DNA of 64,000 nucleotides, taken from Planctomycetota bacterium (GTDB taxonomy: Bacteria; Planctomycetota; Phycisphaerae; WQYP01). The position numbers were made by a program, and so were the translations under genes. The DNA lies in assembly GCA_021827645.1 (NCBI GenBank), contig JAKAVA010000009.1:1-64000 (forward strand), read 5' to 3'. Positions 1 through 64,000 of the stretch are shown here, one piece after another; within the stretch, counting starts at the first letter, position 1; each line of letters opens with the position of its first letter. Under the pieces are notes generated by a model, which ran no database searches, was not told the origin of the DNA, and saw only the letters and a program-made list of their open reading frames with translations.

Positions 1-422
1 AAAAAGCACAATATTTTAGTGACCACACATAAATACGAAAAAATGCACTTAACCAAAGGCAAAACAATAAGTTACGTCAAAACCGCATCTGGAACATCCG
101 TTAAACGGCCTCAAGATGTAATAACCGATGAAATCATAACGCGCGGGCGCGATGGGCGGAAGCTGCCGCATGATTGCCGCACCATCGATCTGCTCCTGAA
201 AATCCAATCGACAGATCAGAATCTACACGCCCCAAAAATCCCCGCCAGATGCACTTCGTCGGACGTTCACCGAAAATCCGCCTCCAGCCTCAGCTCGCCG
301 GCTCGGCCAATGGCAGGCATGGCCCATCGCCGTTACGACTCTCGTTGGCGACGCCGTTAAGAACGCCGGAGCCGGGCTCCGCTGCGTGCACTAAATGGGT
401 TGCCGTTGCAGCTGGCGCCCGC
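1..422. other. Left-edge stretch without a supported gene; holds a leader repeat
   Basis: No reading frame here looks like a protein. The first ~130 bases are clearly more AT-rich than what follows. Bases 97-161 hold one copy of the leader repeat described separately, pointing leftward out of the window. Bases ~155-262 continue as a diverged copy of 58790-58945. A small hairpin, GGAGC-CGG-GCTCC, lies near 366-378 downstream of the minus-strand gene that ends at 423, but it has no T-run. Confidence 0.5.
97..161 (-). promoter_or_regulatory. Leader repeat copy L1 (promoter plus GAGG), diverged
   Basis: On the minus strand there is TTCCGC (156-161), a 17-base spacer, TATGAT (133-138), then GAGG (109-112) and an ATG at 95-97. 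Bases 109-144 match the copies at 57439 and 58744 at 29 of 36 positions, counted by hand. The ATG opens only six codons, so either the cargo is degenerate or the true start lies elsewhere, beyond the left edge. Confidence 0.5.
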
Positions 423-872
423 TCAGTCGTTGTCCGCTTGTTGCGCCCCGCGCCGCCGGAAAAGAATGCCCGTACGCTGGCCCCGCTCCGCGCGGAGCCG
501 CCTGTTGCGCCACTTGCGCAGGATCGCTCGGCTCCTTACGAGTAAATCGGGGTTCGCTGCGTGCATAGCCAGGATGGAGGTGAGAACGATAACCGAAAGC
601 ACTATCTCCCCGGATGAGGTGTCATCCCGGCCGAACTTGTCCTGCAGAAAAACTAGGACCAAGATCGCAGCCAGGGACTCCACCCGACGTATGCGCCGGA
701 GCGACTTAGCGCTGTCTGACAATAGTGCCCTCAGCCGCCAGAAGCACAGGGCCCCATGCGATTGGTTGATGAGAACCAAGGCAACTAACCCGAAGTACAC
801 CGGTATGGAGTGGATGATTTGGCCCTCCATCGAAAATCCCTTTTCGAGCCAGCGGATCAATTCGTGTTGCAC
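423..872 (-). CDS. Small three-segment membrane protein, function unknown
   Basis: This 149-residue protein is not one I recognise. Three hydrophobic stretches look like membrane segments: around residues 18-36, 66-80 and 88-107. A basic region (RLRALLSDSAKSLRRIRR) separates the first two, and the C-terminus is strongly basic. The GTG start at 872 is well supported, since AAGGAGG at 880-886 lies seven bases upstream. It is the last gene of the left accessory strip, on the same strand as the RHS tail and its coupled partner, 232 bases downstream of the latter. That position would suit an immunity-type or accessory membrane protein, but this is inference from context only. Confidence 0.6.
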   Translation of the reverse strand: MQHELIRWLEKGFSMEGQIIHSIPVYFGLVALVLINQSHGALCFWRLRALLSDSAKSLRRIRRVESLAAILVLVFLQDKFGRDDTSSGEIVLSVIVLTSILAMHAANPDLLVRSRAILRKWRNRRLRAERGQRTGILFRRRGAQQADND

Positions 873-1104
873 CGAGAAACCTCCTTCTCAACTGCCGGCG
901 GATATCCTGCCTGCGGCTTGAGTAAAAACCACGGACGCCGGCGGGAGCGGTTCCGAGGCGGGCAAACACACATCGCCGCTTTCACTGGCGCCACCTCGCC
1001 GCCGGCTCGGGTGGCGCGAATCTGCAGTAACTGCGACTGTTGCCGTAGTAGAACGGGGGGTACCCCATTGGCCATATGTCCGACTGGTGGCCGCGAAACC
1101 GTCC

Positions 1105-1968
1105 CTATCCATAGACCAATCCCCTCGGCGGCGCCTTTGGATCTGCGTGGGCGAAAAGAATTGCGAGCAGCCTCATTACCACGCTCACAGGCACGCCTTT
1201 AGCCTCAAACGCCCTCGGGATTTGAGTGGTTATCAAGCGACCCGCTGGGCTGAACCACCCCAAGACGTAGCCATCGACGGCAATCCGCCGCCCGGCGCCC
1301 AACGCCCCAGCAGCGAAAATTATCGTCAAGCCGTTCAGGTTCTTGTACACGTACGGCCGGCGCCATCCCACGTGGGTCACCTTCTCAAGCAGGCACGTGG
1401 CGCTGATCCTCCATTGGGTTCCAAAGCCCCACGACGGGTCCTGGGAATTTCGGTTATTCACGATAGCCAACCACATCGCCAAGTCGCTGCCGAAGTGCCT
1501 ACGGAACGCCGCGGCACTGTTGAAGAACCGCTTGTAGACCCTGCTGAGCCCAAACCTGCGTCGGGCCTTGGATGCCCAAGCCGGCGGTTCGAGCCCGGGC
1601 ATGTAAAGCTTTAGTCGCACCAACCGCCCATGGTACGGGGCACGCACAATGAGGCGACTGATGCCTGAGTAATGGTATCGGCCGTTGGCTCGCAGTGGAG
1701 CCGAAATCACCCTGTAGGCCCATTGCTTCGGCACCCTCGTTGTAAACCAAAACAGGTTCACCCGGTTCGAGAAATCCACGTTTCGTGGCGGAAGAAGCGT
1801 CCGGACGCGTGGTTCCACGCCATGGTCGAGTACCCACTCTTTGCGCCATCTACGGACGTGTTGACAAAATACCGCGAGCCCCCCAGCAACAGCCATGATG
1901 ATCGCAACGACCGCCGCCGCAAGAATTTCGGCCGGCCGGGCTCGGTTCTTTTCTTTCTTCCCTGCCAT
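1105..1968 (-). CDS. Membrane-anchored protein coupled to an RHS tail; possible immunity protein
   Basis: This is a 287-residue protein of no family I recognise. It begins MAGKKEK, followed by one hydrophobic segment (about residues 14-36) and a long basic, aromatic-rich domain, so it is probably inserted once in the inner membrane. The ATG at 1968 shares one base with the TGA of the preceding RHS-tail gene (TGATG) and has GGAGG at 1973-1977, five bases upstream, so the two are translationally coupled. A gene placed like this after an RHS C-terminus is usually its immunity gene; that is an inference from known RHS loci. The gene at 59777-60949 also begins MAGK plus a membrane segment and is coupled in the same way. 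Sequence similarity between the two bodies is weak at best by eye. Confidence 0.65.
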   Translation of the reverse strand: MAGKKEKNRARPAEILAAAVVAIIMAVAGGLAVFCQHVRRWRKEWVLDHGVEPRVRTLLPPRNVDFSNRVNLFWFTTRVPKQWAYRVISAPLRANGRYHYSGISRLIVRAPYHGRLVRLKLYMPGLEPPAWASKARRRFGLSRVYKRFFNSAAAFRRHFGSDLAMWLAIVNNRNSQDPSWGFGTQWRISATCLLEKVTHVGWRRPYVYKNLNGLTIIFAAGALGAGRRIAVDGYVLGWFSPAGRLITTQIPRAFEAKGVPVSVVMRLLAILFAHADPKAPPRGLVYG

Positions 1969-2834
1969 CAATACCTCCACGAACCAGGCTTGATCTTGCC
2001 GAACTGTTTTCCCAGGGAGAACAGTGGTATTGGTATCCCAAAATAAGCGGGCGCCAACGTAATGGCTCCCGCGAAGGCGTAATGGAACGTATGGAAGGCG
2101 CTTGAAGCTATCGGCTGGCCGTCGTCATGGGCAAGCGACCCCACGCTTCCGTCAATCAGGCCGGTGAAGGTCTCGGAATTCTCATCGTAAACGATGTAAA
2201 GATTCGCAGTGATCGTCCGCATGCAGCCGGTGCGTTTGTCCTTGACCTTTCCCTGCCAAAACCAAACCTCGGTCTCTTTGTCATCGAATCGGGTATTGCT
2301 GAGGTTTTTCCACACACCCTTTAAGTAGTGCTTGGCAACGCCCTTCGCCACCTTTTTCGCAGACGGGGTGATCCCCTTCGCCGCGCCAATCGGGGAGGTT
2401 ATGAGGTTGATGCCAGCCGCGAGGGCCGCTGACCCGGCCCTTTCGAGGTTGAGTTCGTACGATACAAACGCGGCCGCTCCCTCCTTCGTCCAACCTGGCC
2501 CGTTGGTGGAGCCATCCGACCAAAGCCTCTCCACCACGGCGTGCTCCAATGAGTCCATGTCGCCGCCTGTCATCGTGTACTTAAGCCCCCCCGGATCCAC
2601 ATTCCCCACCGGCGAGGAATCGACGAATTGGTAGGTATTCGCCCCGTTGATGTAGTGGGCCGGGTCCTGCTCCATCCAGCGCCCGGGGCTCGGCGAATAA
2701 TCGCGGTTGCGTTCATAGTACAGCCCCGTCACCGCATCCAGCGTCAACCCCTGATACAGATGATTTATCGGCGGTTGCGTACGGCGGCGGCCCGCTTCCG
2801 ACTCGTGCATTGATTTTTCATTGGTCGCAACCAT
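1968..2834 (-). CDS. RHS repeat-associated core fragment with variable C-terminal domain
   Basis: This 288-residue protein carries only the end of an RHS/YD-repeat protein. Residues ~25-85 match the RHS-associated core: YQG-LTLDAVTGLYYERNRDY, GRW-EQDP, N-Y-FV-SSPV and the closing DPGGL. In full RHS proteins this motif marks the junction to a variable, often toxic, C-terminus. About 200 residues follow here, with Ala/Gly-rich hydrophobic stretches near residues 130-155 and 250-275 that could be membrane-active. I cannot assign a toxin family. The large upstream RHS shell is missing, and the frame opens just behind its own promoter-like leader (2832-2893), so this is an orphan tip cassette or a truncated gene. 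Its stop overlaps the next gene by one base. Confidence 0.75.
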   Translation of the reverse strand: MVATNEKSMHESEAGRRRTQPPINHLYQGLTLDAVTGLYYERNRDYSPSPGRWMEQDPAHYINGANTYQFVDSSPVGNVDPGGLKYTMTGGDMDSLEHAVVERLWSDGSTNGPGWTKEGAAAFVSYELNLERAGSAALAAGINLITSPIGAAKGITPSAKKVAKGVAKHYLKGVWKNLSNTRFDDKETEVWFWQGKVKDKRTGCMRTITANLYIVYDENSETFTGLIDGSVGSLAHDDGQPIASSAFHTFHYAFAGAITLAPAYFGIPIPLFSLGKQFGKIKPGSWRY

Positions 2835-2893
2835 ACCAGCCCCAACATGTCAGTTACTACGGAAACCATAACGCGCGGGGCAGGCGGAATCAA
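2832..2893 (-). promoter_or_regulatory. Leader repeat copy L2, promoter of the RHS tail
   Basis: On the minus strand there is TTGATT (2888-2893), a 17-base spacer, TATGGT (2865-2870), then the ATG of the RHS tail at 2834, 31 bases from the edge of the -10. The GCGCGTTAT block just upstream of the -10 is shared with the copies at 57 and 58 kb. The segment between -10 and ATG has diverged and has only a weak GGGG as ribosome-binding site. Confidence 0.5.
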
Positions 2894-3049
2894 ACTGCGG
2901 TCGAGATGCGCCCCCTCAATTTCCTCTGCGAATGTTATTTATCTCCGCGGTAGGAATAGCCACTCACCCCATGCGCCAGCATGAACGTGCTTGCTCAACT
3001 TTCTTCTGTTCAACTTTCACCTCTCTGGCGGCCCGGCCGCCCGTCCCCC

Positions 3050-3141
3050 GCGGTTAAATCGGTTTCTCTCCCTTTCCCTGCAGTTGGCAGTCATTCATCG
3101 CGGTGGCAACCGGTGGAATAAATCCACCGGCTCGCATTCGC
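3050..3141 (+). repeat. Inverted-repeat element, left copy (partner at 57261-57370)
   Basis: Bases 3050-3070 are the exact reverse complement of 57350-57370 (21 bases). After a two-base insertion, TTTCCCTGCAG (3073-3083) matches again. Further along, TTCATCGCGGT and AAATCCACCG-CTCGCATT-GC match with small gaps. No gene lies in 2894-3198 apart from this element and the metF promoter at its right end. Confidence 0.7.
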
Positions 3142-3198
3142 AATAGTCGTGCCTCAACTGCTCTGTCGGCGCAGCCTGGCCCCCGGCGGCGGTACGAT

Positions 3199-3227
3199 TT
3201 GCGTGCCGGGGACTCGGATGGTATCAT
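3199..3227 (+). promoter_or_regulatory. Probable sigma70-type promoter of metF
   Basis: TTGCGT (3199-3204) and TATCAT (3222-3227) are separated by 17 bases. They leave a leader of about 37 bases before the metF ATG at 3271. This was read by eye against the consensus; no start-site data. Confidence 0.45.
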
Positions 3228-3270
3228 CAGTCAATCCGGATATACGGATGGATATGCAGATGGGTGATCT

Positions 3271-4176
3271 ATGCACATAAATGACATCTTTGCCCGCGAC
3301 GGAACCACGTTTTCGTTTGAATTCTTCCCGCCGAAGTCGGATGCGGCCGCGGAGCAGCTTTTCGCGCATATCGCCCGGCTGGAGAGTCTCAAGCCATCAT
3401 TTGTGTCCGTGACGTACGGCGCCGGGGGCTCAAGTCGGCAGCGGACGCATGATCTGGTGGTGCGCCTCAAGGACCGCACCACGCTCACGCCCGTGCCGCA
3501 CCTGACCTGCGTCTGCCATACCGAAGCGGAGATTGCATCGATTTTGGATCAATACGCGGCGCACGGCATTGACAATATATTGGCGCTGGGGGGCGATCCG
3601 CCCAAAGACATGCCGAACCATGATCGCGGCAAAGACGTTTTTGCCCATGCAGCGGATCTGGTGGCGTTCATTCGCCGGTGCCGGACATCCGATCCACGCG
3701 GTTTTGGCATCGGCGTGGCGGGTTTTCCCGAGGGGCATCCGGCAACACCAAATCGGCTGCTGGAAATGGACCATCTCAAGGCGAAGGTGGATGCGGGGGC
3801 GGACTATATCTGCACGCAGCTCTTTTTTGATAATCACGATTTTTACGACTTCCGTGAACGCTGTGAGTTGGCGGGCATCAAGGTGCCGATCATCGCGGGG
3901 ATCATGCCGATTACTTCCGCCAATAGCCTGAGGCGAATGGCGGAAACGGCCTTGGGGGCGCATTATCCCGCCAAACTGCTCCGGGCCATCAGTCGGGCCG
4001 GGGCTGATCCGCAGGCCATCGCCCGGGTGGGAATTCACTGGGCCACCGAACAGTGCCGCGATCTGCTCGACCATCAGGTGCGGGGCATTCATTTTTATAC
4101 CTTGAATAACTCCGAGGCGACGCTTCAGATTTATCAAAATCTCGGTGTGGCGGACAGCTACCAATTGAGGCGATAG
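3271..4176 (+). CDS. metF: Methylenetetrahydrofolate reductase
   Basis: This 301-residue cytoplasmic flavoprotein reduces 5,10-methylene-THF to 5-methyl-THF, which feeds methionine synthesis. The N-terminal FSFEFFPPK block is the family signature. SVTYGAGGSS follows near residues 49-58, HLTCV near 76 and ALGGDPP near 107-113, in the order seen in MetF TIM barrels. QLFFDN near residue 190 and PIIAGIMPI in the C-terminal half are also typical. Length is normal and no domain is missing. It stands 74 bases upstream of pheT on the same strand; the two may be co-transcribed, though they are functionally unrelated. The start is the ATG that gives MHINDIF at the expected family N-terminus. Confidence 0.95.
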   Translation: MHINDIFARDGTTFSFEFFPPKSDAAAEQLFAHIARLESLKPSFVSVTYGAGGSSRQRTHDLVVRLKDRTTLTPVPHLTCVCHTEAEIASILDQYAAHGIDNILALGGDPPKDMPNHDRGKDVFAHAADLVAFIRRCRTSDPRGFGIGVAGFPEGHPATPNRLLEMDHLKAKVDAGADYICTQLFFDNHDFYDFRERCELAGIKVPIIAGIMPITSANSLRRMAETALGAHYPAKLLRAISRAGADPQAIARVGIHWATEQCRDLLDHQVRGIHFYTLNNSEATLQIYQNLGVADSYQLRR

Positions 4177-4250
4177 ACCCGTCGGGGTTGCCTTGCCGCC
4201 GCCCCGCTATTACGCTTTCCAACCTTATGACTGGGATGGACCGCTGAACG

Positions 4251-6302
4251 ATGCTTATTGCGCTGAATCTGATACAACCGTACCTGGATAAACCGCTTAC
4301 GGCGGAGTGGGTGCAGCATGCCCTTACGCACAGCGGCTTTGTGGTTGAGCACGTTCACGACGCGGGCGGCACCCAAGTGCTGGATGTGGAACTCACCAGC
4401 AATCGGCCCGACTGCCAGAGCCACATCGGCATTGCACGGGAACTGGCGGTGCTTGCCGGAGGCAAACTGCAGATTCCCCCCGTCGCGGTGATTAAACCAA
4501 AAAACAGCGACGCGCATAGCGACAATGCCGTCCTCATCGCCCTCGATGCGCCCAAGCGCTGTCCGTATTACAGTGCGGTTGCGATCAACCATGTGCGCGT
4601 CGGGCCATCCCCGGATTGGCTGGTGCGGGCGCTGGAATCGCTCGGCCTGCGGACGGTGAATAATGTTGTCGATATTACCAATTACGTACTGATGCTCACG
4701 GGGCAGCCGCTGCACGCCTTTGACCGCGATCGCCTGAGTCCCGGACCGGTCGTGATTCGCGAGGCCCTCGACGGCGAAACCATGCGGCTCATCAACGGGC
4801 AGGAGGTGCGGCTGACCGCATCGGACCTGCTGATTGCCGATTGCCATCGGCCGCTGGCCCTGGCGGGAATCATGGGGGGGCTGGAGAGCGAAATTCATTC
4901 CGGCACACAACGGGTGCTGCTGGAATCGGCGCAGTTTGATCCGACCGGAATCGCCCGCACCGTGCGCCGAACGAATATCTCCTCCGATTCTTCACGCCGA
5001 TTTGAACGTGGCGTCGATCCGGCGATGGTGATCTACGCCCGCAATCTGGCAGCGCAGATGATCTGCGAACTCTGCGGCGGGGACATGGGCGCCGTGAGCG
5101 ACCGGGGCGATCTGGTGCAGGTGCAGCACGAGATTCCGCTTCGGCTGGAGCGTTTTACCAAGCTCATTGGCACGGCGATGGACCCCGATACCGCGATGAA
5201 CATCCTGCGCGGCTTGGAATTTACACCACGGCAAAGCGGCGCTGAAATCCATTGCACCACGCCGAGCTTCCGGTTTGATATTTCCCGTGAAGTGGATCTG
5301 ATTGAAGAACTGGTGCGGATATGGGGTTATGAACATGTTCCGCTGAGCGACAGGGTGAACCACGCATTGCCGCCGCCGGATCGGGCGTTGGAATGTCGGC
5401 GGAAAGTTCGGCGTTTGCTCGCGGGGGCGGGGTGGTGTGAAACGGTGACGTTCACATTCGTCGATCCGCCGGAATTTGAACTTTTTGCTGCCGCTCCGGC
5501 GCAGGCATTAAAGGTTCAGGATGCGGTTCGCAAAGCCAACAATGTGCTGCGTCCCTCGTTGCTGCCGGGACTCCTTTCCACCATCAGACAGAATCAGAAC
5601 GTGGGGGAATCGCACGCCCGGTTTTTTGAAATTGCATCGGTCTTTTTCCGACCGGCGGCCACGGCGGCACCCGTCGAGAAGCAGCATCTGGCGATTACCG
5701 GGCGCGATATTGCGGAAGTGGTCGGTTGTATTGAACTGATCGTTGATTCGATTGCGGGAATATCACCCGACGGACAGCAGGGAATCGAAGTGATTCCCAC
5801 CGATGAAACCGGGTTTGCCAAGGGCGCCTGCGGTAAGGTTATTTTCCATGGCCGGGCGGCCCATGAAGCGCCGGTATCGCTCGGTTTTGTCGGCCTGCTC
5901 GGCGCTCCGGTTACCCGGTATTACGATCTGCGGAAGCCGGTGGCGGCAGCGGAGTTGGACTGGGGGGCCATCGCGGCACTTTATGCTCCACTTCGGCGTG
6001 CCCATGAACTGCCGCGGTTCCCGGCCGTGCGGCGTGACCTGTCGGTGATCGTCCTTGAGTCGATATCGTGGCGTGAGATACGCAGTCGCATCGATGGGGT
6101 GGTGGATCATAACCTTCTGGCAGAGATTCGGTTTGTCGGGTCGTATCGGGGTAAGCCGATCGAAGCGGGGAAAAAGAGTGTGACAATGGAACTGGTATTC
6201 CGCGACGCCAAAGGGAGCCTGCAATCGGAACAGGTGGACGCCCAGATGAACCGTATCATCGCCGGTTTGGAAGCGGGCGTGGGTGCGGAGATTCGGCGGT
6301 AA
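4251..6302 (+). CDS. pheT: Phenylalanyl-tRNA synthetase beta subunit, short form
   Basis: This is the beta chain of the alpha2-beta2 enzyme that charges tRNA-Phe. The N-terminal module (MLIALNLIQPYLDKPL, then SGFVVE) passes almost directly into VLDVELTSNRPDC (residues ~43-55). The ~100-residue EMAPII/OB-fold tRNA-binding domain that normally sits between them is therefore absent. B3/B4 (~110-290, with GIMGG-ES), B5 (~300-370) and the synthetase-like core (~380-570) follow. The C-terminal FDX anticodon-binding domain (~595-683: FPAVRRDLSV, then KSVTMELVFRD) is intact. At 683 residues it is shorter than the ~800 usual for bacteria because of that one deletion. pheS is not in the window. Confidence 0.93.
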   Translation: MLIALNLIQPYLDKPLTAEWVQHALTHSGFVVEHVHDAGGTQVLDVELTSNRPDCQSHIGIARELAVLAGGKLQIPPVAVIKPKNSDAHSDNAVLIALDAPKRCPYYSAVAINHVRVGPSPDWLVRALESLGLRTVNNVVDITNYVLMLTGQPLHAFDRDRLSPGPVVIREALDGETMRLINGQEVRLTASDLLIADCHRPLALAGIMGGLESEIHSGTQRVLLESAQFDPTGIARTVRRTNISSDSSRRFERGVDPAMVIYARNLAAQMICELCGGDMGAVSDRGDLVQVQHEIPLRLERFTKLIGTAMDPDTAMNILRGLEFTPRQSGAEIHCTTPSFRFDISREVDLIEELVRIWGYEHVPLSDRVNHALPPPDRALECRRKVRRLLAGAGWCETVTFTFVDPPEFELFAAAPAQALKVQDAVRKANNVLRPSLLPGLLSTIRQNQNVGESHARFFEIASVFFRPAATAAPVEKQHLAITGRDIAEVVGCIELIVDSIAGISPDGQQGIEVIPTDETGFAKGACGKVIFHGRAAHEAPVSLGFVGLLGAPVTRYYDLRKPVAAAELDWGAIAALYAPLRRAHELPRFPAVRRDLSVIVLESISWREIRSRIDGVVDHNLLAEIRFVGSYRGKPIEAGKKSVTMELVFRDAKGSLQSEQVDAQMNRIIAGLEAGVGAEIRR

Positions 6303-6550
6303 TATTGCGGGGAATTCACCCGGCGGGACGCCGCGACAGGCGGGCATCATTTCCGCCGGTGGTTTCCTGAAGGAATCATCGTCCGATATCCGATGATGCA
6401 TAGTGGAGCATGATGCGGATGTGGCGGGCAACCGGATATGTGTTGAACTGCGATTCAGGCGGGCGGCGACCGCGGCGGTTGACTCCTCTGGCCGGAGACT
6501 CAGGTGGGCGGCGGAGCGGGTGGTGCTGCGACCGGCATTTTGCAGCTCAT
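6303..6550. other. Spacer between pheT and the clpC promoter, nothing recognised
   Basis: About 250 bases of GC-rich sequence. I see no coding frame with family resemblance, no terminator with a T-run and no RNA gene. Confidence 0.4.
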
Positions 6551-6580
6551 TTGATTATCGCATGCCATAATCCGTACAAT
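6551..6580 (+). promoter_or_regulatory. Probable promoter of clpC
   Basis: TTGATT (6551-6556), an 18-base spacer and TACAAT (6575-6580) predict a start near 6587 and a ~43-base leader. No CIRCE inverted repeat or heat-shock sigma32-type box is visible nearby. Confidence 0.4.
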
Positions 6581-6629
6581 TGAGCGAAGAATGCATCCAG
6601 CGGCATAACGCTGGAAGATGGAGAATCAC

Positions 6630-9119
6630 ATGTATGAACGCTTTACCGACCGCGCCCGCAAAGTGATGGCTTTGGCCAATCAGGAGGCGCAGCGTTTTAA
6701 TCACGAATATATCGGGACTGAGCACATCCTGCTGGGGCTGGTCAAGGAAGGCTCCGGCGTGGGGGCAACCGTGCTGCGAAATCTCGATATTGATCTGCGC
6801 AAGGTGCGGCTGGAAGTTGAAAAGCTCGTTAAGAGCGGGCCAGATATGGTCACCATGGGCAAATTGCCACAGACGCCGCGCGCCAAAAAAGTCATCGAAT
6901 ATGCCATTGAAGAGGCACGGAATCTGGGGCACAACTACGTCGGCACTGAACACCTGTTGCTGGGATTGCTGCGCGAACGCGACGGCGTGGCGGCGCAGGT
7001 ATTGATGAATCTCAACCTGAAGCTGGAAGAGGTTCGCGAAGAGGTGTTAAACCTGCTTGGAGCCGGGGTGGAGAGTGAAAGCTCCAGCGAAAAGACCGAA
7101 TCCAAGGGGCGATCGCGTACACCCGCACTCGATTCCTTCGGCCGCGATCTGACCGAATTGGCCCGCGAGGGGCAGCTTGACCCGGTCATCGGCCGCAGCA
7201 ATGAAATTGAACGCGTGGTGCAGATACTCTGCCGCCGCACCAAGAATAACCCGGTACTGCTGGGCGAGGCGGGTGTGGGCAAAACCGCGATTGTCGAAGG
7301 CCTGGCCCAGAAGATTATTTCCAGCGATGTGCCGGAGATTCTGCTGGATAAGCGGATCGTGGTGCTGGACTTGGCCATGATGGTCGCAGGCACCAAATAC
7401 CGTGGGCAGTTTGAGGAGCGCATCAAGGCCGTGATGACCGAAGTGCGCCGTGCGAAGAATGTGATTCTGTTCATCGACGAACTTCACACGCTGGTGGGTG
7501 CCGGCGGGGCGGAAGGGGCGATCGATGCCAGCAACGTGCTCAAGCCGTCGCTGGCCCGCGGTGAAATCCAGTGCATCGGTGCGACCACGCTGGATGAATA
7601 TCGAAAATATGTTGAAAAGGACGGCGCGCTGGAGCGGCGGTTCCAGACCATCATCGTGGAACCACCCAGCAAGGAAGAAGCGCTGGAAATCCTCCGCGGC
7701 CTGCGTGACCGCTACGAATCCCACCATCGCGTGCAGATCACCGATGAGGCAATCAAGGCGGCCATCGAGCTTTCGACCCGCTACATCACCAGCCGCTGTC
7801 TGCCGGACAAGGCGATTGACGTGATTGATGAAGCGGGGGCACGGATCCGTCTCAAATCCATGAGCAAGCCGCCGAATCTGACCGAGATTGAAGAACAGAT
7901 CGAGCGGTTGACGGTGGAAAAGGATGATGCCGTCAAGCAGGCGGATTATGAGCGTGCCGCACAACTGCGCGATCAGGCGGAGGAGCTCCGTCGCAGAAAA
8001 GAAGAGGAACAGCAGAAATGGCGCGAGCAGGCCAAGGCCGTCGACGGCGTGGTGGATGAAGAAACCGTCGCTGAGGTGGTCAGCAAGATGACCGGCGTAC
8101 CGCTCACCCGGCTGGAAAAGGCCGAAGCATCGCGGTTGCTGGAACTCGAAGGGGAGCTCCATCGCCGCGTGGTCAGTCAGGATGATGCCATCAAGGCGGT
8201 ATCACGCTCCATCCGTCGTGCGCGATCGGGATTGAAAGATCCGAATCGTCCGATGGGAACGTTCCTGTTCCTGGGGCCCTCGGGCGTGGGTAAGACGCTC
8301 TTGTCCAAGGCGATTGCGGAATTTCTCTTCGGCAATGAAGCGTCGCTTATTCAGATTGACATGTCTGAATACATGGAAAAATATAATGTCAGCCGCCTGA
8401 TCGGCGCACCGCCCGGCTATGTCGGCTATGAAGAAGGGGGCCAGCTTACCGAGCGAATCCGCCGCCGACCCTATGCCGTGGTCCTGCTCGATGAGATCGA
8501 AAAAGCGCACCCGGACGTGTTCAACATGCTCCTGCAGATCATGGAAGAAGGGCGTCTGACGGATAATGTCGGCCGCGTGGTGGACTTCAAAAACACCATT
8601 CTGATCATGACCAGCAACATCGGCGCGGATCTGATCAAGAGCGGCGGTATCCAGGGCTTCGGCTATGCCAAGCGCGACAGCGATCAGAACTTTGAATCGA
8701 TGAAGAAGGGGTTGCTGCGGGAAGTTGAAAAATTCTTCCGGCCGGAATTTATTAACCGTCTGGATGACACCATCATCTTCCGTCCGCTCTCACGTGAGGA
8801 CCTCTATAACATCATCGATATCGAGGTTCAGAAGGTAGCCAAGCGGCTTCACGAACAGGGTATCGCGCTGGAAACCACCGCCGCCGCGCATGATCTGCTT
8901 ATTGAGAAGGGGTATAACCCTGATTTCGGTGCCCGACCGCTGCGTCGTGCCATCGAGCAATATCTGGAAGATCCGCTTTCCGAGTCGATCCTCCGGGGTG
9001 ATTATGTGGGCATGGCGAAGGTGCAGATCGACCGCGACGGCGAAAAGCTGCGGTTTACCGGTGTGCCCAAAGAAGCGGAGCCTGCGGCTCTGGCAACCGC
9101 CGGCGCGGCGCCGACCTAA
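6630..9119 (+). CDS. clpC: ATP-dependent Clp protease ATPase subunit ClpC
   Basis: This AAA+ unfoldase feeds substrates to ClpP in the cytoplasm. It is 829 residues from ATG 6630; GGAG at 6620-6623, six bases upstream, and the family N-terminus [13 protein letters not shown] favour this over the in-frame ATG at 6618. In order it has two Clp-N repeats (1-145), D1 with Walker A GEAGVGKT (212-219) and FIDELH, a middle region with a UVR motif ([19 protein letters not shown]) typical of ClpC rather than ClpB, and D2 with Walker A GPSGVGKT (549-556). D2 also shows [13 protein letters not shown] and [14 protein letters not shown]. The D2-small domain is complete. No mcsA/mcsB/ctsR genes are adjacent. 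A hairpin terminator follows at 9157. Confidence 0.96.
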
Positions 9120-9156
9120 TGTCCCCCGGCGCCCGGGAAATATCTGGTGTGACACT

Positions 9157-9188
9157 GAAGGCCTGCGATTTTCGCGGGCCTTTTTTTG
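9157..9188 (+). terminator. Rho-independent terminator after clpC
   Basis: AAGGCCTGCG, loop ATTTT, CGCGGGCCTT with one wobble, then a run of T (9179-9187). It begins 38 bases past the clpC stop. Confidence 0.75.
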
Positions 9189-9516
9189 TTTATGCCCTGG
9201 TAGGCAACCGAACCGTTTTGTCGTAAGATCACATTATGGCGCATGCCCGGGTCCGCGCCCGCGGCTTGATAGTCTGAGGACACGAGATGGTCAATGACCC
9301 CCGAAATATCTCTCCCATGCGATCGACTGCTCTCAGGGCTGTAAAATGGGTGCCAGTGATATTTGAAACCCGTATTGGCGGTCACCCGTTGGCACCTGGT
9401 CGTCGCGTGATAGCCATGGCTGCAAGATATAGCATTGCACCGGTGGTCCGGGTCATTTCATCTGCGGACAGGCCGGTTGCGCGGCTCAATTGAAAATTAT
9501 ATAAGGAGCAATATCC
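9189..9516. other. Upstream region of the mannosidase gene, no supported gene
   Basis: A 68-codon frame (9287-9493) has a GAGGA eight bases before its ATG, but its composition looks non-coding and it shows no hydrophobic or domain pattern. The ribosome-binding site of the next gene (AAGGAG at 9503-9508) lies at the right end. Confidence 0.35.
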
Positions 9517-12081
9517 ATGTCCCGATCCGATTTTCAATCCAACCCATCATCGGCATTGAATCGCCGCAGGCTTTTGCAGATCGCCGCCTGTGCCGGGGCA
9601 GCCGCAGCACTTTCGGGTTGCGAGCGGAATTCATCCGAAGCGATGACCGGTTCGATCAAACCGAACGGGGTCTTTGAGGCATCCTCGCTGACGGGTGCAG
9701 ACTGGACATTTCATCAGGAGGGGGAAACCGAGCGGCTTCCCGCCGTTGTTCCCGGCAGCACCTACACCGATCTGCTCAGAAACGGGAAACTTCCCGATCC
9801 CTACTACCGGGAGAACATGGACAAGGTGCAGTGGGTTGCGGAAAAAAATTGGTTCTATGAACGGACGTTTCACATATCCGATGAGATGCTCACGCGTAAA
9901 CATCTCCGCCTGCAGTGTGACGGCCTCGATACCCTCGCCACAGTCTGGGTCAATGGACACCATATCGGCGACGCGGACAACATGTTCCGCCAGTGGAGTT
10001 TTAACATAAAACCATTTGTGCATCGCGGAAATAATACGCTGCGAATCAAATTCAGCACGCTGGAGCCTACCGTCCGTAAACTCAGTGCGAGCTACAAAGC
10101 CCGATACGGAATTAATCTCACTGATCCGCGATGTTGGATTCGCAAGGCCCCCTACATGTGGGGCTGGGACTGGTGCCGTCCGATGCTCACCCAGGGTATC
10201 TGGCGGGATATCCGTATTGAATCATTTGATGCCAAAATTACCGATGTCGGCGTCCATCAGCACCACCGACCGGACGGTTCGGTACGCCTGTCCGTGCACA
10301 CCTCGGCCATCGGGGCGCCTGCAGATTCCAAGCTTGTCGTAACCGTTTCACTGGGCGGCCGGACGGTGACCACCGGTATCGGACGAATTCAGGGCGGGAG
10401 CTCGATTGTCGATCTGACCATTACCCAACCGGAACTCTGGTGGCCCAACGGCATGGGGGCACATCCTCTGTATCGTGTAACCGTTGAACTCAATCAGGCC
10501 AACTTCGTGCTCCATTCACACAGTTGCCGCGTCGGCCTTCGCACCGCTGAGGTGCTGCCGCCGAAGGATGGCGTCGCCATGCACATCAAGATTAATGGAA
10601 TTCCCGTATTCGCCAAGGGCGCCGATTGGATTCCCGCCGACAATCTCCCCACCCGGGTTACACCCGAAATCCTCCGCTACTACATGAAAACCGCCGCCGA
10701 TTGCAATTTTAACTTCATACGCCTCTGGGGCGGTGGCTATTACGAACAGGACGAACTCTTCGACCTCTGTGATGAACTGGGGATCATGCTGCAGTTTGAA
10801 TTCAAGTTCGCCAACGATACCTACCCCGTCAACGATAAAACCTGGATGGACAATCTGCATGTGGAACTGGAACAGCAGATTCGCCGCTGCCGCAATCATC
10901 CCTCGATCGTCATCTGGAGCGGAAACAACGAGATTCGGCGCTTCAAGGGGTATTATCATCTTTTCGGCGACGTGATCGGCGGGGAGGTCCATCGGTTGGT
11001 ACCCGGTGCATTTTATGAAGTCGGCAGCGGCGCCGCCGGCAGCGGAGACATTCACGCCTGGTGGGTCTGGCATGGAAAGGCACCTTTCAATTGGTTCCGC
11101 AGCTTTAACGGCTTTGTAACCGAATTCGGCATTCAGTCCTTTCCCGCGCCGCAAACCGTGGACACCTACACCGATGCCGCCGATCGTGAGTCGATTCATT
11201 CCCCCGTCATGCGCTATCATGAACGTGACGGTAGCGGCCACGGCATCGGCATCATCATGCACTACACCCATATGTACTTCGGTAGGTCACCCGATAATTT
11301 TGATGACACGCTTCTGCTTACACAGCTTGATCAATCGTACGGAATCCGCTTCGCGGTCGAACATTGGCGACGCGATATGCCCCGATCCATGGCGGCGGCC
11401 ATCTGGCAATTCAATGACTGCTGGCCGGCCCCTACATGGGCGATGATTGATTATGACCGGCGATGGAAAACCGTCCAATATCAGTCACGGCACTTCTTTG
11501 CTCCGATCATCGTCACCGGTATACCCGACAGAAAAAATAAAACAGCCCCTCTGCATGTTACCAGTGATCTTCAGAAGGATGCTTCCGGCGTACTTCAATG
11601 GTTGGTGACCGATCTGGACGGCAATCAGCTCCTCTCCGGTCATCGCGATATTCATATTCCCGCACGGACGAGCTTGAATGCCCATACTCTTGATCTGACG
11701 CATGAGGCGGAAAAGCTTGGCGAAAATAATATTCTCATCTGGCCGACCGTCATCATCAACGGTCAGATCGTCGCCCAGAACACGCTCTTTTTCCCGCGAC
11801 CGCTGGAACTCAAACTGCCCCGTCCGCAGATATCGCATACGATCCGCGGAGCCGGTCGGCAGTATCACATAACCCTGACGTCCGACAAACCGGCCCTCTG
11901 GTGCTTCCTGAGATTGAAAAAGGCGCGTGGCCAATTTTCCGATAATTTCTTCCATCTCTGCCCCGGCCGCGAGATGCATATTTACCTCACACTTGATGAG
12001 CCGCTCTCGCCGACGGATATCACCGATGAACTGAGCATCGGCAGCGTTTATGATCTGGCCCCGGACATGCGGCAGGCGTAA
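9517..12081 (+). CDS. Exported GH2 beta-mannosidase
   Basis: This 854-residue glycoside hydrolase family 2 enzyme probably removes terminal beta-D-mannose from mannan-derived oligosaccharides. NRRRLLQ followed by a hydrophobic stretch and LSGC (Cys35) fits a Tat-type lipoprotein signal, so the enzyme is likely membrane-tethered outside the cytoplasm. A sugar-binding jelly roll (~45-210, with VWVNG) is followed by an Ig-like domain (~215-325) and a TIM barrel (~330-640). The barrel has IRLWGGGYYE and the acid/base Glu472 in WSGNNE; Glu536 in VTEFG is the nucleophile. C-terminal beta domains end the protein. YRENMDKVQWV and APYMWGWDW are typical of beta-mannosidases rather than LacZ. GGAG lies eight bases before the ATG. 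It is flanked by unrelated genes. Confidence 0.9.
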   Translation: MSRSDFQSNPSSALNRRRLLQIAACAGAAAALSGCERNSSEAMTGSIKPNGVFEASSLTGADWTFHQEGETERLPAVVPGSTYTDLLRNGKLPDPYYRENMDKVQWVAEKNWFYERTFHISDEMLTRKHLRLQCDGLDTLATVWVNGHHIGDADNMFRQWSFNIKPFVHRGNNTLRIKFSTLEPTVRKLSASYKARYGINLTDPRCWIRKAPYMWGWDWCRPMLTQGIWRDIRIESFDAKITDVGVHQHHRPDGSVRLSVHTSAIGAPADSKLVVTVSLGGRTVTTGIGRIQGGSSIVDLTITQPELWWPNGMGAHPLYRVTVELNQANFVLHSHSCRVGLRTAEVLPPKDGVAMHIKINGIPVFAKGADWIPADNLPTRVTPEILRYYMKTAADCNFNFIRLWGGGYYEQDELFDLCDELGIMLQFEFKFANDTYPVNDKTWMDNLHVELEQQIRRCRNHPSIVIWSGNNEIRRFKGYYHLFGDVIGGEVHRLVPGAFYEVGSGAAGSGDIHAWWVWHGKAPFNWFRSFNGFVTEFGIQSFPAPQTVDTYTDAADRESIHSPVMRYHERDGSGHGIGIIMHYTHMYFGRSPDNFDDTLLLTQLDQSYGIRFAVEHWRRDMPRSMAAAIWQFNDCWPAPTWAMIDYDRRWKTVQYQSRHFFAPIIVTGIPDRKNKTAPLHVTSDLQKDASGVLQWLVTDLDGNQLLSGHRDIHIPARTSLNAHTLDLTHEAEKLGENNILIWPTVIINGQIVAQNTLFFPRPLELKLPRPQISHTIRGAGRQYHITLTSDKPALWCFLRLKKARGQFSDNFFHLCPGREMHIYLTLDEPLSPTDITDELSIGSVYDLAPDMRQA

Positions 12082-12439
12082 GCGATATACGATCGGAATG
12101 CCGGGCGAAACTCCCAAAAATCCCGCGCCACCGGGATGTGTCGCTTTCTGCGCCGCACCCGAATCGCATCGATATCGATTTTGGCACAATTGATGTAACT
12201 CAGTAGAAATGCATGATCTTAGATCATGTTCCCGTTATCTTTTACCCCGCACCGCAGGCGGCGAAATTTCTCAACAAAAAACAATCTCCCAAAATCCGGC
12301 TGTTGAGGGAGTAAAATTTCAGGATCAAAACGGGTAGAATGTGGCGTGCATGGCCGGGGATTGACTTTCACCCCGCATCGCAGATACTCCAACGCAGCAT
12401 GAAAGATGCTTGTTTTGCAGAGGGTTCGAGTTTCGACTG
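12082..12439. other. Intergenic region with palindromes, no gene seen
   Basis: Two inverted repeats stand out: ATCCCG-cgccac-CGGGAT at 12120-12137, a possible weak terminator without a T-run, and a 17-base palindrome at 12212-12228. Two short similar blocks, ACCCCGCACCGCAG near 12242 and ACCCCGCATCGCAG near 12370, occur in the same orientation. No coding frame is supported. Confidence 0.4.
12212..12228. promoter_or_regulatory. 17-base palindrome, possible operator
   Basis: CATGATCT-T-AGATCATG is a perfect inverted repeat around a single central base, about 210 bases upstream of the HAD gene and 130 past the mannosidase stop. Its size and symmetry fit a dimeric repressor site, but no regulator is adjacent. 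Confidence 0.25.
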
Positions 12440-13204
12440 ATGTTTGACGCCATTCTATTTGATCTTGCGGATACGCTCCTTCACTTTGGTAAGGTGCGCC
12501 CCGTTTCCCTCTTTGGGCAGGGGTGCCGGGATACACATGAATATCTTGTGGAACGTCGTTTATCCCCCCCCAATTATGCGACATACCGCAAAGTCAGCCT
12601 TCGTGCGTTTACCGGGCGATATATCTGGTCCAATGTGAAAGGGCGCGACTTCAACGGGTTGGATGTCATTGTGAATGTCATGCGCAAACTGGAAATTCAG
12701 GTGACGGAGCGGGACCTGCACGCGATGGCGTGGATGTGGTACCGCCCCGTACTGCCCCAGGCGCACGTTGTGCCCGGCACACATGCGATGCTGGAATCCT
12801 TCCGGCAGATGGGGATACGGATGGCCATCGTTTCCAATACCTGCGCCCCGCCCCACTGCCTGGATCAACATCTGCAACAGGAAAAACTCCTCGAATTCTT
12901 CCCCACACGCGTCTATTCCTCCACCACCCGATACCGAAAGCCACATCGGATGATCTTCGAGTCGGCTCTCTCGCAACTCGGCGTAGATGCCAAGCGCACG
13001 CTGTTTGTCGGAGACCTTATTGCCCGCGATATCCGCGGTGCTCGGCGACTGGGCATGCGTACCGTATGGAAACCCGCCCGACGAAAATCACCGATTAACC
13101 GCAGGCGTTTCAAACCGGACCACACCATCCGTATCATTACGGAACTTGAACCGATTGTTCGAGAAATCTTTCCCCCAATGGCCGAATTGAACATGGTCGG
13201 CTGA
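12440..13204 (+). CDS. HAD-superfamily hydrolase
   Basis: This 254-residue phosphatase-like protein shows all four HAD motifs: I, DLADT near residues 8-12 with nucleophile and acid Asp; II, VSNT near 132; III, Lys in YRKPHRMIF near 167; IV, FVGDLIARDIRGARRLGMRT near 186-205. The helical cap between motifs I and II makes it a class C1 enzyme, like phosphoglycolate phosphatase or haloacid dehalogenase relatives; the substrate cannot be read from sequence. The ATG at 12440 gives the normal N-terminus MFDAILFDL. An in-frame TTG at 12410 is possible but would add ten residues foreign to the family. It seems to be a single-gene unit. Confidence 0.85.
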   Translation: MFDAILFDLADTLLHFGKVRPVSLFGQGCRDTHEYLVERRLSPPNYATYRKVSLRAFTGRYIWSNVKGRDFNGLDVIVNVMRKLEIQVTERDLHAMAWMWYRPVLPQAHVVPGTHAMLESFRQMGIRMAIVSNTCAPPHCLDQHLQQEKLLEFFPTRVYSSTTRYRKPHRMIFESALSQLGVDAKRTLFVGDLIARDIRGARRLGMRTVWKPARRKSPINRRRFKPDHTIRIITELEPIVREIFPPMAELNMVG

Positions 13205-13387
13205 AGCGGCGTTTTGGTAAAGTGCCGTGAAATGCGCACTCGTCGGCGTGCCGGACATCGCCGATTTCTATCCAACCTGTCTCGATAATTGGCGTACACA
13301 AGATATCATGGCCATGGCGGCGACGGTATTGTATCCGCTTGTTCTATCGGAAATCCGCCGACGATAGCAGAAAGGTGTGAAGCCAAT

Positions 13388-15232
13388 ATGAAATTTGTAA
13401 GTCATAAACGGAAAGTGCGCAAGAGCGGGGCAACGGGTTCGATCAATCGCTGGCTGACACGATTGATGATACTCGGTGCGTGCGGCCTCATGACTGGAAG
13501 TCTGCTTGCGGACACGGCGTGCGCGGCGGGCGTGAATATCCTTACCAATCATAATGACAACTTCAACAACGGCGAGAATCTTCATGAATCGCTGCTAACG
13601 CCCCGAAATGTTCGCGTCGGAGAGTTTGGCAAACTTTTTGTCACCCGGCTTGATGGGGTGGATTACGGAGAGCCGCTGTTTGTTTCGCACGTCGATATCA
13701 CCGTCGGCCCGCACCAAGGGGTGCAGAACATCATCATCGCCGCCACATCCCGCGATGCGGTGTATGCCATCAATGCTGATACCGGCCAGGTATTGTGGAA
13801 ACGCAGCCTGCTGACCCGATTTGACAGCGCATTGGATACGGTCAAAGCGCAGGAAAAAAACCCGAATTGGGCCGCGAAGAACGAACCGCTGGAGGACACG
13901 CCGGTCATTGATCCGGCGACCGGTTCGCTCTACGTGGAATGCGAGGAGACGGAAAAAGGGCCCGGCACCCACGGCCAACTGCACTGGCTTCATCTGCTCA
14001 GTTCGCTGCGGTTAAGCAATGGGAAGCTGTACGCCCATACCATAAAAATTTCGGAAAGTGGGCCGCATGGTCAGTACATCAGCGGGCCGACCGTCCGCCG
14101 GGCGAATGGGAAGTTGGATCGCTTTTACGGGTTTGAGATCACCTTTCGGTATCTCGCGATCGATCCGGTGAATCATGTGCTGTATCTGGCCTGTGCGGAT
14201 CCGGGTGATATCGGGCCGTATAACGGATGGATTCTCGGTTATGGCACGGTAAAAAATGCGCAGGGGCGACTGCCGATCAAGGCGGTCTGGAGTGCAACCC
14301 CCAGCGGCTGGGCTGGTGGAATCTGGGGCGGACCAATTGCCATTGATCGCAAGGGGAATCTGTTTGTGGAAACGGGGAACGGCACATTTGAAACCCATCT
14401 TGTTCCGGCTCCGTACCGCGGACGGCTGCAGGTCGATTCGCCAGATCTGCGAATTCCGGCGCTGGGCGATTTCGGCGATGCCGCCCTGAAACTTGTTCCC
14501 GATTCCGACACGCATCAGCACCGCGACAACCCCAACGGTTTCGGCCTGCATGTGGCGGATTATTTCGTGCCGCAGGATGAAACTTTTCTGTTGCAGCATG
14601 ATCTTGATCTGGGCTCGTCAAGCCCCGTGCTGCTGCCGGCGTCCGTTGGTGATGCCCGCCATCGGCATCTGCTGGTGATCAACGACAAACAGGGAATTAT
14701 TTATCTGCTGGATCGGGATGATATGGGAGGATATCACGGAGGTATGAAGGGAGAGGGGCGAACGGGTTTTGACGCTGTGGTGCAGAGACTGGCGCATGCG
14801 ACGGGGCCGGGATTCAGCACCGGCGCATTTTTTGCCGGGGCGCATCGTCATGGCGGCTGGATTTATTACGCCGAAGTGAATGACTACGCCAAGGCCTTTT
14901 TTATATCCCATGCCCACATCCAGCCGAAGCCGCAGTCCGAAACTCGGGCGAAATACGGGTATCCCGGGTCGACGCCCGAGATTTCCGCCGACGGTTCGCA
15001 CCACGGCATCGTCTGGTTGCTGAACCGGAATGGCAATCGGCTTATGGCGTATCGGGCGGATGATCTGCATCGGGTATTATTTGACAGTAACAACGGGAAG
15101 GGCCGCAGCGGCTTGAGCAATAAACTCGTGGGCCGCGAAATTGATATGAATTCCACACCGACGGTCGTCGATGGGCGGGTGTATGTCAGCACGACCGACG
15201 CACTGAACTGTTACGGCCTGCTGCACCGATGA
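13388..15232 (+). CDS. Exported PQQ-type beta-propeller protein
   Basis: This 614-residue protein opens with a basic N-terminus and a hydrophobic segment (residues ~20-45, ending near ACAAG), so it is probably secreted to the periplasm. The body has repeated propeller-blade phrases typical of PQQ/Trp-docking repeats: AVYAINADTGQVLWKRSL, GSLYVECEE, YLAIDPVNHVLYLACAD, IAIDRKGNLFVETGNGTFE, IIYLLDRDDMGGY, NRLMAYRADDL and GRVYVSTTDALNCYGLL. No catalytic Asp/Glu pair of alcohol dehydrogenases and no haem motif were seen, so it may be a binding or scaffold propeller rather than a dehydrogenase. ATG 13388 follows GAAAGGTG and precedes the signal sequence; an upstream frame to 13289 is probably not translated. 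It converges on the glycosidase ending at 15242. Confidence 0.75.
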   Translation: MKFVSHKRKVRKSGATGSINRWLTRLMILGACGLMTGSLLADTACAAGVNILTNHNDNFNNGENLHESLLTPRNVRVGEFGKLFVTRLDGVDYGEPLFVSHVDITVGPHQGVQNIIIAATSRDAVYAINADTGQVLWKRSLLTRFDSALDTVKAQEKNPNWAAKNEPLEDTPVIDPATGSLYVECEETEKGPGTHGQLHWLHLLSSLRLSNGKLYAHTIKISESGPHGQYISGPTVRRANGKLDRFYGFEITFRYLAIDPVNHVLYLACADPGDIGPYNGWILGYGTVKNAQGRLPIKAVWSATPSGWAGGIWGGPIAIDRKGNLFVETGNGTFETHLVPAPYRGRLQVDSPDLRIPALGDFGDAALKLVPDSDTHQHRDNPNGFGLHVADYFVPQDETFLLQHDLDLGSSSPVLLPASVGDARHRHLLVINDKQGIIYLLDRDDMGGYHGGMKGEGRTGFDAVVQRLAHATGPGFSTGAFFAGAHRHGGWIYYAEVNDYAKAFFISHAHIQPKPQSETRAKYGYPGSTPEISADGSHHGIVWLLNRNGNRLMAYRADDLHRVLFDSNNGKGRSGLSNKLVGREIDMNSTPTVVDGRVYVSTTDALNCYGLLHR

Positions 15233-15241
15233 TCGGGGCGG

Positions 15242-17536
15242 TCAGGTTCCGCCGACCGGGATGATCTTCCAGACTCGCCAGTCGCCCGGAGCGATGCGTA
15301 ATGGCGCCCGGAGGTTTGCGCCCATCTGCGAGGCGTCGATCCGGCGACCGGTGCGGGCATTGATTATTTCATACCGACCGTGTTTGATTCCCATCGCGGC
15401 AAGGTGGAGGGTGATCGTCCCGTGCCAGGGGTGTGATCGCCACCAGGGGGCAAGGGACAGCCAGATCATGTGGTGACGGCTGTCTACCATGGGGACGGCC
15501 TCAAGTCCGTTGTAGGTCGGCGTCAGGCTCACGAATGGGTGCAGATACCGAATCAACTCCGCGGGATTCCGCAGAAGATGTCCGCCATGCCGCTGATACG
15601 CCTGAAGCATGCGGCTGTGGCGAGCGTCCATGGGGTAGACGGCTTTGAACTGATTCAGATGAACGACCCCGGCACGAACCTCCCGGTCGGTTACGACCGT
15701 AAAGGCGATGTGCCATTTTCTCCAGATGGCGGCGACCCGATTGGCAAGCCCCGTCAATATCGCCGGATGACGGAAGACCGGATGATAGGAAATGTACACC
15801 GCGACCGGCTGTGCGGGATAGTGGCCGTGCATGGCGGCAAGCAGCGGCAGGGCGTGAACATACGGCGGGAAGCCGATGTCAAATTCCCGGCCTCCGTGGT
15901 AGAGGAAAAAATCCATTCCGGCGGCTTGCGAGCCTTCAAAGCCATAATGCCCAAGGAACTGGGCGATTTCTGCTTTCAATCCGGGATGCGGGGTCCATTC
16001 CTCAAAGAGCGGCACGCGATACGCCCGCGCCAGACTCGCAAAGAGCAGCATGAGGCCGGTGTGATCGGCGCAATCTTCGCAGACCGTGACATGATATCGG
16101 CGGGCCAACTGAAAAAATGTATCCGGAATATTAAATGCAACGCCGGCACCGGAATAGCCGCCGCCCCAGTAATAATAGAGCGGGGCGCTGGTGAGCCGCC
16201 GCACCATGGCGGTCAACTTGCCGTAGGTTTCCTTGACGCTCCAATTGCGAAAGTGCTGATAAAGCGGGAACAGCGATTTGCCGGGGGGCTGGGCCGGAAC
16301 ATCATCGAATCTTGCAAAGTGGGAATCGAACGGCTGATTGATGGTGGCGGGTGTTTTGTAACGCATCCTGAGCCAATGATGAAACTCCCGCACATCGGCA
16401 CCTGCATAGCCGTTGACTTCATCGGGTCCCGGCGGCGGGCCCCACATGTAATCCAGCCAGCCAAAATCAAGAAATGCGCCTCCGAAGCCGGCATTGCGGC
16501 GCAGATGCAGAATCGTCTCGCGAACAAATTGGAAGTAGGCGCGGCGGTAGGGGTGGCTCCACCATACCGGCACACGCGAAGGAGAACCGGATGAGCCGAC
16601 GTCGTAGCGATGAATCCACGGCGGCGGATTGCCCTGCCAAACGCTGTACCAGAAGATCGGAATCACTTTGACATCCGCCCGGGCGGCATTTTTGAGCGTG
16701 CGGTCCAGCGTTTGAAAATGAAACCGGCCCGGATGCGGCTCGATCATCCCCCATTCCAGATTGATTTCTGCCCTCGTAATTCCATTTGCTTTCAAATGGG
16801 CAAACGTTTTATATGACCAAACACTCGGACGCTGATTTGCCGTCCAGACCACGGTGATGGTAACTGTTTTCGGATGCAGCTTGAAAAGCCGGCTGTGGCG
16901 CGAGAGACGAAAATAGAGGTAATCCACGCCGGGATGCGTGAGCAGTTCGGCAGGGGCACCGTTGATGACCGCGGGGCGGTACTGACTGTCGATGGTATGA
17001 CCACCGGCGGCGACCTGTCGGAGGCCGTCGCCCGATATCACCTGCGCCGGCTTCGCTCTGCGTTTGCCGAGCGAAATCATTGCCGATAGGCCCGCGCGTG
17101 ACTTTTCACCGCCGAGAATGGAATCTGCGGTCACCATAACCTTTCGCACGGCGATACCGCCCGGTGCGACAATTCGAAAATCGGCCCCCGCGTTTTCCCG
17201 GCCGGTGAAAAGGATGTGGGAGATATGAAAAATACCGGTTTGCCACTGATCTCGCTTGCCCGAGGTGTAAAAGATATCAGGAGTGCCTGCATATGCATTT
17301 GAACCGGAAATGTATTGAACGGCGATGCCGGGACTTGGCGACGGTATGTAATTAAGCTGAACGGCGAAGAGGGGCTTATGGGGGATGGTCGTAATCGGGG
17401 GCTGGATCGGCCGGGCGAATCCAACGAGTATATGGAGTGTCAGAAGTGCGAAAATGCCCATCAGGGTGGCAAATGTGCCACAGCGGATAGGGGTCCCCAG
17501 AGTGCGAACCGATCTTTCAGGCGGTTTCATCCGCAT
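15242..17536 (-). CDS. Exported GH42-like glycoside hydrolase, clan A
   Basis: A 764-residue protein with an N-terminal membrane/signal segment (about residues 20-40) and a ~170-residue beta-rich domain. A TIM barrel begins near residue 250, where KANGITRAEINLEWGMIEPHPGRFHF resembles the opening of GH42/GH35 beta-galactosidases. REFHHWLRMRY also fits GH42, and FEEWTPHPG offers a candidate nucleophile Glu. The GH42 acid/base NE pair was not found with confidence, so the family is tentative and the activity unknown. The C-terminal part resembles a beta-galactosidase trimerisation region plus a small beta domain. Its start overlaps the end of dnaX by 20 bases; ATG 17536 has GAGGA eight bases upstream, but 17545 and 17530 are alternatives. 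Confidence 0.6.
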   Translation of the reverse strand: MRMKPPERSVRTLGTPIRCGTFATLMGIFALLTLHILVGFARPIQPPITTIPHKPLFAVQLNYIPSPSPGIAVQYISGSNAYAGTPDIFYTSGKRDQWQTGIFHISHILFTGRENAGADFRIVAPGGIAVRKVMVTADSILGGEKSRAGLSAMISLGKRRAKPAQVISGDGLRQVAAGGHTIDSQYRPAVINGAPAELLTHPGVDYLYFRLSRHSRLFKLHPKTVTITVVWTANQRPSVWSYKTFAHLKANGITRAEINLEWGMIEPHPGRFHFQTLDRTLKNAARADVKVIPIFWYSVWQGNPPPWIHRYDVGSSGSPSRVPVWWSHPYRRAYFQFVRETILHLRRNAGFGGAFLDFGWLDYMWGPPPGPDEVNGYAGADVREFHHWLRMRYKTPATINQPFDSHFARFDDVPAQPPGKSLFPLYQHFRNWSVKETYGKLTAMVRRLTSAPLYYYWGGGYSGAGVAFNIPDTFFQLARRYHVTVCEDCADHTGLMLLFASLARAYRVPLFEEWTPHPGLKAEIAQFLGHYGFEGSQAAGMDFFLYHGGREFDIGFPPYVHALPLLAAMHGHYPAQPVAVYISYHPVFRHPAILTGLANRVAAIWRKWHIAFTVVTDREVRAGVVHLNQFKAVYPMDARHSRMLQAYQRHGGHLLRNPAELIRYLHPFVSLTPTYNGLEAVPMVDSRHHMIWLSLAPWWRSHPWHGTITLHLAAMGIKHGRYEIINARTGRRIDASQMGANLRAPLRIAPGDWRVWKIIPVGGT

Positions 17537-19412
17537 GGGTGTCATCCTCGGCCGACGATATATATTCGATATTCACCAGCTTGGCATTAAATTTTTCCTG
17601 AAGTAATTTTACGGCAGGATGGGCGTTTACCTCCTCCCGCAATTCGGGACTGATCCGCAGCGTGGGCGCTACATCTCCGGCCGCCGTGCCGCCGGCGCCT
17701 TTGGCCCGCGCTTCGGCCACCGCGTGGGATTCAAATTCAACGCGGACGGGCCTGCCGACGGTGATTTCCAGGGCCTTTTCGATTTTTGGACGGGCATGCT
17801 GTCCCTGCACAAAGCTTTCCACTTTTTTATTAATCTGCAGGGTGACGGCGCTGGAATCATCATTCCACCTCCAGCCCAGCAGACCGCCGACAATAACTTC
17901 CGCAGATGAACCGCCGGATTCCCGGAGCACGTCAATGAATCGGGCCATTTCATCGCTCTCGGATGCTGGTGGCTGTTTCGGAGCGGTTGTTGCAGCCGGT
18001 GTCGGGAGATCGGCGGTGGCCGTGGAAGCGGACGTTGCCGACGGGGCCGCTGGCGGGATTGCTGCGGAGCGTGCAGGCACCGGCGCGATACCGCCGGCAA
18101 TCGGCTTGGCGGTAGTCACCGCAGCTGAAGGAGCCTGCGACGATGGGGCTGGGCTTGCCGCAGGGGCATAAGCCGGCGCAGAAATGGGTCTCGGTTTCGG
18201 CTGGGCGGCCGGCATTCCGGAAGCAGGACCGGGCGTTATGTCATTTTTTTTTTCAGCGCTCACGCCAGCGCCGTCACCGGCGGGCAATTCCTTGAGCCAC
18301 TGACGGATGGGCGCAAATTCGGGTGCCATCGCAAATCGTACCACCAGCGCATCGAGCAGCGGACGGGGCATGGTGGAATTGCGCAGTTGGCGTGCGGTGT
18401 GGTCGCAGATCGCAATATGATGGGCGGCTAATTGCGGGGGGAGCTGAGGTACGAGGGTTGCAAGTTGCCGACGGGATTCGGCCGTCACATCCACAAGATG
18501 CGTATCGGTTCCGCATACACCCATGACCATCAGATGCCGGAAAATGCCGGTAAGTTCATTGACCATATATTCAGGCGACATACCGGAGGCGAGAAGCGCA
18601 TCGCATTGCGCCAGCGCGGATGCGGCATCGCCGTTGAGCATGGATTGAACCCAGTTGCACATGTCCGCCAGAGGTGGGGCGCCGATGAGTTCGTTGAGCA
18701 GAGATTCGGTAATCTCGCCGGCGCCGAGCGAAAGAACCCGGTCCAATAGTGAAAGCGCATCACGCATCGACCCCGCCGCCAGAACGGCAATCCGATGCAG
18801 AGCGGCATCCTGTGCAGAGGCCTTTTCATCGCGGCATATGGCGGCCAGATGCGAGGCGATCACATCCGTGGGGATATTCTTGAAATCATATCGCTGGCAG
18901 CGGCTCAGGATCGTTGCCGGAACACGGTGAATATCCGTGGTGGCGAAAATGAATTTGACGTGCGGTGGCGGCTCTTCGAGTGTTTTGAGCAGGGCATTGA
19001 ACGCCTGCGTGGTGAGCATGTGCACTTCATCGATGATGTAGATTTTGTATTTGGATCGCGTCGGTGAAACGCCTGCATTCTGGCGCAATTCCCGGATCTG
19101 ATCCACGCCATTGTTGGAAGCGCCGTCGATCTCAATCACGTCGATATCTTCGCCTACCGCAATGGCCTTGCACGATGCGCAGCGGCCGCACGGCTCTCCG
19201 TCCTTTGAATCGGGGCAGTTGATGGCTTTGGCCAAAATGCGGGCAGCGGAGGTTTTGCCCACGCCGCGCGTGCCGGTGAATATGAAGGCGTGGGCGATGC
19301 GACCGGAGGTTACCGCGTTGCGGAGGGTTTGGGCGATGGGTTCCTGCCCGAGCAACTGGGAAAAATCCTGCGAGCGGTAGCGTCGCGCCAGAACTGTATA
19401 GGGCTGCACCAT
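17517..19412 (-). CDS. dnaX: DNA polymerase III subunits tau (and probably gamma)
   Basis: This is the clamp-loader ATPase. From ATG 19412 (YTVLARRYRSQDF, the family N-terminus) it is 631 residues. Walker A GTRGVGKT is at 47-54, the zinc ligands are Cys66, Cys75, Cys78 and Cys81, and IIDEVHML with the SRC arginine-finger motif follow, then domain III to ~375. A Pro/Ala-rich linker and a tau-like C-terminal domain complete it. Codons 387-390 lie on a run of ten A (18244-18253); slippage there would end translation at once and yield a ~390-residue gamma form (see findings). The frame is open upstream to 19571, but those 53 residues do not fit the family. It overlaps the glycosidase gene downstream. 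Confidence 0.93.
   Translation of the reverse strand: MVQPYTVLARRYRSQDFSQLLGQEPIAQTLRNAVTSGRIAHAFIFTGTRGVGKTSAARILAKAINCPDSKDGEPCGRCASCKAIAVGEDIDVIEIDGASNNGVDQIRELRQNAGVSPTRSKYKIYIIDEVHMLTTQAFNALLKTLEEPPPHVKFIFATTDIHRVPATILSRCQRYDFKNIPTDVIASHLAAICRDEKASAQDAALHRIAVLAAGSMRDALSLLDRVLSLGAGEITESLLNELIGAPPLADMCNWVQSMLNGDAASALAQCDALLASGMSPEYMVNELTGIFRHLMVMGVCGTDTHLVDVTAESRRQLATLVPQLPPQLAAHHIAICDHTARQLRNSTMPRPLLDALVVRFAMAPEFAPIRQWLKELPAGDGAGVSAEKKNDITPGPASGMPAAQPKPRPISAPAYAPAASPAPSSQAPSAAVTTAKPIAGGIAPVPARSAAIPPAAPSATSASTATADLPTPAATTAPKQPPASESDEMARFIDVLRESGGSSAEVIVGGLLGWRWNDDSSAVTLQINKKVESFVQGQHARPKIEKALEITVGRPVRVEFESHAVAEARAKGAGGTAAGDVAPTLRISPELREEVNAHPAVKLLQEKFNAKLVNIEYISSAEDDTHADETA
18241..18254 (-). 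promoter_or_regulatory. Candidate slippage site in dnaX (A10)
   Basis: The coding strand reads GAA followed by a total of ten A in GAAAAAAAAAATGAC. With one extra A, or a -1 ribosomal shift, the frame becomes GAA AAA AAA AAA TGA; with one A lost it becomes GAA AAA AAA ATG ACA TAA. Both end right after domain III. Thermus dnaX uses an A-run for transcriptional slippage and E. coli dnaX a ribosomal -1 shift; which applies here cannot be read. Confidence 0.65.
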
Positions 19413-19616
19413 GGCGTTATTGTAAACGATGCATGGGGGAATTTCGCTCTCGGCGGCGGGGGTCGGTTTTACCACCGGTATTGGGTCGAGGCCGCCGCAT
19501 TCGCAGAGTCTTACTGAACTATGCTCCATCGGTTTCCTGCCGTCGATAAGAGGTTCATTGATGCCCGGCATGGCTTAAAGCGGTCAGGTGCGGACGTCGC
19601 AGTCTCCGAAGTTGCC

Positions 19617-20729
19617 CTACAGCACCTCCACTGCACGCGGAAAGCTCCCCAGCATGAACATCTGCAGGCAATGTCCTTTCGCCTGAGAGATCGCCTTGGC
19701 CACCGGCTCATCCGTATGATGGCCGTTAAAATCAACAAAGAAGTAGTACTCGAACGGACCCGAGCGGCTCGGCCGGGTGGCGATGTTGGTCAGATTGATG
19801 CCATACTGCCGGAATGCATCGAGCGCATCAACCAGGGCCCCGCTTTTATGAGATGTCGTGAAGATGATGGAGGTCTTGTCATCGCCGGTGCGCTTGGCGG
19901 GCTGACGGCCGACCACCAGAAACCGCGTGACGTTATCGGCATTGTCCTCGATGTTGGCGAAAAGCACCTTGAGGTTATAGAGCTCGGCGGCCAGTGCCGA
20001 GCCGATTGCCGCCGCGTGCGGCTCGCTCTGCGCCATCTCGGCCGCCTTGCTGCTGGAACCCACTGCCACCCGCGGTATTTCGGGCAGTGTTTCCGCCAGC
20101 CAGCGGCGGCACTGATTGAGCACCTCCGGCTTGCTGTAAATCACCTTGATCTGCGATGCCTCGCATTGCGCCAGCAGATGATGATGGATGGAAATCAGCG
20201 TCTCGGCGACGATGGTGACCGAGCGATGTTCAACAAATGCATCCATCGTTTCCACAATCCCGCCGATGGTGGAATTTTCAATCGGTACCAGCCCCAGGTC
20301 CGCGTGGTGATGGGCAATTTCATCGAACACGCCGTTGATATCCGCCACCGATACATGTTCAACCGAAGAGCCGAACTTTTTCACCGATGCGAGATGTGAA
20401 AAGCTCCCCTTGGGCCCCAGAAAGGCGATGCGAAGGGGTTTTTCCAGCGCAAAGCTGCCCGACATCAATTCACGATAGATTGCCTCAATGCAACTGTCAG
20501 GCAGCGGGCCGCCCGATTCACGATTCGCACGGCGGACGCGCTCGAGAACAATTTTCTCCCGGTCCGGCGCATAGATGGGGGCATTGGAATTCTGCTTGAC
20601 CTTGCCGATCTCCACCACGATTCGTGCCCGCTGATTCAAAATCGCCACGATCTGATGATCCAGGTGATCAATCTGTTCCCGCAGGGGCGTCAGCGGGTCA
20701 CTGCCGGATTCCTGATGTCTCTGTTCCAT
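19617..20729 (-). CDS. pheA: Bifunctional chorismate mutase / prephenate dehydratase
   Basis: This 370-residue cytoplasmic enzyme makes phenylpyruvate from chorismate for phenylalanine synthesis. An AroQ-type chorismate mutase domain comes first (~12-100: LREQIDHLDHQIVAILNQRA, then APDREKIVLERV). Prephenate dehydratase follows (~105-285: IAFLGPKGSFSHLA, PIENSTIGGI, and DNVTRFLV with the catalytic Thr). An ACT domain ends it (~295-370: SGALVDALDAF and NIATRPSR, which match the Phe-binding GALV and ESRP motifs). Feedback inhibition by phenylalanine is therefore expected. ATG 20729 was chosen because the frame upstream to 20882 contains no family sequence. It is divergent from the membrane-protein pair at 20859, across 129 bases. 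Confidence 0.94.
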   Translation of the reverse strand: MEQRHQESGSDPLTPLREQIDHLDHQIVAILNQRARIVVEIGKVKQNSNAPIYAPDREKIVLERVRRANRESGGPLPDSCIEAIYRELMSGSFALEKPLRIAFLGPKGSFSHLASVKKFGSSVEHVSVADINGVFDEIAHHHADLGLVPIENSTIGGIVETMDAFVEHRSVTIVAETLISIHHHLLAQCEASQIKVIYSKPEVLNQCRRWLAETLPEIPRVAVGSSSKAAEMAQSEPHAAAIGSALAAELYNLKVLFANIEDNADNVTRFLVVGRQPAKRTGDDKTSIIFTTSHKSGALVDALDAFRQYGINLTNIATRPSRSGPFEYYFFVDFNGHHTDEPVAKAISQAKGHCLQMFMLGSFPRAVEVL

Positions 20730-20803
20730 GCAGAGAATCGTAATGCTGCCTGGGCATGGCGGCAAATGTATATGCCCGGCCCGAATGCTCACGTTAAAGG
20801 TGA

Positions 20804-20832
20804 TTGGACTCGGCCGGATCGGGCGGCATAAT
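20804..20832 (+). promoter_or_regulatory. Probable promoter of the 20859-23047 operon
   Basis: TTGGAC (20804-20809), 17 bases, CATAAT (20827-20832). The start site would fall near 20840, about 10 bases before the GGAGG that serves the TTG start at 20859. Confidence 0.5.
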
Positions 20833-20858
20833 ATTGACGCACTTGAGCGGAGGCAGAT

Positions 20859-21329
20859 TTGCAGCACTTTACCCATACACAAGCATCGGAATCACGGGCA
20901 CCCGATAGCCGACTGCTGACGGCAGGTGCCTTCGGAGCGGGAATCATTTTTCCCATCGCTCCGGCGTTACTCATCGCCTACCGATCATCCGATGGATGGG
21001 TACGGCAACAAGCCATGGCGGCTGCCGGTTACCAAACCATTGTTGCCATGGCAGCCGCAGCGGGCGCCGCCGCTTTGCGGGTGGGTTTTTCCGTAACCAT
21101 GCTTCATCGGTTCGCGCGTCATCACGCCCTAACGGCACTTTTGAGCCAAACGCTCGCTGCCGGTGCACGATCTCCGCTGGGCCTGCTGCTGATTCTGGCC
21201 GGCGGGCTTCTGATCGGCCTGTCCGTTATCGGGTGGTGGGCGGGGAATCTGCTTGCCGCCTTGGTGGCGCTTCGCGGTGACTCCCTCGGCTTGCCGCGGA
21301 TCAAACGACTTCGACGGAGCACCGAGTGA
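20859..21329 (+). CDS. Small membrane protein, DUF4870/Tic20-like
   Basis: This 156-residue protein has three or four hydrophobic segments (about residues 20-42, 60-80 and 108-140). The pattern hydrophobic segment, polar turn with W-V-R-Q-Q-A, then a second helix (FPIAPALLIAYRSSDGWVRQ) resembles DUF4870/Tic20-type small membrane proteins of unknown role. It starts with TTG: GGAGG at 20849-20853 lies five bases upstream and no ATG or GTG fits better. Its TGA overlaps the GTG of the next gene by four bases (GTGA), so the two are co-translated and may work together. The family call is tentative. Confidence 0.65.
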   Translation: MQHFTHTQASESRAPDSRLLTAGAFGAGIIFPIAPALLIAYRSSDGWVRQQAMAAAGYQTIVAMAAAAGAAALRVGFSVTMLHRFARHHALTALLSQTLAAGARSPLGLLLILAGGLLIGLSVIGWWAGNLLAALVALRGDSLGLPRIKRLRRSTE

Positions 21330-23047
21330 ATATTCGACGCTGGCTATCTTCTGCCGCTGCGATGCTGATATACTTAGGGGCGGCGGCCATATTTCTACTG
21401 CCGGGACTCCATGGCCCGGGCTATATCCTCGGAAACCATACCCCCGATGTCCTGAGTTTCATCTGGTATATGGCTTGGTGGCCGCACGCCATTGGCCACG
21501 GCCAGAACCCCATGTTTACGCGGGCCATCTGGTGGCCTGAGGGGGTGAATTTATTCTGGACGACCAGCATCCCGACCGCCGCGCTGCTGCTATCACCTGT
21601 CACGGTGGCGCTGGGACCGATTGCGGCATACAACTTCGCGGTGCTCTTTGCGCCGGTGCTTCTGGCATGGGGAACGTACGAACTTTGCAGGGAACTCCAT
21701 GGCAGATTTTGGCCGGCGATATTCGGCGGCGCTGTGGTAGGATTTTCCAGCTACGAATTCCGCCAATTATTAAATCACCTGCACTGCTGCCTTATTTTTC
21801 CGATCCCGCTGCTGGCGCTGGCGGCTGTGCGGCGATTTAACCTTAAGTTCTCACGGTGGATATACATACCGCTTAGCGCTCTGCTCTGGCTGCTGCTTTT
21901 TGGAATATCGACGGAATTTTTCGCCACGGCCGTGATGTTGGGTTCGGTTTTTGTGGCCGTGATGATCCTGATGGAGAGCAATCCGCAAACTCGCAGAGCC
22001 CTTTTGATCCTCGCCGGAGAGAGTGTCACCGGGCTGCTCTCGGCCGTCGTGGCCGTTCTGGTCATCGCGGGGCCCTATCTGTGGAAGGGATACGCGGGAG
22101 GAAAACTTTGGAGTGCCGGCGTCTATAGCGTCGATCCGCTGAATCTCATCATCCCAACTTACACCACTTGGCTGGGAAGTGGTCTACTGGCACCCCTGTG
22201 GCATCTATTCGCCGGAGGTCGCTCGGATGCCGAACAGGGCGCTTATCTGGGCTTGCCGCTTATCGCCCTCGCTGCGGCCGCCTGGCGGAACACCCGCGGT
22301 CCCGCTATGTGGAACGGCCTGAAAATCACATTGGTGGTCGCTTTGGTGCTCTCGCTGGGGCCGCAACTCCATGCGCTGAACCAAAAACTTCCGTTACCCT
22401 TGCCGTGGCTCATCGCCAGCCATGTCCCGCTGATTCAAAAAGCGCTCCCCGGTCGGCTGATGTTTTATGTCGATCTGATGCTGGCCATCCTGATTTCCGG
22501 TTGGCTCGCCCGGACGAATATGCCCCGCGGTCGAAAACTTGCCGCTGCATTGATAGCCATTTTCTTCTTATTACCTAACACCACAGGCGGATACTGGTCG
22601 ACCCACTTCAGCACGCCGCGTGTTTTTGCCCGCGTGCCGGACGACATCACGCCCGATCCGCATGGCGTACTGATTTTTCCTTTCGGCTACCACGGATGGA
22701 GCATGCTCTGGCAGGTTCAATCGCATTTCGCCTTTTCCATGGTCGATGGTTACACCGGCATCGTGCCGGACGATTATTCCAAAAGTCCGTTGGTGCGGAT
22801 GTGGCTTTCCCATGGGCCCTTGGACACGAATTACGCCGCCCAGCTTCAGGCGTTTCTGCAGCATGGGCACATCCGTACCGTCATTGCCATTACTCCATTT
22901 AACGCGCGGGAAAAGCAGATTATCGCCCCGCTGGGAACGCCCCTTTTGACTCTCGGCCGCGCAGAAATATTCGGCCACGTTCCGCGATGGATACGGGTGG
23001 AAAAACTCCTCAAGCTCAGGCCATCGACGACGCCCAACCGCCGATGA
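21326..23047 (+). CDS. Polytopic membrane protein, GT-C glycosyltransferase-like
   Basis: A 573-residue protein with about ten to twelve transmembrane helices and a soluble C-terminus of ~130 residues. The first periplasmic loop (after residue ~30) has H-T-P-D followed by a stretch rich in W and N-P (GHGQNPMFTRAIWWPEG). This is the layout of GT-C enzymes that use a lipid-linked sugar donor, where an acidic residue in loop 1 is catalytic. The HTPD Asp would be the candidate here. The sequence does not point to a specific donor or acceptor. The GTG start overlaps the preceding stop by four bases. It converges on mutL with a 21-base gap. Confidence 0.6.
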   Translation: MNIRRWLSSAAAMLIYLGAAAIFLLPGLHGPGYILGNHTPDVLSFIWYMAWWPHAIGHGQNPMFTRAIWWPEGVNLFWTTSIPTAALLLSPVTVALGPIAAYNFAVLFAPVLLAWGTYELCRELHGRFWPAIFGGAVVGFSSYEFRQLLNHLHCCLIFPIPLLALAAVRRFNLKFSRWIYIPLSALLWLLLFGISTEFFATAVMLGSVFVAVMILMESNPQTRRALLILAGESVTGLLSAVVAVLVIAGPYLWKGYAGGKLWSAGVYSVDPLNLIIPTYTTWLGSGLLAPLWHLFAGGRSDAEQGAYLGLPLIALAAAAWRNTRGPAMWNGLKITLVVALVLSLGPQLHALNQKLPLPLPWLIASHVPLIQKALPGRLMFYVDLMLAILISGWLARTNMPRGRKLAAALIAIFFLLPNTTGGYWSTHFSTPRVFARVPDDITPDPHGVLIFPFGYHGWSMLWQVQSHFAFSMVDGYTGIVPDDYSKSPLVRMWLSHGPLDTNYAAQLQAFLQHGHIRTVIAITPFNAREKQIIAPLGTPLLTLGRAEIFGHVPRWIRVEKLLKLRPSTTPNRR

Positions 23048-23068
23048 TCAACAACGACAGGATTATTT

Positions 23069-24955
23069 TCACCGCCGCTTGAACTGCTTTTCAAGCTGCG
23101 CGAAACTGAGCCGAACGGTGGTAGGCCGGCCGTGTGGGCAATTGCTCGATCGCTCAATCTCGTGGCGACGGATCAGCAGGGCATCGATTTCCGTAGCTGA
23201 AAGCGGATCGCCCGCCTTGATGGCCGCCTTGCAGGATGCCATGTCCAGAATTTCATGAAGCAAGGCTTCATCTCCGATGTTGCAATCCGCCTCATCGAGG
23301 TAGTCCAGCAGCAATCGGATAAACGCACCGGCGTCGAGCCGCGCCAAAAGCGGCGGTAATCCCTGCACGGCAACGCTCTGGGCATCAAATCGGTTGATTT
23401 CAATGCCGAGCTTTTCCAAGGTCGGCCGAACTCTCTCCAGATTGTTCGCCTGCCGATCGTTGACCTCCACCATTACCGGCAGAAGCAGGCGCTGCGACTC
23501 CAGAGGTCCTTTGCGGACACGCGAGAGCAATTCCTCATAGAGAATTCGCTCGTGGAGGGCGTGTTGGTCAATGAGCACAATCCCCTGATCATCTTCCGCG
23601 ACGATGTACCGATTATGCAGTTGAATGCATTTAATATTGAGCGCAGGCGCCACGATCGGCGGCATCGGTTCGCGGGCGGTAGTTTCCTCCTCGACCGATG
23701 GCACCGGTTCTGCGACGACCGGCGGCATGGAATCGGCGGCCGGAGCGATTGACGGCGACTCACCTGGCCCGCGCAGCGGCAAGGCCGGTTGCGGCTGGAT
23801 CGGCGGCTGGCGGAAAAACTCGGCCAGCACCTGCCGCGTTTCATCCAAACTGCTCGTCCGCACGGGCGCCGGTGTGCGGAGGGGTGGGGTGGACGTGGTG
23901 GAGGAATCCGGATTCAGCGATGCCGGCGGGGTCAGATCGGTCTGCAATAATTTTTGCCGCAGTGCCCCGAGCACCATGCGGAACGGAATATTCGCATCGC
24001 GGAAACGGACCTCCGTCTTCTGCGGATGAACATTGACATCAAATGCCGCCGGGTCCATCTCGACATACAGAATGGCGACCGGGTGCTGATGCGGATCAAT
24101 CAGCCCACGATACGCCTCTTTCATCGCATGAAGCATGCTGCGGTCGCGGATATACCGGCCGTTGAGGAAAATAAATTCATGTCGATTGGTGCCACGGGCA
24201 GTCTCGGGCACACCGATAAAACCCGTTATCCGGGCGGCAGCGTCCTCGTGGTGGATCGGCAGCAGGCGACCGCGGAGATCTTTGTCGATGGCGGCGGCAA
24301 TGCGCTCCGCGGTGTCGGTAACGGCGGGCAATTCCAGAACCTTGCGCCCATTATGTTCCAATGTAAAAGCGATGTCCGGTTGTGCCAGTGCGGACCGCAG
24401 CACCATATCATGAATATGGCCGAATTCGGTCGCATCGCTGCGTAAAAATTTGCGCCGGGCCGGGACGCAATAAAACAAGTCCCGCACTTCAATGGTCGTT
24501 CCAACGGCCGCGGCGCACGGAATCGGTTCGCCGATGACGCTTTCGCTGGCATCGAGCCGAATGCCGCCGGCGTCGGTCGGGCGACGGGTGATCAGGGTGG
24601 CGTGGCTCACACCCGCTACGGATGCCAGCGCCTCTCCGCGAAATCCAAGCGTCTGAATACTGAACAGATCATCCACATCCCGGATTTTGCTCGTGGCGTG
24701 GCGTGCAAAGGCGAGCCGGGCATCCTCCTCGGACATTCCGCACCCGTTATCGGTTATACGCATCAGGGTGCGTCCACCATCCTGAACCACCACGGATATG
24801 CGCGTGGCGGCGGCGTCGATGGAATTTTCAAGGAGTTCCTTGATGACACTCGCTGGGCGTTCCACCACTTCCCCCGCTGCAATCTTATTGATGAGCGAAT
24901 CGGGCAGAATGGCAATCGCCCGACGGGAAGCAGTATCGGAAAGCTGCACGTTCAT
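23069..24955 (-). CDS. mutL: DNA mismatch repair protein MutL, endonuclease type
   Basis: This 628-residue protein couples MutS mismatch recognition to strand incision. The GHKL ATPase domain shows [23 protein letters not shown] (residues ~25-50), DNGCGM and [10 protein letters not shown]. The transducer domain follows (ending near 335: INVHPQK-EVRF type), then a ~90-residue Pro/Ser/Thr-rich linker. The C-terminal dimerisation domain has the metal-dependent nicking motif [13 protein letters not shown], beginning at Asp463, plus SCKAAIKAG and CPHGRPT. Such MutL proteins nick the strand themselves, as expected in bacteria lacking MutH. The ATG at 24955 gives a short leader before the conserved start. 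It is divergent from the MFS gene at 25129. Confidence 0.96.
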   Translation of the reverse strand: [628 protein letters not shown]

Positions 24956-25128
24956 AGACGTACAAAATACCGCATCGAAAGGCTCTTTGCATCCTGCGGT
25001 TTGCGGCCGGATCCTGCACCCGAAAACCTTGCAAGCGGCACCGAAAACGGAAGGATGATCGGCGGGAGGCTCATACGGGTTTAGCGCTATGGGTCGATAT
25101 GGCGCCGGATTTTCAGTACATTACAACC

Positions 25129-26580
25129 ATGGATAACCCGCTGCCGGATACCCGGTCTACTTCCGCTTACGCCTCATCCGAGTCGGTCGGGGGGGCTGCG
25201 CGGGGTGCGCTCCCACACGCTCATATCGTGCGCGATACTCTGCTGAGCCCACGGCGCTGGTTGGAGAGTTGGTACGGGGCGTACGCCATCCTTGGAGCCG
25301 TCTCCTCCGGCATTATCCCCATCACCCTCCCCCTGATGATGTCAAAATTGACCGGCGAACTGAGTACGGTCGGTTTTGTGATGGGGGCGTTTAATCTCGG
25401 TGCGATCACTTCGCCATTATGGGGCAATATTGCCGACCGAACGAAGAAGTTTCGTCTCATCTTCTTTACCGGGCTGGCGGTTGAAGCCATTGGCTTGGTG
25501 TTATTTCCGTTGGCGCACGGCCTGCTCGTCTGGTTTCTGATCGCACTGGCCATGGGCACCAGCACGGCCGCCGTTTCCACCTGCGCCACCCTGATGGTGG
25601 TGGAATTTCATCCTGCCGACGAATGGACGCCGCGCATCGGCTGGCTGCAAACGTTTAACGGCGCCGGGCAATCCATTGGGTTGCTGCTGGCCGGCATTCT
25701 GGTTGCCGCCGGGTACCGAACCGCACTGTGGACCGGGGCGGCCATGCTGGTCCCGGCCATCGGCCTTGGCGTCTGGGGACTCCGGCGGTCGGTGTTTCGT
25801 CACGCCGTCGATCCAACGATCACCCTGCGGTGGATTCGATCGCACGCCGACCTGACGCCGATTGGTCGATTTGCCCGCGTTGAATTGCTTGGCGGCGGGG
25901 TACTGAGGCATTTTTCCGTCATCAACATCCGCGGACTGAAAAATATCGGCAACCTGCTGCCGACGCGCTTCGGTCGATTCATCGCTTCGATCTTCATCTT
26001 CTTTTTCGGTATCGCGGGATTCTTTGCCTATTTCCCAATATTTCTCAAAACCACTTTTCACATTGCACCTTCCATCACATCGGTCGCCTATGCCGTAACT
26101 GCAGGTGTCGGTGTGGCTCTTTATGCCCTGGCGGGTAAGTGGAGCAGTAAATGGGGTGCGGGCCGAATTTATTTTCTCGCGCGGGTATTTCGATTGCTGG
26201 CCTTTGCATTTATGCTTGGTGCGATATTCGTGGATAACCGAATCGCCACGGCACTTCTGGCCTTTGGCAGTTTTTCCATGGTGATACTGGCGTGGCCGGT
26301 GATCAGCGTATCGGCCACCGAACTTACATCGGAACTCAGTCCGCTGAGCCAGGGGATGGCGCAGGGGCTTTACAATGCCGCCAACGCAGTCGGCACGGTG
26401 CTGGGGACCTATCTGGCCGGTGCCATGGTGGGGCTGATGGGCTTTAAGTCGCTGCCGATCCTGGCCGTGGTGGGGATTCTGCTTTCAATATTGATTGACG
26501 GACTTCCGCGAAAAAAGCCGGTGCTGGGTGATGCACCCGGTGCGCCGCCGGCCGCCGAGAGTCAACCGGCGTCTGCCTGA
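25129..26580 (+). CDS. MFS transporter
   Basis: An inner-membrane protein of 483 residues with twelve predicted helices in two halves. The loop between helices 2 and 3 carries GNIADRTKKFR, a form of the MFS motif G-x-x-x-D-R-x-G-R-R/K. A long central loop (around residues 215-255) separates the halves. The substrate is unknown, and the C-terminus is Pro/Ala-rich. No convincing ribosome-binding site precedes either ATG 25129 or the in-frame ATG 25099; the shorter form was kept because the extra ten residues have no pattern. Its neighbours, mutL (divergent) and metG (88 bases downstream), give no functional hint. Confidence 0.8.
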   Translation: MDNPLPDTRSTSAYASSESVGGAARGALPHAHIVRDTLLSPRRWLESWYGAYAILGAVSSGIIPITLPLMMSKLTGELSTVGFVMGAFNLGAITSPLWGNIADRTKKFRLIFFTGLAVEAIGLVLFPLAHGLLVWFLIALAMGTSTAAVSTCATLMVVEFHPADEWTPRIGWLQTFNGAGQSIGLLLAGILVAAGYRTALWTGAAMLVPAIGLGVWGLRRSVFRHAVDPTITLRWIRSHADLTPIGRFARVELLGGGVLRHFSVINIRGLKNIGNLLPTRFGRFIASIFIFFFGIAGFFAYFPIFLKTTFHIAPSITSVAYAVTAGVGVALYALAGKWSSKWGAGRIYFLARVFRLLAFAFMLGAIFVDNRIATALLAFGSFSMVILAWPVISVSATELTSELSPLSQGMAQGLYNAANAVGTVLGTYLAGAMVGLMGFKSLPILAVVGILLSILIDGLPRKKPVLGDAPGAPPAAESQPASA

Positions 26581-26667
26581 TGCGCGCATGGCTGGATGCC
26601 GCCGTCAACGTCCGGCGGAAATACAAATCCTTTGGTAAACTACGCGGCAGTTGTTTACGGAGCGTCA

Positions 26668-28758
26668 ATGCCCTACGCAAAGCGTCATATTCTGGTGACT
26701 TCAGCCCTTCCCTATGCCAACGGTTCGATCCATATCGGCCACCTGGTCGAGTACATTCAGACGGACATATGGGTTCGGTTTCAGCGGCTTCGCGGACATA
26801 ACGTTACCTATGTCTGCGGTGACGATGCCCATGGTACACCCGTCATGCTTCGTGCCCGCAGCCTGAACCTGGCGCCCGAAGCATTCATTGAAAAAATGAA
26901 TCAGGAACACCTCGCGGACTTTACGCGATTTGGCATTGCTTTCGATCAATATTATTCCACACATTCCCCCGAAAATGCCCGGCTCTGCCGCGACATTTAC
27001 GCCAAGCTGGCCGCCGGTGGGCATGTCATATGGCGGGAGGTGGAGCAGTTTTACGATCCGGTCGAGCAGATTTTTCTGCCCGACCGTTTCATCCGCGGCC
27101 TGTGCCCGAATTGCCGTGCAGCCGATCAATACGGCGATTCATGCGAGGTGTGCGGCAAACATTATTCACCGGTGGATCTCATCGAGCCGCGCAGTGCGGT
27201 CAGCGGAGCGACGCCCATCCGAAAACAGTCACGCCATCTTTTTCTGCGGCTGGAAAATTTTCGCTCATCGCTTGAAAAACTTCTTCGCGGCGGCATGGTC
27301 GACACCTCCATCGCCAACAAGCTTGATGAGTGGTTTGGCGGCGAGCTTAAAGACTGGGATATCTCACGCGATGCGCCCTTCTTCGGCTTTGAAATTCCCG
27401 GCGAAATCGGAAAATACTTCTATAACTGGCTCGACGCCCCCATCGGCTACATCGCGTCGCTGGCCCATCTGCTCGGCGGTGTGGAGCAGGCCGAGGAGTT
27501 CTGGGCTCAGCCCGAACTGGAAATTCATCATTTCATCGGCAAGGATATTGTGTATTTTCACGCGCTGTTCTGGCCAGCCATTCTGATGGGCAGCGGTCAC
27601 CGTCTGGCGACGCGCCTCTCGGTTCACGGGCATCTCACTGTCAACGGTGAAAAAATGTCCAAGAGTCGCGGCACCTTCATCAGCGCTGAGCAGTACGCCC
27701 GACATCTGGATCCGCAGTGGCTGCGATACTATTTTGCAACGCGGCTCGGGCCGTCCCCGGCGGATCTGGATCTGAATTTCACCGATTTTGCCGCCCGCGT
27801 GAACAGCGAACTGGTGGGGAAAATTGCCAATCTGATGAGTCGTGTCGCCCCGATGCTTTCCCGGTTGCTCGAAGGTCAGACCGGTGTGATCACGCAGGAC
27901 GCATTGGGACTGCTTGACGCGTTCCGCCGCGCTCAAGATGAAATGGTGGACGCCTACGAGGGGCGGCACTTTGCTGCCGTTACCCGCACCGCGTGCGCTC
28001 TGGCGGATAAGGCCAACAAATTTGTCGAGGATAATGCCCCCTGGGCGCTGGTGAAGCGAGACCCGGAAGCCGCCCGCGGCGTGCTGACCGCCGCCCTCGA
28101 ATGCAGCCGGATCTTGGCGATTTATCTTAAACCGATTGTGCCGACGATCAGTGCCAAAATCGAAACGTGCCTGCGGACGGGCGAACTGAAATGGAGCGAT
28201 ATTGAATCCTCCATGGCGCCGACCCGCATTTTACCTTTTGAACATCTCATCAACCGTCTGGATGAAAGGAATATCCAAGTCATGCTGGAAGAAACTCAGG
28301 CAGCGCCAAGCGGCACAGATAAAAAACCGACCGCGGAAGGCAAACATCCCGTCGTTCCCCCGGCTGGTGTCGCAATATCGGCAACCGGCTCGCCGCCGTC
28401 ACCGACGACGGATGTTGAACCCCTGGCGGCAACATGCACGATTGATCAATTCGCTGCGGTTGATCTGCGAGTGGGCAGAATTGTCACGGCCGAGGCTGTG
28501 ATGGAAAGCGACAAACTCATGCGCCTGGAATTGGATGTCGGTCCGCTGGGGAAACGATCAATTCTGGCGGGGATAAAAAAAGCTTACACACCCGAGCAAC
28601 TGGTGGGACGGCTGGTCATTTTCTGCGCTAATCTGGCCCCGCGAAAGATGAAGTTTGGGGTCAGTGAGGGGATGATTTTAGCGGCCGGTGCGGGTGGGGC
28701 CAATGTTTTTGTTCTGGGTGTCGACAGCGGCGCCAAACCGGGCGATCGGGTCCACTGA
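26668..28758 (+). CDS. metG: Methionyl-tRNA synthetase with C-terminal tRNA-binding domain
   Basis: A class I synthetase of 696 residues. The HIGH motif appears as SIHIGHL (~residue 18). The connective peptide has CPNC and CEVCG, the paired zinc ligands of the MetG1 type. KMSKS is at 329-333. The alpha-helical anticodon domain runs ~380-540, then a Pro/Thr-rich linker, and the last ~105 residues are an EMAPII-type tRNA-binding OB fold (FAAVDLRVGRIV, then GVSEGMILAAG) that also dimerises the enzyme. ATG 26668 has GGAG five bases upstream; the frame extends to 26596 but without family sequence. Here the OB domain is retained, in contrast with pheT in the same window. Confidence 0.96.
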   Translation: MPYAKRHILVTSALPYANGSIHIGHLVEYIQTDIWVRFQRLRGHNVTYVCGDDAHGTPVMLRARSLNLAPEAFIEKMNQEHLADFTRFGIAFDQYYSTHSPENARLCRDIYAKLAAGGHVIWREVEQFYDPVEQIFLPDRFIRGLCPNCRAADQYGDSCEVCGKHYSPVDLIEPRSAVSGATPIRKQSRHLFLRLENFRSSLEKLLRGGMVDTSIANKLDEWFGGELKDWDISRDAPFFGFEIPGEIGKYFYNWLDAPIGYIASLAHLLGGVEQAEEFWAQPELEIHHFIGKDIVYFHALFWPAILMGSGHRLATRLSVHGHLTVNGEKMSKSRGTFISAEQYARHLDPQWLRYYFATRLGPSPADLDLNFTDFAARVNSELVGKIANLMSRVAPMLSRLLEGQTGVITQDALGLLDAFRRAQDEMVDAYEGRHFAAVTRTACALADKANKFVEDNAPWALVKRDPEAARGVLTAALECSRILAIYLKPIVPTISAKIETCLRTGELKWSDIESSMAPTRILPFEHLINRLDERNIQVMLEETQAAPSGTDKKPTAEGKHPVVPPAGVAISATGSPPSPTTDVEPLAATCTIDQFAAVDLRVGRIVTAEAVMESDKLMRLELDVGPLGKRSILAGIKKAYTPEQLVGRLVIFCANLAPRKMKFGVSEGMILAAGAGGANVFVLGVDSGAKPGDRVH

Positions 28759-28855
28759 TTCATCGCAGCGACGTGCGGAAATGCCTGCGGCAGCGATGCG
28801 GAACTGGACGATACAGCGGAGTAATGCCGGATTTCCGGTGCAAGGATGAATCGAT

Positions 28856-29869
28856 TTGGGTATTCCATGTGCCATAGTTGGAATTGACATCAACGCCTCG
28901 CAATGGGTGGATGCGATCTCCATGGCGGTGAAAGGAGGGGTGATTGATCTGGTCGCGACGGGTCAGCCATTTCTCAATCAGGCCCGCGAGACGGGGACTA
29001 TTTTTGACGTCCCCTTCTACGCCGATCTGCGGCGGATGTTGCTGGAAACCTCTCCGCGGGTTGTGATCGTGGACCGATCAGCCCGCATTTCTCTGGACTT
29101 TATCGAAGCCTTGCTCAGTCAGGGCATCGGCGTCTTCAGCATCGGCCCGCCGGTTACGAGTCTGCCCGAAGCGCATCGTATTGCCCATATTCTTGAACCT
29201 ACCACACATCTGCTCTATGTGTGGCCGAAGATGACACAATCCTGGTCCATGCGGCAGTCGATGCAGTCCAATAATTTGCTCAAAGGGCCCAAATTTATTT
29301 CAGCCGCTTTTCACGCCCCCGGGCTGATGATGGGCCGCAAAAACATCTCCACGGAGTGTTTCGTGCGTAATCTGCTGGTACCGGCGTGGGATGCCATGCA
29401 CACACTTCTGGATATTGCCGGTCCACCCAATGGACTTTTTGGTTCGCTGGTAGGAACTCCGGGTGACCGCGACAGTTTCGCCGCGATTTCAGGCCACGCC
29501 GCCGGCATTGCCCGATTTCTTAATTCCGCCACCGCGAGCTTCACCCTTTCCGATCGAGACCCGCGATGGAAGCGCGACCTGATGGTGGTATCGGAAGACG
29601 GAACCTGGGTGGCAACGGATTTTTCCTATCATTTTTTTGATAATACCGGCAAATCCATTGAAGAGGATTCCATCTCACCGGTACCCATTGAGCGGATGAT
29701 CACCGACGAATTGGAGCTTTTCTGCCAGCACTTTTCTGCTCCCCCGTCGCCGAGCCGCGGCTGGCCGCACCTGCTGACCGAAACCGCATCGATGCTCACG
29801 GCCATGCTGCTCTCACAACGCACCGGCATGGCGGAATCGCCGTTGCATCTGCGATCGCTGGCGTCATAG
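28856..29869 (+). CDS. Gfo/Idh/MocA-like protein, atypical
   Basis: A 337-residue protein with a Rossmann-like first half: a beta strand AIVGID, an FDVPFYADLRRMLLETSPRVVIVDR segment like the family phrase leading to D-x-V-x-I, then a second alpha/beta unit. The second half has the alternating strands of a Gfo/Idh/MocA C-domain. The glycine-rich dinucleotide motif G-x-G-x-x-G is missing at the N-terminus and the usual EKP motif is not seen, so it may not bind NAD(P). TTG 28856 is the only start that keeps the first strand; AAGGA lies about nine bases upstream. It could be co-transcribed with metG (97 bases apart). The family call is moderate and the function unknown. Confidence 0.55.
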   Translation: MGIPCAIVGIDINASQWVDAISMAVKGGVIDLVATGQPFLNQARETGTIFDVPFYADLRRMLLETSPRVVIVDRSARISLDFIEALLSQGIGVFSIGPPVTSLPEAHRIAHILEPTTHLLYVWPKMTQSWSMRQSMQSNNLLKGPKFISAAFHAPGLMMGRKNISTECFVRNLLVPAWDAMHTLLDIAGPPNGLFGSLVGTPGDRDSFAAISGHAAGIARFLNSATASFTLSDRDPRWKRDLMVVSEDGTWVATDFSYHFFDNTGKSIEEDSISPVPIERMITDELELFCQHFSAPPSPSRGWPHLLTETASMLTAMLLSQRTGMAESPLHLRSLAS

Positions 29870-29908
29870 GTTTTGCCCCACACGTGGCCACACCGAATCC
29901 GAAATGCG

Positions 29909-29914
29909 TATAAT
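29909..29914 (+). promoter_or_regulatory. Possible -10 element before the second MFS gene
   Basis: A perfect TATAAT lies 53 bases upstream of the TTG start at 29968, but no acceptable -35 lies 16-18 bases further up. Confidence 0.25.
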
Positions 29915-29967
29915 CCAACTGTGATGGTTAGACTGCGGAAAGACCCCAGCAACGTTTTGGAGATCGA

Positions 29968-31296
29968 TTGGTCAACGGTAACGATCAGGTCCCGCTGAAT
30001 CCCGGTGAACCGGGTGAAGGGGAACTGCGGCTACGCTCCGAAGCCGAGAAAATGAAGTCGACCCGGGAGCAGCGGCATCGATTGCTGATGCTGATTCTCT
30101 TTCGAAGCACGCGCGCCGCTGCCGGCGGGATGATCATGGTCGCATTGCCGTATCTGGTCTTGCGTGACCCGCACGCGGGATCGCTGGCCTTGGCGGTACT
30201 TTACGTGGTGGGCGTTCTGTCGACGGCGGTGCTCGCCATCGGCGTTGGGCATCTGGCCGATCGATGGGATTATCGCGGTGCACTTCTGCTCACCGGACTT
30301 ATGGTGCCGATCAGTGCGTGGATGGTGTATGTTGATCCGGTTTTCTGGATGCTCATGGCTGCATCAATCATCGGCGGATTTGCCGCCACCGGATCGCTGA
30401 TCGGCGGAGGTGTGGGTGGCGCGGCCCAGAGCGTGCAGAGCGCCGTCGTTGCCCGGATATCCACTCCTGATAACCGCACCAAATATTATTCCGTGCTGGC
30501 ATTTCTCAGCGGTATCGCGGGGGCTCTCGGCGCTCTGCTGGTGCATTTTTTCACGGAACGACAGGCATTTCTGGTGGCGGCAATCCTTTCTCTGGTCGGC
30601 TGCATTCCGCTGCTCTTCCTGTACCTCCCGCACTATGAACCGGCAAAAAAAGTGAGCCGGGCGGGTTCGGTCCGAGCGATCCGGCAGTTCGGCATCACGG
30701 GAATGCTCAACGGTTTCAGCCAGGGACTTATTACGCCCTTTTTAATACCCTTTTTTGTGCTGGTTTATCATGTGTCACGGGCCCATATGTCGGTTTTCGC
30801 CTCTTTGGCCAGCACGACCGCGTCCATCAGCCTTCTCGCGGCACCGGTGCTGGAAAGAAGATTCGGATTTGTCCGCAGTATCACTTTTACCCGGGCGCTG
30901 GGCCTTATCCTGCTGATCATCATGGCCGTGTGGCATAATCTGGCGTTTGGCCTGGTGATCTACCTGATCTATCCCGCGCTCCGAATCGCCGCCTTGCCCG
31001 CACAACAATCGGCGCTGATTGAACGGGTGGAGCACGGCAGCATGGGCCGGGCACTGGCCGTGAACCAGGTGGCCAGATTATCCGCATCATCGGCAGCCTC
31101 CATGTGCACCGGATACCTTTTTGATATTTCCGCCATTGAACTTCCGTTCTTCATCTATGCAGTTGTGATGGCTGCGAACATCGTGCTTTACTACCGCTTC
31201 TTCGGACGCGACGGAAAAAAGAATGATGGGCAGCCCGATGCGGTTTCACCGGACCCGGCCGCGATCATCAGCGAAGCGGCCGCCAAAACACAATAA
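29968..31296 (+). CDS. MFS transporter
   Basis: A 442-residue inner-membrane carrier with about twelve helices. After a charged N-terminus of ~35 residues the first helix pair is followed by GHLADRWDYRGALL, an MFS loop 2-3 motif. The central loop has a basic stretch (KKVSRAGSVRAIRQ). The helix-rich second half ends in a polar tail. Nothing visible points to a substrate. TTG 29968 was preferred to an internal ATG because GGAGA (29959-29963) lies four bases upstream. priA begins 38 bases after the stop. It is not obviously similar to the MFS protein at 25129 beyond the shared fold. Confidence 0.78.
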   Translation: MVNGNDQVPLNPGEPGEGELRLRSEAEKMKSTREQRHRLLMLILFRSTRAAAGGMIMVALPYLVLRDPHAGSLALAVLYVVGVLSTAVLAIGVGHLADRWDYRGALLLTGLMVPISAWMVYVDPVFWMLMAASIIGGFAATGSLIGGGVGGAAQSVQSAVVARISTPDNRTKYYSVLAFLSGIAGALGALLVHFFTERQAFLVAAILSLVGCIPLLFLYLPHYEPAKKVSRAGSVRAIRQFGITGMLNGFSQGLITPFLIPFFVLVYHVSRAHMSVFASLASTTASISLLAAPVLERRFGFVRSITFTRALGLILLIIMAVWHNLAFGLVIYLIYPALRIAALPAQQSALIERVEHGSMGRALAVNQVARLSASSAASMCTGYLFDISAIELPFFIYAVVMAANIVLYYRFFGRDGKKNDGQPDAVSPDPAAIISEAAAKTQ

Positions 31297-31334
31297 CGCA
31301 TCAGATGGGGGCGGCGATTATAATCCGCCCCATC

Positions 31335-33674
31335 ATGACCGCCGAGGAATCCCCCTCACCGCTGTTTTCACCCGAACCGCTTCAGGAAGCGATTGGCAAG
31401 GTGGCGGTAGATCGTGCGATTGATCATCTGCTGACCTACCGGATTGCATCGCATTGGACACCGCTGGCGAAGGTGGGGTCCAGGGTACGGGTTCCGCTGG
31501 GGCGCGGCAATCAGCTTGTTGACGGCGTGCTGGTGGAAATGATTGACGCAGCAGATAGTGCCGACGGGCTCAAGCGGCAGGGATGGAAGATGAAATCCAT
31601 TGCCGAGATTGACGATCGGGTTGCTCCCATCCCCACCGAGCTGATCGACCTGGCACGATGGACAAGCCAATATTATCTCTGCCCGCTCGGGCTTGTGCTC
31701 TCGTCCATGATTCCGGCCGCGGCGAAGCGTCAGGTAGCCGTTCCAACACGTGACGTGCTCTGTCTTGCACCCGATGCGGAGATAAAGCTGCAAGCTCCCG
31801 GATTGAGCCGACAGGCCAAGGCTGGCTTTGACCGATTGCGTTCGGTTCTGCGGGCGGCCGGTGAAGATTGCGGCGAACTTAGAACGGTGATGGCCGCGGC
31901 CGGGATATCACGCTTGATTCTGCGGCGCCTGTTGACGCACGGGGTGGTCATACGGAAAAAAATCCGACTTACGCCCAACCCCGCCGGCAGCGATCCGGCC
32001 GTAACGTCCCATGTACGGCGGCAATCGGATGCGATTGCACTGACGGACGATCAGCGAGCGGCATGGGAAGAGATCCATCCCTTGCTGGAAAAGGATGAGT
32101 TTGCAGTTCGTCTGCTGTACGGAGTTACGGGATCGGGCAAGACGGAACTCTATTTACGGGCTCTGGAGCGGGTCATTGAGCGCGGCAGGCGGGGCATCGT
32201 ACTCATACCGGACATCTCGCTGACCACGCATATGGTCGACCGATTTATCCAACGGTTTGAAAAGGTCGTGGTCCTCCACAGCGGCATGAGTGAATCGACG
32301 CGCCACCAGCACTGGCAGGCTGCCGCCAGCGGCTGGGCGGACGTGGTGATCGGCACCCGGTCGGCCATATTTGCACCCGTGCCCAACTGCGGGTTGATCG
32401 TGGTTGATGAGGAGCATGATCCCGGCTTCAAACAGGATAATACTCCGCGTTACCACGCGCGAGATGTCGCCATCCGGCGGGCTCAACTTTCAGGGATTCC
32501 AATACTTCTCGGCTCGGCGACCCCATCACTGGAATCGTGGCACAACAGCGAGACCCTGACTCACTTCAAACGCGTTGAACTTCTTCACCGTCCGGCGTCC
32601 GTCGAGTTGCCGGAGGTGATTCTGGTTGACATGCACGCCGAACGCCGAAAGCGGAAGGGCATCTGCGCACTGTCGATGCGTCTGGAGGCGGAACTCAAGG
32701 CGGTGATTCAACGCGGCCGACAGGCGATATTACTATTAAATCGGCGCGGCTGGGCGCACTACGTGGGGTGCTCACGCTGCGACTGGAGTTTGAACTGCGA
32801 ACATTGTGACGCCCATATGGTGGTGCACCATCATCGGGCTTCGGCGTCCCGGGCGGGCCGGTATGTGCAATGTCATTATTGTCTCACCAGCCGGATTCTG
32901 CCGACGCTCTGTCCCGCCTGCGGAGCAAAACTCATCGAACTCGGGCAGGGCACGCAGCGCGTGCAGGAGGAACTGGAGAAGCTTTTCAGCAGCGACATCA
33001 TGATCCGGATGGATGGCGACAGCATGCGAAACCTGGACGACTATCGCCGGGCGCTGCGGGATTTCGAGCAGGGAACCACACGGATACTCCTTGGCACGCA
33101 GATGGTCGCCAAGGGGCTCGACTTTCCCGGTGTGGGCCTCGTGGGCGTGCTCGATGCGGACATGGCACAGAGTTCACCGGACTTTCGAGCCGCTGAGCGC
33201 ACGTTTGATCTGATCTCTCAGGTGGCCGGCCGATGCGGGCGAAGGGATGAGAAGGGGAGGGTGATTGTTCAAACATCGGACGTACGCTCGGCCGCCATTA
33301 TTTACGCCTCGCGGCATGATTATCGCGGCTTTGTTGCCAGCGAACTGCCCCATCGAAAAGCATTTGGATACCCTCCATTCTGCCGAATGGCCCGGCTGGT
33401 CATCTCTCACAAAGAACGCCCTCAGGCCACGGAGATGGGCCGACGGCTGGCCGAGATTCTGATACCACTGGCCGAAAAAGAGGGGTGCCGCTGGCAGGGA
33501 CCGCAGAATCCGCCGATGGAATTTCAAGATGATTGGTTCCGAATTGAATTCATTATGTTTGGCCCCATCGCATCGAACGTGCAGCGAACGCTGACCCATC
33601 TTCGGAGAGAGCCAATATTTCAGGAACTGAGCCGCTGGCTGACGGTAGATGTGGATCCGGTGAATCTGCGGTAA
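31335..33674 (+). CDS. priA: Primosomal replication-restart helicase PriA
   Basis: A 779-residue 3'-to-5' helicase that reloads the replisome at stalled forks. The N-terminal DNA-binding domain (~20-110: VAVDRAIDHLLTYRI, RVRVPLGRG) is followed by a winged helix. Walker A GVTGSGKTELY starts at 263 and the DEEH box is in VVDEEHDPGFKQD. The zinc-binding cysteines (CSRCDWSLNCEHCD, then CHYC and CPACG) sit inside the second helicase lobe, the arrangement unique to PriA. Motif VI is QVAGRCGR. Length is normal. TATAAT at 31319-31324 lies just before ATG 31335, which favours this start over ATG 31305 and would leave a very short leader. Confidence 0.95.
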   Translation: MTAEESPSPLFSPEPLQEAIGKVAVDRAIDHLLTYRIASHWTPLAKVGSRVRVPLGRGNQLVDGVLVEMIDAADSADGLKRQGWKMKSIAEIDDRVAPIPTELIDLARWTSQYYLCPLGLVLSSMIPAAAKRQVAVPTRDVLCLAPDAEIKLQAPGLSRQAKAGFDRLRSVLRAAGEDCGELRTVMAAAGISRLILRRLLTHGVVIRKKIRLTPNPAGSDPAVTSHVRRQSDAIALTDDQRAAWEEIHPLLEKDEFAVRLLYGVTGSGKTELYLRALERVIERGRRGIVLIPDISLTTHMVDRFIQRFEKVVVLHSGMSESTRHQHWQAAASGWADVVIGTRSAIFAPVPNCGLIVVDEEHDPGFKQDNTPRYHARDVAIRRAQLSGIPILLGSATPSLESWHNSETLTHFKRVELLHRPASVELPEVILVDMHAERRKRKGICALSMRLEAELKAVIQRGRQAILLLNRRGWAHYVGCSRCDWSLNCEHCDAHMVVHHHRASASRAGRYVQCHYCLTSRILPTLCPACGAKLIELGQGTQRVQEELEKLFSSDIMIRMDGDSMRNLDDYRRALRDFEQGTTRILLGTQMVAKGLDFPGVGLVGVLDADMAQSSPDFRAAERTFDLISQVAGRCGRRDEKGRVIVQTSDVRSAAIIYASRHDYRGFVASELPHRKAFGYPPFCRMARLVISHKERPQATEMGRRLAEILIPLAEKEGCRWQGPQNPPMEFQDDWFRIEFIMFGPIASNVQRTLTHLRREPIFQELSRWLTVDVDPVNLR

Positions 33675-33700
33675 ACCGCATGATCGCTCCCACCGATCAT

Positions 33701-33729
33701 AAAAAGGCCCCGACGCATGAAGTCGGGGC
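33701..33729 (-). terminator. Terminator of the pil operon, also serving priA
   Basis: A perfect 8-bp stem GCCCCGAC / GTCGGGGC (33707-33714 and 33722-33729) with a 7-base loop. On the minus strand it is followed at once by CTTTTT, a classic intrinsic terminator for pilQ. On the plus strand a short T-run (33738-33742) comes a few bases later, so it may act in both directions. Confidence 0.8.
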
Positions 33730-33786
33730 ACGATGACTTTTTCTCAAATGAGATAACAGTCCTGCGGCTTGCGACCGCGCGGCCGA

Positions 33787-36700
33787 TCAATAATTTCGGC
33801 CGAACTGCTTACGTTCCCATTCCTTCTGAATGATGATGTGCGGCCGCACCAGAATCAGCAGAACTCCGGTATCGCGAACGAAAGATCGATTGGTAAAGAG
33901 ACGATTAATAATCGGAATATCGGAGAGGACGGGTACACCGGCCTCAACCTCCGTTTCACCGACGAGGCGCTGGCCGCCAAGCAGCAGAGTACCACCATCG
34001 GGTACCGATACGGTCGCCGCCACCTGAGTGAGCTGGATGACCGGCAACTGCACAAAGCCGGGAGCTCCGCCCCCCGCCCCGGTATTTCCAGTGCTCTGCG
34101 TGGCCGTGATCTGCCCTGAAACATTAAACGTATTGAGTGCGATAAGAGTAGCCAGTGAAGGCTGAATCGTCATCACCACATATCGATGGTCGGCTGAAAC
34201 GGTCGGCTGCACTTCAAGCACCACACCGGTCGAAAGGGTGGCGATGCTCAGGTTGGTACCGACTCCACCCCTACCACCGACAATACTGCCTGTACCGGCG
34301 GTCTGAGTGAAGCTGGCGACGAAGTTCTGCTGCTGGGTAACCGTAATAAAGCCTTGCTGACCATTGAACAGGGTTACACGCGGCGCTGTGAGAATCGTGC
34401 TGTGCTCCGACCGCTGCACGGCGTTGATAAGAAGACTTAGCTGATAATTGGAAAGGATACCGCCGGAAATATTAAGAGCCGAGCCGGCGGCAGTGAAACC
34501 GTGAGCGATGTTATTCCCAACCCCCGTCGCGATGGGGGCGGCGAGCGTCTCAGTATTGTTGGCCACCGAGAGCGGCGCAATGGAGCTGCCCCCAAAGAAT
34601 GGGCTGGCGGTTCCGGGATAACCGGCGGTTGCCGTTGGGCTGGCGGCCGTTGTGCCCGATCCATTGAAGTTCAGCCCCCATGAGAAGCCGAAGTAATTGA
34701 GGAAATCGGTATCGACCACCAGAAATCGGGTATCGATGGAGATTTCAATGGCCCGCGATTCACGCAATTTCTGAAGCAGCGCCGCGATTTTAGACTGATT
34801 GGTCGGCGTCTGGCTCACCACAAGCTGCCCGTTGAGCTCGCGGATTGAGCCGGTCCCGCCACCGGTAGCCGCCCAAGAATTCGGATCGACCGTCTTTTCG
34901 ATCAGGCTGGTGATTTCCCGCACCATCGAACTGCGGCTCTTACCCTGCTGCTGCCCCTGTCCACCGGTACCGTTCTGTTGGAAAATACTTCCCCCACCAC
35001 CGATGTTTCCGATGCCGCCGCCACCCTGGCTGCTGACCTGCGACGTGCTGTTCTGGGTCGCACTGGAGAGATTGAATGTCGGGGCATTGTTGAAATTGGG
35101 CGCCTGGACCAGCAGATCGGAGATATTGTAAAGCCTGATGACCATCTGATGGGCCAACTGGCTCTTGGTGGAAATGGTGATAACACCTTGGTCGATGCTG
35201 TAGGCCAGTGGTGTACCTCCGCTTCCAGCGGCCTCCTGCAGTACCAATGACAGAATTTTTTCGAACGGTACGTTGGAAAGCTGCAGGCTGATGGGGGTCT
35301 GCTTCTGTACACCGGCATTGGCTAAAGCATTCCAGTTGACCACAATGTTGGCGCCGGTTTCCCGCCGCAACAGATTCACCACATCGCTGAATGGCTGCTG
35401 CTGAACGCTGATAGTCGGGACCGACTCCGCCAGGCGTTTGCGCACCTGCGTGTCCGCCGACGATTCCGAGGAGCTTTGTTCCGCCTTACGCATACGACTG
35501 AGTTCGGGCCAGTCTCGCGGGTAGACCAGAAGATTATCGTAGGGAATGATATTTTCTTCGTCGGACAATTCCTGCTCTTGCGTCTGATACGATTTTTCCT
35601 TTCGATAATGATTGTATTTGTTGTAAATGATCTGATTCTGCACCTGACGACGCATGAACCGTGCCGAGTAGTTCAGCGGATCGATTGCAACGATCTGATT
35701 CAATGTATCAAGTGCCTGGGCGTACTGAAGCCGCTTATAGTATGAAAGCGCCTGCTTCATCAGCTCGTTAATCTGCTGCCGCCGCTGAATCGCAATTTTG
35801 TGCTCAATTTCATATTGGCTGCGCTGCACAGCGAGATTCTGCCGGGCTTTTTCCTTTGCGGCCGCCTCTTCCTGCGCCGCCTGCACCATCGCGATCTGCT
35901 GCGTGGCTCGGGATTTCATTGCCGCATAATCTGCCTGCGTGAAGAGCTGCTTGCCCGCTTCAATGGTCGCCAGGGCGTCGTTGGCATGGTCCAGAGATGC
36001 AACATATTTGCCCGCATTCGTCTCGGCCGTGGAAAGCGCCAAGTCATGATTGAACAATACTTCCGAGCGCTGGGCCGCAATAGCCTGACTGTAAAGTTCA
36101 CTTTCCAGCAAACCGGGCGACTGCCCCGCCGCCAGTTTCTCGGCATATTCCCGTCCCATGCGGGCCGCAGCATTCTGAGGATCCAGAGCCAGTGCATCGT
36201 TATAAAGGCCGATAGCCTGATGGTATTTGGCGGCGTGAACCATGTTATCGGCATCGACCACCAATGCTGCAGAACGCTGTTGATTGATTTGGGCTGCGGA
36301 AGGCATCGACGGTGTAGATACGACGGCGGCCGGGGCCTTTGCCGCGGCAGGAGGCATTGCATTCATGGATGATCCTTGTTCATTTGTTTTCGAGACAACT
36401 GGAACCGGCATGGGTGTGGCAACGGACACTACAGAACCACTTTGCCCCTGCGCCGCCTTGGCCGCTGCGGCAGCTTCGGCCGCCTTTTCAGCTTCAGCCT
36501 CCTTGGCGGCTGCGGCAGCTTTTTCCTTCTGCACCATCATTTCGTGAGCCTGCTGCTCGCGTGCCATTTCCGCCGCAAGGGCGGCTCTCTGGGCGGCGGC
36601 CGCCTTGGCCGCGGCAATCTCACGGGCTTTTTCTGTCCGGGCCTCAGCGGCAGCAAGTTCATTCTGCATCTTAAGCTCAGCGGTATGCTGCTCCGCCGCC

Positions 36701-37608
36701 GATTTCTGCGCCGCCTCTTCGGCCGCCAATTTACGGGCCTGTGCTTTCTGCTCGGCGACCATTTCACTGGTACTGCTCGATGTTGTCGGTTGTTCCTTGG
36801 AGCTTGAAACACCGGGGGTTTTCTCAGCAACCGCCGTTCCCGGGGGAGTCGAGGGCTGGGTATTACCGCTGCTGCCGGATGCGGAGAGCTTGGAGACCGC
36901 CGGCGACTTGGCCGCGACCACCTTTTCAGACGCCATCGATTCCTGCTCGACGCGTTTTTGTGCGATCAGATACTGATAGTGTGGAACTTCCGAGGCCTGA
37001 TTTCCAAGATCAACACCCGATACTTGTATCTGACGCAGATCTTCGGTAGCGGCATTCAATTGCCCTGCCACATAGGCGGCTTTGGCTTTGGCCAGCAGTG
37101 AATTCATTTCGCCGACCATCGATGCCTGTTTCGCCTGCGCCAGCGCTAAGTTATCTTTGGCTTCTCGGATGAGTTCGGGTGAGGCACTCGGCGATGCAAT
37201 GACCACTTGATACAAACTGACCGCATGAGCCAGATGCCCGTCGTCAAGCGAAGCCTGGGCATTCTGAAAAATGGTGTTGATGGTCGACTGATCGGCGATT
37301 CCGGCGTCGGCCTTCTGAAGCAGACCCACCAAGGCTGCACGACCGGAGCTGGAAAGATCCGCGGGATTAATCGCCAGTAAAACCTTTTTGGCGGATGCAA
37401 ATTCGCGCTGCGACAGGAGGGATTTACCACGATTGAGCAAAGTCTGGGCTGGCGACTCCTGCGTTGCAGCAACCGCACTGGAAATGATTGGAACACCGGC
37501 GGCAAACGCCATGCTTGTGATCGCGAGAGATAATATCCTCGAGCGAGTCTGTTTCTTCAAGACACTACTCCTCATCACCTTGAACAACTTCTTCTTCGCC
37601 ACATTCAC
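33787..37608 (-). CDS. pilQ: Giant PilQ/GspD-type secretin with TPR and coiled-coil N-terminus
   Basis: This 1273-residue outer-membrane secretin of the type IV pilus or type II secretion class is far longer than the usual ~450-750. After the signal segment (ending near AVAAT) come helical repeat units resembling TPRs (~50-215). An Ala/Glu/Lys-rich coiled coil follows (~275-380, with EAEAEKAAEAAAAAKAA), then more TPR-like units (~430-640). An STN-like or N-domain (~735-830: FSDVVNLLRRETGANIVV, VPFEKILSLVLQ) precedes a Gly/Gln-rich linker. The secretin barrel ends with GGQRLVGE-VPVLSDIPIINRLF and VLLILVRPHII. It is last in the operon after the pilP-like gene and closed by the terminator at 33.7 kb. 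GTG 37608 and ATG 37575 are both possible starts. Confidence 0.85.
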   Translation of the reverse strand: MNVAKKKLFKVMRSSVLKKQTRSRILSLAITSMAFAAGVPIISSAVAATQESPAQTLLNRGKSLLSQREFASAKKVLLAINPADLSSSGRAALVGLLQKADAGIADQSTINTIFQNAQASLDDGHLAHAVSLYQVVIASPSASPELIREAKDNLALAQAKQASMVGEMNSLLAKAKAAYVAGQLNAATEDLRQIQVSGVDLGNQASEVPHYQYLIAQKRVEQESMASEKVVAAKSPAVSKLSASGSSGNTQPSTPPGTAVAEKTPGVSSSKEQPTTSSSTSEMVAEQKAQARKLAAEEAAQKSAAEQHTAELKMQNELAAAEARTEKAREIAAAKAAAAQRAALAAEMAREQQAHEMMVQKEKAAAAAKEAEAEKAAEAAAAAKAAQGQSGSVVSVATPMPVPVVSKTNEQGSSMNAMPPAAAKAPAAVVSTPSMPSAAQINQQRSAALVVDADNMVHAAKYHQAIGLYNDALALDPQNAAARMGREYAEKLAAGQSPGLLESELYSQAIAAQRSEVLFNHDLALSTAETNAGKYVASLDHANDALATIEAGKQLFTQADYAAMKSRATQQIAMVQAAQEEAAAKEKARQNLAVQRSQYEIEHKIAIQRRQQINELMKQALSYYKRLQYAQALDTLNQIVAIDPLNYSARFMRRQVQNQIIYNKYNHYRKEKSYQTQEQELSDEENIIPYDNLLVYPRDWPELSRMRKAEQSSSESSADTQVRKRLAESVPTISVQQQPFSDVVNLLRRETGANIVVNWNALANAGVQKQTPISLQLSNVPFEKILSLVLQEAAGSGGTPLAYSIDQGVITISTKSQLAHQMVIRLYNISDLLVQAPNFNNAPTFNLSSATQNSTSQVSSQGGGGIGNIGGGGSIFQQNGTGGQGQQQGKSRSSMVREITSLIEKTVDPNSWAATGGGTGSIRELNGQLVVSQTPTNQSKIAALLQKLRESRAIEISIDTRFLVVDTDFLNYFGFSWGLNFNGSGTTAASPTATAGYPGTASPFFGGSSIAPLSVANNTETLAAPIATGVGNNIAHGFTAAGSALNISGGILSNYQLSLLINAVQRSEHSTILTAPRVTLFNGQQGFITVTQQQNFVASFTQTAGTGSIVGGRGGVGTNLSIATLSTGVVLEVQPTVSADHRYVVMTIQPSLATLIALNTFNVSGQITATQSTGNTGAGGGAPGFVQLPVIQLTQVAATVSVPDGGTLLLGGQRLVGETEVEAGVPVLSDIPIINRLFTNRSFVRDTGVLLILVRPHIIIQKEWERKQFGRNY

Positions 37609-37853
37609 CGAGGCTCACAACGTACATCACCCAGCGAGCTGCGGTATTAACTCATCTTAAATCACGGCGCGTCATACACGCCGACACCCTTTATCCCGCA
37701 CCGACCGACACCGCCCGCCGAGTCTCGACAGTCGCGTATCCTAAATGCCTCTCCACGGGCTTGCAACCGGTGCGGCAAAATCGTCGGAGAGTGATCCATA
37801 AACCCAGTCCTATTATGAGGCCTCACGATCGACGCCGTCGGCGTCATTCTGAT
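37609..37853. other. Spacer inside the pil operon, nothing recognised
   Basis: These 245 bases between the pilP-like gene and pilQ have no supported frame. The segment CCGACACC-TTTATC near 37680 also occurs upstream of pilMN near 43558 (CCGACACC-TTTATC), which may be a small shared leader element or chance. Confidence 0.3.
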
Positions 37854-39599
37854 TCAATTTCCCTGTCCGGTCTGGTTGCCAGTTCCACTCTGCGTCGCCG
37901 GGCTTGGAACTCCGGTTTCCATCGTCGCACGGATTAACTTCCGCTGCTGCGGGTCGGTGGCATCGACCTCCGAATTTCGAATATCCAGTTGGCCGTCGGG
38001 CGAAAGAACGACAACATTGATTGAACCGTTGGCGGCTGTCGAAGCGTCAACCAGTTGATAATGGGTATTGAAATTGATGACGGTCGGCACGAGATTGCCG
38101 GTCTTCGGGTCCACCATCGGGATCGACTGCTTGTTGCCGATGGGCTGACCCGGGGAGACATATTCGCTGGTGACAGCCCAGACACCATGAACCCATTTGA
38201 ATATTCTGAAATCGACCTGGTTATTGAATATCTGGCTGCTGATGAGATAGAAGTAAAGGTTTGCGCTCACACGCACACGCTTCGACGGAGCACTCCATGG
38301 GCCGGTCAGAAAGGGGCGATCAACAATGGAGGGGTCCGTGAGATGAAACCCGACTTTATAAACGGGATTAACCAATTCCACCCGCATTTCGTAGCGATAG
38401 GTTTCGCCGGGGGTAACACTCGTATCATAAAAGCGCAGGGAGACATCCGCATTTTGAGTCGGCGCCGTTTCACCCCCCAATCCATTAGGAGGCTGAATTC
38501 CATTAAAATTATTGAAAGGAGCGGGTGCACCGGATGCGGCCGCCTGTTGCTCCAATCTGGCCTGCTGTTCCGCGAGGGCCCGCTGCTGCGCTGCCTGCGC
38601 CCGCTGCTGTTGCTCCAGCATCCGGCGTTGCTGCTCCCGCAGTATACGCTGAAAATTGGCAGGATTTAAACCCCCGTTGCCGTTGAACGCATTAGGAGGA
38701 ATGAAACCGGGAGGACCGCCCGGCTCGCCACCCCCCTGCGGCTGGACCGGCGGAGGAGTGTTCTGCGTCGGGGCCGGCACCGAAATGCGCTGATGTATTT
38801 CCTCAAGAGTATAAAACGCTGGATCAGTAATCTGCTGCTGGGCCGTGCTGATGGCGGACCGCGCCTCAATCCGACCGTTCGCCCCAAGTGATGTCATGTC
38901 AACCGATGGGAGCGGCTGAAGATAGGTACCTTTCACATTCTGCCACGGTCCCCAGGAACCATCGGGCTGGAGGGTCTCTCGCCGCACCTGAACGCGGTAG
39001 AAGATCGCCGGCCGATAAACCGCCGGCAGAGGTTCTTCGTTGTGCATCAATCCCACCCGACTGGCCATCGACTCAATCCATTTTTTCGTCGGAAATATCC
39101 CGGCAAGTTTTACCCATACCACATCTTTGGTTTTGGTGGACGATAATTCCGCAACTCCACGCCCCTGTATCGCGGCCGGCGCCTGGAGCGCCGGAACCTG
39201 AGGTGCACGAAACACCATGCCGCGGATATGCTGCATTCCTGTGGATTCAATCGTCGCGTTCATTGGAGCAAAACGTGCGGTGCTCATTGCCATAAGGGTA
39301 TGAGAAAGAGGATTTTCCTGCGATAACTGAAGCCGAACGACATAGTTTTCGCGATGAATGTGGTGAAATGAAATTTTTTCCGCCTGCTTCACCTGCTGCC
39401 AGAGTCGGTCAACGCCCTGCGATATTTTCGATCCCACTTGCGACGGCGCAACCATCGGCCCTGTACCATTATCCAAACGGACGGAATTGGGACTGCCGAC
39501 AAAATTGTGGTAGGCAATCCAACCCATGAATATCACACCGATGGCAAGCAATGCCTTCTCAACATGCCGTTCCGCAAATTCCATCGCTTTGTTTTTCAT
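37854..39599 (-). CDS. Pilus-assembly operon protein in the PilP position
   Basis: A 581-residue bitopic protein: short cytoplasmic N-terminus (MKNKAMEFAERHVEKA), one membrane helix (~residues 15-33), then a long periplasmic part. The middle (~275-390) is low complexity, first Pro/Gly/Asn-rich and then Gln/Arg/Ala-rich (repeated QQR and AQQ) with coiled-coil character. The flanking blocks look beta-rich. No lipobox, so it is not a standard PilP lipoprotein and I do not recognise a domain. Its position between the pilO-like gene and the secretin suggests the alignment-subcomplex link to PilQ. ATG 39599 has GAGGA ten bases upstream; the GTG eight codons earlier is less likely. Confidence 0.65.
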   Translation of the reverse strand: MKNKAMEFAERHVEKALLAIGVIFMGWIAYHNFVGSPNSVRLDNGTGPMVAPSQVGSKISQGVDRLWQQVKQAEKISFHHIHRENYVVRLQLSQENPLSHTLMAMSTARFAPMNATIESTGMQHIRGMVFRAPQVPALQAPAAIQGRGVAELSSTKTKDVVWVKLAGIFPTKKWIESMASRVGLMHNEEPLPAVYRPAIFYRVQVRRETLQPDGSWGPWQNVKGTYLQPLPSVDMTSLGANGRIEARSAISTAQQQITDPAFYTLEEIHQRISVPAPTQNTPPPVQPQGGGEPGGPPGFIPPNAFNGNGGLNPANFQRILREQQRRMLEQQQRAQAAQQRALAEQQARLEQQAAASGAPAPFNNFNGIQPPNGLGGETAPTQNADVSLRFYDTSVTPGETYRYEMRVELVNPVYKVGFHLTDPSIVDRPFLTGPWSAPSKRVRVSANLYFYLISSQIFNNQVDFRIFKWVHGVWAVTSEYVSPGQPIGNKQSIPMVDPKTGNLVPTVINFNTHYQLVDASTAANGSINVVVLSPDGQLDIRNSEVDATDPQQRKLIRATMETGVPSPATQSGTGNQTGQGN

Positions 39600-39646
39600 T
39601 TCTACACGTCCTCTACGCGGCACCGCCCGCCCGGCGGCGCATCAGT

Positions 39647-41065
39647 CTATTTTCCAGCCGCTGTAAGACCCAATTCCCGCAGATAATGCCGCGGCATTAT
39701 TTTCCGGTTCCAACTGCTGAGAAAAATCACCTGCAGAAGGATATCCGCTCTCACCACCGGCGTCTTACCATATACGTAACCGCTCGTGAGCGCCTGGATT
39801 GGATCAACCGTGCGCAGACTCACATTGAGTACGGTATAGCCGATATTTTGATGATAAAGGGCATTGATGAATGCATTGATGTCGGAAGGCACGATATCGA
39901 CACTCACGCGCATCATCGTCACCTGAAATTTTTTGTTGCTGGTCAGATGCGTAACCGGGGTTTCCGGCCCGGCATTTTTGCCGGATGATGACACTGCGAT
40001 ATTCGGCATGGGAGCATTAGACATCGGACCAAACCCAGGTCGGCCACCCTGCATAAAAGGCGGCGGAACGTACTGCGAGTTCGACGTAGTTGAATGACCG
40101 GTGGCGAGAAATAAGCCGCTATCCGGCACGGTTGCGGTGCCCAGATCAGTCGTTGATCCACGACTCGTCCCCGCAGCATCAGCGCCGATGCAGATGTGAA
40201 TCAGGCGTTTAATCGGCGATGTCGCCACATCCATACTTCCGGCATCAAGTTCATTGATCGCATTGACAACGTCCTGCTGCAGCCAGGAGTCCACAACACC
40301 CTGGTAGACCACCGTCGAGTGGGGCAGCGGCTGCCCGCTTTTCAATCCGCTACGCATCTGAAACGACGCTCGATCGGCATAAATCCGACAGTGGAGGGCG
40401 GTATCGTAAACCAGTTTCTGGGTTATCTGCTTGATCAGAGCACGGCGTTGGCTGCGCGGAACCCCGCTTTGGCCGCCGCTGCCGTTTGAACTCGTGGTCT
40501 GCGGCAATGACGCCTCAATGGCACGCAGCCGCTTTTGTACCTCGCGGGCAATAGTACGTTTTGACGGCGGCGATCCGGCATCCAGTTGCGTAAGCCATGA
40601 GTAACTATTGGCTCCCCGAGGGGCAAAGAGTCCCAGGTAGGCACGACGAAAATCTCCGCGGATCACGAGGTTGCGGGGGATATGGGGGAGTATGTTTCCT
40701 CCAAGTCGATGATTGCCCAGGAGCGGAATCACGCGACTGCGCGTCACATAAACCACCCGACCTCGGGCGTTGAGGGCGGCGTAGAGGCGTTCAATATCCC
40801 GAACTTGGGACGCGAGATACTGCTGAACCGTTCTTTTAGCTTTGATGACGGCGGGGACGATCGGACCGTTGAATACCGGTTCTCCGGGGATATGCACGGT
40901 ATTGGATGCAAGGCTCTGCGCGGTGATGACTTTGGAAAGTGCTTCGCGCATCTTCTTTTTCAGATGCTTTTCATACTTACCTATGGGATAGAACATGGCG
41001 ACAATCGCCAGCAGCACCACGAGCCCACAGATGATCGGAACAATATTGGCCTTGATGAAATTCAT
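39647..41065 (-). CDS. Pilus-assembly operon protein in the PilO position
   Basis: A 472-residue bitopic inner-membrane protein. One hydrophobic helix lies at ~7-28, followed by a charged coiled-coil stretch (KYEKHLKKKMREALSKV) and a periplasmic domain. This is the topology of PilO/GspM, but it is more than twice their usual length. A Ser/Gly/Pro-rich insert (~310-365) precedes a C-terminal alpha/beta region (~370-472: FQVTMMRVSVDIVPSDINAFINALY) that resembles the ferredoxin-like fold of PilO; this resemblance is inferred. ATG 41065 has GGAG seven bases upstream, better than the upstream ATG at 41086. It lies 104 bases after pilMN and 47 before the pilP-like gene. Confidence 0.68.
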   Translation of the reverse strand: MNFIKANIVPIICGLVVLLAIVAMFYPIGKYEKHLKKKMREALSKVITAQSLASNTVHIPGEPVFNGPIVPAVIKAKRTVQQYLASQVRDIERLYAALNARGRVVYVTRSRVIPLLGNHRLGGNILPHIPRNLVIRGDFRRAYLGLFAPRGANSYSWLTQLDAGSPPSKRTIAREVQKRLRAIEASLPQTTSSNGSGGQSGVPRSQRRALIKQITQKLVYDTALHCRIYADRASFQMRSGLKSGQPLPHSTVVYQGVVDSWLQQDVVNAINELDAGSMDVATSPIKRLIHICIGADAAGTSRGSTTDLGTATVPDSGLFLATGHSTTSNSQYVPPPFMQGGRPGFGPMSNAPMPNIAVSSSGKNAGPETPVTHLTSNKKFQVTMMRVSVDIVPSDINAFINALYHQNIGYTVLNVSLRTVDPIQALTSGYVYGKTPVVRADILLQVIFLSSWNRKIMPRHYLRELGLTAAGK

Positions 41066-41169
41066 TTCGGTCTCCGTGATTGCCATCCGGGGCAAAAGTA
41101 TTGCGCACCGCTGATCTCCAAGCTCTTCGCGTGCGAGCTACCGTTGAACATATCGGCCGTCATTAAAAC

Positions 41170-43287
41170 TCACCGTCTTAAAACAATCAGTATCTTTAAC
41201 CGGAATGCCCAAGCCCCATTGAGAGGCTTTCTGGTATCCGGATTAATGATCCCCAGCTTACCGAAGCCTGATTGCCCGCCGTTAAACACCCGACCGAAGC
41301 CTTGGCCATTGTTGCCGCCAAAGCCGGGCAAACCATTGAAATTTTGCATGCCGGGTGGGACAAAGTTGTCCGGAGGCCCGAAATTATTCTGAAAATTTCC
41401 ACCATTGCGGGTGCGATGATGCTTGGCTTTGGCCCCGGGCGGCATGAACTTACTCATGAAAACGCTGGCGAAGGGGCCCATACGACTTCCCCACGGCACA
41501 AATCCGGCGGATTCTCCTGCGCCCATCCGGCCGATTTCTCCGTAAGACAGGTCATTACGGGGAATGACGATGTAAAACGGCAGTTTTTTGCCGCCTTCCG
41601 GCGCGATGCTTCGCAACCGATCTCGAAAATTTTGCAGAACCGCGTAAAGCTCGCTTTGCGAAACCGTCGTGTAGCCAGTGATGGTCACGGCAAACCCGGG
41701 AGCGCCCAAGGATGATTCGGCGCCTGCCGCCGACATCCGCCCGGGCATATAAGGTTGGGACGGCGGCGCCACAGCACCTCCGTTATGGTGATGGTGATGC
41801 ACGCTGAGCATCGGCTCATATTGGCTATCGATGGACTGAATCATAATTCGCGGCGACGTCGACAACGTGGTGGGCGCGGATTTCAGAGGCTGAGTGGTGG
41901 CGACGGTGTTGCCGGCCTGCGGCAGCGCATCATAAAGACAGTTGAGAATCTCGGGCCAAAGGTTGCGATACGACGTGAGACTTAAAACGGAGCTGATCTT
42001 CGCTCGATTTTGAAGATAGGTGTTGCTGATCGAGTTATACGCCTGCTGCCAGGAATTGGCCTTTTCCAATCGTACATCATTTAATGTTTGGCGGCTCGGC
42101 CGCATGCTCGCGGCGAAACTGCTCGCATCGAGATAATATTTGGCACCCATCAACGCCGTGCCGACAACAAACGCTGCCGCCGTGGCAACAAACCATGGCG
42201 CCTTCTTTTTCCAGAGCATCTGCCGTGCGATTTCCTGCGGCAGCAGGTTGGTATTGATGGTTCCAAGCCCTACTGCCTGAAGCGCCAAACCATACGCGCC
42301 GGCCAGGAGCTGCACCTTGTCACTTAAACCCGCGGCGATGCGAGAATCAGCATCCACTTTGGTGAAATTATCCAACCGCTGCACATCCATACTCAAATTT
42401 TGAGTCAGATATTTCTGCATGTTGGAGAGCTTGAAGCCGCCACCCAAACCAACAACCTGCTCAAGGCGGCTTTCGCGATGACTGCTGTTGTAATAGCCGA
42501 TGGATCGCTGAACCTCCAGCACAACATCAGAAAATGTCGGCCGCATGGACTGATATATTTCGCGGGCATACTTGCTGGTCGCCGCATTTTTCTTCAGGTT
42601 TTCCGCCTTGGTAAACGGAAGTTGAAAATTCTTGGTCAGCGCTTCTGTGAATGTGTTGCCGCCGATATTGATGTTGCGAAGCCATAGCCGCCCCTGATCC
42701 AGAATGATCAGATCGGTATGATCAGCACCAACATCCAGAACGATAACACTCTTATCCGTCCCGCGGCCTTCATACATCAGAGCATTACATACTGCCAAGG
42801 GCAATATCTGAACGCCGTGGACCGTTATACCTAATGCCCGGAAGTCGGCCAGAAGCTTTGTGACCAGATCGGTTTTTATGGCGAAGATGCCGATCTCGAC
42901 TTCAGGGCTGTCGGTATTGCGAAAGCTGTGATAACCCCAATTGACCTGGTCAAGAGGAAACGGAATCTGCTGAATGGCTTCAAAACGAACAATGTCGGGT
43001 ATTTTCCGAGGCTCCACCGGAGGGAGCTTCACGAAGCGTGAAAAACTAGCTGCCCCAGAGGATCCAACAAAAACTTCCTGCCCCCGTAGAACGTGCTTTT
43101 CTAGAAATTTCGAAAGGGTATCCCGGACCGTTTCTTTCTGATCAACATCCGGCTCGGTGAGGAATCGGCTATGCTCGATAATCTCAATAGCCTCGAGGAA
43201 AACCTTGTCTCCATCGCGGCGCAATTGAACAGCCTTGAGCGCGGTTGTTCCTACATCTATACCCCACGCCAGCTGCGTTCGCGGCAT
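41170..43287 (-). CDS. pilM: PilM-PilN fusion, type IV pilus inner-membrane assembly protein
   Basis: A 705-residue two-part protein. Residues 1-355 are an actin-like PilM ATPase: GIDVGTTALKAVQL at the phosphate-1 loop, VIVLDVGADHTDLIIL (phosphate 2) and VVGLGGGFKLSNMQKYL (adenosine). PPVEPRKIPDIVRFEAIQQIPFPL is typical of PilM. Residues ~365-387 form a membrane helix, followed by a coiled coil and a periplasmic domain ending in a Gly/Asn/Phe-rich tail. That is the topology of PilN, so both genes appear joined; no separate pilN lies in the operon. In other systems PilM binds the short cytoplasmic tail of PilN, which the fusion would make permanent. ATG 43287 follows GGAGG by six bases. It is first in the four-gene operon. 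Confidence 0.88.
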   Translation of the reverse strand: MPRTQLAWGIDVGTTALKAVQLRRDGDKVFLEAIEIIEHSRFLTEPDVDQKETVRDTLSKFLEKHVLRGQEVFVGSSGAASFSRFVKLPPVEPRKIPDIVRFEAIQQIPFPLDQVNWGYHSFRNTDSPEVEIGIFAIKTDLVTKLLADFRALGITVHGVQILPLAVCNALMYEGRGTDKSVIVLDVGADHTDLIILDQGRLWLRNINIGGNTFTEALTKNFQLPFTKAENLKKNAATSKYAREIYQSMRPTFSDVVLEVQRSIGYYNSSHRESRLEQVVGLGGGFKLSNMQKYLTQNLSMDVQRLDNFTKVDADSRIAAGLSDKVQLLAGAYGLALQAVGLGTINTNLLPQEIARQMLWKKKAPWFVATAAAFVVGTALMGAKYYLDASSFAASMRPSRQTLNDVRLEKANSWQQAYNSISNTYLQNRAKISSVLSLTSYRNLWPEILNCLYDALPQAGNTVATTQPLKSAPTTLSTSPRIMIQSIDSQYEPMLSVHHHHHNGGAVAPPSQPYMPGRMSAAGAESSLGAPGFAVTITGYTTVSQSELYAVLQNFRDRLRSIAPEGGKKLPFYIVIPRNDLSYGEIGRMGAGESAGFVPWGSRMGPFASVFMSKFMPPGAKAKHHRTRNGGNFQNNFGPPDNFVPPGMQNFNGLPGFGGNNGQGFGRVFNGGQSGFGKLGIINPDTRKPLNGAWAFRLKILIVLRR

Positions 43288-43661
43288 AGTAACCTCCGAC
43301 AAACACGAACCGGCCGTCCTCTGCTAAACAAACCACCACGAGGACAGCCTCAAAACTTTTACTTCTCTCTCACTCCGGGGGGGGTCCATTCGGATTTGCC
43401 GATCAGGAACGGATCCCAACCAGATTTTCGATTCGCTTGAGCCGCCGATCTTGGGATTCGCATCCACCCATATGTCACCCGCCACCTGCATCTCAAGGCA
43501 CACCAGCTCTCGAACCGGCCAGTCGGTAATAAACCGCAGAAACCCAGCCCCGTCAAGCCGACACCGTTTATCTCACCCAACCTTGTCCCTCACATTGTAA
43601 CCACAAATTACCCGCGCTGCTTGTCATTTTACAAAGCGAAATTTTCCTTCGCCAAAAGCAG
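43288..43661. other. Upstream region of the pil operon, no supported gene
   Basis: About 370 bases between the GH2 gene and pilMN. A run of eight G (43378-43385) and the block shared with 37680 stand out. I compared it by eye with c-di-GMP riboswitch consensus motifs and saw no match. The operon promoter must lie here but no clear -35/-10 pair was found. Confidence 0.35.
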
Positions 43662-46133
43662 TCACGTGGATGACGTTCGGGCAACGAGTTCCGTTTCAGC
43701 AGATCGTAAGCCGTCCGCCGTTGCAACCACTTTAATGATGCCGCCGACCTGCTTAGAACGCACCAACACCATGCAAAGACCATTGAAGGCGCTTCGGTAG
43801 TCTGCCTGATTCGGTTCGTGGCAGGCGGGATCTCCATTGCCGACGCCGGCATTAATCCCCGCTCCCGTGACGTGAAACCGCACCTTGTTGTCGGCTGTCG
43901 GTACGATACGCCCTTGATCATCAACGACCGATACCGCCACGGGAACGGTATCCTGTCCGTCCGCGCTCAGTATCTGACGATCCGGATTCAGCAACAAAGC
44001 CGCAGGTTTGCCCGTGGTTTCGATTCGATGGCACGCAATTAAAATGCCTCCCGTATAACCCTTGGCTTCAATATGGCCGGGCTGATACTGTACATTCCAC
44101 TGCAGATGCTTCATGGGAGGCATGGATTGACTTCCCTGGCTCACCCCATTGACAAAAAGCTCAATACGCTCGCAGTTACTGAAGCACCATATCGAAAGCG
44201 ACTTTCCTTCACGACCGGGCCAATTCCAATGCGGAAATATATGCACCACCGGCCGATCTCCCCACCATGCCTTATAGTACATGGCTACGTCTTTCGGAAA
44301 GCCACACATATCCAAAGCGCCGAAGTGTGACCCAATACTCGGCCAACTGCAGGGAACCGGCTCTCCCCGGTAATCGAAACCCGTCCAGATGAAACCGCCA
44401 GCCATAAAAGCGTGATCCTTGATCGCTGGCCACGCATGCTCCATCCGATCACTGTAGGAACTGACATGACCCGCCGCGATATCAGTGACATAAACCCCGC
44501 GATCGCTGAACGTATTTCGAATCTCGCTTCCAAACATCGGCTTCTTCGGATAGGTCCGGTGGAATATTCCATAGGATTGCGGTGCATAGTTGCACCCCTG
44601 AAGGTTCTCAACGGCTTCAAACCCTCTGAGCTTTTTCAAATTTTTCGCATCATTCCACCCTTTTTCAAGCTGGTGGGGAACGTGCGCGGTCATCGCACAG
44701 GTAATGGGCCGCGTTCGATCATACTTGCGCACCGATTTCATGGCCGCTGCAAATACTTTTTCACCATAACGAGTGTCTTCAACCCGATATTCCTCATTGC
44801 ACAGGGACCACATGATGATGCTGGGGTGATTTCGATCCCGCAATATCATTTCGTCAATATGCCACAGGTTCTTATACGGATCACCCGGAAACGTCTTGGG
44901 GCGATAAACATCGCTCAATCGCCGATTTTCGTCCATCACCAAAACGCCAAGCTCATCACAGGCATCGTAATAAGCCGGTGCCATCAGATCGTGTGAACAG
45001 CGCACCGCATTGCAACCGATTTCCTTTAACTTGCGAACGCGCCAATACCAGAGGCTGTCGGGCGCACCGATACCCACACCTACAAAATCCTGGTGATTGC
45101 ATGTCCCCTTCAGTTCTACATGTTCATCATTGAGGAAGAATCCATGATCCGCCGTGTAGCGCAATGTGCGAATGCCGAAACGCTGCTGATGCTGATCGAT
45201 CTGGCGACCACCGCGAAACACCTGCGTGATCAACGTATAAAGATGCGTTTGTTTCAAAGACCAAAGCAAAGCCTGTGGCAAATGAGCGGCTTGAATGAGC
45301 TTGGTCGATTGACCTGCGGGCACCGACCCATCTTTTGACAATCGCGTGACCAAATTCATGCTCGGATCATAAATGCTGGAAACAACCGTGCCGGCCTGCT
45401 CTCGGGCTGAATCATTGACGATTTTTGTTTCAATGGTCAGGTCTGCAGAGGGATTCTGCCGCACATCATGCACCTTACTGACCACATAAACACCCCATGG
45501 CGCGACATGCAAAGGATCGGCCTTGTTTAACCATACATGCCTGTAGATACCCCCTCCCTCATAAAACCATCCCTCAAACCGAGTGGGGTCGACATAGACA
45601 GCCAGGATATTGGGGCCGTCAAAAACTGCAGCCTTGGAGATGTCAAACCTGAAAGGCGTGTATCCCCCCCGATGCCGACCTAGAAACGTGCCGTTCAGAT
45701 ATACATGGGCATCGCGATAAACACCCTCAAAGTCCAACCAGAGCGATTTGCCTTTGTCGGCTGCGGTCAGATCAAAACTCCGGCGATACCAAGCCGGATA
45801 TACCGGTAAAAATCCGTGATTTTGCACCGCATGGGGGGTGTACTTCCCCTCCACAATGTAATCGTGAGGCAACTGAACTGTCCGCCACGATGTATCATCC
45901 AAATCAGCCGCGGCTTCGGGTGGGATATCGGATGCCGAAGTGTGCCTCTTCCTCCATATCGCAAGCTTTTGGTCGGCCGGCTTGAACTTCCAATTAAAAT
46001 CCATCAGTTCGCGACGGCGCGCGTCGCTTTCGGCAGCGGACGATTCTCTTCCCAAGGCCGGAATCACACCATCGACCATGGACGCCGTCGTCGCTGCCGC
46101 AAGGCCCGCCTTGATAAAATCCCGTCTCAACAT
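43662..46133 (-). CDS. Exported GH2 beta-galactosidase-type glycosidase
   Basis: An 823-residue enzyme. MLRRDFIKAGLAAATTAS is a Tat signal, so it is folded before export. A sugar-binding domain (~45-215, with DFEGVYRDAHVYLNG and EGWFYEGGGIYRHVWL) and an Ig-like domain precede the TIM barrel (~320-620). LKGTCNHQDFVGVG and NAVRCSHDL match GH2 barrels. Acid/base Glu447 lies in SLCNEE and Glu537 in MFGSEI is the nucleophile. The C-terminus adds a beta-galactosidase C-terminal domain and an invasin/Big-like Ig domain (~705-815: DGQDTVPVAVSVVDDQGRIVPTADN). This layout is common in Bacteroidota and Planctomycetota polysaccharide enzymes. Substrate: beta-galactosides or related; not certain. It is divergent from the six-hairpin gene. 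Confidence 0.88.
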   Translation of the reverse strand: MLRRDFIKAGLAAATTASMVDGVIPALGRESSAAESDARRRELMDFNWKFKPADQKLAIWRKRHTSASDIPPEAAADLDDTSWRTVQLPHDYIVEGKYTPHAVQNHGFLPVYPAWYRRSFDLTAADKGKSLWLDFEGVYRDAHVYLNGTFLGRHRGGYTPFRFDISKAAVFDGPNILAVYVDPTRFEGWFYEGGGIYRHVWLNKADPLHVAPWGVYVVSKVHDVRQNPSADLTIETKIVNDSAREQAGTVVSSIYDPSMNLVTRLSKDGSVPAGQSTKLIQAAHLPQALLWSLKQTHLYTLITQVFRGGRQIDQHQQRFGIRTLRYTADHGFFLNDEHVELKGTCNHQDFVGVGIGAPDSLWYWRVRKLKEIGCNAVRCSHDLMAPAYYDACDELGVLVMDENRRLSDVYRPKTFPGDPYKNLWHIDEMILRDRNHPSIIMWSLCNEEYRVEDTRYGEKVFAAAMKSVRKYDRTRPITCAMTAHVPHQLEKGWNDAKNLKKLRGFEAVENLQGCNYAPQSYGIFHRTYPKKPMFGSEIRNTFSDRGVYVTDIAAGHVSSYSDRMEHAWPAIKDHAFMAGGFIWTGFDYRGEPVPCSWPSIGSHFGALDMCGFPKDVAMYYKAWWGDRPVVHIFPHWNWPGREGKSLSIWCFSNCERIELFVNGVSQGSQSMPPMKHLQWNVQYQPGHIEAKGYTGGILIACHRIETTGKPAALLLNPDRQILSADGQDTVPVAVSVVDDQGRIVPTADNKVRFHVTGAGINAGVGNGDPACHEPNQADYRSAFNGLCMVLVRSKQVGGIIKVVATADGLRSAETELVARTSST

Positions 46134-46324
46134 GGTTTTATGACTCCTGATTCAAAAATGCCTGACTTCCGACTCCATCCAGCCGCCCCGACATCCGCCA
46201 GGCCCGCCCCCGCAGAGAAAATGCGTTGCCGCCAGCTCCGGGCCTGAAACTGGCACTGTGAAATCTGAGTTTAAGGCTGGAGACATAAAACTGAAAGCGC
46301 AGATGCGGAAAGATGAGCGCATGC

Positions 46325-46354
46325 TTGCATTTACATGTGGAATAGGGGTATATT
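46325..46354 (+). promoter_or_regulatory. Possible promoter of the six-hairpin glycosidase gene
   Basis: TTGCAT (46325-46330), 18 bases, TATATT (46349-46354), about 40 bases before the ATG. The -10 sits within a small inverted repeat, GGAATA/TATTCC, that could be a repressor site. Confidence 0.35.
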
Positions 46355-46399
46355 CCCCGCTTAACGTTTCGTGGTAATCTCAAGAGAAGGACGAGAACA

Positions 46400-48805
46400 A
46401 TGTCTGCGATGCATCGACCATCCATCATCAGTCGCCGCTTGTCGGCGCTGCTTGCCTTGACCCTGTTATTCCTCGCCTGTCTGATGCCGATTCATAATTC
46501 AGTACGGGCGGCGGCGGCACCGCGCATGCTGAGCCTGCTTCCCAACGGCCCCGGACGCCCTTTTACCTGGGCCTCCAATCCCAGCACCGAGATCGGAATC
46601 GCAGATGCCCGAGAGGCGACCCAAATTACTCAGACCGGATCGCTCTTCACAGGATACGGAGAAATGCTGTTCTTCTCCGGCGCGAAAAATAAGAGAGTCG
46701 ATGCACCCATCAGAACACTCGAGCGCGGCTATCTGCCGATCGTGCACTACCATTTTCGTGATCGATCCGTTCGCTACGACGTAACCCTCTTCAGTTGGGC
46801 ACTTAATCCGAAAAAACTTTACAGAAAACCAATCAATTTCATTCGCATCCGGGCCTTTAATTTTGCTCACCATACCGTCACGTCACATTTCACGATTGGG
46901 TTTCGTTACAGCGGCTACAGGAGCTGCTTTCGGCGCCCGAGTGTCAAAAAGAAACCGGGACATTATTATCAACCCGGCGTTAACTTTGATCCCCATTGGA
47001 TTTACGGCTTTCATTCCAATCTGGCCACGCGGTCAGGTATGGTAGTCTTTACCTATCCGACCTCTCTACACCCCAAACGGTTCCTCACATTTCATCAGGC
47101 TTATACTCAACCGGAAGAATTGAAGGTGAATGGAAAAACTCCAGTTTTGCTGGTCCGTTATGACCTGCACCTCAAGGCGGGAGATCAGATTCAACTCAAT
47201 TTCAAGATGCCGGTCAAACCGATAGCCATCAGCAACAAAGCCGGCCTGCAGCAACTGCATCAACTGAAACTATCCGATGCCCTGCAGGCCTGCCGGGTCT
47301 GGTGGCGTCGGCAGATCCGCGGGAAAGGTATGCAACTTTATCTCAATGAGCGAAAGGTTCTGAGTACTTTCCGCGCCAGCTTGATGTACCTGATGCTGGC
47401 TCGGGATCGATGGCCCGCGGAACACCCAGGCGGCCGCCCCGTTTACGTTCAAGCGGTTAATAAGCTTCAATACCACGCGTTCTGGCTGCGCGATGCGTCA
47501 TATATGGTCCATGCGTATGATCTCACCGGTCACGCTCATCGGGCGTCGCAGTGTCTGCGATTTTTCGCTCACTATCAAAAGTCGAACGGGAACTTTCTCT
47601 CACAACCCGGGCAGCACGACGGCTGGGGCGAAGCTCTCTGGGCCTATGGCCAGCACTATCGACTCACCGGCGACCGTACATTTGCCCGGCATATTTTTCC
47701 GGACGTTGAGAAGGCCGTCCTCTGGCTGCAGAAAACCCTCGCCCACACTTCTCTGCATATACTTCCGGGCGGCACGCCTGAAGATGATGAGCTGCCATCG
47801 GGTTCGGGACATATCACCGGAGATAATTTCTACGCGCTGACGGGCCTTCATGAGGCCATCCTGATGGCACGGTCTCTGGGACACAGGCGCTTGGCCGCCA
47901 CATGGGAAGCTGAATATCGCAATTATCACCATGTGCTATTTTCATTGATTCGCAAAGCCGCTGCCAAGAATGGGGGATTTATCCCCCCGTGCATCGACAC
48001 GTCCCGCGGACTTGACTGGGGCAATCTTCTGGCTCTTTTTCCGCATCAACTTCTATCGCCGATGAACCCGCTGGTGACCGGAACTCTGCGCCACGCAGAA
48101 GCCAAATATGCCGAGGGATTGATGACATATGATGGACGATTGCATCACTATCTCACGATGGATAATACCGAGTCCTGGATTATCCGCGGTCAACAACGTT
48201 CCGCCTTACGCGACCTCTATGCGGTCCTCGTGCACACTTCCGCTACACAGGCAGGCTGGGAATTCCTTCCATACCCATGGGCCAATCGGAATTATGGCAC
48301 TGATCTTGCTCCGCATGGTTGGTGTGCCGCCGACATGATTGCGGTCATACGCAACATGCTGATCAGGAGTCATCGGAAAACGTTGTATCTCCTGTCGGTA
48401 CTTTCGCCCAAATGGACTCAAGCTGGTGATATTCTCTCGGTCGAACACGCCCCCACACGATTTGGAGAGGTCAATCTGTATGCCTTCTTCACTAGTGACA
48501 GCATGACCCTGCATATTGACCCGGCGTTTCGAACACCGCCGACCAAAATCGTGGTCCATCTTCCATGGTATGTTTCACCGATCAGCGCCACAGTGGACGA
48601 CCGGACGGTAGAAATCACGGGACATCATTTAACTTTCCCATCGTCCGCCCATATCCTTCGCGTTCACTGGCATCGAGAAAGCGGTCTGCGCGACTGGAGC
48701 TACAGCGCGTTTGTCACGCGGTTTGAACAGGCGTGGAACTCCCGTTACTTCCACCGTGGGCACCTGTCCTTTGGCAACGGCCGACACATCTGGCCCCCAA
48801 AATAA
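46400..48805 (+). CDS. Exported six-hairpin (alpha/alpha)6 glycosidase-like protein
   Basis: An 801-residue protein with a signal peptide (~1-38, cleaved near VRAAAA), an N-terminal beta-sandwich (~45-290) and a helical barrel (~300-660). Aromatic and acidic motifs in the barrel are typical of six-hairpin glycosidases: FWLRDASYMVHAYDLTGH, GWGEALWAYGQHYRLTGD, TPEDDELPSGSGH and WANRNYGTD. A small beta domain closes it. I cannot place it in a numbered GH family; GH63-, GH15- or GH116-like folds are all possible. AAGGA lies about nine bases before the ATG. It shares a divergent promoter region with the GH2 beta-galactosidase and precedes a GH78 gene, so the three probably degrade related plant or microbial polysaccharides. 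Confidence 0.72.
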   Translation: MSAMHRPSIISRRLSALLALTLLFLACLMPIHNSVRAAAAPRMLSLLPNGPGRPFTWASNPSTEIGIADAREATQITQTGSLFTGYGEMLFFSGAKNKRVDAPIRTLERGYLPIVHYHFRDRSVRYDVTLFSWALNPKKLYRKPINFIRIRAFNFAHHTVTSHFTIGFRYSGYRSCFRRPSVKKKPGHYYQPGVNFDPHWIYGFHSNLATRSGMVVFTYPTSLHPKRFLTFHQAYTQPEELKVNGKTPVLLVRYDLHLKAGDQIQLNFKMPVKPIAISNKAGLQQLHQLKLSDALQACRVWWRRQIRGKGMQLYLNERKVLSTFRASLMYLMLARDRWPAEHPGGRPVYVQAVNKLQYHAFWLRDASYMVHAYDLTGHAHRASQCLRFFAHYQKSNGNFLSQPGQHDGWGEALWAYGQHYRLTGDRTFARHIFPDVEKAVLWLQKTLAHTSLHILPGGTPEDDELPSGSGHITGDNFYALTGLHEAILMARSLGHRRLAATWEAEYRNYHHVLFSLIRKAAAKNGGFIPPCIDTSRGLDWGNLLALFPHQLLSPMNPLVTGTLRHAEAKYAEGLMTYDGRLHHYLTMDNTESWIIRGQQRSALRDLYAVLVHTSATQAGWEFLPYPWANRNYGTDLAPHGWCAADMIAVIRNMLIRSHRKTLYLLSVLSPKWTQAGDILSVEHAPTRFGEVNLYAFFTSDSMTLHIDPAFRTPPTKIVVHLPWYVSPISATVDDRTVEITGHHLTFPSSAHILRVHWHRESGLRDWSYSAFVTRFEQAWNSRYFHRGHLSFGNGRHIWPPK

Positions 48806-49089
48806 CGGTGGTGAGAAATCTCCATCGCCGCAGTAACCGACGATGGAGGGCGGTATCGCCGCGCATCGTACAAGCGTCAGCTACTGCCTGCCCGCCACCG
48901 GAGACGACACGATCAAGGCCCGGGGGCACGAGCGCGCGTAACTGATACCAACTGAAAATTTGATGCCTGCGGTCGCCCGCGCACTCGATAAAACGCACCT
49001 CGCATCGGCCCTTTCCAAGCCTTGTGACCACGGGCTTGCATCGCTAAAATTCGATAAAGGTGCAGTTTGTAGATAAGAGGACGGATCGG
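48806..49089. other. Spacer with hairpins between two glycosidase genes
   Basis: CTCCATCG (48820-48827) pairs with CGATGGAG (48841-48848), and a second small hairpin GGCG-gtat-CGCC follows directly. No T-run follows, so it is at best a weak terminator or RNA-stabilising structure. No gene is supported. Confidence 0.35.
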
Positions 49090-51666
49090 ATGTATCGAAA
49101 AAATAGCGGAATCGGCAACTTCGTCAATCAGCGAGCCAAGACAAGCTATCGCGTGCTTGGAGCCTGCCTTGTTACGTTGGGGCTGATGATTTTTTCCGGC
49201 TGTGCTTCCCAGTCCGCGTCCACAGCCATGGCATCGGAGCCCCTGCCGTGGTCGCAGCGGCCCCCCACCGTCGATCCAACCTACGGTTTGCCAATTCCCG
49301 CAAACCAGTCACAAGCGAGAGTGATCCCTTACTGGATATGGACGGCGCGAACCTACAAAAATCAGGTTCTTTATTTACGCCGTTCATTTAGCCTGAGCGC
49401 GATTCCTCCCAAGGTGACGCTCTATGCATTAGCCAGCGGTCGTATGGCCTTGTTTTTGAATGGCAAAGAAATGGCTGATACGTTTCATAAATATCATGGA
49501 ACATGGACGCGAACCTGTAAACTGTCGATCGCTTCTTTTTTGCACACAGGTAAAAACACCATCGCGATTCGTTCTGAAAATTACGGCGGCGCGGCGGGTG
49601 TCGTCGTGTGGGTACTCGCCGGACCTGAAACCCTGGACATATCGAACAGTTCATGGCGGATCGCGAACCGTGTACCGGCTGGCAAGGGCTGGACAAAAAC
49701 GGATTTTAATGATTCAGCCTGGACGCATGCCGGATTAGTAGGGCCGTATGGTGGTGACAGCACTTCATCCCGTTATGCGTGGCGGCACCTGGCGCACGCT
49801 GCGATAGCGCCCACCCTGGGTGGTCGAGCCTGGAGTACAACCATCACTCCGTGGCCACCCCAAGCCTATTATCTGGCGCACCTTCACTTTCAACCGACAC
49901 GCGTTGAGGTGTTACATGGGAAAAACGCTTTCAAGGGACTGGCCGATGTCGCCGAGCGATTAACTCCGGCAGATATCGCTGAAGTTCGTCCGGATTATCA
50001 GGGGCGGTCCCTCCTGGCGCCTGCACATGGTGTGGATATCGTGGTAACACCGTCAGCCTCCAACTCCCATCCTGAATTACTGCTGAGTTTCGGTCAGGAA
50101 GTGACCGGGCGTATTCAGGTACGGGGGACCGGCGGCGCCGTGTCGATCGGCACAGGCGAATCAAGAGGTGAAGCCCTGCACAAACCGTGGGGTGGCATTC
50201 ACAAGCTGAATCTGGTTGCTGGGAAAATGGAATCCACACCCTACAGTGCGTTTCGCTACGCCACCGTTACCTTCAGCGGAGCCGGACCGATGGACCTTCA
50301 CACATTGCGGCTCGATTTCAAATATTATCCGGTCAAATATCGCGGTGCATTTGCATGTTCCAATCCGCTGTTGACAAAGATATGGTACACCGGTGCCTAT
50401 ACAGCACATCTGTGCATGCAGGAACAGGTATGGGATGCCCCCAAGCGCGACCGGGCCATGTGGATGGGCGATCTGCAGGTTTCCGGCCAGGTCATCAACA
50501 ACGTTTTTCTAAATCGCTTTCTCATGGAACTGACCCTGCGAGGTTTGCGGGTAGAGGCCCAGGGTGGCCGCCCCGCAACGGCCTTACCTGTAACGGACGT
50601 CAATAATATACCGGGTTACTCCAACGCCTGGATCTGCGGATTAGCTGATTTTTACCGGCACACCGGCGCCATCGGTTATCTCCGATCCCAGCACCAGTTG
50701 TTGCTGTCGATGTTGCGATATATCAGACAGGCATTCAACAGAAAAAATATTTTTTCTAACAAACACCATAAATGGTGCTTTGTAGATTGGGCACCGAAAC
50801 TCAGTGGCGGTACACCTCAGGCGGAACTGGCAACCGATCTGTACACCTGCCTGGCGGTGCGAAGGGCGGTGTCCCTGCTCAATGCGCTGGGCGACAAGAC
50901 CAACGCTCAAAAATATGCCCGCTGGGAGCGGGAACTCATCCGTTCCGCACGCCATTATCTGGTCGATCATAAGACGGACACTTACACCAGTCTGAGACAG
51001 GTTAACGCCATGGCCATCGATGCTCATGTGGCCGATGCGCAGCAGCGAGAAGCCATTTACAAACAAATTCTGGGACCACGATGCCCATCATGGAAGCAGA
51101 TGGCCACCCCCTATTACAATAACTTTGTACTCTTTGCCATCGGCCATCTCGGACATACCAATCAGGGGCTGAAATTTGCGGAGAAATACTGGGGCGGCAT
51201 GATCCGCGAGGGCGCTACCACGTTTTGGGAAGCATACGACAACTCATGGCCGAAGAAGCATTTCCATCGGTTCCTGAAGGCAGACAATGGAGAGGGCTAT
51301 TTCGTAAGCCTGTGCCATGGATGGTCGTCCGGCGTCACGAGTTGGCTCACAGAATATGTTTTGGGCGTACAACCCAGAACTGGCGGGTTTGCCAGGACGA
51401 TGATCGTGCCGCATCTCGGTAATCTGAGCTGGGCATCAGGCCGTGTGCCGACGCCACATGGGGATATCGTCATATCGGTAAAAGCGAACATACACGCCGA
51501 CTCAATCCGGCTTACGTTACCGGCGGGAGTTGATACCCTCGTCGGAGTGCTGGGCCGATCGGTGACCGTTAATGGCCAGACTGTTACCCCCGTCCGGCGC
51601 AGCACCAAACGATGCTACATCAATCTCAACCATGCCGGTGTTTTCCACATCCATGGCCATGCGTGA
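49090..51666 (+). CDS. Lipoprotein alpha-L-rhamnosidase, GH78
   Basis: An 858-residue enzyme that should release alpha-L-rhamnose from rhamnogalacturonan-like or other rhamnosylated glycans. A hydrophobic signal ends in FSGC (Cys38), a lipobox. N-terminal jelly-roll domains (~60-430: GRMALFLNGKEM, then LLSFGQEVTGRIQV typical of the GH78 concanavalin-like domain) precede the six-hairpin barrel. The barrel opens with the GH78 signature WDAPKRDRAMWMGD, residues 448-461, whose Asp449, Asp454 and Asp461 align with the family's acidic cluster. The C-terminal beta domain starts near GVQPRTGGFARTMIVPHLG. ATG 49090 has GAGG nine bases upstream; a GTG at 49060 is the alternative. It is the third of three neighbouring glycan-degrading genes. 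Confidence 0.85.
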   Translation: MYRKNSGIGNFVNQRAKTSYRVLGACLVTLGLMIFSGCASQSASTAMASEPLPWSQRPPTVDPTYGLPIPANQSQARVIPYWIWTARTYKNQVLYLRRSFSLSAIPPKVTLYALASGRMALFLNGKEMADTFHKYHGTWTRTCKLSIASFLHTGKNTIAIRSENYGGAAGVVVWVLAGPETLDISNSSWRIANRVPAGKGWTKTDFNDSAWTHAGLVGPYGGDSTSSRYAWRHLAHAAIAPTLGGRAWSTTITPWPPQAYYLAHLHFQPTRVEVLHGKNAFKGLADVAERLTPADIAEVRPDYQGRSLLAPAHGVDIVVTPSASNSHPELLLSFGQEVTGRIQVRGTGGAVSIGTGESRGEALHKPWGGIHKLNLVAGKMESTPYSAFRYATVTFSGAGPMDLHTLRLDFKYYPVKYRGAFACSNPLLTKIWYTGAYTAHLCMQEQVWDAPKRDRAMWMGDLQVSGQVINNVFLNRFLMELTLRGLRVEAQGGRPATALPVTDVNNIPGYSNAWICGLADFYRHTGAIGYLRSQHQLLLSMLRYIRQAFNRKNIFSNKHHKWCFVDWAPKLSGGTPQAELATDLYTCLAVRRAVSLLNALGDKTNAQKYARWERELIRSARHYLVDHKTDTYTSLRQVNAMAIDAHVADAQQREAIYKQILGPRCPSWKQMATPYYNNFVLFAIGHLGHTNQGLKFAEKYWGGMIREGATTFWEAYDNSWPKKHFHRFLKADNGEGYFVSLCHGWSSGVTSWLTEYVLGVQPRTGGFARTMIVPHLGNLSWASGRVPTPHGDIVISVKANIHADSIRLTLPAGVDTLVGVLGRSVTVNGQTVTPVRRSTKRCYINLNHAGVFHIHGHA

Positions 51667-51853
51667 TGAGCGCGTAACGGCCCCGAAATGACTTCCCGAT
51701 TGCCGCCGCATGCGAATCGTTCAATCGCGGGGGTCCTCACGACCGGAGAGTCGGCGGCATATGTAAAATATGCCGTTACGATGCTGCCTATCGGGGTGCC
51801 GGACGCCGTATCGGAATCGAGATATGGGTTTCCGTGGATCGGTAGAACGCCGG

Positions 51854-53371
51854 TTATTCGAACATTTTCAACTGGTGGCGTTCAAGACCGAATTTGCTCA
51901 CGGAGCTGTCCACGGGAATCGGATAGCGACCGGACCAGCAGGCGGTGCAGTAATGCCCCGGCGGTTTGCCCAGCGCACCGAGCATGCCTTCAATCGAAAG
52001 ATAGGCCAGAGAATCCACTTCAATAAATTCGCGAATCTGATCCACCGATCGTCCGTTGGCAATCAGTTCGGTAGGAGTTGGAAAATCAATACCATAGAAG
52101 CAGGGATGACGGATCGGAGGACAACTCACGCGCATGTGGATTTCCTTTGCCCCCGCCCGGCGCAGCGCCAGAATTTTTCCTCGTGTGGTGGTACCACGCA
52201 CGATGGAATCCTCCACCACAATCACCCGTTTGCCCCGCACCACATCCGGGATCACGATCAGCTTCATCTGGACCGCAAGATCGCGCATCGCCTGTGAGGG
52301 CTGAATGAACGACCGACCGACATACCGGTTAGGCACAATCCCCTCTTCAAACGGTATCCCGCTCTGCTTGCTGTAACCCAGCGCCGCCGATCGGCCGCTG
52401 TCGGGTATGGGGATGACAATGTCAGCATCCACCGGGCTTTCGATTGCCAGTTGCCGCCCCATCTTCTGGCGAACATTCACGACGGTATCGCCGAATAGAA
52501 AACTCGACGGGCTGGCAAAATAGACATGTTCAAACGCACAGTGTGCCGGCTCGGGGCGCGACGCGGTGAAATACCGGCTGGTCAATTGGGTGCCGGTGAT
52601 GTCGATGGTGATGATTTCACCCGGTTCAACTTCGCGGACAAAGCTCGCTTGAATACTTGAAAGTGCGCAGGTTTCCGATGCCACGCAGTAATATCCGTCG
52701 CGGGTCTTACCGATCACCAGGGGGCGAAATCCCCAAGGGTCGCGGCAGGCTTCGAGTCGGTCGCGAAAGAGGAAAACAAAGCTGAACGCCCCCTGAAGAT
52801 GATTGAGCACGTGGGCAAGCGGATCCGGTTTTTCCTGGTGCGTCGGCTTGGCCAGCATATGGATGACGATTTCAGTATCGCTGGTCGAATAAAAAATGTG
52901 GCCGAATTTCTGATATTCCGACCGCAGCAGCGCGGCATTGATCAGATTACCGTTGTGGGCGACGGCCACCTGACCGTCGATATATTCTTCAAGGATGGGC
53001 TGAGCATTGCATTTCCGGTTTGATCCGGCCGTGGAATAGCGCACATGGCCGATTGCCCCCGAACCGGTCAGTTCCTTGAGCACGGATTTATTAAATACGT
53101 CCGCGACCAGTCCCAAGCCGGTATGGGCGGAAATGGTGTGACCGTCGGTGGCGGCGATACCGGCAGATTCCTGCCCGCGATGCTGCAGGGCGTAGAGGCC
53201 GTAATAGCAGCGTTCAACGGAATCGCTGGGCCCCATAATGCCGAAGACACCGCACTTTTCCTTTTTTTCGTACTCCGTGACGGACGACGGAGGTGATTCG
53301 GTACACGTGAACTGCTGAAGTGAAAAGCTTTTGCCACCTGCGCAAGAAATATTTCGCACCTCTCCGGCCAT
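51854..53371 (-). CDS. purF: Amidophosphoribosyltransferase
   Basis: This enzyme transfers glutamine amide nitrogen to PRPP, the first step of purine synthesis. The glutaminase domain starts at Cys40 (KCGVFGI), the presumed N-terminal nucleophile after propeptide removal; LQHRGQESAG and AHNGNL follow. The phosphoribosyltransferase domain has the PRPP loop VIVVEDSIVRGTT. The cysteines that hold the 4Fe-4S cluster in the B. subtilis-type enzyme are present (AHCAF, RVSCPP, HYCTAC). It is 505 residues. The 39-residue leader before Cys40 is much longer than the 11 residues of the B. subtilis enzyme. ATG 53371 has GGAGG eight bases upstream, so the leader appears truly translated. It is a single gene with its own promoter. 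Confidence 0.94.
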   Translation of the reverse strand: MAGEVRNISCAGGKSFSLQQFTCTESPPSSVTEYEKKEKCGVFGIMGPSDSVERCYYGLYALQHRGQESAGIAATDGHTISAHTGLGLVADVFNKSVLKELTGSGAIGHVRYSTAGSNRKCNAQPILEEYIDGQVAVAHNGNLINAALLRSEYQKFGHIFYSTSDTEIVIHMLAKPTHQEKPDPLAHVLNHLQGAFSFVFLFRDRLEACRDPWGFRPLVIGKTRDGYYCVASETCALSSIQASFVREVEPGEIITIDITGTQLTSRYFTASRPEPAHCAFEHVYFASPSSFLFGDTVVNVRQKMGRQLAIESPVDADIVIPIPDSGRSAALGYSKQSGIPFEEGIVPNRYVGRSFIQPSQAMRDLAVQMKLIVIPDVVRGKRVIVVEDSIVRGTTTRGKILALRRAGAKEIHMRVSCPPIRHPCFYGIDFPTPTELIANGRSVDQIREFIEVDSLAYLSIEGMLGALGKPPGHYCTACWSGRYPIPVDSSVSKFGLERHQLKMFE

Positions 53372-53418
53372 AGTTGTAAACCTCCGCAAGCACCAATGAG
53401 CATCACCGACGGCTCAAC

Positions 53419-53446
53419 ATTATAGTCGGGCTTACGCAATCGCAAA
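53419..53446 (-). promoter_or_regulatory. Probable promoter of purF
   Basis: On the minus strand TTTGCG (53441-53446), 16 bases, TATAAT (53419-53424). It predicts a leader of about 40 bases. No PurR-like palindrome was recognised. Confidence 0.5.
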
Positions 53447-53635
53447 CATAAACTTGGCGCGGTTTTAGCGCGGCCGGTCCGGAATCAACCCGTATGCCAC
53501 TTCACGCGCTGGGCGCAGGCCCAGCGCAGAGCCGCTTGAGAAAGTATTGGCCTTCATCAACACCGCCGGTGCGGAAAACGCGGCATTCCGACTGCCGACA
53601 TTTAACCGGATGCTCACAGACTAACGGCTGGGAAA

Positions 53636-55132
53636 TCAGTGCACGCGAACATGGCAGACGGCGGTATCGCCTTGGCCATTGATCACTTCAAAAACGAGGC
53701 TGTGAGTACCGTGCTTTTTGAGGTCAGCTGTCACCATTTTTGCAAACTGCGCGACATTCGCAACCTTCTTGTTATCGATGCGGGTGATAATGTAGCCTGA
53801 TTGGAGCGGCGTATTGCCCAACCCCGCCGGTGCACCCGTGCGGATCAGCGATACCACGACACCTTTCTGTTTCTGTGACAATTTGCGGTTGTAGAGGTCA
53901 AAGAAGGAAAGATCGCGCACCACCAATCCCAATTTGCGGTTGAGATAGCGCGGCATGCGGGACCCTTGCAGCGGTTCGATTCCGACTTTCACGTTGATGG
54001 TAAGGTGTTTTTTACCATCACGAAGGACGCCGAGGCGAAGCGTATCGCCCGGTTTGCAGGCATATATTTTGCGTTCGAACGCCGCCAACATGAAATTGGG
54101 AAGCGGCGAGTGGGAAAATGGCTGACCGTCAATGGTGAGAACAATATCCTGGCTTTTAAGCCCCGCTTTAGCAGCGGGCATGCCGGGAATCACGCGTCCG
54201 ATCATCACGCCGGAATATTGTTTGATGTGGTACAACTTGCGGACCGCTTTTTTCAGTCCGGTGGAATCCATGGTTCCGATCCACGGTGCCTGCCAGGGAG
54301 TACGCTTCAGCGGTGCATGCTTAATGTACCCTTTGACCGAATCCCATGGGAGAAACACGCCGGTTTGGAGAGGATCGGAAATATCGACCGGCCCGGAATG
54401 CCCCAGAATGCTGAGTTCCACAAGATGCCCGGAATTGGGAAAGGTAATCCCGGCAAAATCGCCGCTATCCGCCGCGTAGACGGGACTGGTCGCATTGGTA
54501 AGGCCGAACACCGTGGTCGCCGCAATCCATCGGAGTTGCCGGGCGAGTATTTTTACGCGATCAAATCCGATATAGGGCTTGTAGCCAAGAGTTTTATCAA
54601 GCCGACCAATGGAATAGATCTGCTCTCCGAGATGCACTTCAACCGGATTTTTGATGACCAGCGGGGGTAAATCAAGCGGTTTGAGAGCCTTGACATAGCA
54701 CATGACCCCGTCGGGTGAACGCCCGAGATATTCCGCCGGAATGGTCTTCATCCGGCCGGTTGCAAGTTGGATTTTAAGATGATGGAAATACGACACGGGC
54801 AGGGCCTCTGGAAACAGATCCGCCGTGACCATCACGACGCCCTGTTTGTTGAGCACGATCCCCTGAGCGCTGAGTTTGGTGCTTTTTTTGAATTCATTTT
54901 CGGCGGTGTACTTCACCATGACCAGACTTTTGGCCACCTGCTGAATTTGAGCCGTGCTGACGCCTGCGGTCGCTGATGGGCTCATCCCTGCGGAGAGACA
55001 AAAAGTCGCGGCAGTTGCCACAGACATGCGAACCAGGACCGATCGGGATACCCGACCGCCCCGTCGGTTGCCCCGGACACAATCGCTGGAACCGCCCTTG
55101 ATGGAGCGCCGCATAAAAGACATCCAACCCAT
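53636..55132 (-). CDS. Degenerate trypsin-like protein with two PDZ domains
   Basis: A 498-residue exported protein (signal ~30-58, cleaved near TAGVS). The body follows the HtrA/DegP plan, with a protease-like beta barrel (~60-270), PDZ1 (~290-370: GVMIGRVIPGMPAAKAGLKSQDIVLTI) and PDZ2 (~405-498: GVVVSLIRTGAPAGLGNTPLQSGYIITRI). The catalytic machinery looks lost. Where HtrA has LTNxHV this protein has MVTADLF, the aspartate region reads SPDGVMCY, and instead of GNSGGP there is ADSGDFAG. It is therefore probably a scaffold or regulator. ATG 55132 has AAGGAGA seven bases upstream. It lies 84 bases after the active HtrA-type gene in the same operon, so the two may form mixed assemblies. Confidence 0.75.
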   Translation of the reverse strand: MGWMSFMRRSIKGGSSDCVRGNRRGGRVSRSVLVRMSVATAATFCLSAGMSPSATAGVSTAQIQQVAKSLVMVKYTAENEFKKSTKLSAQGIVLNKQGVVMVTADLFPEALPVSYFHHLKIQLATGRMKTIPAEYLGRSPDGVMCYVKALKPLDLPPLVIKNPVEVHLGEQIYSIGRLDKTLGYKPYIGFDRVKILARQLRWIAATTVFGLTNATSPVYAADSGDFAGITFPNSGHLVELSILGHSGPVDISDPLQTGVFLPWDSVKGYIKHAPLKRTPWQAPWIGTMDSTGLKKAVRKLYHIKQYSGVMIGRVIPGMPAAKAGLKSQDIVLTIDGQPFSHSPLPNFMLAAFERKIYACKPGDTLRLGVLRDGKKHLTINVKVGIEPLQGSRMPRYLNRKLGLVVRDLSFFDLYNRKLSQKQKGVVVSLIRTGAPAGLGNTPLQSGYIITRIDNKKVANVAQFAKMVTADLKKHGTHSLVFEVINGQGDTAVCHVRVH

Positions 55133-55216
55133 CAGTAAATCTCCTTGAGTAAATTGCACGACGCCTGCATCAACAGGCCTGCACTCTGCGCAGGATGGCC
55201 GGCAATGAGCCATGGA

Positions 55217-56644
55217 TCACTGTCCCGGCTTCGAGGGTGTCAGAACCAGCGTTTGAGGCGTGCGTCCGCGATGGACGACCACCGCTACAGGGACACCCTT
55301 TTTATCCACCTGCTTCGCCACTGATTTCATTTCCTTCGAGTCCGCAATGTTCTGCGATCCGACGCGCACAATGATATCCCCGTCTTCGATGCCGGCCAGA
55401 TCAGCCGGAGAATCGCTCCGGATGCTGGTTACCAGCACACCCTTGATCATCGGCATGTGAGATTCCCGCAGATAGGTGGTGGTGAGGTTACGTACCACCA
55501 TCCCCCAGGCGGAAATAAGATGCTGAGGCGAAATAGCGCTCTCCAGTCGCTGCGTCTTGACATGGATGATCATGTGCTGAACCTGATTGTTGCTGTTGAG
55601 CCGGTCAATACTCAGCGTAAGGACGGAGCCGATCGGTTGCGATGCAATGTAATTTCGGATTGGGGCCAACTGTTCAGGAAATTGGCAGTTGGTGGGGTGA
55701 CCGTTGACGGCAAGGATGACATCCTGCGGCTGCACCCCCGCCTTGCGAGCCGGGGAAGACGGGTCAACCGAGCGCACCAACACCCCCTGACCAGGACCGA
55801 TATGATAAAAATGATGCAGGTCATGGAGGGGTTGAAAATTAATTCCGATATACGAACGATAGACTCTGCCGTAGCGTTCCAATGAGGGTATCACCGCCCG
55901 GGCGACATTGATGGGGATGGCAAAGCCGAGATTGTTGGCATCTGGATCGCCGCGCGTGTTGATGCCGATCACCTGTCCCCTGAGATTGATGAGCGGGCCG
56001 CCGGAATTTCCGGGGTTGATGGCCGCATCGGTCTGAAGCCAATTATTAAATTGACCCGTTTCATAACCGTCGATGGTGGAGGCATTGAAGAAGCGATCGG
56101 TATTAGAAATAATTCCGCGCGTGACGGTTCGGGCCAGACCGTAGGGGGTTCCGATGGCCATCACCGGTTCGCCGAGCATGACGTGCGATGAATTCCCCAG
56201 CCGGGCCCATTTGAAATGGGCGTGTTTGGCCTTCAATTCTTTTCGATTGAGTTGGATGAGAGTCAGATCGGTCCAGTGATCCGCTCCAATCCTCCGCGCG
56301 GATATCTTCTCTCGATCAGCGAGAATCACTTCAATATGCCGTGCCCGGCCGGCGACATGAAAATTGGTCAGAATTCTCCCCTCGCGGTCGATGATCACCC
56401 CGCTGCCGATGGCGCGAAAATGCGTCGCCACGCCGCCCTGAAATTGTCGCATCACCACATCAATACGAACAACCGCCGGAGACACCATCGCCAGCGCCCG
56501 CTGAACCCGATAACTGGGCTTGGCACTGATCATCCATCCCGGTTCATAACCACATCCTGCTGTAGCCAACAGCACCAGCGCCGGAATAAACATCAAGATC
56601 ATTGGACGCAACACTGCACGCAGGGAAAGCCGGGATAAGTTCAT
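55217..56644 (-). CDS. HtrA/DegP-type serine protease, lipoprotein
   Basis: A 475-residue S1C protease for envelope protein quality control. LLATAGC (Cys31) is a lipobox, so it is anchored on the periplasmic side. The catalytic triad is His96 (LTNFHV), Asp126 (HWTDLTL) and Ser214 (NPGNSGGP). Two PDZ domains follow (~270-375: GVLVRSVDPSSPARKAGVQPQDVILAVNG; ~395-475: GVLVTSIRSDSPADLAGIEDGDIIVRVG). Length is normal for DegP/DegQ. ATG 56644 has GGAGA a few bases upstream. panD lies 94 bases upstream on the same strand and the degenerate paralogue 84 bases downstream. The lipid anchor differs from classical soluble DegP. Confidence 0.88.
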   Translation of the reverse strand: MNLSRLSLRAVLRPMILMFIPALVLLATAGCGYEPGWMISAKPSYRVQRALAMVSPAVVRIDVVMRQFQGGVATHFRAIGSGVIIDREGRILTNFHVAGRARHIEVILADREKISARRIGADHWTDLTLIQLNRKELKAKHAHFKWARLGNSSHVMLGEPVMAIGTPYGLARTVTRGIISNTDRFFNASTIDGYETGQFNNWLQTDAAINPGNSGGPLINLRGQVIGINTRGDPDANNLGFAIPINVARAVIPSLERYGRVYRSYIGINFQPLHDLHHFYHIGPGQGVLVRSVDPSSPARKAGVQPQDVILAVNGHPTNCQFPEQLAPIRNYIASQPIGSVLTLSIDRLNSNNQVQHMIIHVKTQRLESAISPQHLISAWGMVVRNLTTTYLRESHMPMIKGVLVTSIRSDSPADLAGIEDGDIIVRVGSQNIADSKEMKSVAKQVDKKGVPVAVVVHRGRTPQTLVLTPSKPGQ

Positions 56645-56738
56645 CAATTCTCCAGTTCCGTCATAGTTGCCGCCAACCGCCATTGGCTTTCAAATGTGTC
56701 GACACCATCACCGGAGCCATGTCCTGATCCGGCGGCTA

Positions 56739-57113
56739 TCAGAGCTGACTTCGAAGCACCATGGTTTTGAGCGGACGATTGTCGGCGTCCACCAGCAGAA
56801 CACCAGCCTGATAGGTTTGTGCCTCTTCCAAGGTCATCTGGGCGAAAGCCATGATGATAATTTTCTCTCCCGGTTTGACCAGATGCGCCGCCGCTCCGTT
56901 GATGCCGACAACGCCCGTCCCTTTTTCGCCGGCGATGATGTAGGTTTCAAAACGGACGCCGTTGTGGATATCCGCAACCAGCACACGTTCATTGGGCAGC
57001 AGGCCGCTTTTTTTCAGCAGGTCGGTATCAATGGTGATGCTGCCCACATAATCGCGATTTGCCTGAGTAATGATGGCCCCATGGATTTTTGCACGCAACA
57101 ATGTTACCAACAT
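56739..57113 (-). CDS. panD: Aspartate 1-decarboxylase proenzyme
   Basis: This enzyme makes beta-alanine from aspartate for pantothenate and coenzyme A. The 124-residue length is normal. Autocleavage occurs at the Gly24-Ser25 bond in YVGSIT, which leaves the pyruvoyl group on Ser25. RAKIHGA near the N-terminus, NG-RFETY (~residues 50-56) and GINGAAAHL are family blocks. ATG 57113 was used; the TTG immediately before would add one residue. It borders the right accessory strip. No panB or panC is nearby. It is probably co-transcribed with the two protease-type genes that follow. Confidence 0.95.
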   Translation of the reverse strand: MLVTLLRAKIHGAIITQANRDYVGSITIDTDLLKKSGLLPNERVLVADIHNGVRFETYIIAGEKGTGVVGINGAAAHLVKPGEKIIIMAFAQMTLEEAQTYQAGVLLVDADNRPLKTMVLRSQL

Positions 57114-57260
57114 CAATCCTGTTCCCGACGAACCAACCGAAACGCGAAGACCTTCTCTTCCGCACCGTTATATCCTAATGGGGAAGTGGGCGATTCGTCG
57201 AGCCATCGGCGATTTTGCCTCATGCGGCCGCGCCGACAGAGCAGGTGAATCACGATTAGG
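57114..57260. other. Upstream region of panD
   Basis: TATAAC near 57166-57171 on the minus strand could be a -10, but no matching -35 was seen. Nothing else is recognised before the repeat element at 57261. Confidence 0.25.
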
Positions 57261-57370
57261 GCAAATGCGAGTCGGTGGATTTAATCCGCCGGCGGCCACC
57301 GCGGTGAATAGCTGCTGACCGCGATGAATAGCCGTTGGCTGCAGGGAAAGAGAGAAACCGATTTAACCGC
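57261..57370 (-). repeat. Inverted-repeat element, right copy (partner at 3050-3141)
   Basis: Bases 57350-57370 are the exact reverse complement of 3050-3070; 57339-57349 and several shorter blocks down to GCAAATGCGAG at 57261 also match. This copy contains a doubled unit, ACCGCGGTGAATAGC then ACCGCGATGAATAGC (57298-57332), of which the left copy has one. It continues at 57366-57394 into GCAGGGG-CTCAGAGG-TTCGCAGAGG, a quasi-repeat. Confidence 0.7.
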
Positions 57371-57430
57371 AGGGGACTCAGAGGTTCGCAGAGGCCGGGG
57401 TTATGGGGGGCGTAGGCCGACAGCTGCGAC

Positions 57431-57472
57431 CATAAGGGCCTCAAAATGGAATTTACAATGGAATCATAACGC
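57431..57472 (-). promoter_or_regulatory. Leader repeat copy R1, without a cargo gene
   Basis: Bases 57439-57472 are identical to 58744-58777 (34 bases). On the minus strand they give TATGAT (57463-57468), then GAGG (57439-57442), five bases, and ATG at 57431-57433. That ATG opens only ten codons before TAA, after which the inverted-repeat element begins. Confidence 0.55.
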
Positions 57473-57500
57473 GCCGGGGCAAAGTCCGCGGCGGCGTTCT

Positions 57501-58736
57501 TCAGCCGACGGTCTCCCCTTTGTGCGGGCCGTAAAGCACCTCGCCGTTCTCGGTTACCAAGCTTGCCATCCAATATCGGTATCGGTGGCGCCTTTTTGTG
57601 TCAGGGAAGAACACGCGAGCTACACCGCCGCGGAAATCTCCGCCGTGCGGAAAGATTGGCGGAAGCCTGAAGTTCCCGGCCCTGTCAACGTACCCGAACC
57701 GGAGTTCGCCCTGTCGCTTTACGGCGACGCGCGCAAGGCCACCTTTGAACCCACTCGGCTTGGCTACCCTGCGTCCGCCACCCTTTTTTCCATGGTCGTA
57801 AATGCAGGACACGAATTTTGGCTCAAATGCGTACTCTCCCTTTTTGTTGATCGCCCCCCAAAGCCGCCCAATACGCACCCACGCGAGCCCCTCCGAAAAA
57901 AACTCGCAGTCTCCGAACTTCGGCTCGGCGAGGAATTCGCCTTTTTTGTCGATGAGCCCCCAGAGGCGGCCGACACGCACCCACGCCACGCCTCCCTCGA
58001 AGCCGCTGCTGGCCACGAACCGAGGTTCAATAACGACCCTGCCCTCCGTATCCATAAAGCCCAGGCGTCCGCCTTCCCAGAACCCCACGACCCCCTCCTG
58101 GAAATCGGTTTTGAACCGCCGGCGGCGCGTCGGCCCGAACCTCATTTTGAAATCTCTGTCAAAGAATCCGTTAACGTTGCCCAGCTTAAAATATGCCAAG
58201 CCATGGGCGAAACCTCGCGTGAAGCTGTAGCATGGCTCGATAAGTAGTTCGCCTTTCCGATCAATAAATCCCCATGCATCCTCGTCAACCATTGCGGCTG
58301 CCACGCCGTCGGTGAAGTCACCGACCGTCTGGAACTTGGGCGGGATCACGACCTCGCCGGCCAAGTTGACCCGGCCAACGTAGCCCCCCTCGGCCGCGGC
58401 ACACCAAAGCTGGTCCCCCGTGTAGAACATATCGGTAAATCTCGGCGGCACGAGGAACCTCCCATCGGTGCCAATGATGCCGTATTTGCCGCCGACGGAG
58501 ACAACGGCCGTTCCGTCCTCGAACTCACTGACGTTGTCAAATTGCGGCGGTATGGCGACCTCGCCGCGGCTATCCAAGTAGCCCTCCCTGCCCTTGCCGC
58601 GCCCAAAGTACCAAGGCACCAAGGTTACGCCGCGGCCACCGGCTGCGCACGCCGTAGCGCCTTCCGCTCGGTCATGGCTATCCCCAGCCGCCGCTCTCCC
58701 GTCCGGTTCCAATAATACTTTTCTGATCACGACCAT
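57501..58736 (-). CDS. WG beta-repeat protein
   Basis: A 411-residue protein made of about nine WG (KWG-type) repeats of ~35-45 residues. Typical units read GKYGIIGTDGRFLVPPRF, AWGFIDRKGELLIEP, RLGFMDTEGRVVIEPRF, RLWGLIDKKGEFLAEPKF and RLWGAINKKGEYAFEPKF. Such repeats are thought to form beta-rich scaffolds; no enzymatic role is known to me. No signal peptide or membrane segment is visible, and a ~35-residue Ala/Gly/Asp-rich stretch precedes the repeats. ATG 58736 is fixed by leader repeat R2, whose GAGG lies seven bases upstream. It is a stand-alone cargo within the right accessory strip, whose other genes look like RHS-type effector and membrane proteins. Confidence 0.85.
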   Translation of the reverse strand: MVVIRKVLLEPDGRAAAGDSHDRAEGATACAAGGRGVTLVPWYFGRGKGREGYLDSRGEVAIPPQFDNVSEFEDGTAVVSVGGKYGIIGTDGRFLVPPRFTDMFYTGDQLWCAAAEGGYVGRVNLAGEVVIPPKFQTVGDFTDGVAAAMVDEDAWGFIDRKGELLIEPCYSFTRGFAHGLAYFKLGNVNGFFDRDFKMRFGPTRRRRFKTDFQEGVVGFWEGGRLGFMDTEGRVVIEPRFVASSGFEGGVAWVRVGRLWGLIDKKGEFLAEPKFGDCEFFSEGLAWVRIGRLWGAINKKGEYAFEPKFVSCIYDHGKKGGGRRVAKPSGFKGGLARVAVKRQGELRFGYVDRAGNFRLPPIFPHGGDFRGGVARVFFPDTKRRHRYRYWMASLVTENGEVLYGPHKGETVG

Positions 58737-58796
58737 AACGCAACCTCAAAATGGAATTTACAATGGAATCATAACGCCCCGTGGCGTGGCACGGAA
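58734..58796 (-). promoter_or_regulatory. Leader repeat copy R2, promoter and RBS of the WG-repeat gene
   Basis: On the minus strand TTCCGT (58791-58796), 17 bases, TATGAT (58768-58773), GAGG (58744-58747), seven bases, ATG (58734-58736). Bases 58744-58777 are identical to R1. Confidence 0.6.
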
Positions 58797-59090
58797 GCTG
58801 CCGTGATGCACGGTTGCCGTAAAATCGGCCCGCGCGGGCATTGTAAACTTCCTGCCGCGCTGGTTGCCCGATCAACTCCTGAAAATCGAATCGGCTGGCC
58901 AGAGCCTTCATACCGCAAAAATCCGCGCCAGATACACTTCTCCGGATGCTTGTTAGCGCACTCGCCGCCCAGGTTCGCAAATACCCAACAATTGGCAGCG
59001 GCCCAGGCAGACTAGGTGGTGCCCCTTTGCTGACCGTGGTGCTCCCAGCCCCCACCGCCCTGCCCCTATCGCCGCCGGTTCTTGTATCGG
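58797..59090. repeat. Diverged copy of the left-edge segment
   Basis: Bases ~58885-58945 (CTCCTGAAAATC-AATCG, then CAAAAATCC-CGCCAGAT-CACTTC) match 193-262 with substitutions and gaps. The shared segment thus reaches well beyond the 60-base leader. No gene is supported; a 186-codon frame through here has no protein-like pattern. Confidence 0.45.
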
Positions 59091-59450
59091 CTAATTTCCG
59101 AAATAACCCTGCAACGGTGGAGCTACGCACCCAACCACCACAAAATGCGCAACCGCAAACGCTACCAGCGCCGACGCCGTCGATGCGCCCAGCCGGCTGC
59201 GGAACGCAACGGCCGCAGCCGCACCCAACAGGACACACAGCAGGGTTTCGATGAGCGGGAAACCCCCGCCAAGCGCAAAGTAGACTGCGCGTGCGTCGCC
59301 ATACCCTGGCACGCTGGGCACCGCCATACTGTATGCCGCGTACAGGCTGATCCCAATGCGCACCAGCTGCACTACCGGGGGTATATTAAGCGTCCAAAAT
59401 GCAATTTTCGCTCTGTTGACCAGATAGCACCTCACCGTATCTACGGCCAC
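59091..59450 (-). CDS. Small membrane protein, tandem paralogue b
   Basis: About 119 residues with three hydrophobic segments: FWTLNIPPVVQLVRIGISLYAA, ALGGGFPLIETLLCVLLGAAAAVA and ALVAFAVAHFVVVGCV. The region between helices 2 and 3 reads FRSRLGASTASAL, almost the same as LRSRWGASTASAL in the preceding gene, and NRAKIAFWTLN parallels KKKIIWWTLN. The two are clear tandem duplicates that have diverged. The GTG at 59450 overlaps the end of the first copy by ten bases and is the likeliest start, though GTG 59435 is possible. The frame continues open upstream but without protein-like sequence. Function unknown; it follows the coupled MAGK-type gene. Confidence 0.6.
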   Translation of the reverse strand: MAVDTVRCYLVNRAKIAFWTLNIPPVVQLVRIGISLYAAYSMAVPSVPGYGDARAVYFALGGGFPLIETLLCVLLGAAAAVAFRSRLGASTASALVAFAVAHFVVVGCVAPPLQGYFGN

Positions 59451-59773
59451 ATTCCCACACACGCCAAAGTAAAAAAGTGGGCGACAGCCAGCGCCGCCAA
59501 CGCCGACGCCGTCGACGCACCCCAGCGACTCCGGAGCGCCACCGCGGCGATCGCTCCCAACACGGTGCCGACCAAAGTGGCGGCTATCGGGAAGCCGACG
59601 CCAAGGCCGAGATACATCGGCCACGCTCGGTTCACCTTCCAGAGTTCCAGCCCCAAGGGTCGCAAGTGGTGCCTGATACGGTATACGTGGTAGAAACCGT
59701 AGGCAATGTAAATCAGTTGCATCGTGGGCAGGATGTTCAGCGTCCACCATATGATTTTCTTCTTTTCCACCAA
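59441..59773 (-). CDS. Small membrane protein, tandem paralogue a
   Basis: A 110-residue protein with three hydrophobic segments (about residues 8-27, 48-75 and 84-105) and a short basic N-terminus (MVEKKKIIWW). It is a paralogue of the next gene. TTG 59773 or GTG 59770 could start it; AAGGGG at 59781-59786, inside the end of the previous gene, would serve either. It begins four bases after the stop of the MAGK-type gene, so the three are one transcription unit. A tandem pair of small membrane proteins behind a candidate effector pair could be extra immunity or membrane components; that is a guess from position. Confidence 0.65.
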   Translation of the reverse strand: MVEKKKIIWWTLNILPTMQLIYIAYGFYHVYRIRHHLRPLGLELWKVNRAWPMYLGLGVGFPIAATLVGTVLGAIAAVALRSRWGASTASALAALAVAHFFTLACVGMWP

Positions 59774-59776
59774 GCT

Positions 59777-60949
59777 CTACCCCTTATTCCTTTGACGTCC
59801 GAGCGGGGCCCATTGCGGGGTTTCACGGCCCGTGGGCTGCCCACTGCGCGCCGGTTCCGCCCCTACCTTTGGCCTTTGCAGCCAATACGCCACAACGGCA
59901 GACTTGAGCAACTCCAGCCTTTCCCGCAGCGGTGGGAGTGAGTAGAAGAAGTTCAAATATCCGCCCCTGACAGCCATGCCGTGCCGGTTGTAGATCGTCA
60001 TAAGCATTTCGTGGCCGTAGGTCTGCAGGTACATGGTGCGGTGCTTGGGCAGTGCGATCCACACGACCGGGCCCGGGCTTATGGGGGGACCGCTCGCGAT
60101 AAGGAGCCCGTCCCACACTGCCTCGTCGAGGTTCTTAATCATACGGATTCGCGATCCGCTGGTCGCGATGACCTGATGAGCGATCTGAATGTCCGTCAGG
60201 CGGCGCAGCTTGCCCAAAATAATCCGGTCCACGAGCCGCTTGCAGCTTGCGTCCGAGAGCCCGTATCGGCGCATCATGGTCTGGAGACGTATTAGATATA
60301 CACTGCCTCCGTGGAGCATGCTTTCACGCTCGGTCCAAGGCGGCGAATCACCGCCGCCGACGATGTAGCGCCCCGGCCCGGTAGCGTCGTACTCGGGCAG
60401 CGGCAACGGTGTGCGCCTTGACGGGTTGTACCGGAGGTAGCAGCGTATAACCCGCGCACCGCGTGGCACGAGGTAATAGTTGGCGGGGTCCACCCAGAAA
60501 ACGATGTATCCCTTCGGCCGACGCAGCCACCGCAATGGCGAGAGATCGTGGACGTGCCTCGCCTGCCGACCCGCACTCGATCTCTTCACCCTCGTCCAAT
60601 ACCTGACGGCCTTTACGTTGAAATTCCCAACGCAGAAACTGTCACCGTATATCCGCGTAAGGCCGGCCCGCGGGATGCCGAAAGAGAAGCCACCCACCAA
60701 TATTCGCACCACGCGGCGCAACGGCCGAAAATGGCGTATCCGAAGTTGGGGCGCCGGGGAGAAAGGTAGGCCCAACCGGACGCGATCGAGGGCGTAGGGA
60801 TTGTGCCTCCCGAACAGCGACTGGTAAACGTACCAGCCCGCTCGGTGCAGTTTCGGACGCGGCCTGAGCAGGAAGGCAAACGCGAGCGCCAGCGCCCCGG
60901 CGGCCACAACGATTGCGATGAGCCAGCGTCGGTGAGCCTTGCCTGCCAT
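59777..60949 (-). CDS. Membrane-anchored protein coupled to an orphan cassette ORF
   Basis: A 390-residue protein of unknown family. It begins MAGKAHRR, has one membrane helix (~residues 9-27: LIAIVVAAGALALAFAFLL) and a large basic, Tyr/Arg-rich domain, then a Pro/Gly-rich polar tail. The ATG at 60949 shares one base with the TAA of the preceding ORF (TAATG). This is the arrangement seen at 1968, where the coupled protein also starts MAGK followed by a helix. Any homology between the large domains of the two is too weak to claim by eye. I infer a role tied to the preceding small ORF, possibly immunity. Two small membrane proteins follow four bases downstream. Confidence 0.65.
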   Translation of the reverse strand: MAGKAHRRWLIAIVVAAGALALAFAFLLRPRPKLHRAGWYVYQSLFGRHNPYALDRVRLGLPFSPAPQLRIRHFRPLRRVVRILVGGFSFGIPRAGLTRIYGDSFCVGNFNVKAVRYWTRVKRSSAGRQARHVHDLSPLRWLRRPKGYIVFWVDPANYYLVPRGARVIRCYLRYNPSRRTPLPLPEYDATGPGRYIVGGGDSPPWTERESMLHGGSVYLIRLQTMMRRYGLSDASCKRLVDRIILGKLRRLTDIQIAHQVIATSGSRIRMIKNLDEAVWDGLLIASGPPISPGPVVWIALPKHRTMYLQTYGHEMLMTIYNRHGMAVRGGYLNFFYSLPPLRERLELLKSAVVAYWLQRPKVGAEPARSGQPTGRETPQWAPLGRQRNKG

Positions 60950-61269
60950 TACCCATTAACCCCGTTCAGAATGTGTATCTGCCCCGGAGTGTGCATGGCG
61001 TTGATGAACGCCTGCTGGTTGGGCCCCAGGTACAGCCCCGCACCGTTATCGGCATTCTGCATCTCGTGGAGCGCCCAAGCTGGGGAGAACGCGGTATCTG
61101 TGCTGCCCGGGCCGCCGTAGGGGTTGCGTTCCTCCATCGTCTGCCAGCCGAACCAGCAACTGTCCGTCGTCCCGTTGGGGATTTTGTTATCGCCGGCGCG
61201 AAGATCGGCGCGGGCAAAAGGGCTCTTCACCTTATCTTCAGCGGTTAATATTTCAGCCAATGCGACCAT
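60949..61269 (-). CDS. Orphan small protein, possible effector tip
   Basis: A 106-residue protein that I do not recognise. It has no signal peptide, no membrane helix and no RHS core motif. The C-terminal half (PAWALHEMQNADNGAGLYLG) contains His, Glu and Asn in a spacing that could be catalytic or metal-binding, but this is not a known signature to me. It opens directly behind leader repeat R3, with GAGG seven bases before ATG 61269. It is coupled by one base to the MAGK-type gene, just as the RHS tail is at the left. It may be the residue of an RHS-type C-terminal cassette whose RHS part has been lost. Confidence 0.55.
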   Translation of the reverse strand: MVALAEILTAEDKVKSPFARADLRAGDNKIPNGTTDSCWFGWQTMEERNPYGGPGSTDTAFSPAWALHEMQNADNGAGLYLGPNQQAFINAMHTPGQIHILNGVNG

Positions 61270-61329
61270 AACGCGGCCTCAAAATGGAATCATTGTCAAA
61301 ATCGTAACGTGTCGAGTTGGTAGGAGCAA
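61267..61329 (-). promoter_or_regulatory. Leader repeat copy R3
   Basis: On the minus strand TTGCTC (61324-61329), 17 bases, TACGAT (61301-61306), GAGG (61277-61280), seven bases, ATG (61267-61269). The first 14 bases from 61277 match R1 and R2 exactly. Then the copies diverge, though the -10 and its neighbouring CGTTA are kept. Confidence 0.55.
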
Positions 61330-61482
61330 ACGGCGGGCGGCGTCCGCGTCCTGTTCGCCGATTACCCGGGTGTTGGCGCATATCTTCTGGTCGCGGCGTT
61401 TGCCAAAAATGTCCGGGAAAACCTCACACGGCGGCGCGACCGCGAATGGAAACGCCTTGGACAAGTCCAGGGCCATTTAATT
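61324..61482 (+). pseudogene. Remnant of a RelE/HigB-type toxin gene
   Basis: Translation from 61324 gives AGGVRVLF, then GAYLLVAAFAKN, then RENLTRRRDREWKRL. This is the order GG-x-RV-x-Y-x...YLL-x-x-x-AKN-x-x-x-x-LT-x-x-x...L found at the C-terminus of RelE/ParE/HigB2-type toxins. A TAG at 61321 lies directly upstream, no start codon precedes the conserved part and the N-terminal half is missing. The break falls against leader repeat R3, so the repeat or an event at it may have removed the 5' end. The frame stays open to 61644 without further resemblance. No antitoxin gene is visible. Confidence 0.42.
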
Positions 61483-61545
61483 CTGGACAGTGCCGACGGA
61501 CTCCGAAGACCCCTGCCCGTCAAGATTTCGCTGCCCACCGTGGCC

Positions 61546-61574
61546 TTGGCTCGGCAGGCAGAATTGACTACACT
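61546..61574 (+). promoter_or_regulatory. Probable promoter of the MBL-fold gene
   Basis: TTGGCT (61546-61551), 17 bases, TACACT (61569-61574), about 60 bases before ATG 61634. Confidence 0.45.
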
Positions 61575-61633
61575 TTCGGCCATGGATGCGCAGTTCGACA
61601 GCCGCACCGGTGAGTCAGGATGGAGGTGCGTGG

Positions 61634-62494
61634 ATGTCGCTTGAACTATCGGTGCTCGCCAGCGGATCGACCGGGAATTGCTCGCTGATCCGCACGCCGG
61701 CGGGAATGTTTCTTCTGGACGCGGGAATCGGGCCACGGACTGCGTCCGGGCGCATGAACGGATTGGGAGTGGCCGTAGGCGACATCAAGGCTCTCTGCCT
61801 CACCCATCTGGATTGCGACCATTTCACGCCTACCTGGATCAACACCATCATCGAACATCAAATACCCGTTTTCTGCCCGGCCGATCAACTTGCCGATATC
61901 CGATCGCATGCCCGCCGCGCCAAAAAACTCGATGCGTTTGATGCTTTGATCCGCCCGTTTAACGGCGAACCGTTTGAACCGCTGCCCGGAGTTGAATGTC
62001 GCACGATGCGGCTGGCGCACGATCAACAAGGAAGCCATGCCTATCGGATAGCCTGCGGCTCTCATCGGCTTGCCTACGCTACGGATATGGGGCGTGCCCC
62101 GAAGCAACTGATTGAGTTCTTTCTGGGATGCAGCATACTGGCCATCGAGAGTAATTATGATCCGGATATGCAGCTTGGATCGCTCCGCCCGCAACGTCTC
62201 AAGGAGCGGATCATGGGCGGAGCTGGCCATTTATCCAACGCCGAGGCGTTTGCATTGGTGCAGGCGATATTCGATACCACGACGGCACAGAGCGGATCGG
62301 GCCGATTGCCGGCGCATGTGGTGTTGCTGCACCGTTCACGTCAATGCAACTGTCCGGAAATTGTCACACGTCTTTTCTCGTCGGATGAGCGCATCGGATG
62401 CCGACTGACTTTATCCCATCCGTTTGAACGCACCGATTGGCTCAAGCCCGTTGCGAGGCCCGTCCTACCGGGCGAACAACTGCGCCTGTTCTGA
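61634..62494 (+). CDS. MBL-fold metallohydrolase, YycJ/WalJ-like
   Basis: A 286-residue cytoplasmic protein of the metallo-beta-lactamase fold. LASGSTGNCSLI at residues 8-19, LLDAG, ATDMG, GHLSNAEA and the LLHRSRQCNCPE segment follow the YycJ order (a DNA-repair-associated exonuclease family). Two metal-ligand positions differ from the norm. The usual H-x-H-x-D-H reads H58-L-D60-C-D62-H63, and the late ESNHD-type motif reads ESNYD. Metal content or activity may be altered. ATG 61634 has GGAGG seven bases upstream. It converges on holB, 38 bases away. Confidence 0.82.
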   Translation: MSLELSVLASGSTGNCSLIRTPAGMFLLDAGIGPRTASGRMNGLGVAVGDIKALCLTHLDCDHFTPTWINTIIEHQIPVFCPADQLADIRSHARRAKKLDAFDALIRPFNGEPFEPLPGVECRTMRLAHDQQGSHAYRIACGSHRLAYATDMGRAPKQLIEFFLGCSILAIESNYDPDMQLGSLRPQRLKERIMGGAGHLSNAEAFALVQAIFDTTTAQSGSGRLPAHVVLLHRSRQCNCPEIVTRLFSSDERIGCRLTLSHPFERTDWLKPVARPVLPGEQLRLF

Positions 62495-62532
62495 TCGGCT
62501 TGCCACCACAACTCGGGTCTGCCAGTCGGCAT

Positions 62533-63747
62533 TTACGCCACACCCCGAATCACCGCCTCCATCGCGGTGCAGGCATTCATCACGGCTGTGGGTTGATGGA
62601 CGTTGGCATCAAGCTGGGCAGCCGCCTGCGAGCATATTTCCATGCAGGCCCGAGCCCGATCCAAATCCATCGCCCCTGCCGTTGAGGGGAGCGTAAATTC
62701 CACGGGTCGGCCCACCGCGGATCGAAGGCGGTCACAAAGCCACATTTCAATCAGGGCAAAAGTCACCATGCCGCCGTCGCGTGTCGAGCGATCCTTACTG
62801 GCGGTCGGATCGTGGCTTAAAAACACTTCCGCCATCATGGCCGCTCCGTCATTGACGACTTGCGCCAGATCGCCGGCGCCGGCCTGCCCCATCAGCAGAT
62901 GATCCATCGCCTGGGCAACGCGATGTGCCACGCGCAGAATATTTCCATCCGTCGCGGGTTTGGCGGACTTTTTTCCCGTCGCCGTTGCTGGCGCGGCCGG
63001 CAGCCAGGACATAATTCGCCCGAGGCTGTTTTCAGAAAGGCGGGCAAGCAGTCCCGCATCAGTGGCGGAAAAACCATCTTCCATCAGGCGCCGGACGATA
63101 ACATCCGCCGGAAGCGGTTCAAAGGCAACCTGCTGCGACCGGCTGCGGATGGTGGACAGCAGGTCTCCCACGCTGCCGGTGCACATGACGATGTAGGTAC
63201 GCGGCGGCGGCTCTTCAAGCGCCTTGAGCAGGGCATTCTGAGCCACGGGCTGCATCAGATCGGCTTCGTCAATAATAAACCATTTACCCCGGCCCATCTG
63301 CGAATGTTTATAGAGTTTGCTTTCAACCCGGTGGTCCGGGGAATCATCGCCGATCATTTCGCCGCGGATGATGTCAATGCCCAGCGTGGTGCGTCTTGAC
63401 TTCCCGCCCCGGTCATACACGCTGCCGAGTTGCCGATTGATCACATGCAGGTCCGGATGCAGCTGAGCATCGCAGGCTCGGCAGGAGGGACATTCGCCGC
63501 ACGGCTCGATAAGTTGAAAGTCGCCCGGCAGGGCGGGAAGGACGTGCTCACCGGCGTTGGGCCGGAGGGAGGGCGCAGGGCACAGACCGCATTTGGCAAA
63601 CGCCAGCGCCGTGCGGTATTTACCGACCCCCATCGGCCCATGAAATATCCACGTGGAGGCAAGCCGCTCCGACCCCAGGACCCGCTGGAGCTGAGTCAGG
63701 GCGCGAGTCTGTCCGATGATCGACCAGATACTACCCATGGCGGTCAC
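62533..63747 (-). CDS. holB: DNA polymerase III delta-prime subunit
   Basis: A 404-residue clamp-loader subunit homologous to DnaX in this window. P-loop GPMGVGKY lies near residues 38-45 and the zinc-type cysteines are in EPCGECPSCRACD. FIIDEADLMQPVAQNALLKALEEPPP is the Walker B/sensor region shared by DnaX and delta-prime, and TIRSRSQQ ends the ATPase core. The P-loop has Tyr where an ATPase has Thr/Ser, in keeping with delta-prime often being ATPase-inactive. The C-terminal collar domain is longer than usual and carries a Lys/Ala-rich insert (~265-285). GTG 63747 overlaps the preceding stop by four bases (GTGA); ATG 63738 is the alternative. Confidence 0.88.
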   Translation of the reverse strand: MTAMGSIWSIIGQTRALTQLQRVLGSERLASTWIFHGPMGVGKYRTALAFAKCGLCPAPSLRPNAGEHVLPALPGDFQLIEPCGECPSCRACDAQLHPDLHVINRQLGSVYDRGGKSRRTTLGIDIIRGEMIGDDSPDHRVESKLYKHSQMGRGKWFIIDEADLMQPVAQNALLKALEEPPPRTYIVMCTGSVGDLLSTIRSRSQQVAFEPLPADVIVRRLMEDGFSATDAGLLARLSENSLGRIMSWLPAAPATATGKKSAKPATDGNILRVAHRVAQAMDHLLMGQAGAGDLAQVVNDGAAMMAEVFLSHDPTASKDRSTRDGGMVTFALIEMWLCDRLRSAVGRPVEFTLPSTAGAMDLDRARACMEICSQAAAQLDANVHQPTAVMNACTAMEAVIRGVA

Positions 63748-64000
63748 TTCATCTGAGCTTCCTGCGCCAGCGCGCGCAGGATTTCGATGCCCTTTTCAAT
63801 ATGCTCCCGCGATGCCGCGTAACTGATGCGGAAATGGGTATCGCGGGAACTGAAGACTGAACCGGGAATAAGAAGTAAATTTTTATTGACTGCACGCTGC
63901 ACCAGTTCGCTGCCCGACCAGTTACCCGGCGCGCGGGCGAAGAGGTAAAAAGCCCCCCGCGGATCGCCTACCGGATACAGATCGCCGATGCCTTCAATGA
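63744..64000 (-). CDS. Class I/II PLP aminotransferase, C-terminal part only
   Basis: The last ~84 codons of a gene that starts beyond the right edge. The reading DPRGAFYLFARAP, then LLLIPGSVFSS and THFRISYAAS, then helical IEKGIEILRAL matches the end of aspartate-type fold-I aminotransferases. The Arg in FRISY is the one that binds the substrate carboxylate. The exact substrate cannot be judged from this part. Its TGA overlaps the GTG of holB by four bases, so the two are translationally coupled. Confidence 0.85.
   Translation of the reverse strand, partial: IEGIGDLYPVGDPRGAFYLFARAPGNWSGSELVQRAVNKNLLLIPGSVFSSRDTHFRISYAASREHIEKGIEILRALAQEAQMK

Follow-up and report, generated by a model that had tools for sequence, protein, structure and literature searches.

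Programmed ribosomal frameshifting in the dnaX gene of E. coli takes place on A_AAA_AAG, with a Shine-Dalgarno sequence upstream and a hairpin downstream, and this bacterium has long supplied the arguments over whether a short DnaX product is needed. The dnaX gene of Thermus thermophilus (Larsen et al. 2000, as described in PMC1088944 and PMC5009743) carries a coding-strand run of nine A late in the gene and stops in both non-zero frames, tau being templated in one ORF and gamma being expected from slipped mRNAs. Two-ORF dnaX genes, as described in the main text of the GeneTack survey (2013, PMC3711429), template gamma in the zero frame and reach tau by a -1 shift at poly-A, for which slippage was proposed; A10 is present in nine of the 17 genes listed there. 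The dnaX gene considered here lies in a stretch of 64,000 nucleotides from a Planctomycetota bacterium, referred to as the window, and resembles that of Thermus in each of the features named above, its run being A10 where that of Thermus is A9 and standing right after clamp-loader domain III (Table 1). We consider it probable, at roughly 0.8, that this A10 is a programmed slippage site at which realignment by RNA polymerase would give tau and gamma from one gene.

Table 1. Coordinates of dnaX, its domains and the predicted slippage site in the window.
Feature	Position	Strand	Remark
dnaX, clamp-loader tau/gamma gene	17517..19412	-	TIGR02397 dnaX_nterm, 427 bits (cut-off 250)
AAA+ ATPase domain	18873..19346	-	Pfam PF13177, ORF residues 76-233
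Clamp-loader domain III	18300..18692	-	Pfam PF12169, ORF residues 294-424
Predicted slippage site: ten A in the coding strand	18244..18253	-	T10 on the + strand
TGA reached with one extra A or by a -1 ribosomal shift	18241..18243	-	0 nt past the run; predicted gamma of 390 residues
TAA reached with one A fewer (or two extra)	18236..18238	-	5 nt past the run; reads ATG ACA TAA
part specific to tau (linker rich in Pro/Ala, C-terminal domain)	17517..18240	-	translated only with the frame kept

The start of dnaX that has homology support is the ATG at 19412 (MVQPYTVLARRYRSQDF), although the longest ORF reaches upstream to 19571 and comprises 684 aa free of stops, with tau in one open frame. Counted from that ATG the run covers codons 387-390, and the coding strand around it reads GCT GAA AAA AAA AAT GAC ATA ACG; in the numbering of the longest ORF it begins in residue 440, which is 16 codons beyond the end of Pfam domain III at residue 424, predicted to be the last domain of gamma. 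Loss of one A would yield a gamma of 391 residues. The initial annotation had placed the run at codons 387-390 directly after domain III, with TGA following at once upon gain of an A or a -1 shift, TAA two codons later upon loss of an A, and products of 390 or 391 residues; reading the coding strand from 18253 to 18244 bore out the position, both stops were found where they had been described, the product lengths hold when counted from 19412, and the place after domain III agrees with the interval of 16 codons. Within the window, the run is the only one of at least nine A or T. The 3' end of dnaX shares 29 nt (17517-17545) with the start of the ORF that follows it on this strand, taken in its longest form (15242-17545, 767 aa), and a second dnaX-like ATPase match, at 63034-63720 on the minus strand (E 6e-11), is probably the delta-prime clamp-loader gene holB.

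For comparison, the dnaX genes of 123 genomes of the same class (Phycisphaerae, Planctomycetota, as judged by relatives that carry names) were examined, most of these genomes being metagenome assemblies (MAGs). A9 or A10 stands at the domain III border in 100 of the 123 (82 A10, 18 A9 and none longer), these 100 spanning 79 of the 95 genera and 19 of the 23 families, at a median offset of 42 nt from the anchor residue (quartiles 32-56); in the family of the window the run is exactly A10 in 24 of 25 readable genes, the exception being G010. Elsewhere in the phylum at least nine A are found at the border in 6 of 65 genomes of other families (Fisher p ~ 1e-22 against 100/123, with relatedness ignored), and some of the named Planctomycetia (Schlesneria, Gemmata and Aporhodopirellula) also have A9 or A10. 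The window's own 3.3-Mb genome contains 27 exact runs of A9, three of A10 and two of A11, the three including the dnaX site and two others which were both read and neither of which lies within a convincing gene; since A9 outnumbers A10 there (27 against 3), the predominance of A10 at the dnaX border is not background. By hand count, 44 of the 154 exact A10 runs in 61 genomes are the dnaX site, which is the sole exact A10 of its genome in 16 of the 61, one of them of 5.8 Mb (G050). Besides G010, 22 class genes are without A9 or A10, some with sites of ribosomal type and others with no visible site, and in six genes, those of G010 and L179 (family f3) among them, neither an A-run nor an obvious ribosomal slippery site was seen at the border; such members may have lost gamma or may produce it otherwise. 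Isolated A9 runs, mostly with near stops, were also seen at the same border in single genes from Ignavibacteria, Verrucomicrobia, Desulfobacteraceae, Proteobacteria and Clostridia, the last of which appears to template gamma, and this scatter over other phyla suggests repeated independent origins.

Of 81 tau-templating genes, 80% have a stop in each of the two other frames no more than 30 nt away, as against 9% at control positions of the same genes, an enrichment that none of 2000 permutations matched (this count, like all others given here that do not rest on a tree, ignores shared ancestry). The run itself occupies all three codon registers (63, 31 and 6 genes per phase), with at least 17 changes of register on the tree, and in G024 it is shifted by one base, through one change at each end, and still numbers exactly ten A. 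That selection maintains a patch of lysines was rejected, as a pair of lysines is missing there from relatives that lack the run, and lysine is more often encoded by AAG than by AAA (793 against 533) in the upstream parts of these dnaX genes. As the sequences show, it is the run itself that is under selection, and not lysines or one reading frame. That the run is a neutral feature, a lysine stretch or a chance series of A in a disordered linker with fortuitous stops behind it, would agree with the poor conservation of the linker and with the lack of a run in the close genus G010, but is hardly credible in view of the conservation, the 16 genomes with no other A10, the enrichment of stops and the missing lysine pair, and it is contradicted by orthologues, described below, which need a shift in order to make tau. 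The expectation of the initial annotation that relatives would keep the run and the stops in both frames thus holds in the family as in the class, and its judgement that the arrangement was unlikely to be chance can be put more strongly, as conservation and stop statistics together rule chance out.

In 17 of the A10 genes the arrangement is swapped: the zero frame stops within 11 codons past the run, gamma is the templated product, and the tail of tau is found in a different frame. Compared with a profile of tau tails, the shifted frames score E-values from 1e-34 to 4e-6. This frame is -1 in 14 genes and +1 in three (G009, G012 and G042), the latter requiring the loss of one A or the gain of two. 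The family of the window alone holds all three registers, as most of its members template tau, G009 and G012 need +1 and G011 needs -1. At least 12 switches of arrangement among A9/A10 genes were counted on a quick tree of domains I-III in which some branches are weak. Some of these could be sequencing errors, an A10 gene with tau in -1 being unswapped if its true run is A11; however, the +1 genes cannot stem from a miscalled A11, and families agree internally (4/4 in f18). In annotation pipelines, swapped genes are likely to appear as pseudogenes or as truncated dnaX. A tract of A10 is prone to slippage by DNA polymerase too, and the differing frame arrangements among relatives could be read as phase variation, with cells going over from tau to gamma and back through slippage in replication. 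This is very improbable, as the length is fixed at 10 in all 24 run-bearing genes of the family and never exceeds 10 in the 100 class genes, what sets swapped genes apart is the bases beside the run and its register rather than its length, and a contingency locus is hardly to be expected in a gene essential for replication.

A more serious contender is the ribosome, which on a faithful mRNA could make gamma by -1 frameshifting on A_AAA_AAA, in the style of E. coli dnaX with its A_AAA_AAG. The heptamer A_AAA_AAA is in frame at the window's site, where a -1 shift meets TGA at once, and since A10 includes it in every register, -1 ribosomal slippage could contribute; moreover, 14 of the 17 swapped A10 genes need the -1 shift that ribosomes would give. 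However, the signals that would stimulate such a shift were not seen at A9/A10 sites. Folding of the 55 nt that follow does not exceed that of shuffled sequences (mean z -0.18, with z < -2 in 6 of 100 sites against 8 of 100 controls), no hairpin follows the window's own site (z -0.56), and most A9/A10 sites have no long upstream Shine-Dalgarno match, although a few show an SD-like one. In the window, the upstream sequence ctggcgtgagcgctg contains no AGGAGG-like match to an internal Shine-Dalgarno 10-14 nt upstream, and the heptamer is followed by AAT, the in-frame A_AAA_AAG of the E. coli type being absent. Further, seven A would suffice for the ribosome, yet nine or ten are kept; the register is free; and three genes need +1. 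In vitro, sliding of ribosomes is robust on A11 and slight on A9 or A10 (PMC4363877), whereas bacterial RNA polymerase slips efficiently at nine A (PMC5009743). In E. coli reporters, a construct carrying the poly-A of a different gene (9 A) shifted at 40% (PMC3711429), a value in which ribosome and RNA polymerase are not separated. Frameshifting by the ribosome as the source of gamma is thus unlikely, though by some way the least unlikely of the alternatives weighed here.

Other members of the class do seem to use -1 frameshifting. Where the run is A7 or A8, the downstream sequence is more folded (mean z -1.79), and nine such genes are swapped, all of them in phase 2 with the register A_AAA_AAA and the tau tail in -1, the zero frame stopping 3-7 codons on and a GC-rich hairpin following in most. 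The four genes of family f4 read G_GGA_AAA GCC TGA with a strong hairpin directly after, and their -1 frame encodes a short conserved tau-like tail, DHALVRRARELFAPEE; here a ribosomal -1 frameshift likely produces tau. Both kinds of site look like ribosomal frameshifting, by which the class would hold both solutions. In Thermus a second lysine tRNA has reportedly been proposed to favour slippage by RNA polymerase over ribosomal shifting. A pattern search for tRNA-Lys in 40 genomes, however, found the CUU isoacceptor in users of both kinds of site, and it was rejected as the cause of the choice; in the 93% complete assembly that contains the window the search found no such isoacceptor, but a congener has it.

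Taken together, these data allow a model for the window's dnaX to be put forward. In this model, RNA polymerase would let the transcript slip and realign on the template at A10, with A gained or lost, such that dnaX mRNAs would fall into all three frames. Those with 10 A (or 10 plus or minus 3) would be translated into full-length tau, while the remainder would stop within two codons and give gamma, consisting of domains I-III, with 390-391 aa and a mass of about 42 kDa. No ribosomal signal would then be needed for one gene to supply both subunits, as with dnaX of Thermus thermophilus. In a transcript pool that contains every frame, the templated frame would hardly matter, which would explain the repeated switches to the templating of gamma. 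Of ribosome and RNA polymerase, between which the initial annotation had made no choice, the polymerase is favoured as the slipping agent by the lack of hairpin and Shine-Dalgarno, by the use of both shift directions and by the behaviour in vitro of ribosome and polymerase on runs of A, although this falls short of proof and the ribosome may have a share. The occurrence of both shift directions among orthologues is a sign of transcriptional slippage given in the GeneTack paper (PMC3711429), and it strengthens, together with the free register and the repeated swaps of product, the slippage that had been proposed for this run at the outset. On a wider scale, it seems rather likely, if less so than slippage at the window's site, that the templated frame is nearly neutral among Phycisphaerae and that the gene drifts through registers and between tau and gamma templating while the length of the run and both products persist. 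This would be direct evolutionary evidence that both products are selected, and within this one class the mechanism would have changed repeatedly, from polymerase slippage to ribosomal frameshifting or back. A class that keeps its slippage site through at least 12 switches of templated product argues that cells need both forms, and the series that it offers (A10 or A9; A7 with hairpin; GGGAAAA with hairpin) is a natural one in which to study how either of these mechanisms gives way to the other.

With regard to known systems, the transcriptional-slippage kind of dnaX is already described, as are swapped two-ORF dnaX genes with A10 (in the dnaX account of the 2013 survey, PMC3711429); Phycisphaerae are not mentioned in the main text of that survey, and a literature search found no report for the class. 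What is new is that the length of the run is conserved over the whole class, that its register is free, that genes of swapped and unswapped arrangement are interleaved and that, in some lineages of this class, signals of ribosomal type take its place. The window's dnaX would work like that of Thermus thermophilus, with which it shares every feature that can be tested in sequence: a run of at least nine A, near stops in both other frames and tau in one frame are all present, while independence of ribosomal stimulators, of register and of direction is found in the set of relatives and, for the window itself, as the absence of a hairpin only. Compared with Thermus as described in the sources above, the Phycisphaerae run is conserved across a class, free in register and repeatedly swapped, and its slippage is predicted from sequence. 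Unlike the two-ORF genes of the GeneTack account, the window's gene templates tau, genes of the two templated kinds occur side by side in the same families, and a +1 shift is needed in three. With E. coli dnaX and its -1 programmed ribosomal frameshifting, the window's site has the gene, the border and the two products in common, but it differs in having A10 and neither Shine-Dalgarno nor hairpin; the members of the class with A7/A8 or G_GGA_AAA stand nearer to E. coli, though several of them template gamma.

Follow-up and report, generated by a model that had tools for sequence, protein, structure and literature searches.

How can one short upstream sequence come to precede genes that otherwise differ? 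This question is raised by a 64,000-nt stretch of DNA (GCA_021827645.1 JAKAVA010000009.1:1-64000, hereafter the window) from the 3.3-Mb genome of a Planctomycetota bacterium. The source genome (G000) was compared with three congeners (G001, G002 and G003) and with more distant genomes, all of them draft assemblies. The initial annotation of the window had placed five copies of a leader on the minus strand (R1, R2, R3, 97-161 and 2832-2893) and read them as a mobile or recombining promoter/RBS unit that donates its promoter and start codon to swapped cargo genes. All five copies are found there, in that orientation. The leaders of the window, with the terminal repeats next to them, are:

57421–57484, minus strand: leader R1 without cargo, body type, ATG at 57433
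57433–57401, minus strand: R1 frame, MVAAVGLRPP and a stop; ten codons, then the terminal repeat
58718–58795, minus strand: leader R2, body type, ATG at 58736
61247–61330, minus strand: leader R3, ATG at 61269, -10 TACGAT
2813–2894, minus strand: head-type leader, ATG at 2834, adjoining an outward terminal repeat
98–163, minus strand: decayed leader without a start codon (the 97-161 copy), at the contig end
57229–57393, minus strand: terminal repeat, outward-pointing, downstream end of the panD strip
3042–3173, plus strand: terminal repeat, outward-pointing, upstream end of the MTHFR strip

Sequence and distribution of the leader

R1 and R2 are identical over 34 nt (GCGTTATGATTCCATTGTAAATTCCATTTTGAGG), as had been claimed, and R1 is the closest leader copy to R2. 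The 32-nt core of this identity occurs twice in the window, where 100 shuffles give an expectation of 0. The GAGG described before the start codon is also there, 5 bases from the ATG in R1 and 7 bases in R2 and R3. From the start of the TATGAT hexamer to the ATG there are 35 bases in R1 and 37 in R2; the hexamer of R3 is TACGAT, not TATGAT. Both diverged copies are present, but the one at 97-161 has no start codon, with TTTAACGG in place of TTTAATGG. The one at 2832-2893 belongs to a distinct "head" subtype, with TTTGATT upstream, TATGGT and GGGG.

Genome-wide, TTCCATTTTGAGG has 14 exact matches and its reversed control 0. An 87-nt leader consensus gave 40 blastn hits in G000, iterated profiles recovered 62 to 66 copies in the G000 stretches examined, and a 32-sequence profile found 70 copies in the whole genome. 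Chance or low complexity is ruled out by the shuffles and the reversed control, and a known RNA element by an Rfam search with the leader, which returned no hit.

The invariant columns among 32 leaders from three species are the T, A and T of TAnnnT, the Shine-Dalgarno core, which is conserved across species as GAGG/GGGG, and ATGGTCG. The distance from the start of the -10 to the ATG is nearly fixed, at 37 bases in most G000 copies and 38-39 in the congeners. G002 and the head copies show a clear TTG-like -35 at a spacing of 16-17 bases. In R1-R3 the -35 is weak, and because of this a generic sigma-70 scan found no full site in these three copies. Checked against the sigma-70 pattern (-10 with A2 and T6, -35 at 16-18 nt), the T, A and T of the -10 are invariant in all 32 leaders. 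What stands of the promoter/RBS leader is thus a multi-copy unit with a promoter-like site, a Shine-Dalgarno sequence and a start codon; for R1-R3, which lack a full sigma-70 site, the word promoter went further than the DNA does. Cross-species comparison nonetheless makes promoter activity a well-supported prediction. Judged from its sequence, the leader combines a promoter-like site, a ribosome site and a start codon in one conserved unit, which opens each gene in the arrays described below.

The search of the genome and its relatives that had been proposed, with the gene downstream of each hit listed, gave 70 copies by profile in G000 and 13, 31 and 4 in the three congeners, all of which have their own version of the leader. 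Two more distant family members have 2 copies each, and 54 of 60 other genomes have none. A DNA query against 392 genomes of the phylum matched only G000. Searches of plasmids, phages and IMG/VR with the leader gave no hits, and spread by phage or plasmid was rejected on this ground. One further assembly, G014 (FK5.bin10), has 64 leaders by profile. Over kilobases its leader contigs match G000 at 83-99.9% identity, yet its MTHFR protein is only 74% identical (92% for congener G002), so these contigs are probably mis-binned DNA of close G000 relatives. Mis-binning being likelier, the G014 copy number is not accepted as a sign of transfer between genera, and the contigs served instead as the relative (the binned relative below) for strain comparison.

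Orphan Rhs tips, other cargo and array anatomy

The cargo of the window leaders and the genes that flank the strips are:

60949–61269, minus strand: R3 cargo ORF, 106 aa; N-terminal MVALAEILTAEDKVKSPFARADLRAGDN resembles Rhs tips elsewhere (L101), the rest unique
59777–60949, minus strand: ORF, 390 aa, beginning where the R3 cargo ORF stops; no Pfam match
59441–59773, minus strand: small ORF, 110 aa; only a sub-threshold TraL match
59091–59444, minus strand: small ORF (open frame); no Pfam match
57501–58736, minus strand: R2 cargo, WG-repeat protein, 411 aa (PF14903, E 3.6e-60)
1968–2834, minus strand: orphan Rhs tip, 288 aa (TIGR03696, E 2.3e-16)
1105–1980, minus strand: ORF overlapping the end of the Rhs tip; no Pfam match
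56739–57116, minus strand: panD (PF02261), conserved strip flank
61586–62494, plus strand: metallo-beta-lactamase-fold protein (PF12706), the other flank of the panD strip; adjoins panD in G003
3271–4176, plus strand: MTHFR gene (PF02219), flank of the left strip

The commonest product read from leader ATGs is a short protein, conserved through residue 83 and variable beyond it. All 56 such proteins that were aligned, from G000, the congeners and related contigs, match the Rhs core model TIGR03696 at E <= 0.01, and only 2 of the 56 have a Pfam toxin match (Ntox24). The Rhs tip of the window, for example, scores 60.1 bits against a TIGR03696 cut-off of 32.5, with the Rhs core at residues 22-84 followed by a variable C-terminus. 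Rhs tips are common throughout the family, usually without a leader. In G001, G002 and G003 the leaders nearly always open free-standing Rhs tips or remnants with a variable C-terminus, and it can therefore be deduced that the association of leader and Rhs tip is ancestral. The tips of G002 form one clade and those of G001 another, so every genome has enlarged and homogenised a set of its own.

Translation of the frames from each leader ATG bore out the variety of cargo that had been described: Rhs tips, WG repeats, a novel ORF, or nothing. Among 63 mapped copies in G000, 23 carry the Rhs core, 7 the same N-terminus only, 15 are empty or very short and 18 are other, the classes having been set by simple text rules such that a few copies with a mis-set ATG land in "other"; about half of the cargo-bearing leaders still carry the Rhs core. 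Since many copies open very short frames, decay is common. The Rhs-class copies are alike in DNA from -75 to +250, after which similarity collapses sharply, and the non-Rhs copies only from -75 to about +10. The smallest unit common to all copies is thus the leader.

The cargo of R1-R3 lacks the Rhs core and comprises the 10-codon frame of R1, the WG-repeat protein of R2 and the novel ORF of R3. The latter has no Pfam match and no Rhs core motif, and over its first 28 residues it is closely similar to Rhs tips of contig C12; the 390-aa ORF that follows it is a possible operon partner. The small ORFs at 59441–59773 and 59091–59444 look alike by eye. The ORF at 1105–1980, by its position behind the Rhs tip, may be an immunity gene. 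In the arrays, downstream ORFs have matches to Sel1, TPR, WG and ankyrin repeats, PT-TG and Ntox33; such domain matches hint that the tips and downstream ORFs could be toxins and immunity proteins. Between paralogues, dN/dS of the Rhs core is 0.25 in G002 and 0.43 for 25 tips from G000 and the binned relative. Both values indicate purifying selection, which suggests that the frames are in use. In one array a sulfatase gene follows the last leader. From that position it looks like a host gene at the array edge, and we do not accept it as cargo; at E 1e-60, no orthologues were found in five relatives.

Leaders lie in arrays, here called strips, within which they share one direction. Bracketing the strips is a terminal repeat, some 140 bases long and containing a hairpin (GCCGGTGGA-n-TAAATCCACCGGC). 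This repeat was found only in G000 and the binned relative; the congeners have leaders and tips without it. Terminal repeats with a leader nearby point outward in 33 of 33 cases (p 1e-10), and seven arrays, six in G000 and one in the binned relative, have a terminal repeat at each end. The ends of the repeat are ragged, and its copies are mostly 75-90% alike. Arrays begin with a distinct head leader (TTGAAATGTTGGGGCT). In G000 and the binned relative together, 13 of 18 head-type leaders lie next to the upstream repeat compared to 7 of 68 body-type leaders (p 5e-7), and a frame of <60 codons follows 16 of 26 last leaders against 4 of 29 internal ones (p 3e-4), these p values being descriptive, with array and leader classes defined on the data tested. 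Adjacent leaders are not generally more alike than random pairs (p 0.17), and simple tandem duplication as a general rule therefore does not explain the arrays. Because repeats break contigs in draft assemblies, arrays are undercounted and cut. No transposase, integrase or recombinase was seen in 74 array ORFs among the 25 families listed of 27, and no target duplication was seen by eye at the panD site.

Cargo exchange and its possible mechanisms

Direct traces of exchange were found at several loci. C25 and C49, both in G000, share a 1.1-kb cassette at 99% identity. The shared block runs from +222 to +1329 after the first ATG, with 9 mismatches by position list and 808 consecutive bases without a mismatch. 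Upstream of +222 their differences are those of ordinary paralogues, and divergence resumes after +1329, a point 11 bases beyond the next leader's ATG. The junctions thus lie in the Rhs core at the start and in the ATG region of the next leader at the end, from which it follows that the moved unit was a variable tip, its downstream sequence and the next leader. At the C49 locus, the flanks are 97.7-97.9% identical to those of the binned relative, but beginning at the first leader's -10 the two are only paralogue-like, with different cargo of 3.2 and 1.9 kb. L077 and L179 share their cargo at 95% from -21 onward and have unshared DNA upstream. G003 has no panD strip: its panD is separated from the metallo-beta-lactamase gene by 270 bases. 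In G002 one leader with a different Rhs tip lies beside the same metallo-beta-lactamase gene.

The proposed test, whether downstream genes are strain-variable, is answered by the swap at C49, and the panD strip shows variation between species. Of the recombining leader, the exchange of cargo with junctions at or near the leader survives, but jumping of the leader in front of unrelated genes is not supported as stated, for in the three congeners it forms the 5' end of a single family of short orphan Rhs-core genes. The initial annotation had conceded that its idea would fail if the copies were remnants of a single coding family, and this applies by half: the genes are Rhs-core genes in the congeners and in about half of the cargo-bearing copies here. 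The moving unit is better described as the variable tip, its downstream ORF(s) and the next leader, exchanged through Rhs core and leader repeats.

An explanation has to account for the leader family and its conservation, the arrays, the orientation of the terminal repeats, the exchange junctions and the strain variation, all of which were observed directly. We consider it likely that the leader is the 5' unit of a genus-specific family of orphan Rhs tips, whose cassettes are swapped between arrays through the repeats provided by leader and Rhs core. In a tip unit, a short Rhs core would be joined to a variable, toxin-like C-terminus, with at least one ORF downstream. An array would run from an outward inverted terminal repeat through a head leader, cargo, a body leader and further cargo to a last leader that often has no cargo. 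Exchange between arrays would most likely occur by homologous recombination or gene conversion at the leader and the Rhs core, such that the promoter and start codon stay in place and the cargo is replaced. Swaps in the Rhs core would retain the N-terminus, swaps in the leader would bring a new one, and a deletion between leaders would leave an empty leader; the WG-repeat, unique and empty forms could all be outcomes of such swaps or deletions. The recombination machinery behind the exchange is presumed.

Other readings can be weighed against the same loci. If whole genes had been duplicated with their native promoters and had then decayed, with no exchange of leaders and with non-Rhs cargo as chance neighbours after deletions, leaders would be expected to open Rhs tips nearly always, as in G001-G003, the tips of G002 and of G001 would each form one clade, and many copies would be truncated, as is the case. 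However, such an expansion does not predict a block that begins in the Rhs core and stops at the ATG of the next leader (C25/C49), replacement of cargo at one locus with a junction at the -10 (C49), or a common cargo behind different upstream sequence with a junction at -21 (L077/L179), and we regard it as unlikely. We are similarly doubtful that the whole strip is a transposable element, in which a trans-acting transposase would recognise the terminal repeats and the leader-cargo units would be passengers. Inverted repeats at both ends, as transposons have them, are present here (outward in 33/33 and 8/8, with seven brackets), and the panD strip is missing from G003; yet the scan of the array ORFs gave no transposase among the families listed, the repeat ends are ragged, inspection of the panD site by eye identified no target-site duplication, and the congeners carry leaders and tips with no terminal repeat. 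The repeats may leave room for movement of a whole strip, for which we found no enzyme, clean ends or target duplication.

An integron-like system, with site-specific cassettes and the leader as attachment site, could account for the N+1 leaders of many arrays and for an exchanged unit that terminates at a leader. It is very improbable, however, given that the array ORFs yielded no integrase among the families listed, that the leaders are alike only in part, and that the junctions are scattered across the -10, the ATG and the Rhs core; junctions spread in this way, not set at one nucleotide, argue against a site-specific enzyme. Variable cargo behind a common 5' region is also what a single expression site with silent cassettes would give, as in phase-variable surface genes. 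This we hardly credit at all, since almost all cassettes come with a leader and start codon of their own (66 leaders were mapped in G000), which makes a silent store unnecessary. Exchange of Rhs-tip cassettes through leader and Rhs core thus remains our preferred reading. A more speculative extension, which we put forward tentatively and consider rather doubtful, is that the strips represent a class of cassette island, a polar array bounded by repeats in which the leader would serve as promoter, start codon and recombination site, such that captured tips would be expressed at once and dozens of orphan Rhs toxins and immunities maintained.

Comparison with known polymorphic toxin arrays

The closest known counterparts are the orphan cdiA-CT/cdiI and rhs-CT modules (Poole et al. 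2011, PMC3150448; Koskiniemi et al. 2014, PMC3967940). As in those modules, a short Rhs-core remnant is followed by a variable, toxin-like C-terminal end and a downstream gene, the units are arrayed, and swaps run through the conserved core; the order of conserved core and variable C-terminus is found here, with conservation to residue 83. However, the known modules sit behind one full-length gene and mostly lack translation initiation signals, whereas here there are dozens of loci with inverted terminal repeats, and a leader with a Shine-Dalgarno sequence and an ATG precedes nearly every tip. Some mafB-CT cassettes of Neisseria do have an initiation codon (Jamet et al. 2015, PMC4287609), and these too are alternative C-terminal cassettes followed by immunity genes; the portions of that report available to us place them in a few islands behind a full-length mafB and describe no genus-wide repeated promoter leader. 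The SitAI cassettes of myxobacteria (PMC5562445) likewise stand alone as polymorphic toxin cassettes at several genome locations, but SitA has its own lipoprotein signal and is delivered by outer-membrane exchange, and the available sections mention no Rhs core. In polymorphic toxin systems generally, stand-alone cassettes replace variable toxin domains by recombination (Zhang et al. 2012, PMC3482391); the accessible part of that survey describes neither a promoter-bearing leader repeat nor planctomycete arrays of this kind. In a literature search that was thin on subscription papers, we found no published account of leader-led, repeat-bounded tip arrays.

What differs here is a genus-wide repeated leader that gives nearly every Rhs tip its own start, together with terminal-repeat-bounded arrays in G000 and the binned relative. 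Because their start signals are missing, orphan Rhs and CDI tips are commonly taken as silent spare parts. By contrast, a whole genus here has tips that appear ready for expression, with up to 70 leaders per genome, and thus what appears to be a library of orphan tips expressible without a parent toxin gene. It becomes testable in this genus whether a full-length Rhs protein is needed for orphan tips to act, and how the diversity of tips originates.

Terminal repeats and variant leaders

The hairpin repeat that brackets the arrays occurs in about 30 copies genome-wide, two of them in the window:

3042-3173, terminal repeat
57229-57393, terminal repeat

It has two parts, an inner segment (CCTCTGCGnACCTCTGCGTCCCCTGCGGTTAA) and an outer hairpin (GCCGGTGGAnTAAATCCACCGGC), the former also found by itself in the metagenome-assembled genome FK5.bin10 (G014) and once in another genome, G017. 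On contig C110 (L095), positions 7911 and 10937 hold a pair of almost identical atypical leaders (GGTATATTCCATTAAATCAACTGTTTGCTGAGGCC), in which the -10 region is unlike the usual one, while the SD and start are unchanged. The congener G002 has a leader near MTHFR on the opposite side of the gene from that in the window's strip:

L166 2940-3012, leader near MTHFR

Leader-bearing contigs in FK5.bin10

Numerous small contigs with leaders (L172-L182) are binned in FK5.bin10 (JAJYZF), with 83-99.9% identity to the window's genome; one, of 4.4 kb, is 99.9% identical to C110. Their presence probably results from mis-binning in this assembly or in its source sample.

Tip N-termini and cargo

Between leader and Rhs core, the tips have at least four N-terminal classes (e.g., window 2834, L095 5784, L101 4489), with mosaics between classes (e.g., L088 12371, L101 1404). 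The cassette of leader R3 contains two neighbouring small ORFs that look like diverged duplicates of one another and, judged by eye, resemble membrane proteins:

59091-59773 (-), pair of small ORFs

Another leader precedes an ORF:

L085 5358-5807 (-), ORF of 149 aa

A Pfam search with this ORF returned no match; its WHHIVEQ..NTQNVV motif is reminiscent of HNH-type toxin nucleases.
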